Origin: Pelistega sp.
GTDB lineage: Bacteria; Pseudomonadota; Gammaproteobacteria; Burkholderiales; Burkholderiaceae_B
Direction: 5' to 3'
NCBI GenBank assembly: GCA_030538255.1
Contig: JAUNUI010000002.1
Location: 47,762-85,182 of the forward strand
DNA: 37,421 nt
The notes below the pieces were generated by a model. It ran no database searches. It was not told where the DNA came from and saw only the letters and a program-made list of their open reading frames with translations. Position numbers and translations under genes: made by a program. Positions 1 through 37,421 of the stretch are shown one piece after another (the stretch's first letter is position 1; every line of letters begins with the position of its first letter).

Positions 1-104
1 CTGGATAAGACCAGCAAAAGACACCACCGTTCTGCTCTGGATAAGACCAGCAAAAGACACCGCCGCTCTTCTGCACCAGACAGGACTTACAAAAGACACC
101 GACT
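1..104. repeat. 36-bp tandem repeat downstream of yggS
   Basis: Two near-identical 36-bp units start at positions 1 and 37; both begin CTGGATAAGACCAGCAAAAG and continue ACACC. A third, more diverged copy (about 73-104) keeps the ACAAAAGACACCG core. The array is cut by the window start, so its full size is unknown. It lies directly after the yggS stop codon. There is no spacer between units, so this is a minisatellite and not a CRISPR. Confidence 0.85.
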
Positions 105-789
105 AGGTATAATCTCGCGCGCCGAAAATTGCTGAGCCGATGCGCAGTTCGGTTGAACCCTCGGCAATCGCCAAATCATAGTCAGCACTCATACCCATGG
201 AGAGTGTGGCAAGCTCTAATCCCGTGGCTTGGCGCGCCTGCTCTGCTAAGTCACGCAAGCGCTTAAAGCAATCGCGCACCACCACTGGGTCTTGACTATT
301 CTCGGCGATGGTCATGAAGCCCTTCAGTCGTAAGGTATCCAGGCCTTGAATCTGCTGGATAAAATCGAGCACCTCTTCTGGTGGCATACCACTCTTGCTA
401 GCCTCGCTACTGGTCTTCACTTGAATTAAGGCATCAATGCTACGCCCTTCCAATTGCAGACGTCGGTCTAAGGTTTGCGCCAAATCTAAACGGTCTAAGG
501 ATTGGATTTCACTGGCGTACTTAGCGACTTCTTTGGCTTTATTCGTCTGTAAGTAACCAATCAGTACCCATTGCAGCGGTAGGTGAGCTAAGGCTTGAGC
601 TTTTTCCTTAAGCTCCTGCGCCTTATTTTCGCCAAATCGCAACAAGCCAAGCTCACTTGCTTGGGCAATCACTTCACTAGGAAAGGTCTTACTCACGGGC
701 AAGACCCGCACACTTTCAGGGTCTCGACCATGCTTAATACAACTGGCCTTAACATCGGCAAGAACCTGTTCAATGCGTTGCTTTAACAT
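103..789 (-). CDS. yggS: YggS/PROSC-family pyridoxal-phosphate homeostasis protein
   Basis: A 228-residue cytoplasmic PLP-binding protein of the YggS/PLPBP family. These proteins buffer PLP and affect amino-acid and vitamin B6 balance, with no established catalytic activity. The expected PLP lysine is K34 in the VSK motif. GENKAQEL, IGYLQTNKAK and the C-terminal LSMGMSADYDLAI and GSTELRIGSAIFG segments are all family signatures. Length is normal for the family. The ATG has AGGA about 9 bases upstream. It is a single minus-strand gene, divergent from the thioesterase gene at 1279 across a repeat-filled spacer. Identification is firm; no defects are seen. Confidence 0.96.
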   Translation of the reverse strand: MLKQRIEQVLADVKASCIKHGRDPESVRVLPVSKTFPSEVIAQASELGLLRFGENKAQELKEKAQALAHLPLQWVLIGYLQTNKAKEVAKYASEIQSLDRLDLAQTLDRRLQLEGRSIDALIQVKTSSEASKSGMPPEEVLDFIQQIQGLDTLRLKGFMTIAENSQDPVVVRDCFKRLRDLAEQARQATGLELATLSMGMSADYDLAIAEGSTELRIGSAIFGARDYT

Positions 790-1278
790 ATTTCATTCCT
801 ACATGAATAAGTGATATACCGCGAATGCTGTCGGGTGTTTGTGCTGAGCGGGAATAAGTAAGGACTTAAACCACAAAGCGACTATTCTCTGCTTAAGGAG
901 AAGACGGTAGATTTAGAAACAGGATTGCCGTTCAAGCCGACTATTCTCTGCTTAAGGAGAAGACTCATTGTTGGCGGATAAATATTGCCCGATTGTCAAG
1001 ACTAATCCCTGCTTAAGGAGAAGACTCGTTGTTAGCGGATAAATATTTCCCGATCGTCAAAACCATTCCCTGCTTAAGGAGAAGACTCTTTATATGCATT
1101 ATTATAACCACCACTTGCTTATAAACCCTTTTGCGTCGGCATCACCTTGACACATGAGGCTAAAAAGCAAACTCGTGATTCCATTATAAACCCACTATAT
1201 ATCGCTAAGTACTAATTATGATTGAATATTTTACTGAAAATGACCTAAAATTGACTTTTATATTGACTTTAGAGCATC
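790..1278. other. Intergenic region with 60-bp spaced repeats
   Basis: This 489-bp spacer separates divergent yggS and the thioesterase gene, so it must carry both promoters. Its centre (875-1086) holds four regularly spaced repeats, listed separately. The part from about 1090 to 1278 is AT-rich and probably contains the thioesterase promoter, but I see no clear -35/-10 pair. No gene is supported here. Confidence 0.7.
875..1086. repeat. Four regularly spaced 26-28 bp repeats, about 60-bp period
   Basis: Four copies end at 905, 964, 1025 and 1086, giving periods of 59, 61 and 61 bp. All share an exact 17-base core CTGCTTAAGGAGAAGAC preceded by a variable GACTATTC-like part. TTCTC and GAGAA flanking TGCTTAAG can pair in the first two copies. 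The intervening segments are 31-34 bp. The first differs from the others, but the second and third are clearly homologous, differing at only a few bases. The geometry imitates a small CRISPR array, yet related 'spacers', a decaying 5' half of the repeat and no cas genes favour a tandemly duplicated 60-bp unit. Confidence 0.85.
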
Positions 1279-1791
1279 ATGATTAATGACAAGCAGCATC
1301 AGGCCACGATGACGATTTTAATGACCCCTGATATGGCCAACTTCGCGGGTAATGTGCATGGGGGCACGATCCTCAAGTATCTTGACCAAGTCGCCTATGC
1401 CTGTGCGAGTCGCTATGCGGGTTCTTACGTCGTCACGTTATCGGTGGATCAGGTGATGTTTCGTCAACCCATCCATGTGGGTGAACTCGTTACCTTCTAT
1501 GCTTCAGTGAACTATACGGGCACGACCTCCATGGAAATTGGCATTAAGGTGGTGACTGAGAATATCTCTAAGCGCTTTGTACGCCATACCAATAGCTGTT
1601 ATTTCACCATGATTGCCGTGGATGAGAATCGCAAACCTACAGCAGTACCGCGTTGGGAGCCTTCAACACCTGAAGAGAAGAAGCGTTACGAAGCAGCCCA
1701 GATTCGTCGTCAACTGCGTCATGAGATGGAGAAGCGCTACGAGGCCATTGGTCAGAATACAACAGAGGAAACCGCGACGAGCAAGCAGTAA
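1279..1791 (+). CDS. Hotdog-fold acyl-CoA thioesterase (YciA/BACH-like)
   Basis: A 170-residue single-hotdog acyl-CoA thioesterase, expected to hydrolyse acyl-CoA to free acid and CoA in the cytoplasm. The hotdog helix motif NVHGGTILKYLDQVAYACA at about residues 25-43 contains the HGG and following Asp typical of the cytosolic acyl-CoA thioester hydrolase group. SVDQVMFRQPIHVGELV and the later hydrophobic strands complete the fold. The C-terminal 45 residues are charged and helical, common in this family. The start has only a weak Shine-Dalgarno (TAGAG). A second thioesterase, tesB, follows after 250 bp, so the two may serve a common acyl-CoA turnover role, but they are not clearly one operon. 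The family is confident; chain-length preference cannot be read. Confidence 0.88.
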   Translation: MINDKQHQATMTILMTPDMANFAGNVHGGTILKYLDQVAYACASRYAGSYVVTLSVDQVMFRQPIHVGELVTFYASVNYTGTTSMEIGIKVVTENISKRFVRHTNSCYFTMIAVDENRKPTAVPRWEPSTPEEKKRYEAAQIRRQLRHEMEKRYEAIGQNTTEETATSKQ

Positions 1792-2043
1792 TCTCAGTCA
1801 CTCTTGAATCGCTATTGATTCACTCAGGCGATTATCTGCTGCCTATATTAGCGGCGGTAATCGCTGTAGCAATATCTATAGTCATCACTGCTGTAATCAC
1901 TGTAGTCAGCCTGTCGTACTTATGCTGTATGCTCTAAGAAAACTGTTGTAAACCATTATTTTATCTAGTCGATAAGTTTCTTTGCCCTTACGTTATATTG
2001 CTCTTTCTGCATTGTCGTTATGCATTGATTCTTCACCCTTGCT
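1792..2043. other. Intergenic spacer with degenerate 15-bp-like repeats
   Basis: The 252-bp gap between the two thioesterase genes contains loosely repeated words of the type GTAATCGCTGTAG / GTAATCACTGTAG at roughly 1850-1910, reminiscent of the clearer 15-bp array at 19141-19305. No convincing terminator or small gene is seen. Confidence 0.5.
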
Positions 2044-2928
2044 ATGAATGCCACCTTAAATCGCTTAATTAAACAACTTTCTCTTGAACCCGTGACCACC
2101 GATATTTTCTTAGGTGAGAGCACGGATATGCTGCATACTGGTCGCATCTTCGGCGGACAAGTGCTAGGACAAGCCTTAATGGCCGCCTCACTAACCGTGG
2201 TACCTGAGCGCCATGTACACTCTATGCATTGCTACTTTATTCGTCCTGGTGATGTGAATTTACCCGTTCGCTATGAGGTAGAACGTGTCCGCGATGGCGG
2301 CAGCTTCTCTATGCGCCGCGTCACGGCGTACCAAGAAGACAAACATATCTTCACCTTATCGGCGAGTTTTCAGGTTGAAGAAGCGGGATTTGACCATCAG
2401 GACGCTATGCCACAAGTGCCAGGGCCAGAACATTTCTTAAGCGAAGCAGACTTAGTGCGTCAATATGCGCATATCCTGCCCAAGGGTTTAAGTCAACGTT
2501 TCTTGGTCGACGGCAATCCGATAGAAATCCGCACCAGCAATCCACAGCAATATTTTGTTCCAGGCCACTATGAGCCGAGTTGCTTTATGTGGTTTCGTGC
2601 GAATGGCCAGATGCCCGATAATCCCCTCGCGCACAAAGCCATGCTCGCTTATATGAGCGACTTTTACTTATTATTCACCACATTATTACCGCATGAGCAG
2701 GTGCCTTTTGATAAAAATATGCAGATGGCTAGCCTTGACCATACGCTCTGGTTTCACCGCCCGATTAATATGAGTGAGTGGAATTTATTTTGTGTAGAGT
2801 CCCCAAATGCGATTAGCGCTCGTGGCCTATCGTTCGCCCGAGTCTATAACCAGAGAGGTGAGCTGCTCGCGACCGCCGCGCAGGAAGGCCTTATTCGCAA
2901 TGTCGCCCGCTTTCCGAGCACATCGTGA
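2044..2928 (+). CDS. tesB: Acyl-CoA thioesterase II (TesB)
   Basis: A 294-residue double-hotdog acyl-CoA thioesterase II that cleaves medium- and long-chain acyl-CoAs. GRIFGGQVLGQALMAA (residues 33-48) is the N-terminal hotdog signature, and LDHTLWFHRP (231-240) and AQEGLIR (279-285) mark the second domain. By eye against E. coli TesB, the catalytic triad maps to D206, S230 (Thr in E. coli) and Q280; the Thr-to-Ser change is conservative. The ATG lacks a strong Shine-Dalgarno. The stop codon overlaps the GTG start of the following glycosyltransferase, implying translational coupling of otherwise unrelated functions. Length and motifs make this a firm call. Confidence 0.95.
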   Translation: MNATLNRLIKQLSLEPVTTDIFLGESTDMLHTGRIFGGQVLGQALMAASLTVVPERHVHSMHCYFIRPGDVNLPVRYEVERVRDGGSFSMRRVTAYQEDKHIFTLSASFQVEEAGFDHQDAMPQVPGPEHFLSEADLVRQYAHILPKGLSQRFLVDGNPIEIRTSNPQQYFVPGHYEPSCFMWFRANGQMPDNPLAHKAMLAYMSDFYLLFTTLLPHEQVPFDKNMQMASLDHTLWFHRPINMSEWNLFCVESPNAISARGLSFARVYNQRGELLATAAQEGLIRNVARFPSTS

Positions 2929-4052
2929 AAATCCTCTACACGAATTTCCTCAAAGGCAATGGTGGCGGTCACGTCACCTATATTATCAATCTCCTTAAAA
3001 TCCTTAGCCTGCACCATGAGTGCCATGTAGCTAGCCCTGAAAGCAGCCGCTTATATCGCTTTGCGCAAGAGATGCCGGGCGTGCGTTCCATCGCCCAATC
3101 CTTTCATTCGCGCTTGCCCTTAATGTGTGCTGAGATCAAGCAGATTCGTGCACTGCTCAAGCGCGAGCGCTATGATATTGTGCATGTTAATGGCTCTGCC
3201 GACCATCGTCACTTAGTCTTAGCCTGTTTAGGTTTAAAGCACCGCCCCAAAATTGTCTTTACCAAGCACAATGATCATCGCTTAAAGAGTTTTGGCAATC
3301 GGATGCGTGCTTTAGGGACCGATAGCGTCATCGCCGTCAGTCAATATGTCCTTTCTCTCTTTCAGGGCACCGCCTACCAAGGCATACCGATACGCGTGGT
3401 TTATCATGGGGTCGATACGGATTATTTTGCCCCTTGCCAAGATCAGTCTTTTCGTGATCAGCAACGTCAGTCACTGGTGGGGCCCGAACATGCCAAGCTC
3501 ATCTTAATTGGCAGCTCTGGGGGCACTGATTATGAAAAAGGCTGGTTGGAAATGGTCGAGGCGGTCTCACTTTTACCCCAAGAACAACGTCAACAATGTC
3601 GCATTATTGTCGCTGGCGATTACCCAGACCCGCAGAAAATTCAAGTCTTAGTCGACCTGGGTATGCAGGAGTCCGTGATTTTCCCTGGCTTACTCGATGA
3701 TGTGCGCCCTCTCTTATTAGCCTGTGATATTGGCTTTGTTTTATCACACAAAGAAGCGCTCTCATTCGCCTGCCGCGAATCCATGGCGCTTGGTTTGCCG
3801 ACAATTGTCAGCGATGCAGGGGGCTTACCTGAAAATATTCGCCATCAAGACAATGGTTGGATCGTGCCCGTGAAGAATCCGCAAGCCTTAGCGCAACTAC
3901 TGGAGACGATTTTGCCGAATCACCTCTTACGCCAAGAAACTGGCCAAGCTGCACGCAAAACAGCAGAAAATGAGTTTAATTTAAGGCTTTTCACACAAAA
4001 CACCCTCTTATGCTATGATGAAGTATTACAGCACAAGCGTCATTCAAGGTAA
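2925..4052 (+). CDS. GT4-family glycosyltransferase
   Basis: A 375-residue cytoplasmic or membrane-associated glycosyltransferase of the GT-B fold, family GT4. The N-terminal acceptor half contains GGGHVTYIINLLKIL, the glycine-rich loop typical of GT4 enzymes. VYHGVDTDYF (about 164-173) is the linker motif. The C-terminal nucleotide-sugar half has GLLDDVRPLLLACDIGF and the EALSFACRESMALGLPTIVS segment, which holds the E-x7-E-type donor-binding motif. It starts at GTG overlapping the tesB stop by 4 bases. The NodB-type deacetylase 70 bp downstream suggests a joint role in making or modifying a surface glycan, LPS or capsule sugar. Donor and acceptor cannot be predicted. Confidence 0.9.
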   Translation: MKILYTNFLKGNGGGHVTYIINLLKILSLHHECHVASPESSRLYRFAQEMPGVRSIAQSFHSRLPLMCAEIKQIRALLKRERYDIVHVNGSADHRHLVLACLGLKHRPKIVFTKHNDHRLKSFGNRMRALGTDSVIAVSQYVLSLFQGTAYQGIPIRVVYHGVDTDYFAPCQDQSFRDQQRQSLVGPEHAKLILIGSSGGTDYEKGWLEMVEAVSLLPQEQRQQCRIIVAGDYPDPQKIQVLVDLGMQESVIFPGLLDDVRPLLLACDIGFVLSHKEALSFACRESMALGLPTIVSDAGGLPENIRHQDNGWIVPVKNPQALAQLLETILPNHLLRQETGQAARKTAENEFNLRLFTQNTLLCYDEVLQHKRHSR

Positions 4053-4122
4053 TTTTACGGATGCTAAGATTATTATTTTCCTTGGTATCATGGCCTAATA
4101 CTGTTACAGCATTACACAACTC

Positions 4123-4872
4123 ATGATGATTCCCATACTGATGTATCACCAGATTGCCGCTATGCCCCCTAAGGGCACGCCTTATCGCGGCCTCAGTGTT
4201 CCCCCCGAGAAATTCCGTGCGCAGATGCGCTGGCTCAAGCGCCTTGGCTATCAAGGCCTCAGCATGCGCGATTTAGAGCCCTATCTACGTGGAGAGAAGC
4301 GTGGACGCGTAGTTGGCATTACTTTCGATGATGGTTATACGAATGTCCTCGAGAATGCCTTACCCGTACTACAAGAATGCGGTTTTACCTCAACTACTTA
4401 TTTTGTCGCGGGGCATGCACCTGGCCATAATTACTGGGATCAAGAAAAAGGTGTCCCTCGCTCTGAATTAATGAGCATCAGCCAGATTGAGCTCTGGCGC
4501 GATGGTGGCCAAGAGATTGGCTCACATGCCTTAGATCATGTGCACCTGGCCCAATTGCCGATTGAACAAGCCGAACACCAAATTAAAGAATCTAAGCGTA
4601 TTCTTGAAGCACTTTACCAAGTGCCTGTCACCGCCTTCTGTTACCCTTACGGTGACTGCAATGAGGCGGTATTTGCCCTCACCCACAAGGCGGGGTATAC
4701 CAATGCCACAACCATTGAACGTGGTTTAGTTTTGCCCACTGACGATTTATATCGTCTGCCACGCGTTACTATCGCTGGCTCATTAGATTTATTTTCCTTT
4801 TTCATGAAAGTGCTCACCAAGAAAGAGCACCGCCACCGCCTTAAAAAACAAGCAAACGACGGAGTTTACTAA
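4123..4872 (+). CDS. Polysaccharide deacetylase (NodB homology, CE4)
   Basis: A 249-residue carbohydrate esterase family 4 protein that would remove N-acetyl groups from an amino-sugar polymer or lipid-linked glycan. Motif 1 is TFDDGY with D69 and D70. Motif 2 is SHALDHVHL, giving the metal-binding H135-x3-H139. CYPYG is motif 3. No signal peptide is visible, so it probably acts in the cytoplasm or at the inner membrane face, as in LPS or capsule assembly. The start ATG at 4123 has no strong Shine-Dalgarno; the adjacent ATG at 4126 is equally possible. It sits 70 bp after the glycosyltransferase and 9 bp before the CNNM-type gene, so these probably share a transcript. Confidence 0.92.
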   Translation: MMIPILMYHQIAAMPPKGTPYRGLSVPPEKFRAQMRWLKRLGYQGLSMRDLEPYLRGEKRGRVVGITFDDGYTNVLENALPVLQECGFTSTTYFVAGHAPGHNYWDQEKGVPRSELMSISQIELWRDGGQEIGSHALDHVHLAQLPIEQAEHQIKESKRILEALYQVPVTAFCYPYGDCNEAVFALTHKAGYTNATTIERGLVLPTDDLYRLPRVTIAGSLDLFSFFMKVLTKKEHRHRLKKQANDGVY

Positions 4873-4881
4873 GACAACATC

Positions 4882-6192
4882 ATGGTTGATTTACTCATTA
4901 TTCTTGGCTTAATTTTAGTCAACGGCCTTTTTGCCATGTCTGAAATTGCCGTAGTGTCCTCTAAGCGTCTACGACTTCAAAAACAAGCCGACGGAGGTAG
5001 CGCCTCAGCTGCCGCAGCGGTGAAACTGGTCGACAGCCCAAGCCGCTTCTTATCGACCGTACAAATTGGTATTACTCTTATCGGTATTTTTAACGGCGCT
5101 TTCGGTGAGGCCTCTCTGGTACAACGCTTAGCCCCTGCATTAGAGCCTATGCTCGGTGCCGCCTCCTACCAAGTCGCCTTAGCGATTGTGGTGATTGGTA
5201 TTACCTTTGCCTCCTTGATTTTTGGCGAATTAGTGCCTAAGCGTATCGCCATGCAATACCCAGAGCGTGTGGCGACCTTGATTGCGATTCCGATGTCGTT
5301 CTTATCGCGTATTGTGTCCCCTTTCGTCTTAGTTCTCTCCTTCACCACGGATTTAATATTGCGTCTCTTACGCCTGCATGATGGCAAGGGCGATGCGCTG
5401 ACCGAGGAAGATATTAGCGGCATGCTCAGCGAAGGCGCCACGGCTGGCCTCTTCGAAAAAACTGAACACGATATTGTGGCTCGCGCGCTACGCCTTGACG
5501 ACCGCCATATTGCCTCGATTATGACACCGCGCTCTGAAGTGGATTATTTGGATATTAACGATCCGATTGAGACCACCCTGATGACCATCGCTGACAGTCC
5601 CTATTCACGCTTCCCTGTGTGTGAGAATGAGTTGGATAATGTGATTGGTATCTTGGATGCTGGCACCCTATTTGAACAACAGATCCGTGGTCAAGAAATT
5701 AATCTGCGTGCTCTGGCGAAACCGGCGAAATTCGTGCCAGAAACCATTAGTGCCATGGACCTGTTAGAGACCCTGCAAGAAAACCGTTCTGAGATTGCCG
5801 TGGTAATTAATGAGTATGGCGAGGTTGAAGGCGTCGTGACCTTACGTGATATTCTTAAAGTGCTTGTGGGTCATAGCATTCCGACCAATGAAAACCAACC
5901 CTCTGATGCGGTACAACGTAAAGACGGCTCATGGCTGATTGAGGGTAGCATGACCCTAGACCGTTTCCGTGAAGTCTTCCATAAACAGTTTCAATTTCCT
6001 GATGAGGAAGACGAGAACTATCACACCATCGCTGGCTTTGTTATGCATCAGCTAGGACATATTCCGACTGAGGCGGAGAGCTTCGAGTGGAATGAGTTCT
6101 ATATTGAAGTGATGGATATGGATAAACACCGCATCGACCGCCTCTTAGTGAAAATCATGGGTGACGAGGGTGAAGACGGCACGGATGCCTAA
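4882..6192 (+). CDS. CNNM/CorC-type membrane protein (hemolysin family, YtfL/PaeA-like)
   Basis: A 436-residue inner-membrane protein of the UPF0053 (CNNM/HlyC/CorC) family. The N-terminal DUF21 membrane domain (about residues 1-175) begins with hydrophobic LLIILGLILVNGLFAMSEIA. Two CBS domains follow (about 205-330), the first opening with MTPRSEVDYLDI, and the C-terminal CorC/HlyC domain (about 340-425) carries ETISAMDLLE upstream and GVVTLRDIL at the CBS2 end. Relatives are linked to divalent cation homeostasis, and YtfL/PaeA of enterobacteria to polyamine export; which applies here cannot be decided. It lies 9 bp after the deacetylase and is convergent with the Lrp-type regulator. Confidence 0.9.
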   Translation: MVDLLIILGLILVNGLFAMSEIAVVSSKRLRLQKQADGGSASAAAAVKLVDSPSRFLSTVQIGITLIGIFNGAFGEASLVQRLAPALEPMLGAASYQVALAIVVIGITFASLIFGELVPKRIAMQYPERVATLIAIPMSFLSRIVSPFVLVLSFTTDLILRLLRLHDGKGDALTEEDISGMLSEGATAGLFEKTEHDIVARALRLDDRHIASIMTPRSEVDYLDINDPIETTLMTIADSPYSRFPVCENELDNVIGILDAGTLFEQQIRGQEINLRALAKPAKFVPETISAMDLLETLQENRSEIAVVINEYGEVEGVVTLRDILKVLVGHSIPTNENQPSDAVQRKDGSWLIEGSMTLDRFREVFHKQFQFPDEEDENYHTIAGFVMHQLGHIPTEAESFEWNEFYIEVMDMDKHRIDRLLVKIMGDEGEDGTDA

Positions 6193-6230
6193 GCCGGTAC
6201 GAGAGAACGAAAAGCCTAGCTGAATTGAGC

Positions 6231-6710
6231 TTATTCTTCCGCGTCTAGCAAATTATTCACCCGCGTCTCAAACTTACTACGGTGAATTGAGAAAAAGGTC
6301 CTGACATTGCGCACATGATGAGTCGCGGTGAATAAGCGCCCGACTAAGTCATGATAGGCTGGCATATCCGAGACCTGCAGAATCAAGACAAAATCAGGAC
6401 CGCTGGAGACTCGATAGCATTGCAGAATGGCCTCCTCATTCACCACTAAGCGCTCAAACTGAATAAACACCTCATTCGATTGTTGGCTCAGATTAATCTC
6501 CACAATCGCCGTTAAGCTAGGCGAGATTTTATCACCATCCAATAAAGCCACTTGCTTACGAATAATCCCCTGCTCTTGTAAGTGCCGCACTCGACGCAAA
6601 CACGTCGGCGCCGAGGCAAACACGCGCTCGGCCAATTGTTGATTGGTCAATGAGGCATCCTCTTGCAATTGTTGTAAGATGCGACGGTCTAAATCGTCCA
6701 GTTCAAGCAT
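6231..6710 (-). CDS. Lrp/AsnC-family transcriptional regulator
   Basis: A 159-residue regulator with the N-terminal winged helix-turn-helix of Lrp/AsnC (LDDLDRRILQQLQEDASLTN, residues 3-22, then NQQLAERV and APTCLRRVRHLQEQGII). A RAM ligand-binding domain occupies about residues 65-145 (CYRVSSGPDFVLILQV). These proteins form octamers that sense amino acids and often control a divergent neighbour. AAGGAGA lies about 8 bases before the ATG. It is divergent from glmS across 363 bp containing a perfect AT-rich palindrome (6913-6925), so glmS or its own gene may be targets; this is inference. The effector amino acid is not predictable. Confidence 0.93.
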   Translation of the reverse strand: MLELDDLDRRILQQLQEDASLTNQQLAERVFASAPTCLRRVRHLQEQGIIRKQVALLDGDKISPSLTAIVEINLSQQSNEVFIQFERLVVNEEAILQCYRVSSGPDFVLILQVSDMPAYHDLVGRLFTATHHVRNVRTFFSIHRSKFETRVNNLLDAEE

Positions 6711-7073
6711 TCTTATTCTCCTTTACGCACGATGCAGTATTCCGCATCACTTCTTTACCCTAACCCTATTTATTCCTCGTGTAGCTTTTCACGAGTCCTG
6801 CATTCACGAGCCTTGCTTTAGCGGAGTGTTGTTTTTTAAGTCGTACGCCATTTAAAAAAGCTCAGCTTGCCATAAAAACAGTCCCTTTTTAAACCTTCGA
6901 GCACGCCATTATGAAATTAAATTTCAAATAAAAGCAAATATTTTTAATTATATTCTACAAGTCACATGAGTGCAATTTATTTACATTTTCTTAATAAAAA
7001 TTGATATTAAATTTCTAGCAATTCATGCAAAATAGCAGCGTTACATATATTTTTATTCCTGGAGTTTACGCTT
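6711..7073. other. Divergent lrp-like / glmS promoter region
   Basis: This 363-bp spacer becomes strongly AT-rich from about 6900 to 7050, as expected for promoters and Lrp-type binding. No small gene and no glmS ribozyme fold are evident. A GGAG Shine-Dalgarno at 7061-7064 serves glmS. Confidence 0.6.
6913..6925. promoter_or_regulatory. AT-rich palindrome, possible Lrp-type operator
   Basis: The 13-base sequence GAAATTAAATTTC is a perfect dyad (6+1+6) located between the divergent regulator gene and glmS. Lrp/AsnC proteins bind AT-rich dyads, so this is a reasonable operator candidate. In AT-rich DNA such a dyad could also occur by chance. Confidence 0.35.
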
Positions 7074-8906
7074 ATGTGTGGAATTGTTGGTGCTGTTGCG
7101 CAACGTGATATTACCCCTATCTTGGTCGAAGGCCTTAAGCGCCTTGAGTATCGTGGTTACGATTCTTGCGGTGTTGCAGTTTATAAGGACGGTAATTTGG
7201 TGCGCACCCGTAGTACGCGTCGTGTGGCGGAATTAGATGCACAGATTCAAGCCGATGATGTGCATGGTTTTACGGGTATTGCACATACACGTTGGGCCAC
7301 CCATGGTGCACCAGAAACCTTCAACGCGCACCCTCACTTCTCTGGCCAAGACAAGGGCGAGCCACGTATCGCACTGGTGCATAATGGCATTATTGAGAAC
7401 TACGAAGAACTGCGTGAAGAACTCCAGAAGCAGGGCTTTGTCTTTGAAAGCCAGACAGATACCGAAGTGATTGCCCACCTCATCAATCACTTGTATAACG
7501 GCGACCTATTTGATGCGGTTCAACAAGCGGTGACACGTCTTGAAGGTGCGTATGCGATTGCGGTATTCTGCCGTGATGAACCACACCGTGTGGTTGGTGC
7601 TCGCCAAGGTTCACCTCTCGTGATTGGCTTAGGCAATAATGAGAATTTCTTGGCTTCTGACGCCTTAGCCTTAGCGGGCAGCACCGATCAAATTATCTAC
7701 TTGGAAGATGGTGATATTGCTGACTTGCAATTGTCTAATGTGTGGATTGTCGATCGTGATTTACAAGCAGTCGAACGCAAGGTGCATACGGTGAATGCTT
7801 ACACAGCTGCGGCTGATTTAGGTCCTTATCGCCACTATATGCAGAAAGAGATTTTTGAGCAACCTCGCGCGGTCGGCGATACCCTACAAGATATTGAAGT
7901 CATTAGCCCGGAGCTGTTTGGCGAAGGCGCTGCTGCGGTCTTTAGAGAGATTGATAATATTCTTATCTTGGCCTGCGGCACCTCTTACTATGCGGGCATG
8001 ACCGCACGTTATTGGATTGAATCGATTGCTAAGATTCCTGTCAATGTGGAAGTCGCTAGCGAATACCGCTATCGTGACTCAGTACCAAATCCGAAAACTC
8101 TCGTCGTCACCATCTCACAATCAGGCGAGACGGCGGATACCTTGGCCGCCTTAAAGCACGCGCGCTCTTTAGGCATGCACAACACACTGACCATATGTAA
8201 TGTGCAGAGCAGCGCCATGGTGCGCGAATGTAAGTTGAACTATATTACCCGTGCAGGCGTAGAGATTGGCGTCGCATCGACTAAGGCCTTCACCACCCAA
8301 TTAGTCGGTCTCTTCCTCCTAACCCTCGCTCTCGCTAAGGTAAAAGGCCAATTAAGCGAAGCACGCGAAGTCGCTTATATTAAAGAACTGCGCCATTTAC
8401 CCGTAGCATTAAGCGCTACACTTGCCCTTGAGCCACAAGTCATGGACTGGGCTGATAAGTTCGTACCGAAAGAGAACGCCCTCTTCTTAGGTCGTGGTAT
8501 GCACTACCCTATCGCCCTAGAAGGCGCTTTAAAGCTAAAAGAAATTAGCTATATTCATGCTGAAGCCTATCCTGCCGGGGAACTTAAGCATGGCCCATTA
8601 GCCTTAGTGACCGATGCCATGCCGGTGGTGGTGATTGCGCCGAAAGATGAGTTATTGGAAAAATTAAAGTCGAATATGCAAGAAGTGCGTGCGCGTGGCG
8701 GTGAGTTGTATGTCTTCGCCGATGCCGACACGCAAATCAAGGGTAGCGAAGGCATCCACGTGATTCGCATGCCAGAGCACTATGGTAAATTATCACCAAT
8801 TCTGCATACGGTTACTCTGCAGTTATTGTCGTATCATACCGCGGTGCAACGTGGTACGGATGTGGATAAGCCGAGGAACTTGGCTAAGAGTGTGACGGTG
8901 GAGTAG
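7074..8906 (+). CDS. glmS: Glutamine-fructose-6-phosphate aminotransferase GlmS
   Basis: A 610-residue cytoplasmic enzyme making glucosamine-6-phosphate from fructose-6-phosphate and glutamine, the first step to UDP-GlcNAc for peptidoglycan and LPS. It begins [10 protein letters not shown]; the Cys after Met is the glutaminase nucleophile (class II amidotransferase domain, about 1-220). Two SIS sugar-isomerase domains follow (about 290-600), with [21 protein letters not shown] and [20 protein letters not shown] as phosphosugar-binding motifs. The C-terminus [11 protein letters not shown] is the conserved catalytic tail. Length matches E. coli GlmS. GGAG is 9 bases before the ATG. It is convergent with the pentapeptide gene after only 19 bp. 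Confidence 0.98.
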
Positions 8907-8925
8907 TTTGTGATGCGCAAGCGGA

Positions 8926-10011
8926 TCAGCGCTTCTTCAACCACTGGTCCGCTTTCAACTGAGTGGCATCACTGGGTAGAATTCCGTACTTCGCCCCATA
9001 GCGTGTCTCATGATCACGCGTAGCATGATGACGGCTACGCATAAACTCCCCTTCACGGAAATCCGCACGGCTAATATCAGCGTAAGAGAAATCGGTAAAA
9101 TGCATGGTACTACCACGGAAGCTGGCCTGCTGTAATTGCCCATGCTGCATCTGCGCCATCAACAAATTCGCCCCATCAAAATTCGCCCCTTCGCAATCGG
9201 CCTCAGAGAAGTTAGCCAACTCTGCATAGGTCCCTGAGAAATTCGCCATCTGTGCGCGAGACTTTACGAATAAGGTCTGCTTTATATTCGCCCCTGTGAA
9301 GTTAGCGCGCTCTAACTGGCAATTCATAAAACCCCCTTGAGAGACATCACTATGAGCAAAATTCGCTTCGCGTAAATCACTGCCTGTAAACTGGCAGAAT
9401 ACCAAGGACATCGTCGAAAAATCATAGCCTGCTGCTTGACTCTCCAAGACCACGAGATGGGTCAACGCCGTCTCTTTAAGCTGCAATTGTTTAAAGTCAA
9501 ACTTCGTAAATACGACTTTAGATAAGGCACAGCGCTCCATAGAAAGTACCGTCTCCTTATTATCAGTGAAGATCAGCACCTCACCACGACACTCGACTAA
9601 GTTGAGCGCCAGCTTATCATTCATGACTAAGCTAACATTCTCAATCTGCACTCCATCAAAGACACAATTCTCAAACTCACACCCGGAGAAATTCACCAAT
9701 TTTAGTAACGCACCACTAATGCGACAATTGATAAAGCGGCAAGCGATGAAGCTAATATTATCCCAGTTACCTTCATGCCAATGACACTGGTAGAATACCG
9801 ACTGCATCACCGTGGACTCTTTCCAATCTAAGTGATAGAAGCGATTAGCCTGGAAGGCCGTCTGGTTAAAGTCCATGCCATGCACTTTCAGGGTATCCCA
9901 ATCCATCTGACGTAGTTGCAAGCCTTCAATCGTATGACCCGCTTCACCTTGAGCAATCAGCTGCTCGCTAAGTAATTTCTTATGGGCTTGATTTAGTTGT
10001 GATTGTTCCAT
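8926..10011 (-). CDS. Pentapeptide-repeat protein of the T6SS island
   Basis: A 361-residue protein built largely of pentapeptide repeats with the A(D/N)LXX pattern, clearest at about residues 205-330 (GSDLREANFAHSD, ERANFTGANI, CEGANFDGANL, ISRADFREGEF). These form a right-handed quadrilateral beta-helix. The first 45 residues are helical and lack repeats. No signal peptide or membrane segment is seen. It is the last gene of the minus-strand vgrG cluster, 71 bp after the DUF2169 protein, whose C-terminal half has the same architecture, so the two probably arose by duplication and may interact. Pentapeptide proteins commonly sit beside DUF2169 adaptors in T6SS clusters. Whether it is an accessory, adaptor or cargo is unknown. 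Confidence 0.85.
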   Translation of the reverse strand: MEQSQLNQAHKKLLSEQLIAQGEAGHTIEGLQLRQMDWDTLKVHGMDFNQTAFQANRFYHLDWKESTVMQSVFYQCHWHEGNWDNISFIACRFINCRISGALLKLVNFSGCEFENCVFDGVQIENVSLVMNDKLALNLVECRGEVLIFTDNKETVLSMERCALSKVVFTKFDFKQLQLKETALTHLVVLESQAAGYDFSTMSLVFCQFTGSDLREANFAHSDVSQGGFMNCQLERANFTGANIKQTLFVKSRAQMANFSGTYAELANFSEADCEGANFDGANLLMAQMQHGQLQQASFRGSTMHFTDFSYADISRADFREGEFMRSRHHATRDHETRYGAKYGILPSDATQLKADQWLKKR

Positions 10012-10082
10012 TGTTCTCTCTATTACTTTCTCTCTTAGGCCTTAACGCCAGGAAGATTAGACCCATACGTCCTTAGATACCA

Positions 10083-12788
10083 CTACGCCACTAAGCGCGG
10101 ATAGACATTCGCCCGCTCTAGCCAACAATCCTCTTGGATAGTTAAGTGGTCGGTTTTAATCAATGCCAACTCAGCACAGAAGAATGACACATGTGTAAGC
10201 TTAGCGGCACTGAAATTCGCTAACTTACAGATAGTCTGGGCAAAGTCAGCATTCTGAATCGTTGCCCCATAGAAATCACTGCGCACAAATAAGCTGTCTT
10301 TAACACTCACTGTTTTAAAGTTCGCATAATGAAATTCTGTCTTAGAGAACTCATTGCGGCCGATATCTGATTCAATAAATTGCGCCTGATGCAACTTCAA
10401 CTCGCGCAAGCAGGAATCCTTAATCTGACTACGCTCTACCAATAAGCCTTGCACCTCAGTTAAGGCTTGCACAAAGAACTTCTCGACCTCAGAATTCTTA
10501 ATCTGCAATTGCTTAATCTCTTGAGTGCCCGTAATACTTAGGGAATCAATATGGCATTGCGTAAACGATACCTGTCTTAACCAACTATTGACGAAGGAAT
10601 GACGCGACAACTTGCATTGTTCAAAGTGCAAGTCTTGAATACGCGCCCGAAAGAAATTAAAGCTCTCAAACTTGCACTCATCAAAGCACACTTTCTCGAC
10701 AAACATCTTAAAATGCATCCAGCTCGTCAATTCGCAATGCGTAAACTCCACACGCTTTATATTTAAACGAGTGCTAGTAACGTTAGCCATCTTGCAATCA
10801 ATAAAATGGCAATCCTCAAACACCGTAAAACTTAAATCCGCTTTCTCAAAATCACACGATTGGAATACCACATGCTTAAAGCGGCAATACTGCAAATCAG
10901 CATGTTTAAAATCACATTGCGTAAATTGCGTATGATGTACTAAGGTTGGCCAAGTCTTTAATTGTGCATAATCCTCTCGGCTAAAGTAGCCATTCGCCAA
11001 GACAAATCCCTCAGGAATCTCTCGTAGTGTCTGCTTGAAATGCGCCAAATTCTCAATAGCTTCTAGGGCAGCATGCTCATCCACTACCGTGATATCCTGC
11101 CCTAATCCCTTACTCATCTTCGGTAAGCGCTGTTGTTGGCGCAAGCGATCAAATTCCTGATACTGCGCAAAATCAATGGCGCGCAAGTCTTTGATGGACT
11201 GCGCCTGCTCATCTACTGCATCCTTGGCGAGTTGCTCCTCGTCATACTCACCCACATCGCGTAACTCCTTGGCCTTGTAGGCGAGCACCTCTTGCGTATG
11301 CGCATCTGCTTGATTTTCCTCTAAAAACTCTAGCTGCTCGGCATAGCTCATAGTCGCTTGCTTAGCTTTAACATCCTTTAATTGTTCCCGTAAAAGGCGA
11401 CGCTTATCAGAAAAGTCCAGCGGCTTTTTCGCTTGTTCAATCTGCCATTCGATCATCTGCTCGAAGCTCAATTCACCGCTCATCATCTTCCGGCTGATTG
11501 CCATCGCCTCGTCAGGATCACCCACACCCAACTGCTCTTGCAATTCACGCATCTTCAATACATCAGGATCATCATCAGGCAAGGGATGTTCTTTCTTGAT
11601 CTCGTCCAGTTTCTCCTGAGTCTTGGCCAACTCAGCCTCCAAGAGCTTCATCTTATTTTGCAAATTGCTCGATACAGGCAACTGCTCAATCTGTAGAGGG
11701 CGCATATACTCAGAGTCCACCAATTGCTTATCTAAGGCGGCATACATCGCACCTAATTGCGGATCAATACGTTGTTGCAAGACTTGCTCATAATAGGCGA
11801 TTGACTTAGTCGCTTGTGGATGCTCTAAGGCATACATCATATGCGTCAGCTCATCACCATCATCCGAATTAATTTTCACATTCGCCTGATACACTAAGAC
11901 CGCCTGCTCCTTATGCGGATAGGCCCAGACCGTGGTTAAGGCAAAGTCCACCGAACATAAACTACCGGCGATCTGCTCACCACTCTCCTTAGTCTTCACG
12001 AAAGCACGCACGGTCCAATCAGGGATAGTAGCTTCTAGCTGTGGTTTGCTCGGGTGCATATGGGTAAAGCGAATCGTATCCCCTGCCCGCAAGCGCCCTA
12101 GATACTGATCCGGCTGCGCTTGGTTAAAATAGCGCCAGTCCATATCTCGCGCAAAGCCTGGATATTCCTCACGACGCCATCGCTCATCATAGGTGCCCAT
12201 CATCAGGTGACGGTTAGGGTACTCAATCGGTATCGCTGCAAACCCTGCAGGCTTATACGTGCTGGTCTCATAACGGACCGGGTTTTTCGGATCTTCAATA
12301 TTCGGTAAGAACTGCACCATGGTGCCATTGAAGTCTTGCACTTGATGGCCCTTACCCACACGATTCTCAGGCAGTTCTGGTCCACCATATGCGTTGCGCC
12401 AACTGATGGCGATTTTCTCAAAAGGCAATGGCTTACTGGCTTGATGATTGACCCAGTAACGGTCGCCCGTCACCCACAGCGACTTTTTCACATTATTCAG
12501 TTGTACTTCAACAGCAGTACGACCATTCTGGGCATAACAACCATAACCATAGGCATTCAAGATAAGATCCGCCTGCTGCTTAGGCACACCCAGATCCAAG
12601 GCTTCAGCACCGAATACATCAACGGATTCATCTTTAAACAATTGCCATAAAGCCTGCTCACCCTCAGCAACGGGCTTCCCTTCTTGGAAGTCCCAGAGGA
12701 CAAAAACAGTGACACCTAAGTAATAGGTATTGGTGAATTGATAAGGACGTGTGATGGCGGAGAGACGTTGGGGTTTAATTGTTTTCAT
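10083..12788 (-). CDS. DUF2169 T6SS adaptor fused to coiled coil and pentapeptide repeats
   Basis: A 901-residue three-part protein. Residues about 1-330 are a DUF2169 domain (TVFVLWDF near 28-35, KSLWVTGDRYW, FEKIAISWRNAYGGPELP), a family found next to T6SS effectors and proposed to load cargo onto VgrG/PAAR. Residues about 370-575 are highly charged and helical, probably coiled coil, rich in Glu, Gln and Lys. Residues about 610-890 are pentapeptide-like repeats, many Cys- and Phe-rich (FTQCDFKHADLQYCRFKHVV). No signal peptide is present. It follows the relic zone after the two membrane-protein genes and precedes the smaller pentapeptide gene. No recognisable PAAR/DUF4150 effector accompanies it, which is unusual for this adaptor. 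The DUF2169 assignment is strong; the role is inferred. Confidence 0.87.
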   Translation of the reverse strand: MKTIKPQRLSAITRPYQFTNTYYLGVTVFVLWDFQEGKPVAEGEQALWQLFKDESVDVFGAEALDLGVPKQQADLILNAYGYGCYAQNGRTAVEVQLNNVKKSLWVTGDRYWVNHQASKPLPFEKIAISWRNAYGGPELPENRVGKGHQVQDFNGTMVQFLPNIEDPKNPVRYETSTYKPAGFAAIPIEYPNRHLMMGTYDERWRREEYPGFARDMDWRYFNQAQPDQYLGRLRAGDTIRFTHMHPSKPQLEATIPDWTVRAFVKTKESGEQIAGSLCSVDFALTTVWAYPHKEQAVLVYQANVKINSDDGDELTHMMYALEHPQATKSIAYYEQVLQQRIDPQLGAMYAALDKQLVDSEYMRPLQIEQLPVSSNLQNKMKLLEAELAKTQEKLDEIKKEHPLPDDDPDVLKMRELQEQLGVGDPDEAMAISRKMMSGELSFEQMIEWQIEQAKKPLDFSDKRRLLREQLKDVKAKQATMSYAEQLEFLEENQADAHTQEVLAYKAKELRDVGEYDEEQLAKDAVDEQAQSIKDLRAIDFAQYQEFDRLRQQQRLPKMSKGLGQDITVVDEHAALEAIENLAHFKQTLREIPEGFVLANGYFSREDYAQLKTWPTLVHHTQFTQCDFKHADLQYCRFKHVVFQSCDFEKADLSFTVFEDCHFIDCKMANVTSTRLNIKRVEFTHCELTSWMHFKMFVEKVCFDECKFESFNFFRARIQDLHFEQCKLSRHSFVNSWLRQVSFTQCHIDSLSITGTQEIKQLQIKNSEVEKFFVQALTEVQGLLVERSQIKDSCLRELKLHQAQFIESDIGRNEFSKTEFHYANFKTVSVKDSLFVRSDFYGATIQNADFAQTICKLANFSAAKLTHVSFFCAELALIKTDHLTIQEDCWLERANVYPRLVA

Positions 12789-12970
12789 GAAGACCTAATC
12801 TATGCGGCTATATCTGTATCAATCGGCTGATTAATTCAGCACGCTTTTGGACAGCTTATCGTGCATATAACAAGCTAATAATAGTAAAAATTGAGATTCA
12901 TTCTTCAGTTTACGACCCGAATATGACGAGATAGTTACACGCAGAGTTTATTGTTTAATTGTTGAATAAG

Positions 12971-12990
12971 TTAACGATTACACTCAAACT
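12971..12990 (-). pseudogene. Relic of the 3' end of a paralogue of the 232-residue membrane protein
   Basis: These 20 bases match the end of the 232-residue protein gene (13872-13891) at 19 of 20 positions, including its stop codon; translated on the minus strand they give F-E-C-N-R-stop against F-E-R-N-R-stop in the intact gene. Similarity ends abruptly at the 5' side. It lies downstream of a vgrG fragment in the same order as the intact genes, pointing to a collapsed duplicate. The short length keeps confidence moderate. Confidence 0.6.
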
Positions 12991-13038
12991 AGAACAATGG
13001 GTGGTTTTTCGTAAGGCCACATATAACAACCTTAATTA

Positions 13039-13117
13039 CATTCACGATTTAGGTTTCATTACCCGTAATCGTTTCAGTAATATCACCTTGCACGGCATTG
13101 AAGATGGTATTTTCATT
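13039..13117 (-). pseudogene. vgrG fragment (needle-domain relic)
   Basis: Positions 13039-13095 match the beta-helix needle region of the intact vgrG (15225-15281) at 48 of 57 bases by hand alignment. Read on the minus strand it encodes QGDITETITGNET followed by a stop, against QGDNTETITGNETYTVNG in VgrG; upstream codons (NENTIFNAV) keep the same frame and pattern. The rest of the gene is gone. This shows that a second vgrG once stood between the membrane-protein genes and the DUF2169 gene. Confidence 0.8.
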
Positions 13118-13130
13118 AGCAAGTAATGCG

Positions 13131-13871
13131 TTAGAAATATAAGGTACCATTAATTTTCTCTTTCAAAACTGGTGCTTTATCAAACTGCCAGTAGTTGTAA
13201 AGATCCTGATGTGCCTGTTGATAGATTTTTTGCAACTCCTGATTATTGGGATCCAAATCTAACAAGCGCTTAGCTCGTTCTTCTCGATGTTCGAGTTGCC
13301 GAACCACCTTCTGCTTGTGTTCCTCCTGAATCGCTTGCGCAAACTCTGAGTCACCAATATTCAGTATCACAGCATATTTTTCTAAACCAGGTAAGTAGGC
13401 CACTTCGAATGCCTCCCCTACTTTGGGGTAACGAAGAAACATGGCTTTAGGGTATGTCGGCGTGGAATCACTACGGCTAGGAGCTGATCCATAACGTGAC
13501 TCAAACGAAGTCCGCTGATAAGGCTTACCATCGACACCCTTAAAGGCGAGTTGATAAAAATATATCTCTCTATTCTCCGCCTTATCAGGATCAGATTTAA
13601 TCCGAGTATCTACGATTAAAGCAGGTACATGATGGCCCCATCGAACAATATAAGGGGTGGCGATCCACCAACGACTATTTAATAAAATAAGTGTCGTAAA
13701 GATGATAATCATTGCGCAGGAGCCAATAAAGTCTTCAGGCAGATTCTCTGGTTTAGCAAAATATCTGGACCAGCCTATTAGACCCACGATAAGAAATAAT
13801 ATGATGGGCCATACTTTAAGTACAAGTTTTAGCAAGAACGCCATAAATCTAATGTTTAATGCCGATACCAT
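13131..13871 (-). CDS. Two-TM membrane protein of the vgrG island, paralogue B
   Basis: A 246-residue protein not recognised by function; it loosely resembles DUF3592-type proteins. Two hydrophobic helices (about residues 10-31 and 45-66) are followed by a soluble domain and a charged C-terminal helix. The core FLRYPKVGEAFEVAYLPG...YAVILN...SEFAQAIQ closely parallels the preceding gene (FIRYPRVNEEFEVKYMPG...YFVILN...SEFAQHIA), so the two are tandem duplicates. Its ATG directly abuts the upstream gene's stop, without a Shine-Dalgarno, implying coupled translation. A membrane protein just after vgrG could be immunity to a T6SS toxin or an accessory factor; neither is shown. The 3' end borders the vgrG relic, so its C-terminus may be altered by the rearrangement. 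Confidence 0.8.
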   Translation of the reverse strand: MVSALNIRFMAFLLKLVLKVWPIILFLIVGLIGWSRYFAKPENLPEDFIGSCAMIIIFTTLILLNSRWWIATPYIVRWGHHVPALIVDTRIKSDPDKAENREIYFYQLAFKGVDGKPYQRTSFESRYGSAPSRSDSTPTYPKAMFLRYPKVGEAFEVAYLPGLEKYAVILNIGDSEFAQAIQEEHKQKVVRQLEHREERAKRLLDLDPNNQELQKIYQQAHQDLYNYWQFDKAPVLKEKINGTLYF

Positions 13872-14570
13872 TTAACGATTACGCTCAAACTCTTTCAGCT
13901 CTGCTTGTTTATGTTGAAGATCATCAAGCGCTGTAGGATTAAATTTATCCAAAGCACTTCTGGCCTGCGCCGCAGCGACGCCTTGCCTAAGAGATTCATG
14001 TTTGAGACCTAGACGTTCTTGCGCAATATGTTGGGCGAATTCACTATTGCCCTCATTCAAAATCACAAAATATTTGGGTTTTCCAGGCATATATTTCACT
14101 TCAAACTCTTCATTGACCCGAGGATAACGAATAAATAAAAGGCAAGGATAGGTTAAATTCGCCTGTACTGTCTCCAGATGATCAGCGGTTTTGCTGGTTG
14201 TAAAAGAGACATCATGTAATTGTCCATCTTGCCCTTTGATATAAAGAGCATGCTTAAAGTATTCCTCATTGTCTGAGTTTTTATGAGAGAAACCCTCCCA
14301 ATGCTTTCGACCTTGCGCAAGCAATCCATGCTTTGCAATTAATTGATTGCTTTTACGAATACGCCAATTGTGCAAGCCTATTGCCATAATCAAACAAACT
14401 ACAAAGCCAGCAAATAAAAGTGGCTCTATCAAAGCAGTCGACACCGGGAATAATTCTGATAAAGGTATCAGTTTCCCACCTATAAATCCTATACCTATAA
14501 AGGCGATCAGAATCGCAACTATACAATAAAACGCTGTACTTCTTAATACGAAAATTTGCAGTAATGCCAT
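13872..14570 (-). CDS. Two-TM membrane protein of the vgrG island, paralogue A
   Basis: A 232-residue protein of unknown function with two N-terminal transmembrane helices (about residues 8-31 and 44-65), then a mixed soluble domain (HALYIKGQDGQLHDVSFTTS, FIRYPRVNEEFEVKYMPG) and a charged helical C-terminus ending FERNR. It is a clear paralogue of the next gene. It begins 49 bp after vgrG with a weak GAG Shine-Dalgarno. Its last codons recur at 12971-12990 as a relic, showing this gene has been copied before. Position directly behind vgrG is typical of effector, adaptor or immunity genes. With two membrane helices and no toxin motif, immunity or a membrane accessory is the more likely inference. 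Confidence 0.8.
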   Translation of the reverse strand: MALLQIFVLRSTAFYCIVAILIAFIGIGFIGGKLIPLSELFPVSTALIEPLLFAGFVVCLIMAIGLHNWRIRKSNQLIAKHGLLAQGRKHWEGFSHKNSDNEEYFKHALYIKGQDGQLHDVSFTTSKTADHLETVQANLTYPCLLFIRYPRVNEEFEVKYMPGKPKYFVILNEGNSEFAQHIAQERLGLKHESLRQGVAAAQARSALDKFNPTALDDLQHKQAELKEFERNR

Positions 14571-14619
14571 CGTTATTTCTCAACAACTCTAATATCTAGA
14601 ATCGCGACTCCTGTTTTTT

Positions 14620-17037
14620 CTAAGCTCGCAGAAATAAACCAGCCATGGCAAAATGTGATGCTTCCACATCAAATTTTGCCGCAAAGTTATCTAGCTTTGT
14701 AAGCGCTTGCGACATCGTCATGGCCGAATTTTTAGTTTCAATACCTTTTATATCAATCTTCCAACCACCAATATCCGCTTTCTGCGCATAGACGGTATTT
14801 GTTGATATTCTCCATTTAAGTTCAAACCCAACAAAATCATCGAACCAACCATACTTGCTTGAACCTTGAGCACCCTGATTATTATGCTTGGTATCATTAA
14901 TATCGACGGTGGGCGCATTTAAGGTAATTTTAGTAGGGGCTGTTATCGTAATATCTGTCCCTCCTGTTAGGGCAATAGAGTTACCTTGCTGATGCATTGT
15001 CCAATCACCATCCGATGTCTCTGTTGTCGTCCCTGTCACCAAAGACTCCAATGGACCATCAACCGTTTCGTTGCGGCTGGTATTATGGGTAATAGTCACG
15101 GCACCCGTTACTGTCTGCGACCATGTCGCACCGAAGGTATCGCTCACAGCAGCATCCACAGTCGTTGTACGCGTTCCCGTGGTATTGTAGGTGCCACTGC
15201 CATTTAACTGGTGCAACTGATCGCCATTCACGGTATAAGTTTCATTCCCCGTAATCGTCTCGGTATTATCGCCTTGCAAGGTATAGGTGTTGCCGCCATC
15301 GACATTACGTTTCACGCCTCCCTGTACATCATCATTTAAACCAGCGGCCGTGATACGACTCATAACGCCGGCATGAAAGTACTCGCTCTCATGGCCGTGC
15401 ACTTCCGTGGTGCGGGTACGCTTAACCTCGCGATCTTCATCACCCTTCACTAAGGTGGTTAAATTATTGCCAACTGTAATATCCAGATTACGCAAAATAT
15501 TCATCACCATATCCAGTTGTGCACGCACATCAACCAGTTCTTTACCAAGCTCATCCACCATTAATAAATGGTTTTCATGGTTAGGGTCAGCATGAATACT
15601 CTTACTTCTAAAGCCACTGGTATGTGCATTGGCCGGAAGATCGACCAATGGCATGTTCATATCATTATTAACGCGACCAATAATAATCGGTCTGTCTGGA
15701 TTGCCACCAATAAAATCAACCACTACCTCTTGATTGATCCGAGGGATTTGTAAAGCACCAAAGCCTGTGCCAGCCCAAGGACTCGACACGCGAATCCAAC
15801 ACGAGCTGTTCTCATCACTCTGACCATAGCGGTCCCAATGGAATTGCACTTTCACACGGGCGAACTTATCGGTCCAGATTTCTTCGCCTGCGGGACCCAC
15901 CACCTTAGCGGTCTGCGGGCCATAAGTTTTCGGTTTAGGGGTTTCACGCTTCTTGCGGAACTGAGTCTCAATCGGCAGAGCTTTAAACTTAATCGCAAAG
16001 CGATCTTCACGATCCGTACCTGTTGTATAACCCGCCACCTGCATATCGTATTCGGCCGAGATTAAGAGGTATTTCTTATTTTCTTTATGGCGTGGATGGT
16101 TGCGTAAGGTGAAGGTACGACCTGGCTTAACAGCGCGGATATTGGCTTCACCACTAATTATATCGCGGTCAACGCGTAGTTCTTCATGGCGTACCAAGGA
16201 GTAATATTCACCATCCACAGGCTCCACATAGCCGCCCATCCATTCGTAGATTTCGTTGCTACCCACAGTGGCTTCGGTCCCTAGACTATCAAAGGCATTA
16301 ATCGAGGCACGCGATTTTCTGAAGTCATAATCATCGGTAGAGTACGTGCCTGAGGCAATCTCAGTGGCTACTTTCCATTCTGAGACGAACTCCTCAACCC
16401 CACGCACATGTTCATTCTTATCTAAGAAGGTAAAGACTTCGTAACCTGCATAGTCTTTATGCATCCCATTATGGTCAGAAATCACCAAAGTGTGCTTACC
16501 CATGTTCATCTTGAACCAGTAGTACATCCCTTCGTGCTCCATCAGACGACTCACGAAATCAAAGTCGGTCTCATCATACTGCACACAATATTCCCAATTA
16601 CGGTAACGCGAGTGGGCAAAAGCCAACTCAATCTCCATACCATACTCACCTAATACCTGTTGGATAATGTCAGGCACGGTCATATTCTGGAAGATTTTAT
16701 AATCTTTATTCAGCGTGGCGTACCATAATAGAGGGCTAATAGTTGCTTTATAGATATAGTATTGTGAGTTCACCATCTCGCGGCCAACGAGCTCAAACTT
16801 CGTAATCACCCCATGCATAAAGCGCGGAATACCGCCTTGGGTCTCGACTTGCAAAGTCATGCTCTTACCCAATGCATCACGGCAGTCTAGCATATAGGTC
16901 TTAGCGACCAACTCGACTTCGAAGGAATATAATTGTGAAAGTCCTTCCTTGCCCTTCATACTGAGAAAGTGCAAGACGCCAGGTAGATGCGTATGCGCAA
17001 TCACTGGACGCGTAAAGATGTCGTTAAGAATATCCAT
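14620..17037 (-). CDS. vgrG: Type VI secretion spike protein VgrG
   Basis: A VgrG (TssI) trimeric spike protein, 805 residues from the ATG at 17035-17037, which has GGGAG 5-9 bases upstream. An ATG 102 bases further upstream is open but has no Shine-Dalgarno and adds an atypical 34-residue leader. Domains: gp27-like region (about 1-370; YSFEVEL, YDETDFDFVSRLMEHEGMYY), gp5-like OB fold (about 395-480; HWDRYGQ, SPWAGTGFGALQIPRINQEV, NPDRPIIIGRV), beta-helix needle with T/N-rich repeats (about 485-720; ETITGNETYTVNG) and a C-terminal extension of about 80 residues (SSKYGWFDDFVGFELKW to the end) of no known fold. The extension may carry or dock cargo. No other T6SS structural genes are in the window, so this is an orphan vgrG island. 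Confidence 0.95.
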   Translation of the reverse strand: MDILNDIFTRPVIAHTHLPGVLHFLSMKGKEGLSQLYSFEVELVAKTYMLDCRDALGKSMTLQVETQGGIPRFMHGVITKFELVGREMVNSQYYIYKATISPLLWYATLNKDYKIFQNMTVPDIIQQVLGEYGMEIELAFAHSRYRNWEYCVQYDETDFDFVSRLMEHEGMYYWFKMNMGKHTLVISDHNGMHKDYAGYEVFTFLDKNEHVRGVEEFVSEWKVATEIASGTYSTDDYDFRKSRASINAFDSLGTEATVGSNEIYEWMGGYVEPVDGEYYSLVRHEELRVDRDIISGEANIRAVKPGRTFTLRNHPRHKENKKYLLISAEYDMQVAGYTTGTDREDRFAIKFKALPIETQFRKKRETPKPKTYGPQTAKVVGPAGEEIWTDKFARVKVQFHWDRYGQSDENSSCWIRVSSPWAGTGFGALQIPRINQEVVVDFIGGNPDRPIIIGRVNNDMNMPLVDLPANAHTSGFRSKSIHADPNHENHLLMVDELGKELVDVRAQLDMVMNILRNLDITVGNNLTTLVKGDEDREVKRTRTTEVHGHESEYFHAGVMSRITAAGLNDDVQGGVKRNVDGGNTYTLQGDNTETITGNETYTVNGDQLHQLNGSGTYNTTGTRTTTVDAAVSDTFGATWSQTVTGAVTITHNTSRNETVDGPLESLVTGTTTETSDGDWTMHQQGNSIALTGGTDITITAPTKITLNAPTVDINDTKHNNQGAQGSSKYGWFDDFVGFELKWRISTNTVYAQKADIGGWKIDIKGIETKNSAMTMSQALTKLDNFAAKFDVEASHFAMAGLFLRA

Positions 17038-17310
17038 GGTAGCTCCCTCTTCATACGCAGCAAGCACGCGCTCGTCTCCATATGAGCCTGAAATATTATT
17101 TAGATGAGATAAATTGTTCCTATGCTTAATATTCAACAAAACACATTAAACAAAACAAGAACTTACTGTTAACTCGCAAGTATAAAAAATCTATATGACA
17201 GCATATTGACTGTTCTATGAATCGTTGTATTTATATATAAGATGCTGTCGCGTAAACGCTATACATGCCAGAGCGGCAAGAAGGAAGGGTTGCGCATGCG
17301 CAGTGTGCGT

Positions 17311-17426
17311 GAATTGCGGTCGAGGTGAAGTGCTGTGAACTTGGGTTGCGATGAACTTGGAGTGCGATGAACTTGGGTTGTGGTGAACTTGGGTTGCGGT
17401 CGAGGTGGAAATGAAGTGCTGTGAAC
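17311..17426. repeat. 16-bp tandem repeat with flanking duplicated block
   Basis: Four 16-bp units of TGAACTTGGGTTGCGA type occupy 17336-17399 (starts 17336, 17352, 17368, 17384) with one or two changes each. On both sides lies a copy of a longer block containing TTGCGGTCGAGGTG and GAAGTGCTGTGAAC (17314-17340 and 17393-17426), so the array sits inside a larger direct repeat. Confidence 0.9.
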
Positions 17427-17521
17427 ATAAATCGCGGTGGCCCGAAACTCAGCACCACCGCTTTTTGCTTGCCTTGACCATGACATGATGCACGACCACT
17501 AAGTCATCATGGAAACAGGTA

Positions 17522-17636
17522 TTTTAATCACCTAAGCCCTTTTAATCGCCCAAGGCTTTAAATCATCTAAGGCTTATAGTCACCTAAGTTTTTTTAATTA
17601 CCTGAGACCTTTTAATCACCGACGGTTTTTTAATCA
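17522..17636. repeat. 18-bp degenerate tandem repeat downstream of atoE
   Basis: Six consecutive units, most 18 bp, follow the consensus CCTAAGGCTTTTTAATCA (starts near 17531, 17549, 17567, 17583, 17601, 17619), preceded by a partial TTTTAATCA. One unit is 16 bp. The array ends 14 bp before the atoE stop codon. On the atoE transcript it would read as A-rich repeats; no classical terminator stem is seen. Confidence 0.85.
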
Positions 17637-17650
17637 AGGAAGAGCCTTTT

Positions 17651-18973
17651 TTAAAAGACGAAATAGAACACGCCTGAGATAACCACACCAGATAGCAATA
17701 AGACAAATAAGCAAAAGCCCATAATATCTTTCGCTTTAAGCCCTGCAATCGCTAGCGCTGGTAAGGCCCAGAACGGTTGAATCATATTCGTCCAGGCATC
17801 ACCCCAAGCAATTGTCATTGCCATTTTGGCTTGATCCAAGCTACCACCAATCGCGTTCACCGCTTCAATCATGACGGGCGCTTGCACCGCCCATTGACCG
17901 CCGCCACTTGGGATAAAGAAGTTCACAATACCCGCACTTAAGAAGGCAAGCACGTAGAATGAGTCTTCAGAAGCCGCGCTGACAAATAGATTGGTAATAT
18001 TAGCCGCTAAACCTGAGTTGACCATCATGGCCATAATCGCGGCATAGAATGGGAACTGGACCAAGATTGGACCAACCCCACGTACAGCCTCATCAACCGC
18101 ATCAATAAAGTTACGTGGTGTTTTATGTAACACGACAGCCGCAAAGAAAAAGATGAAGTTAATAATATTCAGATTGAGATCGAAACCCTTGGTGTAAAAA
18201 TAATGCACCACATAGGCTAAACCACATGCACCAATCACATAATTGAGCCAAGCACTATGCTCAAGGCGCTCTGCTGGAGTCATGACAGCTGGCTTTGGTG
18301 TTGGTTCAGGCTCCTCCAATTTCGCTTTATCAACGATGATGCGGTCCTTAGGGGCTGGATGCATGAAGTAGTTAAGCAAGGGAATCGCCACCAGTAGAAT
18401 GCCACAAATCAACAAGTTGCCGAATGTGAAAATTGTGTCGGTGGTTGGGATGATGCCAATCTGCGCAGCGTAAGGATGACCTTCAGTTGCAATGCTCAGG
18501 GGAATTGAGCCGGCAATACCGCCGTGCCACACCAAAAAACCACTATAACTACTGGCAATCAGCAGGCGGTAGTCGGTATCTGTGCGCTGACGAGCGACCT
18601 CTTTCGCAATCAATACACCCAAGACCAAACCGAAACCCCAGTTAATCCAACAAGCAACTGCGGATACAAAAGACACCATGATAATGGCGCCACCCGCTGT
18701 TTTAGGCGCGGCCGCAAGTGCCTGAAGGAGCGATTTGAATAAAGGACTCTTAGCCATCACATGACCACATAAGAGCACCATCGCCATCTGTAAAGTGAAG
18801 GCTAATAGACCCCAAAAACCATTACCGAAATAGGTCACCATCTCAATGACGCTTGAGTCAGTTGTGCCCCAACCCAGAAGGAATACTAATAAGGTTAATA
18901 AAATCACAAAAATAAAGGCGTCCGGTAAATAGCGCTCCATTAATTTTGTGGATAAATTCGTGAGAAATTTCAC
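17651..18973 (-). CDS. atoE: AtoE-family short-chain fatty acid transporter
   Basis: A 440-residue inner-membrane carrier of the AtoE (short-chain fatty acid:H+ symport) family, with about ten to twelve hydrophobic segments and a central hydrophilic loop (about 205-240, PKDRIIVDKAKLEEPEPTPK). Typical segments are WINWGFGLVLGVLIAKEVAR, the SYSGFLVWHGGIAGSIPL half-site and NFFIPSGGGQWAVQAPVMIE, whose glycine-rich motif is diagnostic. It should import acetoacetate, butyrate or similar acids. No ato catabolic genes are adjacent; it stands alone, divergent from gltS across a 480-bp repeat-bearing spacer. The two acyl-CoA thioesterases are too distant to imply a pathway. Family assignment is secure, substrate is inferred. 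Confidence 0.93.
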   Translation of the reverse strand: MKFLTNLSTKLMERYLPDAFIFVILLTLLVFLLGWGTTDSSVIEMVTYFGNGFWGLLAFTLQMAMVLLCGHVMAKSPLFKSLLQALAAAPKTAGGAIIMVSFVSAVACWINWGFGLVLGVLIAKEVARQRTDTDYRLLIASSYSGFLVWHGGIAGSIPLSIATEGHPYAAQIGIIPTTDTIFTFGNLLICGILLVAIPLLNYFMHPAPKDRIIVDKAKLEEPEPTPKPAVMTPAERLEHSAWLNYVIGACGLAYVVHYFYTKGFDLNLNIINFIFFFAAVVLHKTPRNFIDAVDEAVRGVGPILVQFPFYAAIMAMMVNSGLAANITNLFVSAASEDSFYVLAFLSAGIVNFFIPSGGGQWAVQAPVMIEAVNAIGGSLDQAKMAMTIAWGDAWTNMIQPFWALPALAIAGLKAKDIMGFCLFVLLLSGVVISGVFYFVF

Positions 18974-19453
18974 AATACGTCTCCTACATTAAATTCAAAT
19001 TAATAAGTGCCGCTATAGTAACTAAGAAACCCTAGGAAAAGCAAGGTTAAATGTTGTTATACGAAACCTTACTTATCATGTGCTTATGTATGACTTGAAT
19101 GCTGGCCACGAATTAGTGGATTAGGCTTGTCACGAATTGGCGGATTACGACGGCGCTTATTACACTTGAACTTGCCTCAACTGTGCTTATCATGACTGAG
19201 TTGATTACAATTGCACTTATTACGATTGTGCTGATTACAGCTGCGTTGATTATGGCTGTGCCGATTACGACTGAACTTATAGCGACTGTGCTGATTACGC
19301 TTATTTTAATGACAGAATCAAGTCCTTCTATATATTTACACTTAAAATTATTTCTAATTTAATTAGTAATGCAGTCCCTCAATAAGGAAGCACCTAGGGT
19401 TTCTACCCAAATAAATTTGTTAAAATAGCCAAAAAATTTTATAAGGACTTCCT
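18974..19453. other. Divergent atoE / gltS promoter region
   Basis: This 480-bp spacer separates two divergent transporter genes. Its middle is a 15-bp minisatellite (19141-19305). Towards gltS the DNA is AT-rich; TAAAAT at 19421-19426 could be a -10 element and AAGGA at 19443-19447 is the gltS Shine-Dalgarno. No gene is supported. Confidence 0.6.
19141..19305. repeat. 15-bp degenerate tandem repeat, about 11 units
   Basis: Eleven consecutive 15-bp units run from 19141, all variants of CTGATTACGACTGTG (for example starts at 19201, 19216, 19231, 19246, 19261, 19276). TTA or TTG at unit positions 4-6 and CTG near the end are best preserved. Units differ by several bases, so the array is old, or copies were added and diverged. 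The 15-bp period is not an exact helical multiple, so regularly phased protein binding is not implied. Confidence 0.88.
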
Positions 19454-20728
19454 ATGGAAATCACTCTTAACGGCTACTACACCTTAATCTTAGCGACCTT
19501 GGTCTTATTATTTGGACGCTTTCTGGTGGTTCGCATTAAGTTTCTTTCAAATTACAATATTCCTGAGCCTGTGGCGGGTGGCTTAGTGGCAGGGATGATT
19601 ATCTTTGCCTTAAAAACCTTCTTTGATATTTCATTCGTCTTTAATGCTCAGCTGCAGACAGCTTTCATGCTGATGTTCTTCGCTTCTATTGGTTTAAGCG
19701 CTGATTTTAACAAGCTTAAAGTAGGTGGCTTTCCCCTACTGATTTTCACAATTATTGTGTCGGTATTTATTGTTTTACAGAATACTGTCGGTATCACCAT
19801 GGCGAGCCTATTAGGGCTAGACCCTCTGCTGGGCTTAGTCACTGGCTCAATCACCTTAACTGGCGGCCATGGCACAGCGGGTGCTTGGGGCCCTATCCTT
19901 GAGCAGAAGTTTGGCATCACGGGCGCCACGACCTTAGGCATTGCCACCGCGACTTTTGGCTTAGTGGCAGGCGGAATGATTGGTGGTCCTGTTGCCAAGT
20001 ATCTCTTGAAAAAGATGAAGCATGACCCGCTACCTAAGCCAGTTAATCCAACCCCCTTGGAACAAGTGGCAGCTGACCAGTCTCTCTATAGTACACAGCA
20101 TAGTGAACATGCGACGGATAAAGAAGCCATGTTCGATAAGCCCGATGAGATTCGTAAGATTACCGCCTCATCGACCATTGAAACCCTTGCCCTTTTTGCC
20201 GCTTGCTTGGCCTTCGCCGATATTATGACGCAAGTCGGTCATGGCACCTTCTTTGAACTACCGACCTTCGTCTGGGCCTTAATGTGTGGCGTGATTTTAC
20301 GTAATATCCTCACCCACTTTTTTAACTTCGATATGTTCGACCGCGCCATTGATGTCTTTGGTAATGCCTCGCTCTCCTTGTTCTTAGCCATGGCCCTGCT
20401 GTCCTTGCGCTTATGGGAATTGGTCGATTTAGCCCTGCCTGTGCTGGTGATTCTCGTGGTGCAAGTGGTAGTGATGATGCTGTATGCGGCTTTCATCACC
20501 TATCGCTTTATGGGTAAGGATTATGATGCGGTGATTCTTGCGGCAGGTCATTGTGGCTTCGGCTTAGGGGCGACACCGACTGCGGTGGCCAATATGCAAG
20601 CCGTGACCGATCGCTATGGTCCATCGTATAAGGCTTTCTTGATTGTGCCGATTGTCGGGGCCTTCTTTGTGGATTTAGTGAATGCGACGATTCTGCAGAT
20701 CTTCACGCAGTTGCCGTTCTTGCAGTAG
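19454..20728 (+). CDS. gltS: Sodium/glutamate symporter GltS
   Basis: A 424-residue inner-membrane Na+/glutamate symporter of the ESS family. It is made of two inverted halves, each with re-entrant loops. Signatures are YNIPEPVAGGLVAG (about 35-48), MLMFFASIGLSADF (72-85), LTGGHGTAGAWGP (about 136-148, a re-entrant loop) and AAGHCGFGLGATPTAVANMQ in the second half. A hydrophilic loop at about 192-240 separates the halves and is longer than in E. coli GltS (about 400 residues in all). AAGGA precedes the ATG. It is a single gene, divergent from atoE and convergent with the small hypothetical gene downstream. Confidence 0.97.
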   Translation: MEITLNGYYTLILATLVLLFGRFLVVRIKFLSNYNIPEPVAGGLVAGMIIFALKTFFDISFVFNAQLQTAFMLMFFASIGLSADFNKLKVGGFPLLIFTIIVSVFIVLQNTVGITMASLLGLDPLLGLVTGSITLTGGHGTAGAWGPILEQKFGITGATTLGIATATFGLVAGGMIGGPVAKYLLKKMKHDPLPKPVNPTPLEQVAADQSLYSTQHSEHATDKEAMFDKPDEIRKITASSTIETLALFAACLAFADIMTQVGHGTFFELPTFVWALMCGVILRNILTHFFNFDMFDRAIDVFGNASLSLFLAMALLSLRLWELVDLALPVLVILVVQVVVMMLYAAFITYRFMGKDYDAVILAAGHCGFGLGATPTAVANMQAVTDRYGPSYKAFLIVPIVGAFFVDLVNATILQIFTQLPFLQ

Positions 20729-20780
20729 TAGTGTTTGAATAAGCTTGTGGCCCAAGATAGCTCGACTTTCTGGCCCAAGC

Positions 20781-21059
20781 TTAGTTATCTGATGGTACAC
20801 GCTGCCCTGTGGCCCGATAGTTTGAGATCGCTTGATTGAGCTTATCAATCATCGCGCGCAATTGCGTCGAGTCTGTTCGGTCAAGCCCCATCATATAGAG
20901 GCGAATACGGTACTGACTACTAAATAAAGCCTGTTGCTGCTTAGGAACTGTAGTTTCTTGCAAAATACCGCGATAGACAATCGATAAGGCTTCCATCGCC
21001 CACTGACACTCCTCGAGCAAGGCGGTGTTGAGAGGGCGTGATTTTTTGCGACTTACCAC
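20781..21059 (-). CDS. Small hypothetical protein, coupled to lipoprotein gene
   Basis: A 92-residue protein starting at GTG (codons M-V-S-R-K-K), overlapping the last 7 bases of the upstream lipoprotein gene. No signal peptide or membrane segment is visible; it begins with a basic stretch and is predicted mostly helical (TALLEECQWAMEALSIVYRG, QLRAMIDKLNQAI). I recognise no family. The tight overlap in the same direction supports a true coding pair with translational coupling. Convergent with gltS across about 50 bp containing AAGCTTG and CAAGCTT as a weak inverted repeat. Confidence 0.65.
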   Translation of the reverse strand: MVSRKKSRPLNTALLEECQWAMEALSIVYRGILQETTVPKQQQALFSSQYRIRLYMMGLDRTDSTQLRAMIDKLNQAISNYRATGQRVPSDN

Positions 21060-21301
21060 CAGCTACGGCGCCCCATTCGCAGGGATTGTGCGCGATTTAA
21101 GCGCGCGGCTTCTTGTCGAGCGTATTCTTTCTCATCTTTATCATAAGACCCCTCGTACATACAACGAGAGCGATTCCCAGTACATTCATCCACACGATTC
21201 TGTGCCGTTGACTCGAGTCGAGATAGCGGAGAACCACAAGCCGTCATAAGCGCGGCAAGAAACAAGACTAGGGCTGAACGGCTTAAGGCTGAAGTGAACA
21301 T
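21053..21301 (-). CDS. Small lipoprotein
   Basis: An 82-residue predicted lipoprotein. The start chosen is the ATG at 21299-21301, which has GAAGGA about 8 bases upstream and opens a clear type II signal peptide (MFTSALSRSALVLFLAALMTAC); the lipidated Cys is C22. The frame is open for 59 more codons upstream, but that extension has no Shine-Dalgarno and would bury the signal. The mature part is short and polar with two further Cys residues (VDECTGNRSRCMYEGSYD), perhaps a disulfide, and an Arg-rich end. It overlaps the downstream small gene. Function unknown. Confidence 0.75.
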   Translation of the reverse strand: MFTSALSRSALVLFLAALMTACGSPLSRLESTAQNRVDECTGNRSRCMYEGSYDKDEKEYARQEAARLNRAQSLRMGRRSWW

Positions 21302-21688
21302 ATTTATTCCTTCCGTAAGATGAATTGCATACGCTATTTTAGAGCTTTTGAGGCCTGGGTCAACATGGGAGCAAGGAAATTTTGAATCCTTTGCAATCAA
21401 ATTTAAAATAAACAAATAAATAACCACATTCACTAAAAGCAATATCTTGCCACTGCCCATATCAGCAAGCAATTTCACCCACTACGCTACCCACAAATTC
21501 AATTAAGCAGTGGTCAATTTTCAATTGCCGTTATCACTATCCACCCCCTCTCAATGATTTCCCTAGATTCCACTTCCCACCAGCTAGGCTATGATAGCTA
21601 TTAAGCTTCTAATACCTGTGCGCTGATATCTGCGCGCTAATTCCCATTTACTGACCCCAGCACGGTTATGCGCCTATAAGGATCTCAC

Positions 21689-22672
21689 ATGAAACGTCGA
21701 ACGATATTACGCAGTATGGCTTTAGGGACTATAGCGACTCCCTTCAGCTTAGCGCTGACGGCGGCACCAGCGACTCGGGCTTTTGCCCAAGGAAGTGAGC
21801 AAGCGAAGATTCAAGCATGGATTGAGGTGTTTGCTCAATTGGCGCCTGATACGGCCGTCAGTCTGGTGGTGGAGGATAAGGCAGGACGCCAGCTGTACGC
21901 GCATCAGGCGGATAAGCCGCTGTTTATCGGCAGTTCAATGAAGACCTTTATTCTGGCGCAATTTTTGCGTGAGGTGGAGGCTGGGCGTCTGTCTGAGGAT
22001 GCGCAATTTGGGGTGGGGCCCGAGGTGTGGTCGATTGCCAGTCCTGTGTTTCAACACCTTGAGGGCACGACCACTGGGCGTAGTATTCTGGAGGCGATGA
22101 TTCAGCACAGTGATAATACGGCGACGGATGTGGCGATGCAGGCGGCGGGGGTGGATAAAATACGTCAGCTGATTAAGGAGGCGGGTCTTACGCATACATC
22201 AATTCCAGACTCAACACGGAAGTTTTTTTCCTATCTGGCAGGGGCTGACAATGGCACCGATATTGGTTGGAACGGCATCTTGGATCTGTATAAGGATATT
22301 TTTCCTGGTAAGCCGCGCCATGCGGTGAATGCAGAGCAGTCCATGCTCAGCACGGCGCATGAAATGTGTCACTGGTATAAACTGGCTTTGGAGGGTAAGT
22401 TCTTTGCGCAAGCCGACACGCTCGCTGAGTTTAAGCGGATTTCGATGAACACCCGCATGGTGCCTGCGGATACCCTGGCCTATGCTAAGGGCGGCAGCAT
22501 TGATTGGGAAGGCTTTCATTGTTTTTGTCTTGCGGGGCAAATGCTGCAACACGAGCGTAAAACCACCTTCTGCTTTATTATCAACTGGGAAGGGCCTGAC
22601 GAGGAAGTAACACAGGTCTTTGATCGCTACTATGCGAGCGGTGCGAAGGTATTGGCGGGGATTGGGCAATGA
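21689..22672 (+). CDS. Exported class A beta-lactamase-like serine hydrolase
   Basis: A 327-residue protein of the beta-lactamase/DD-peptidase fold. The N-terminus has twin Arg (MKRRTILRS), a hydrophobic stretch and an AFAQ cleavage site near residue 34, so export is likely, possibly through Tat. Active-site motifs are visible: S82-S-M-K85 (SxxK), S141-D-N143 (SDN) and K267-G-G269 (K[ST]G variant). I cannot place the class A Glu166 omega-loop motif (ExxLN) with confidence, so it may not be an efficient beta-lactamase and could be a penicillin-interactive or esterase-type hydrolase. It is a single gene. The window shows no AmpR-type regulator beside it. Confidence 0.88.
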   Translation: MKRRTILRSMALGTIATPFSLALTAAPATRAFAQGSEQAKIQAWIEVFAQLAPDTAVSLVVEDKAGRQLYAHQADKPLFIGSSMKTFILAQFLREVEAGRLSEDAQFGVGPEVWSIASPVFQHLEGTTTGRSILEAMIQHSDNTATDVAMQAAGVDKIRQLIKEAGLTHTSIPDSTRKFFSYLAGADNGTDIGWNGILDLYKDIFPGKPRHAVNAEQSMLSTAHEMCHWYKLALEGKFFAQADTLAEFKRISMNTRMVPADTLAYAKGGSIDWEGFHCFCLAGQMLQHERKTTFCFIINWEGPDEEVTQVFDRYYASGAKVLAGIGQ

Positions 22673-22758
22673 GATAGTGTGCAACAAGAGGATAGTGAAC
22701 CCTATAATCAACTAGATAAGGATTAACGCGGCTTGAACCGCATCACTAAGGACGAGAC

Positions 22759-24978
22759 ATGCAACTGGCAAGCAATCAAGAACTACAACCCAACGAGCAG
22801 CAATTGCTCGATGCGATATTGGCAGAGCATATCGACAAAGAAGGCAATCTCTTGCCTATCTTGCATGCTATTCAGGACGCGCTCGGTTTCATCCCTGAGA
22901 CCCTAATTACGCCCTTGGCCGAAGCGCTTAATCTTACCAGCGCGGAGGTTTTTGGAGTCATCAGTTTCTATACACACTTCAGATTGCAGCCCTGTAACGA
23001 GATTCATATTGAGTATTGCCGAGCGGAGGCTTGTCAGGCACGCGGAGCCACCGAACTTGAGCAAGCGTTGACACAATGGCTACGGTCGCACCACCCCGAT
23101 GCAAGCCATGAAGCGGTGTATTGCTTAGGTCTATGTGCCCAAGGTCCCGCGGCAATGCTAAACCAGCAAGCACTGGCGCGCCTCACGCTAGACAAGCTCC
23201 AAGCTCAGATTCAGGCTCAAGGACAGATTAAGACTCAGACCCATACTCAGGTTCAGACTCAAGGACGGGATCAGACTCTGATTCAGACTCCAGCGCAAAT
23301 TCAGGCTCAGGCTGATGAACATGTCCCGGTTCAGGCCCAAACTCCAGCCCAAGCTCCAAGCTCAGATTGCAGGAGTCAACACATGCAAAGCATAAAGATG
23401 TATATCCCTATGGATTCTGCCGCCCTAGCAGTAGGTGCTGATGATTTAGTCGCCCCCATTCAAGCGATGGCCAAAGCAAGCAATACGCCTATTCAAATTA
23501 TTCGCACAGGTAGCCGAGGTCTGTTATGGCTTGAACCATTCATTGAAGTAGAATCTGCTCAGGGTCGTATCGGCTATGGTCCGGTTGCTGTCGAGGACCT
23601 ACCCAGCTTATTCGAATCAGGCTGGTTAGAAAATAAGCCGCAAGATAAACCGCAAGGTGAACCTCAAGATAAGCAACAAAGCGAACATCACCCCCTATGC
23701 CAAGGCCTAGTCGATGAAATTCCTTATCTCAAAAACCAAGAGCGCTTAACCTTCCAACGCGTGGGTATTATTGATCCCTTGAATAGCCAAGACTATGCTG
23801 AACATGGCGGCTGGCAAGGCCTGAAGAATGCCCTGAACATGCAAGGCGACGACATCATCGATACCGTCACGCAGTCAGGTCTACGCGGACGAGGCGGAGC
23901 TGCCTTCCCTACAGGTATTAAGTGGAAGACTGTACAACAAGCCGCAGGCGAGCAAAAGTACATCGTGGCCAATGCCGATGAGGGCGACTCAGGGACATTC
24001 TCCGACCGCATCCTGATGGAAGGCGATCCCTTTGCCCTGATTGAAGGCATGATTATCGCTGGCCTAGCGGTGAATGCTAGCCAAGGCTATATCTATGTGC
24101 GCTCTGAATATCCGCAGGCAATTTCGATGTTGGAAAAAGCCATCGCGATAGCGATAGAGCAGCGCTACTTAGGACAGAATATTTTAGGTTCGAACTACGA
24201 CTTTAATCTCGAAGTGAGAAAAGGCGCTGGCGCCTATATCTGTGGTGAAGAAACGTCCTTACTAGAAAGCCTCGAAGGTAAGCGTGGGGTGATTCGTTAT
24301 AAGCCACCTCTCCCCGCGATTAAAGGCTTTATGGGCATGCCGACCGTGGTGAATAACGTTGTGACCCTCGCTTCAATCCCACTTATTCTTGCAAAAGGCG
24401 CCGACTTTTATAAAGACTTTGGCCAAGGTAAGTCCTATGGCACCTTAGCCTTCCAGCTAACAGGTAATATCAAATATGGTGGTCTCGTAGAAAAAGCATT
24501 CGGTATAAGCTTAAAGGAACTACTCTACGACTATGGCGGTGGTAGCGACGATGGACAAGACTTAAAAGCGGCACAAGTCGGCGGTCCCTTAGGCGCATAT
24601 CTCTCTGAGAAGGAATGGGATACCCCCTTGGATTATGAGGCATATGCACAAATAGGTGCCATGATCGGTCATGGCGGCATTGTAGCTTTCGGCGAAAACA
24701 CCGATATGGCCAAGATGGCGGAGTATGCCATGCAGTTCTGCGCTATTGAGTCCTGTGGTAAGTGCACCCCCTGTCGCATTGGTTCCACCCGAGGCGTAGA
24801 AACCATCAGCAAAATCCGCCAAGGGATTCAGCCCCAAGAGAATCTGGCCTTATTGGAAGACTTGTGCCACACCATGATTGATGGTTCCTTATGTGCCTTA
24901 GGCGGTATGACCCCCTTCCCTGTCCTGTCGGCGCTGAAGAAATTCCCAGAGGAATTTGTTCAAGATGAAGCGTCGTGA
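22759..24978 (+). CDS. fdsB: Fused FdsG-FdsB: NAD-linked formate dehydrogenase gamma and beta subunits
   Basis: A 739-residue fusion of two subunits that are normally separate. Residues 1-147 are FdsG/NuoE-like with the thioredoxin-fold 2Fe-2S ligands C87, C92, C122 and C126. Residues 148-206 are a Gln-rich low-complexity linker. From M209 a complete FdsB follows: thioredoxin-like domain (VGADDLVAPI, GSRGLLWLEPFIEV), FMN site GLRGRGGAAFPTG (374-386), NAD-site region ANADEGDSGTF, and 4Fe-4S ligands C666, C669, C672 and C712. Together with FdsA it passes electrons from formate to NAD+. M209 has its own AGGAG at 23371-23375, so free FdsB may also be made. A second small polar insert (DKPQGEPQDKQQSEH, 296-310) lies in the beta part. 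Confidence 0.94.
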   Translation: MQLASNQELQPNEQQLLDAILAEHIDKEGNLLPILHAIQDALGFIPETLITPLAEALNLTSAEVFGVISFYTHFRLQPCNEIHIEYCRAEACQARGATELEQALTQWLRSHHPDASHEAVYCLGLCAQGPAAMLNQQALARLTLDKLQAQIQAQGQIKTQTHTQVQTQGRDQTLIQTPAQIQAQADEHVPVQAQTPAQAPSSDCRSQHMQSIKMYIPMDSAALAVGADDLVAPIQAMAKASNTPIQIIRTGSRGLLWLEPFIEVESAQGRIGYGPVAVEDLPSLFESGWLENKPQDKPQGEPQDKQQSEHHPLCQGLVDEIPYLKNQERLTFQRVGIIDPLNSQDYAEHGGWQGLKNALNMQGDDIIDTVTQSGLRGRGGAAFPTGIKWKTVQQAAGEQKYIVANADEGDSGTFSDRILMEGDPFALIEGMIIAGLAVNASQGYIYVRSEYPQAISMLEKAIAIAIEQRYLGQNILGSNYDFNLEVRKGAGAYICGEETSLLESLEGKRGVIRYKPPLPAIKGFMGMPTVVNNVVTLASIPLILAKGADFYKDFGQGKSYGTLAFQLTGNIKYGGLVEKAFGISLKELLYDYGGGSDDGQDLKAAQVGGPLGAYLSEKEWDTPLDYEAYAQIGAMIGHGGIVAFGENTDMAKMAEYAMQFCAIESCGKCTPCRIGSTRGVETISKIRQGIQPQENLALLEDLCHTMIDGSLCALGGMTPFPVLSALKKFPEEFVQDEAS
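23200..23376 (+). repeat. 6-bp-unit coding repeat: Gln-rich linker between FdsG and FdsB
   Basis: Runs of CAGRCT, CAGATT and CAGGCT hexamers, partly interrupted, encode residues 148-206 (Q-A, Q-T and Q-I pairs). The repeat occupies the place of the expected fdsG-fdsB junction. Composition and repetitiveness match the minisatellites in other spacers of this window, suggesting that repeat growth removed the fdsG stop and joined the frames. Confidence 0.85.
23371..23385 (+). promoter_or_regulatory. Internal Shine-Dalgarno and ATG for FdsB
   Basis: AGGAG at 23371-23375 is followed after 7 bases by an in-frame ATG at 23383-23385, codon 209 of the fusion, exactly where the FdsB homology begins. 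It appears to be the original fdsB start. Internal initiation would give a 531-residue FdsB, a normal length for the subunit. Confidence 0.65.
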
Positions 24979-25218
24979 TAGGAAGTCTGATAAGTCTGAT
25001 GGTGAGACATGAGTAAGGACGCAATGGCAATTACACTACAGAGATACGCCGCAAGGAAATTGCAGTGCTAAATTACAGGACTAATTAATGACGATTCAAA
25101 TAGCGGCAAAATTCATGCCTATAGCAATGTTAGCAATGAATACAGAGCATCAATAGACAAAGTATCAATAGATAAAGTATAAATCTAAAATAAAAACAAT
25201 AATCATAGGAGCAGACAA
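24979..25218. other. Expanded gap inside the formate dehydrogenase operon
   Basis: 240 bp separate the fused fdsGB gene from fdsA, much more than is usual in fds operons. A 22-codon frame at 25088-25156 has AGGA upstream but no recognisable product. AAAGTATCAATAGA-like words repeat near 25158-25183. No terminator or strong promoter is evident, so cotranscription remains likely. Confidence 0.5.
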
Positions 25219-28080
25219 ATGTTAGAAACCGTTCTCAAGCGTGAGCAGGATTTTGGTACACCTACCATTAAAACTTACCAAGCAGAAGTCAGTCTTCATA
25301 TCGATGGTCACCTTGTGCGTGTCCCTGAAGGTACTTCAGTGATGCGCGCAGCCGCTACGCTTGGCCTCAATATCCCTAAGCTGTGTGCTACTGACTCTTT
25401 AGAACCCTTCGGCTCCTGTCGTCTATGCCTAGTGCAGATTGAAGGACGTCGTGGCTATCCCGCCTCTTGCACTACCTTAGTCGAAGAAGGCATGGTGGTC
25501 ACCACAGAAAACAAGCGCTTAGCCGATCTACGTCGTAATGTCATGGAGTTGTATATCTCTGAGCATCCGCTAGACTGCTTGACTTGCCCAGCCAATGGCG
25601 ATTGTGAGCTGCAAGATACCGCTGGACAAGTGGGTTTAAGAACGGTGCGCTATGATGCTTATGATAAACAAGCCGCCAATAAAACCCCTGATAGTTCAAA
25701 CCCATACTTTAGTTTCAACCCCGATTTATGCATTGTCTGTAATCGCTGCGTGCGGGCGTGTGAAGAAACTCAGGGCACTTTTGCCTTAACCGTAGACGGT
25801 CGAGGCTTTGACTCTTTAATTAGTACAGGGTTAAACACTAACTTTAAAGAAAGTGATTGTGTCTCTTGCGGTGCTTGCGTCTCAAGCTGCCCGACAGGTG
25901 CCTTAATTGAAGACAGTGTTATTGCTATGGGACAGCCCAACCATGCCGTTATCACGACCTGTGCTTATTGTGGTGTAGGTTGTGGACTTAAAGCCGAGAT
26001 GAAAGGTGAAACCATCGTACGTATGACGCCCTGGAAAGACGGTAAGGCCAATGAAGGCCACGCTTGTGTGAAGGGACGCTTTGCCTGGGGCTATGCCACC
26101 CACGCAGACCGCATCACCAGCCCAATGATTCGCTCTTCGATTAATGAGCCTTGGCGTAAAGTCTCCTGGGACGAAGCGATTAAGTATGCCGCTAGCGAAC
26201 TCAAGCGCATACAAGCCAAGTATGGCCAAGATTCTGTAGGCGCCATCTCCTCATCTCGCTGCTCGAACGAAGAAGTCTATCTGGTGCAGAAAACCGTACG
26301 TGCTGCCTTAGGCAATAATAATATTGATACCTGCGCGCGCGTCTGCCACTCCCCCACGGGTTACGGCTTAAAACAAACCTTAGGTGAATCTGCTGGCACG
26401 CAAACTTTTGAATCCGTAGCCGATTGCGATGTGATTCTGGTGATGGGCGCTAATCCCACCGATGCACATCCTGTATTCGGTTCACGCTTAAAGCGACGCT
26501 TACGCCAAGGTGCCAAGTTAATTGTGATTGACCCAAGAGCGATCTCCTTAGTTTCCACTGCACATATTAAGGCCGATTATCATTTGCCTCTTATGCCAGG
26601 TACCAATGTGGCCATGCTGAATGCGCTTGCCCACACCATTATGCGTGAAGGTTTAGAGGATAAGCAGTTTATACGCGAGCGCTGTGACGCGGTGGCTTTT
26701 AACCAATGGCTTGAATTTATCCAACAGGAAGAGAACTCGGCTGATGCAGTAGCCGCCATTACCGGCGTGCCCGCAGAAACCATCCGCGCCGCCGCTCGAC
26801 TCTACGCCACAGGCGGCAAGGCAGCCATCTATTATGGCCTCGGCGTGACCGAACATAGCCAAGGTTCAACCGCTGTAATGGCGATTGCCAACTTGGCCAT
26901 GCTGACCGGCAATATTGGCACCAGTGGCGTCGGCGTTAACCCTCTACGCGGCCAGAATAATGTACAGGGCTCCTGTGATATGGGCTCATTCCCCCATGAG
27001 TTCCCAGGCTATCGCCATGTGTCTGATGATGCCACACGCCAGCAATTTGAACAGGCATGGGGTGTCACCCTCAAAGCCACGCCTGGCCTGCGCATTCCGA
27101 ACATGTTCAATGCCGCCATTAGTGGCACCTTCAAGGGTCTCTATTGCCAGGGCGAAGATATTCTCCAGTCGGATCCAAATACCCAACATGTGGAAGCCGC
27201 CTTAAAGAACCTAGAATGCCTGATTGTGCAAGACCTATTCTTAAATGAGACCGCTAAATTTGCCCATGTCTTCTTGCCTGGCGCCTCATTCTTGGAAAAA
27301 GACGGCACCTTCACGAATGCCGAGCGACGTATCTCACGCATCCGTAAAGTCATGCAACCACTTGCGGGCATGGCCGACTGGGAAGTTACACAAGCCTTAT
27401 GTAATGCCCTAGGCTACCCGATGAATTACCAGAGCCCAAATGAGATTATGGATGAAGTGGCGCGCTTAACACCGACCTTCGCCTCGGTGAGCTATGAGCG
27501 CATTGACGCCTTAGGCGGTAGCGTGCAATGGCCATGTAATGATGACAATCCTGAAGGCACACCGATTATGCATCAGCATAGCTTCCCACATGGCTTAGGC
27601 AAGTTTGTGGTTAGCCAATACGTCCCGACCGATGAGCGCGTCACCCAGCGCTTCCCATTGATACTGACGACAGGACGCATCCTGACACAATACAATGTCG
27701 GCGCCCAAACCCGCCGCACCAGTAATACAGCATGGCATGCCGAAGACGTATTGGAAATCCACCCGCACGACGCCTCAGACCGTGGTATTGAAGATGGCGA
27801 TGTAGTGCAGATTAGTAGTCGAGTGGGGCAAGTGGCGATGAAAGCCCAGATTTCCACCCGCATGCAACCAGGCGTGGTCTACACCACCTTCCACCACCCG
27901 ATTTCAGGCTCGAATGTGATCACCACCGAAAACTCCGACTGGGCCACCAATTGCCCTGAGTATAAAGTGACCGCCGTACAGATTAGTAAGGTGGAGGGAA
28001 CAACAACAGCATGGCAAGAGCGGTGGTTGGAGACGGAACAGAAACAGCAGGCCTTATTGGCGATGGCGGAAGGTGGGTGA
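25219..28080 (+). CDS. fdsA: NAD-linked formate dehydrogenase catalytic subunit FdsA
   Basis: A 953-residue molybdenum or tungsten formate dehydrogenase alpha subunit, oxidising formate to CO2 in the cytoplasm. Order: NuoG-like 2Fe-2S domain (C56, C67, C70, C84), His-Cys 4Fe-4S site (H116, C120, C123, C129), two ferredoxin-type 4Fe-4S clusters (C171/C174/C177/C181 and C214/C217/C220/C224), then the bis-MGD domain with its 4Fe-4S ligands C248, C251, C255, C283 followed by K285. The metal-binding residue is Cys, not selenocysteine (CARVCH; C376, H377). AGGAG lies at 25207-25211. It ends in QQALLAMAEGG. The usual small subunit FdsD and the sulfurtransferase FdsC/FdhD are not found downstream in the window and must be encoded elsewhere if present. 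Confidence 0.96.
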   Translation: MLETVLKREQDFGTPTIKTYQAEVSLHIDGHLVRVPEGTSVMRAAATLGLNIPKLCATDSLEPFGSCRLCLVQIEGRRGYPASCTTLVEEGMVVTTENKRLADLRRNVMELYISEHPLDCLTCPANGDCELQDTAGQVGLRTVRYDAYDKQAANKTPDSSNPYFSFNPDLCIVCNRCVRACEETQGTFALTVDGRGFDSLISTGLNTNFKESDCVSCGACVSSCPTGALIEDSVIAMGQPNHAVITTCAYCGVGCGLKAEMKGETIVRMTPWKDGKANEGHACVKGRFAWGYATHADRITSPMIRSSINEPWRKVSWDEAIKYAASELKRIQAKYGQDSVGAISSSRCSNEEVYLVQKTVRAALGNNNIDTCARVCHSPTGYGLKQTLGESAGTQTFESVADCDVILVMGANPTDAHPVFGSRLKRRLRQGAKLIVIDPRAISLVSTAHIKADYHLPLMPGTNVAMLNALAHTIMREGLEDKQFIRERCDAVAFNQWLEFIQQEENSADAVAAITGVPAETIRAAARLYATGGKAAIYYGLGVTEHSQGSTAVMAIANLAMLTGNIGTSGVGVNPLRGQNNVQGSCDMGSFPHEFPGYRHVSDDATRQQFEQAWGVTLKATPGLRIPNMFNAAISGTFKGLYCQGEDILQSDPNTQHVEAALKNLECLIVQDLFLNETAKFAHVFLPGASFLEKDGTFTNAERRISRIRKVMQPLAGMADWEVTQALCNALGYPMNYQSPNEIMDEVARLTPTFASVSYERIDALGGSVQWPCNDDNPEGTPIMHQHSFPHGLGKFVVSQYVPTDERVTQRFPLILTTGRILTQYNVGAQTRRTSNTAWHAEDVLEIHPHDASDRGIEDGDVVQISSRVGQVAMKAQISTRMQPGVVYTTFHHPISGSNVITTENSDWATNCPEYKVTAVQISKVEGTTTAWQERWLETEQKQQALLAMAEGG

Positions 28081-28180
28081 GTGAAAACGGCAAGACCACT
28101 TACGATTGCCGAAGTAGTGCGCTTGACACGAGATGGAGGCGACTCAAAATAGAGACGAAGACAGGAACAACGTTAAAGCG

Positions 28181-28236
28181 CCCGAAACCCGAAGCCCTAA
28201 ACCCTAAACCATAAACCCTAAACTCTAAACCCTATG
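28181..28236. repeat. Telomere-like CCCTAAA heptamer array, 8 units
   Basis: Eight contiguous 7-bp units: two CCCGAA(A/G), then CCCTAAA, CCCTAAA, CCATAAA, CCCTAAA, CTCTAAA and CCCTATG. The sequence equals the plant-type telomere repeat. In a bacterial chromosome it is most simply another short minisatellite; the unit-by-unit decay argues against recent contamination. Confidence 0.9.
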
Positions 28237-28401
28237 ATTATTATGGAAATTTGCTCCTTTTTTGACAAATCAGGAGCAAGCGATAAGCATAGCTGTTTTT
28301 GTCACATACTTCACAAATAAACAAATCACTTGTGACTTATATCAAAACTTTTCAAACTAAAACAACTGAAGTCTTTATAAAAGTCAAGTAACTAGATATT
28401 A

Positions 28402-28467
28402 CCCTTTGTAAATATAAATAATTTGTTATATCATTATATATAACAAATTATTTATATTTACAAAGGG
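28402..28467. repeat. Perfect 30-bp inverted repeat overlapping the TMEM43-gene RBS
   Basis: The arms 28402-28431 and 28438-28467 are exact reverse complements over 30 bases, with a 6-base loop CATTAT. The left arm starts CCCTTTGTAAATATAAATAA and the right arm ends TTACAAAGGG. The stem is AT-rich except for the CCC/GGG base. The right arm ends 8 bases before the ATG at 28476, so AAAGGG of the Shine-Dalgarno (AGGGAG, 28464-28469) is paired in the folded mRNA. No T-run follows, so a terminator is unlikely. It could be an RNA thermometer or switch, a regulator dyad, or a mobile-element trace. Confidence 0.97.
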
Positions 28468-28475
28468 AGTCTTAT

Positions 28476-29807
28476 ATGAGTCATGAAGAACGCACGACTA
28501 AGTCGTGGGGATCTAAGATCGGCGACGGTTTAAAATCCATTGTGATTGGTCTAGTTCTAATTGCTAGCGCTACTGCTTTACTCTTTTGGAATGAAGGGAG
28601 ATCGGTCAAAACAGCTGATTGCATTAATGAGGTCCAAAGTGTCTATGTTACTTTGCCCGATGTTAATACACTAAACAGCGAACTCAATGGTAGCTTAGTC
28701 TATGCCCAAGGTAACGCGCACACTGAAACAGTGCTAGAGGATGGGCGTTTTAATATTCAAAAAAACGCTTTGGCTCTACACTATAGTGCCGAGTATTACC
28801 AATGGGTAGAGACCAAGACTGAGCGTGAAGAAAAAAGCGCAGGTGGTTCTAGTGAAATAGTGACTACCTACGACTATGGTAAGCGCTGGGTTAACAAACC
28901 TGTGGATTCATCTAAGTTTAGGTACGCTGATCGCTACCGCAACCGCGTTTTGTTTGAAGCAAATACAAACTCTAAGTATGCAACTGATGTCAATCTCGGT
29001 GCGTACCAACTGCCTGATTTTCTTTATAAGGGAATCAAAGCTCGCGAGCCTTTAGCCCTAGAGTTCGATGAAGATACTTATACTCAATATGGACAGGCAT
29101 TCCAATCTCGTATCACTACCTTGACGGAAGATCAAGGCTTACCAAAAGAAGGGGTAGAGGGTCAGCAGAATGCTTTAACTCTCGATGATATAGGCCGAGA
29201 GTTTGTTCACGTCGATGCTAATTCAGTTTATATCGGTCGCGACAGCCTCAATCCGCAAGTGGGTGATGTGCGAGTCAACATTAGCTATACCCCAGCATCG
29301 ACCCCCATTGCCTTGGTAGCACTGCTCAATGGCAATACCTTCAGCAAGTATGTGGGCGAGGCATGTAAAGGCGGTTATGAATACAGCTCTATTTACGACG
29401 GTCACAAAACTGCAGCAGAAATTTTTGAAATTAATCACCAAGAAAACTCTTTGCTCACATGGGTTCTTAGAGCAGTTGGGCTGTTCATGCTATTTATTGC
29501 TTTCGGAATGCTCTTCAAATTAGGTGAGGCCTTATTAGATGTGCTGCCTTTCTTGGGTAATACCTTCCGCTTTGCCGGTAAGCTAATAGCAGCCCTGCTT
29601 GCCTTAGTTTGGACATTGGTGGTGATTGGTATTGGTTGGCTTTATTATCGACCAATCCACTCGTTAATCCTCTTTGCAATCGCTGGTGGCTTAATGTTCT
29701 TAGTTTATATCCTACGCAATAAACGTAAAGAGAAAGTCTTAGCAACAGCACCCGTTGCATCCTCCGGTGAGGCCAAAACCATAGATCAACAAGGTCATGA
29801 AAACTAA
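28476..29807 (+). CDS. TMEM43-family membrane protein
   Basis: A 443-residue protein resembling the TMEM43 (LUMA) family, bacterial members of which have no assigned function. A short charged N-terminus (MSHEERTTKSWGSKIGDGL) leads into a first membrane helix (about 20-41). The family-like segment LLFWNEGRSVKTADCINE follows, then a large hydrophilic domain (about 45-315) with YYQWVETKTEREEKS, and three to four C-terminal helices (about 328-410). Start ATG uses AGGGAG, half buried in the upstream 30-bp hairpin. Homologues are thought to be envelope or membrane-organisation proteins. It stands alone between the fds operon and the nucleotide cluster. Family call is good; role unknown. Confidence 0.82.
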   Translation: MSHEERTTKSWGSKIGDGLKSIVIGLVLIASATALLFWNEGRSVKTADCINEVQSVYVTLPDVNTLNSELNGSLVYAQGNAHTETVLEDGRFNIQKNALALHYSAEYYQWVETKTEREEKSAGGSSEIVTTYDYGKRWVNKPVDSSKFRYADRYRNRVLFEANTNSKYATDVNLGAYQLPDFLYKGIKAREPLALEFDEDTYTQYGQAFQSRITTLTEDQGLPKEGVEGQQNALTLDDIGREFVHVDANSVYIGRDSLNPQVGDVRVNISYTPASTPIALVALLNGNTFSKYVGEACKGGYEYSSIYDGHKTAAEIFEINHQENSLLTWVLRAVGLFMLFIAFGMLFKLGEALLDVLPFLGNTFRFAGKLIAALLALVWTLVVIGIGWLYYRPIHSLILFAIAGGLMFLVYILRNKRKEKVLATAPVASSGEAKTIDQQGHEN

Positions 29808-29878
29808 AGTCTTTTTGTCTAACTGTAGCTAGAACCATACGGCTTTTAAACATACCCTTTCTGAAGTAGGAGCAGGCA

Positions 29879-29938
29879 ATGAAACTCATCAGTCATCCTC
29901 AAAAAGTACTGATAAACATTGATGCTCCTGCTCATTAG
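29879..29938 (+). CDS. Possible 19-codon small ORF
   Basis: ATG at 29879 has a good AGGAG 6 bases upstream and encodes MKLISHPQKVLINIDAPAH before TAG. It overlaps an imperfect inverted repeat: AGGAGCA at 29868 can pair with TGCTCCT at 29923, so folding would link the small frame's RBS and its end. It could be a leader peptide for the nucleoside hydrolase gene 113 bp downstream, or chance. Confidence 0.25.
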   Translation: MKLISHPQKVLINIDAPAH

Positions 29939-30051
29939 CTCGGCTAGATGGACTGCGTTTAACAAAACAAAGGCTCATTCTGTTGTTTTTGCAAAAAAGC
30001 CGTTGATGTCTCTATTTCATTTAGAAGTTCTACACATTCATAGGTGAGTTT

Positions 30052-31122
30052 ATGAAAAAACTACTAACTGCTTTTTTATTTATGCTGTCATTGCTAGGCG
30101 CTTTCAGCCACGCCCAAACCAAAGAAAAAGTGATTCTTGATACCGATATGGTTGAGGTGTTTGACGATGGTATTACCATGATGATGTTAGCCAATGCACC
30201 AAATATTGATCTATTAGGCCTCACGATTGTGGTGGGGAATACTTGGGTACCTGAAGGAACGGCCTACGCCATTCGCCAGTTGGAGGCTATTGGACGTACT
30301 GATATTCCTGTTGTCCCTGGGATTCGTTTTCCACTTTACCCAAACCGTCATGACAATATAAAGCATGAAATTGCTTTATTTGGTAATGGTGACGGTTATC
30401 TAGGTTCGGCTGGTTATGCTGAGCCTGAATCCTGGCAGTCTGTTTATCAAAAAACCTATCAGCGTGAGCCGACGTTAGCACCTAAGGATATGAAGGCGGT
30501 TAATTTTATCATTGACCAAGTCAAAGCTAATCCGAATGAAGTCACTGTATTAGCGATTGGTACTTGCGCCAACTTGGCCACCGCGGTGCGTATTGCCCCT
30601 GAAATTATTCCTTTGATTAAGCGCGTGGTCTATATGGGAGGTTCATTCTTCAAGCCTGGCAATACCACCCCTACTGCGGAGTTTAACTGGTGGCTTGATC
30701 CTGATGCAGCCAAGATGTGCTTGCGCAGCCCATTTAATGAGCAGGTGATTGTGGGTTTAGAGGTATCGGAAAGTATTCCTTTCTTAAAGGATCGCTACGA
30801 TCATCTTATCTCTATCACCAAGAACCCTGACATTAAGGAAATGTTGACACGTAACTTCCTCAAGGACATTTACGAGAAAAATCCGGACTATGTCCATTTT
30901 GTCTGGGATGTGATTGCGGGCGCTATTGTGATTGACCCCAGCCTTATCACAGAAGAAGTAACACGTCATGTCGATGTCAATGCACAATTCGGTTCTTCCT
31001 ATGGTGAGTCCATTGCATTTACTGAAAATCCACCTTTAGGCACACAGCAGGCACGTATTATTTTGAAAGTGGACACTGATCGCCTATGGAAAATGGTCGA
31101 AGATGCCATGGCAAAATTGTAA
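30052..31122 (+). CDS. Exported nucleoside hydrolase (IunH family)
   Basis: A 356-residue inosine-uridine-preferring nucleoside hydrolase-type protein, splitting ribonucleosides into base and ribose. A signal peptide (MKKLLTAFLFMLSLLGAFSHA) precedes residue 22, so unlike E. coli RihA-C it acts outside the cytoplasm. The Ca2+-binding N-terminal motif appears as ILDTDMVEVFDDG (D30, D32, D38, D39), slightly different from the classic DTDPGxDD. AEFNWWLDPDAA and the late WDVIAG, which supplies the last metal Asp, are conserved. AGGTGAG lies before the ATG. It opens a six-gene run with 21-27 bp gaps, including a lipoprotein 5'-nucleotidase that would supply its nucleosides. Substrate range is unknown. 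Confidence 0.92.
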   Translation: MKKLLTAFLFMLSLLGAFSHAQTKEKVILDTDMVEVFDDGITMMMLANAPNIDLLGLTIVVGNTWVPEGTAYAIRQLEAIGRTDIPVVPGIRFPLYPNRHDNIKHEIALFGNGDGYLGSAGYAEPESWQSVYQKTYQREPTLAPKDMKAVNFIIDQVKANPNEVTVLAIGTCANLATAVRIAPEIIPLIKRVVYMGGSFFKPGNTTPTAEFNWWLDPDAAKMCLRSPFNEQVIVGLEVSESIPFLKDRYDHLISITKNPDIKEMLTRNFLKDIYEKNPDYVHFVWDVIAGAIVIDPSLITEEVTRHVDVNAQFGSSYGESIAFTENPPLGTQQARIILKVDTDRLWKMVEDAMAKL

Positions 31123-31143
31123 CTCAAAGGCAAAGGTTCTGAT

Positions 31144-31899
31144 ATGAAAAAATTGACTTCTGTCTCCGCTTTAAGCGCTTTAGCGATTGCCTTAGGTATC
31201 GGCTTAACGACACCTACTTATGTGGCCGCACAATCACTGACGAATCAGTCAAGTTATACGCAAAGCAACACGTCCACTCAAGCAACAGTCACGGGTGGCT
31301 ATAGCACACCGACCCAAAAATCAAGCGATGGGGGTAGCGTAACAATTGTTCGTGTGCCGACAACGGTGGAGGAATTCAAGACCTTACGTCAACAAATTGC
31401 ACACCAACCGCATGGCGCGGCAGCTGCATTTGTGGTGGCATTACAAATGTATATGGACAATCCCGAAGTCGGCGAACAATGTCTGGCAATGAGTGTGACG
31501 CCGAGTCAACGCAATGCTAGAAACCCTCAAAAGCTTGCTTCGGTGGGTCAAATTATTCGTGACCGCTACCATCCTTCGAATGCGGGGTCTTCGGTGTATT
31601 CGCCATGGATACCTTACAGCTTTGTTGAAGGGTTCGAGCTCAGTCAACATTGGCAAAAGCCCGAACCACCGTATCAGATGTTTTTTGGACACAACCCTGG
31701 TCGTGACAATATGGATCAATCGGACAGTAATCGCTTTGAGGGTTATGCCATTCCCATGACGATAGATGCCTTTAACAATACGACTAGCCAACGTAGTCGC
31801 TACCGTAATATCACTGCTGTCAAGGTGAAGGGTGAGGCGCAGTATGTCTTATTAAATTTTGATGATTTAATCAATACCGCTTCCTATAAGCGCCCTTAA
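31144..31899 (+). CDS. Exported protein of unknown function, nucleotide cluster
   Basis: A 251-residue exported protein. The signal peptide is MKKLTSVSALSALAIALGIG with cleavage near YVAAQ (about residue 30). A Ser/Thr/Gln-rich stretch (about 30-65) leads into a folded domain (about 75-251) with AAAAFVVALQMYMDN and a Trp/Pro/Tyr-rich region (YSPWIPYSFVEGFEL, PYQMFFGHNPGRDN). It may belong to the poorly characterised DUF6935 group, judged from memory only. It is 21 bp after the nucleoside hydrolase gene and shares its strand, so it probably acts in the periplasm in the same process. No catalytic motif is recognised. Confidence 0.8.
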   Translation: MKKLTSVSALSALAIALGIGLTTPTYVAAQSLTNQSSYTQSNTSTQATVTGGYSTPTQKSSDGGSVTIVRVPTTVEEFKTLRQQIAHQPHGAAAAFVVALQMYMDNPEVGEQCLAMSVTPSQRNARNPQKLASVGQIIRDRYHPSNAGSSVYSPWIPYSFVEGFELSQHWQKPEPPYQMFFGHNPGRDNMDQSDSNRFEGYAIPMTIDAFNNTTSQRSRYRNITAVKVKGEAQYVLLNFDDLINTASYKRP

Positions 31900-31926
31900 T
31901 TTAAATTTAAATTCTAAGTTAAACGT

Positions 31927-32142
31927 ATGAAAGTAATAGTCAATAAGCTTGAACTAACTATTTTTAGTGGCGCTACAGTCGCTGATGCGATTCGCGCTTA
32001 TTTTACTTCTCAGAACCAGCGGCCACCCTGCCCTTTACCTCCAGTAAAGGACAGCTATGGCAATGAAGTCGCCCTCGATGGTGCCCTCAGCGAGGGAAGT
32101 CAACTGAACATCCAAGAGAGTGATAACAATGAAGATGATTAA
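31927..32142 (+). CDS. Small beta-grasp-like (ThiS/MoaD-type) protein
   Basis: A 71-residue protein with a pattern like ThiS/MoaD ubiquitin-like folds: MKVIVNKLELTIFSGATVAD opens two strands and a helix, and YGNEVALDGALSEGSQLNIQ resembles the final strands. It lacks the C-terminal Gly-Gly needed for thiocarboxylation and ends in an acidic tail (ESDNNEDD), so it is not a normal sulfur carrier. No signal peptide: it is the only cytoplasmic-looking product in a cluster of exported proteins. Its end overlaps the start of the 5'-nucleotidase gene by 14 bases, implying coupling. A weak Shine-Dalgarno precedes the ATG. Fold assignment is tentative. Confidence 0.65.
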   Translation: MKVIVNKLELTIFSGATVADAIRAYFTSQNQRPPCPLPPVKDSYGNEVALDGALSEGSQLNIQESDNNEDD

Positions 32143-33616
32143 GAAAATTCTTAGCTTGCTAATGGTAACGGTTTTAGCCAGCTGTAGCACTAGCCCACAA
32201 GTGGCTGAACACACCGCAACGACTGGCGTAGAAACACCCGTAGTGCGCGAAGTGACCATTTTAGCCGTCAATGATATGCATGCAAACCTTGATGATATGC
32301 CTAAACTGGCTTATATGGTCGATGAGTTGCGGGCACAATATCCTGATATGTTATTAGTTTCTGCGGGTGACAATCAGTCAGGCAACCCCATGAACGATCA
32401 ATACAAAGAGAGAGGTCGGCCAATCATCGACTTAATGAATGCGCTTAAATTCGATCTCTCGGCTGTGGGTAACCATGAATTTGATTTCGGTATAAAGGTT
32501 TTTGAAAAGAATACTCAGCTTGCCAATTTCGATCATATTTCCGCCAATATGAGTTGGCCGAAAAATAGGAAGCTCAATATTAAACCCTATAAGAACTTAG
32601 TCCTAGATAATGGTTTGAAATTGTCGTTTGTTTCTGTCATTGATTTAAATGAGCGAAATCAACCGGATACGCACCCCGATAATCTGAGTGAATTTAAGTT
32701 TACTGACCCTTATAAAACAGCTCAACAATATTTGTATTTAGCAGATGAGAGTGATGTGCTTATTTATATGACACATCTTGGCTTTGAAAATGATGTGAAA
32801 TTGGCCAATAGCTTCCCTCCCGGCGTGGTGGACTTGATTATTGGCGGGCACTCACACACCAAAGTAGATACCGAGCAAATTCATAATGGCATCTTAATCA
32901 CCCAAGCACAAAATCGCCTTAAATATGCCTCCTTAATCCGCTTAAAAGTGCATGCCGACGGCTCTATTGAGCGCACCATGAGCTTACTACCTGTCGCTAC
33001 TCGCAAAAATGAGCAAAGCGCGATGCGCTCTTTGGTGGATAAGTACAACCAAAACCCATACATGATGGAAGTGATTGCTAAAGCGCCATCCGACTTCCAA
33101 AGCCGTGAAGAGATCGCTTATTGGATGGCAGATGCTATGAAAGCCGCGACTCAGGCCGATATCTCTCTGGTCAACCGTGGAGGTGTGCGGATTGATGAGT
33201 TAGCGGCGGGCGATGTCACACGAAAATCGATCTTATCTATTGATCCATTTGGCAATCACCTCGCTACTGTTAATATGACCGGGCATGAGCTACAACGCTT
33301 TATTAGCGATATGTTTACTCAAGACGATTACCGATTTATGTATCCTGCTGGTCTACTCTTAAAGTACAGCACAGCGGATCAAGATAGCAAATTAGTCAAG
33401 CTAGCGCTATTTAAGGAGGATGGCACACCCTTAGATATGGATGCGACTTATCGTGTGGCAACGTCTTCTTATGTCTTGTCAATTGTGAAATATGACCGCA
33501 AAGATCCAGGTCAAAGCTTGGCAATCACCTCAACCGAGGGATGGATTGATTGGTTATTAGGTGGTGCTGAGATCAAAAACTATCAGACCGTAAAGCGTAC
33601 CTATGTCAATGAGTAA
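32129..33616 (+). CDS. Lipoprotein 5'-nucleotidase / UshA-type metallophosphoesterase
   Basis: A secreted 5'-nucleotidase-family enzyme that should dephosphorylate nucleotides outside the inner membrane. The start chosen is ATG 32129 (AGAGAG upstream); a GTG at 32120 adds three codons. The lipobox is VLASC near residue 19, so it is membrane-anchored. Metal-binding motifs run in order: NDMHAN (D-x-H), SAGDNQSG, GNHEFD, THLG and GGHSHT, all in the N-terminal metallophosphoesterase domain. The C-terminal nucleotide-binding domain has SLVNRGGVRIDEL, SIDPFGNHLATVNMTG and a final WIDWLLGG. Length of 495 residues is usual. Its product would feed the exported nucleoside hydrolase three genes upstream. 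Nucleotide preference is unknown. Confidence 0.93.
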   Translation: MKMIKKILSLLMVTVLASCSTSPQVAEHTATTGVETPVVREVTILAVNDMHANLDDMPKLAYMVDELRAQYPDMLLVSAGDNQSGNPMNDQYKERGRPIIDLMNALKFDLSAVGNHEFDFGIKVFEKNTQLANFDHISANMSWPKNRKLNIKPYKNLVLDNGLKLSFVSVIDLNERNQPDTHPDNLSEFKFTDPYKTAQQYLYLADESDVLIYMTHLGFENDVKLANSFPPGVVDLIIGGHSHTKVDTEQIHNGILITQAQNRLKYASLIRLKVHADGSIERTMSLLPVATRKNEQSAMRSLVDKYNQNPYMMEVIAKAPSDFQSREEIAYWMADAMKAATQADISLVNRGGVRIDELAAGDVTRKSILSIDPFGNHLATVNMTGHELQRFISDMFTQDDYRFMYPAGLLLKYSTADQDSKLVKLALFKEDGTPLDMDATYRVATSSYVLSIVKYDRKDPGQSLAITSTEGWIDWLLGGAEIKNYQTVKRTYVNE

Positions 33617-33637
33617 ACAGTATAAGGTCTTATTGAA

Positions 33638-34348
33638 ATGAAAAATCTCGCCTTATCCTTACTGTTCCTAGGTCTAGTGGGCGGCTTTCAGTCAGCCGCT
33701 GCACAGCCTGTCGATAATGGCACCAACGAGAACCCGCTTGTCGAGTTGGTGGCGCAATACACGCCTGAACAATTAAATCAGCTTATTGCCAAACCCCAAC
33801 CCGCTGATATTCAGGATCTTTTATTACTATTACCAGACAGTGATTTCCTGTTTTATTTTAATTTTGATGTAGCACAACGCAAGCAACTACTAGCGGGCGA
33901 AACTGTTTCCAATGTCACATTGGATCAAAGTGATGCCGCTAATGGCTACTTGCAAAGTGGCTATGAGGGTGTTTGGGAAATGATCGCCAAAGCCGAGGGA
34001 GATGGATGGCATATTGCACTTGCCGAGAGTAATTGCGGCGAGTTCTGCTCTACTGTGATGCAAAAGTCATATCTTTACCAAGACGGCAAGCTATTAGCAC
34101 AAAATGCTGCCACGATTGCCGGCTTCCAAGACTACTGGCCTGAATTGTTTATTGATGTTGAACAATTGACTCCGGAACAAAAAGACAGCGCCATGCAAAT
34201 CTGGAAAGAGCATGGTATTGAGGGGATTTTATATCGCTTACCACGTGATGGACAGTCGCCTATCGTGGTATATCTTGACGCACAGCGCTATACCGAAGCA
34301 GGCATTCCTGAGTCAGCACTGAGAGAAGTGACTGAAAATCAGGAGTGA
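33638..34348 (+). CDS. Exported protein of unknown function, nucleotide cluster
   Basis: A 236-residue protein with a signal peptide (MKNLALSLLFLGLVGGFQSA, cleavage near AAAQ, residue 22-23). The mature part begins with a helical section (YTPEQLNQLIAKPQPADIQD), then a mixed domain with two Cys separated by three residues (SNCGEFCSTV) that may form a disulfide or metal site, and a C-terminal section with LYRLPRDGQSPIVVYLD. I recognise no family. It begins 21 bp after the 5'-nucleotidase stop with AAGG at 33624-33627, so it belongs to the same transcript and likely to the same periplasmic function. Confidence 0.8.
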   Translation: MKNLALSLLFLGLVGGFQSAAAQPVDNGTNENPLVELVAQYTPEQLNQLIAKPQPADIQDLLLLLPDSDFLFYFNFDVAQRKQLLAGETVSNVTLDQSDAANGYLQSGYEGVWEMIAKAEGDGWHIALAESNCGEFCSTVMQKSYLYQDGKLLAQNAATIAGFQDYWPELFIDVEQLTPEQKDSAMQIWKEHGIEGILYRLPRDGQSPIVVYLDAQRYTEAGIPESALREVTENQE

Positions 34349-34375
34349 TGTCGAATTAACCTAGGATCCTAAACC

Positions 34376-35452
34376 ATGAGAAAAATCTTCTACCTCATCC
34401 TAAGCTCCTTTTGTTCTATTAGCTTGATGATGGGAACAGGACTGGCGCAAACCTCAGCGCTTAGCTTTGATTTCAGTGACGTTAGCTACGACGGCTACCT
34501 TAATTCACACCATAACTTTATGGTGCAATATCCTGATTTTCTAATACCTCAAGGAGAATCAGAGTCAGGGGATGGACAGCGCTTTATATCAAGTGATGGT
34601 GATTATGTGATGGCGGTTTATCGTGACTTTAAGGACTCAACAGGTGAGAATCCATCGTTACAGAATGCCTATCATAATGAGAGTACTCGCTTATCTAATG
34701 TTTTGGACGATGAGCTGAACGAGAATTACTATTGGTTTAAAGGAAAAATCAAACATACGAAACATTATCAGCAGTTCACTTTTTTGCTTGAGGATGCGTA
34801 TTTTACACTCTATATAGAGTACCCTCTCGCGGCTGAAGCGACGATGCAAGCCATCATTCAACACATCGTTGCCTCTTTTTCTGTGACGCACGACGAGAAT
34901 AGTGCTATGGCTGGAGAGCAAAGCGATGAGTTTGTGTTTTTCTTGCACGAGTTTCTTGAAGCGACTTTTTGGGATAAGAATTTAAATGCGCTACTGCGCG
35001 ATAAAGATGAACAACTCAGACCCTACCTAGATCCAAGGCTTGATGTGCGTCGCTACTATAGTCCTGGTGCCGCACCCCATTTGTATTCGCGGGCAGAGAA
35101 TTTTGGTTTTGATCAGTTAACAGATTTTACAAACTCACTAGAGCTTTCTGGCGAAAACTCCTACCTTGAGATGACACCTGATATGTCAGTATGCGAGTTG
35201 GATTTTGAGCGCTCAGGACCAGGGTCATACACCATATATTTTGCTCCAAGCACATGGGATTTCACTGCACTCGTTAATCCTGAAACCTATGATTTTGCAC
35301 CCATCCCCTCCCCCTATTCTGATGCCGCCGTGATGCGAGTATTTGTCCCTGTGTACTATCAAGGTTTTGTGAATCCGCGTGGCCTTTATTTTATTCAAAG
35401 CCCTGATGGTTGGAAGCTCATGTTTGTGGATGATTCACTTTGTAGCGCATAG
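34376..35452 (+). CDS. Exported two-domain protein of unknown function
   Basis: A 358-residue exported protein. The signal peptide is MRKIFYLILSSFCSISLMMG with cleavage after GLAQ near residue 25. The first domain (about 30-185) contains NFMVQYPDFLIPQGES and a run of beta strands, resembling PsbP-like or kinase-linked extracytoplasmic domains in general pattern. The second (about 195-358) contains PYLDPRLDVRRYYSPGAAPH and ends LYFIQSPDGWKLMFVDDSLCSA, reminiscent of NTF2-like domains found in secreted proteins. Both comparisons are pattern-level only. It is the last gene of the cluster, 27 bp after the previous one, and followed by 182 bp without a gene. Two Cys (CELDF and the C-terminal C) could pair. 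Confidence 0.78.
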   Translation: MRKIFYLILSSFCSISLMMGTGLAQTSALSFDFSDVSYDGYLNSHHNFMVQYPDFLIPQGESESGDGQRFISSDGDYVMAVYRDFKDSTGENPSLQNAYHNESTRLSNVLDDELNENYYWFKGKIKHTKHYQQFTFLLEDAYFTLYIEYPLAAEATMQAIIQHIVASFSVTHDENSAMAGEQSDEFVFFLHEFLEATFWDKNLNALLRDKDEQLRPYLDPRLDVRRYYSPGAAPHLYSRAENFGFDQLTDFTNSLELSGENSYLEMTPDMSVCELDFERSGPGSYTIYFAPSTWDFTALVNPETYDFAPIPSPYSDAAVMRVFVPVYYQGFVNPRGLYFIQSPDGWKLMFVDDSLCSA

Positions 35453-35634
35453 GTATAGGCTGTAGGAGAGACTTAGGAGTGAGTTGAACCCCACGCTGTC
35501 CCTTACGCGAATAAAGCAGCATGGACGCTTTTATCCTCCTAAGCCATCTAATTTTTAGTAGACTAGACGCTAAGCTCCTAGGATTCAGACCCTAGCACGC
35601 ACCTCTAAGACTCACCCATCGCCAAAGCCACTTC
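35453..35634. other. Spacer between nucleotide cluster and methyltransferase
   Basis: 182 bp without a gene. CTTAGGAG (35472-35479) and CTCCTAAG (35536-35543) are exact inverted copies 56 bases apart and could pair in RNA. No T-run follows, so a terminator is not supported. The methyltransferase promoter should lie here. Confidence 0.45.
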
Positions 35635-36216
35635 ATGAGCACCCTAGACTACTACAACCACAATGCCGAGCAATTCTATGACTCAACTGTTAAAGTTGCG
35701 ATGGAGAGTATTTATGCGCCTTTTTTACGCTATCTACCAGAGCATGCGAGTATTCTAGACCTAGGTTGTGGCTCAGGCAGAGATAGCTTGGCTTTTCACC
35801 AGATGGGTTACCAAGTCAGTGCAATTGATTATTCTGAAGTCTTAGTAAAAAAGGCACAGCAACTCACGGGACTACCCGTACGACAGCAAAGCTTCTATGA
35901 CTTGGATGAGGTAAATAAATACGACGGCGTATGGGCTTGCGCCTCCTTGCTGCATTGTGAACGACAAAAACTGCCTGAGGTTTTAAGCCGAATTCTGCGC
36001 GCCTTAAAAGCGGGAGGCGTTCTGTATATGTCATTTAAATATGGCAGCACAGATCGCGAGAAAGACGGACGCAACTTTACAGACCTAGATGAGCAGCAAG
36101 CACACGAGCTATTACGTGGGGTCCCTGGCTTTCTCTTGCTACAGCAATGGATTACTGTTGATAAACGCCCAGAGCGTTCGGAGGAGTGGTTGAATATTTT
36201 GCTGCGTAAAGTATAG
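35635..36216 (+). CDS. Class I SAM-dependent methyltransferase
   Basis: A 193-residue Rossmann-fold methyltransferase, small-molecule or protein type by size. Motif I is ILDLGCGSGRD (residues 40-50), followed by the acidic SAIDYSE segment that binds the SAM ribose, and YDGVWACASLLHC as the motif IV region. The C-terminal ERSEEWLNILLRK end is common in this subgroup. There is no target-recognition domain, so it is not a standard DNA modification enzyme. From general knowledge, close relatives occur beside DUF3427 helicase/nuclease proteins and HNH proteins, which fits the HNH gene only 6 bp downstream. The start lacks a strong Shine-Dalgarno. Substrate unknown. Confidence 0.9.
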   Translation: MSTLDYYNHNAEQFYDSTVKVAMESIYAPFLRYLPEHASILDLGCGSGRDSLAFHQMGYQVSAIDYSEVLVKKAQQLTGLPVRQQSFYDLDEVNKYDGVWACASLLHCERQKLPEVLSRILRALKAGGVLYMSFKYGSTDREKDGRNFTDLDEQQAHELLRGVPGFLLLQQWITVDKRPERSEEWLNILLRKV

Positions 36217-36222
36217 GGCTAG

Positions 36223-37347
36223 GTGAATTCAATGATAAGCCCTGATATGCCTTCCAATATAAGTTCTGATATGAGCCCTGAAATAAGTTCTACGGTAAGC
36301 CAGGAGGCATTCCCTATTCCGAGCGCTGACGAGCAGCTAAGGTTTCTAAAGCAAATTCAGCGAATCTTGCAGTCAGGCTCCTTCACATCCACCTATAAAT
36401 TTGCTCTATTGATGAGTATCACGCGACTGGCTATTGAGCAAGGTCGCGATACTGGCGAGATGTTGACACTTGATTATCAGGATATCGCGGAAAAGTTTAT
36501 TGAACTCTACTGGCGACAATCCTTGCCCTTCCATTTTCAAGAACATACCCCTTTTGTCTTACATCAGAATACGGGGCGACAAGCCAAGATTATTACCAGC
36601 ATACAAGAAGCTCAGGCGCGCTTTACGACCATTGCTTCATTACGACGCAATCAGCAAGAGTGGGATAAACTGAAAAAGACCGTAGCCGATACCGTCAAAA
36701 AGATGCCCGTAGTGTATCTGCAGAACCTCAATGGTTACACCGTGGAGTTTCTCTATGTCCTTGAGCATTCTAAACGCGAACTGAATTTATTACCAAAAGT
36801 CATGTACAACTTGCGGCACTTTAGCGAAATTATTGATGAGCTATGCCAGAAGTCTTGGATTGATTTTGTACGCTTGAATAAAAACAACCATGTGGTGCTT
36901 GACGGCCTACCCGACCTAGATGAATTCCTATTCGCCCCAAGCAGAAACCAATTAGGACAAGTGGCCAACTTCTTAATTGATTTGCAGGGGTGTCAATGCT
37001 TCTACTGCGGTAAAAACCTGCAGAATACCAACTTTGCCGTGGATCACTTTATCCCATGGTCATTGTACCCAGCCGATACTGGCCATAACTTTGTGTTGGC
37101 CGATGAGAAATGCAACTCCCAGAAAAATAATTACCTCGCCTCACAACAGTTTCGGAATAAATGGATTAATCGCAATATCCAATATGACCACTTAATCAGC
37201 CAAGAAATATCACAATTGGGTTTCTTGACGGATATGAATAAATCCCACCGCGTCGCAGACTGGGCTTACCAACAAGCCATAGATAATAATTACTTGGTGT
37301 GGTTAGGTGGGAGTCAGAAGCAGCTGATTGGCTTAGTGGGGGCCTAG
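36223..37347 (+). CDS. HNH endonuclease with repeat-extended N-terminus
   Basis: A 374-residue protein with a C-terminal HNH nuclease domain: C259-x2-C262, D274-H275, N289, C297-N298 and K301, a zinc-supported HNH site likely able to cut DNA. The long N-terminal region (about 35-250) is helical (SFTSTYKFALLMSITRLAIE) and probably recognises substrate or a partner. Residues 5-28 are three 8-residue repeats (ISPDMPSN type) coded by a 24-bp tandem repeat. Start is GTG 36223 or ATG 36232. An AGGAGG at 36302-36307 lies 8 bases before an in-frame ATT (codon 32), so the ancestral start may have been there. It is 6 bp after the methyltransferase, suggesting a two-gene module, possibly defensive. Confidence 0.87.
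   Translation: MNSMISPDMPSNISSDMSPEISSTVSQEAFPIPSADEQLRFLKQIQRILQSGSFTSTYKFALLMSITRLAIEQGRDTGEMLTLDYQDIAEKFIELYWRQSLPFHFQEHTPFVLHQNTGRQAKIITSIQEAQARFTTIASLRRNQQEWDKLKKTVADTVKKMPVVYLQNLNGYTVEFLYVLEHSKRELNLLPKVMYNLRHFSEIIDELCQKSWIDFVRLNKNNHVVLDGLPDLDEFLFAPSRNQLGQVANFLIDLQGCQCFYCGKNLQNTNFAVDHFIPWSLYPADTGHNFVLADEKCNSQKNNYLASQQFRNKWINRNIQYDHLISQEISQLGFLTDMNKSHRVADWAYQQAIDNNYLVWLGGSQKQLIGLVGA
36235..36306 (+). repeat. 24-bp tandem repeat at the 5' end of the HNH gene
   Basis: Units begin at 36235, 36259 and 36283, each opening ATAAG; the first two continue with YYCTGATATG words and the third is degenerate. The period equals eight codons, giving the repeats ISPDMPSN, ISSDMSPE and ISSTVSQE. It looks like another minisatellite of this genome that extended a reading frame. 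Confidence 0.85.
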
Positions 37348-37397
37348 GGTCAGGTTTTGACTTTGGGCATGGCTGGTGGCACTTGGTCGCTTACTTC

Positions 37398-37421
37398 GGG
37401 GGTAACATAGGGGGTAACATA
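37398..37421. repeat. 12-bp tandem repeat at window end
   Basis: Two exact copies of GGGGGTAACATA fill the last 24 bases and may continue past the window. The array starts 50 bp after the HNH stop codon and adds another period to the set of spacer minisatellites. Confidence 0.85.

Follow-up and report, generated by a model that had tools for sequence, protein, structure and literature searches.

A single fdsG-fdsB reading frame in Pelistega sp. very probably arose from an ordinary overlapping gene pair that was fused when a tandem repeat expanded within the final codons of fdsG and shifted the frame. The locus lies in a 37,421-nt stretch of contig JAUNUI010000002.1 (hereafter, the window), from a single draft genome. 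In the ORF list of the window, we observed a single frame of 739 codons without a stop that joins FdsG to FdsB (Table 1). A Pfam search placed PF01257 (FdsG type) at aa 18-152 of this frame (E 2.6e-30), and PF01512 (aa 370-541) and PF10589 (aa 652-734), both of FdsB, further downstream. Cysteines 87, 92, 122, and 126 of the FdsG part are retained as in five relatives, and the FdsB cysteines that are invariant among relatives are all present in the alignment; we take these conserved residues to be cluster ligands. Among PDB entries, the four best matches of the FdsG part were gamma subunits of formate dehydrogenases, and the FdsB part aligned to 6vw7_B over aa 214-733 of the fusion (E 9.9e-218). 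As in FdsGBA formate dehydrogenases, the locus encodes the [2Fe-2S] thioredoxin-like domain of FdsG, the N-terminal ferredoxin-like domain, FMN domain, and 4Fe-4S region of FdsB, and an adjoining fdsA with molybdopterin domains; at the level of the genes, FdsG and FdsB are here not separate polypeptides but one reading frame. FdsB also carries a second private insert of ~16 residues, seen in none of the five aligned relatives, near the end of its N-terminal domain and upstream of the FMN domain. In R. capsulatus, this domain comprises about the first 100 aa of FdsB, according to the excerpted text of PMC7171172.

Table 1. Coordinates in the window of the fused gene, its junction, and adjoining features
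Feature	Position	Strand	Basis
Fused fdsG-fdsB reading frame, 739 aa	22759..24978	+	ORF list, Pfam
FdsG part, aa 1-151, [2Fe-2S] thioredoxin-like domain	22759..23211	+	PF01257, alignment
5' copy of 19-bp direct repeat, CAAGCTC CAAGCTC AGATT, in FdsG frame	23193..23211	+	Sequence
157-bp insert, hexamer-periodic, 25 x 6 + 7, encoding Gln-rich linker	23212..23368	+	Self-comparison, alignment
3' copy of 19-bp direct repeat, one base out of phase relative to 5' copy	23350..23368	+	Sequence
AGGAG ribosome-binding sequence of old fdsB, 7 nt upstream of ATG	23371..23375	+	Same in three closest relatives
Old fdsB ATG, M209 of fusion	23383..23385	+	Relatives' junctions, internal-ATG survey
FdsB part, 531 aa	23383..24978	+	Pfam, matches to relatives, alignment
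Old fdsG stop TAA, kept out of frame	23393..23395	+	In-silico excision of insert
Second private insert in FdsB, ~16 codons, Gln/Pro/Lys-rich, repeat-like	23629..23676	+	Tandem Repeats Finder rows, alignment
fdsB-fdsA spacer, 240 bp, with short repeats	24979..25218	+	49 bp in relative G044
fdsA, catalytic subunit, separate gene	25219..28080	+	PF00384/PF01568/PF04879/PF13510 (Pfam)

To place the junction among its relatives, we searched 268 genomes of the family. Matches were found in 262 of them, with strong FdsB matches in at least 149 genomes besides this one. The best matches outside the window came from G044, G045, and G049 (FdsB 75-77% and FdsG 61% identical), in all of which fdsG and fdsB are separate genes that lie in different frames and overlap by 13 nt, the FdsG stop lying after the FdsB ATG. 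FdsG of these relatives is 159 aa long and ends in LEKIKAKIQGVATCKG-stop (G044 and G045) or LEKIKAKIQGVAACKG-stop (G049). Removal of 157 bp from the fused gene on paper gave an FdsG of 159 aa ending in LDKLQAQIAGVNTCKA-stop, with the same 13-nt overlap. The first-pass annotation had called for a comparison of junctions in related genomes. Across 89 other junctions of the family, drawn from the at least 149 genomes (29 loci by search, 40 mainly with long open frames, a choice that leans to fusions, and 20 for spread), the two genes were separate in 88, consistent with its proposal of two ancestral genes, and a conserved linker of the same length was not found among them. All six loci from other groups likewise had separate genes. 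Matches in the remaining six species of the genus reached only E 1.8e-91 to 1.3e-87, scores that suggest NuoF, hence these congeners seem to lack fds; for this reason, the ancestral state was inferred from another genus.

The one fused junction among the 89 belongs to another genus of the family (G230, L096:3655-5805), where an in-frame FdsG-FdsB fusion of 717 aa has a short, non-repetitive linker. This fusion is apparently an independent one, and, if an indel has intervened, the GTG just upstream of the FdsB-homologous part could serve FdsB as its own start.

In the alignment, the residues of the Pelistega protein without a counterpart in relatives are ~152-208, that is, 57 residues, or 59 if the boundary is set slightly earlier. 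The in-frame joint through a Gln-rich, hexamer-encoded linker, as described in the first-pass annotation, is borne out by the ORF, the Pfam matches, and the self-identity of the DNA. The insert matched itself at 0.51-0.53 identity at lags of 6, 12, 18, 24, and 30, and at 0.11-0.27 at the remaining lags up to 30. At each of lags 6, 12, 18, and 24, the observed identity was not reached in 5000 dinucleotide-based random sequences or in 5000 codon shuffles. Across the whole window, the lag-6 value was attained by 21 of 37,264 segments of 157 bp, all of which begin in the 500-base bin containing the insert. Tandem Repeats Finder returned no more than small fragments of the array (scores 33-41), and a strict CAGRYT-type pattern had no match, missing even the array itself. 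When we searched the genome for a source of the insert, the sole real match among nine was the locus itself (E 5e-97), the next having E 0.92.

The insert is bounded by two perfect 19-bp repeats that lie 157 bp apart; the longest exact repeat in randomized versions of 23150-23420 was 14 bp (2000 dinucleotide-based random and 2000 codon-shuffled sequences). The array is stop-free in the frame used, and each of the other two frames hits a stop inside it. A length of 157 bp leaves a remainder of one when divided by three, so that the fdsG frame continues into that of FdsB and runs past its own old stop. Taken this way, the hexamers preserve the frame, and one heptamer, present as exact copies in both 19-bp repeats, shifts it. 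The earlier view of an expanded intergenic minisatellite that had lost the stop therefore needs amending in two respects. Two ancestral genes do appear to have been joined by a repeat, but the array sits inside the 3' codons of fdsG, and there was presumably no intergenic spacer since fdsG and fdsB overlap by 13 nt in the three closest relatives. Nor was the stop lost: the TAA of fdsG persists and is passed over through the +1 shift that the insert brings.

We propose that the ancestor had an fdsG-fdsB pair with a 13-nt overlap, and that a tandem repeat expanded locally within the last fdsG codons, the likely seed being the double heptamer CAAGCTC CAAGCTC followed by AGATT. The resulting insert, 25 hexamers and one heptamer, would have let FdsG run through the Gln-rich array into the FdsB frame. 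The sequence relations are observed, and we infer slippage as the mechanism of the expansion. Judging from its length, we expect the main product to be a single diaphorase subunit of ~81 kDa, in which the linker is probably flexible and tethers FdsG to FdsB; the fused subunit would then work in the usual FdsA-FdsB-FdsG formate dehydrogenase. A tethered diaphorase is plausible because FdsG and FdsB of R. capsulatus share a contact area of 1754 square angstroms (excerpt of PMC7171172) and because one chain of Methylobacterium extorquens FDH1 (MeFDH1), the beta subunit, matches both. Such a diaphorase would be expected to keep one FdsG per FdsB.

It is possible that the old fdsB start is still used to some degree. 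A locus with two outputs, the fused protein and free FdsB, which might alter the stoichiometry of the complex as the first-pass annotation suggested, is nevertheless a tentative and rather doubtful alternative to a single fused product. The first-pass annotation had placed an AGGAG and an ATG exactly at the start of FdsB and taken them for the old start; both are indeed there, and the AGGAG and its 7-nt spacing match those of G044, G045, and G049. In a survey of 27 ORFs of the window (6 of the 33 listed, which overlap longer ones, were omitted), AGGAG or GGAGG at 4-9 nt spacing preceded only 1 of 262 in-frame ATGs beyond codon 10, namely that at 23383, as well as 3 of the 27 ORF starts. The predicted openness around the start codon also equals or exceeds that in two relatives (0.60 in the fused gene and 0.59 with the insert excised, versus 0.55 and 0.25). 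However, most of the ribosome-binding site is paired in the predicted fold, with a mean unpaired value of 0.13 versus 0.44 and 0.43 in the two relatives, and excision of the insert changes this little (0.17). Moreover, the signal may be left over from a recent event, and free FdsB would be without a matching FdsG.

We consider it unlikely that, rather than a recent accident, this is an old, selected fusion with a functional linker like that of MeFDH1 beta. The same modules are fused elsewhere (7e5z_B), and G230 provides a second, short-linker case in the same family; yet the linker here is repetitive and absent from all other loci examined, and the intact old stop, old start, and 19-bp repeats suggest a young event. 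MeFDH1 beta itself looks like an independent fusion because the FdsB N-terminal domain is missing there, as far as the excerpt of PMC10869683 describes it. A sequencing or assembly error, with a true insert of different length and genes that are still separate, is very unlikely: this is a repeat region in a single draft genome of 47 contigs, and a look-alike fusion in the Sinorhizobium sp. C101 record seems to be a frameshift within FdsG, but an array of this small size (157 bp) and divergence (~52% identity at lag 6) should assemble well, the frame-setting heptamer is the same in both 19-bp repeats, and FdsG is intact up to its C-terminal stretch.

The Sinorhizobium record came from a tblastn search of plasmids, in which 268 records matched and 51 of these had at least 80% of the query covered at a single place; among the best 40 of the 268, 38 match in two pieces, one in three, and one (C101) in one piece. 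We rejected this further candidate fusion because a frame change removes its last FdsG cysteine motif and because a single base in a G run separates it from a sister record. The G run of the two plasmid records (L123/L124) lies within fdsB, and the frame changes inside fdsG in both of them; sequencing indels are the probable cause.

A fusion by repeat expansion fits the abundance of diverged tandem arrays in this genome and at least one congener. Using Tandem Repeats Finder at score 50, we counted 48 arrays in 231 kb (~21 per 100 kb), the 37-kb window holding 8 of them after merging and other stretches of the genome (194 kb) the remaining 40; randomized sequence gave 0 or 1 array per set. In small samples of 20-100 kb each, relatives had 6.2 (G222), 5.0 (G219), 10.0 (G223), 5.0 (G044), 8.8 (G049), and 3.1 (G045) arrays per 100 kb, and the congener G220 lay above this genome with 32.5 (40 kb sampled). 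Arrays covered 1.80% of bases in the window and 1.61% in the other stretches, compared with 1.69% in G049, 4.17% in G220, and 0.14-0.56% in the other five; relative to G049, the excess lies in number, not coverage. Of the 40 arrays outside the window, 7 are inside ORFs of at least 200 codons, 7 partly so, and 26 outside them. Within the window, an intergenic minisatellite at 28181-28234 has the unit CCCTAAA, which we take to resemble the plant telomere repeat, probably by chance. No RNA family reached its gathering score in the window. FdhD is needed for formate dehydrogenase maturation, and a match to its family is present on a contig other than that of the fds operon (C15 of this genome, G000, 14931-15635).

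Fusions of neighboring subunit genes are usually inferred from end states, whereas at this locus traces of the intermediate steps can still be read: the repeat that probably served as seed, the unit that sets the frame, a stop that is now bypassed, and the former start. Judged from these traces, the event appears to be a gene fusion in which the genes were joined through an insertion of suitable length modulo three, and not through a deletion or the loss of a stop, and it links the fusion of a metabolic gene to a genome rich in diverged tandem arrays. Subunit fusion as such is already known; for one caused by a frame-shifting repeat insertion at an overlapping pair, no title or abstract opening among the matches listed gives a description.

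The closest parallel for the repeat is phase variation by slipped-strand mispairing, in which, in the excerpts of PMC3711429 and PMC12871928, repeat length sets the reading frame, as it does here. Phase variation switches one gene off, whereas here the frame change joins two genes; length variation was not observed in the one genome. That the array acts as a slow switch between fused and split enzyme is highly doubtful. If it did, the heptamer, or recombination between the 19-bp repeats, would decide whether FdsG runs on or ends at its old stop, and in the split state FdsB would start from its former ribosome-binding site. One locus could then express either state, and cells within a single population could differ in which one they carry.

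For the enzyme, among the best solved sequence relatives is the NAD-dependent formate dehydrogenase FdsABG(D) of Rhodobacter capsulatus (6TGA) and Cupriavidus necator (6VW7), which has the same subunits. The R. capsulatus operon, fdsGBACD in the excerpt of PMC7171172, shares the order fdsG-fdsB-fdsA with the Pelistega locus. FdsG and FdsB are separate chains in those enzymes, in contrast to the one frame here, and fdsD is part of the R. capsulatus operon, whereas a search for its family (PF11390) had no match in the whole Pelistega genome, and none was seen after fdsA (28081-28475). PF11390 was found in three of five relatives searched (G045, G168, and G170), with 14 control genomes silent; its absence from the matches of G044 and G049, which have separate fdsG and fdsB, indicates that fdsD is not universal among close relatives. 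MeFDH1 beta (7E5Z and 7VW6) is a solved chain that matches both parts: 7e5z_B, of 572 aa, matches the FdsG part at 28-171 and the FMN part of FdsB at 193-566. There, an FdsG-like part is fused to the FMN part with ~21 residues between the matches; the Pelistega protein instead keeps the FdsB N-terminal domain and joins FdsG to it through a linker of ~57 residues.
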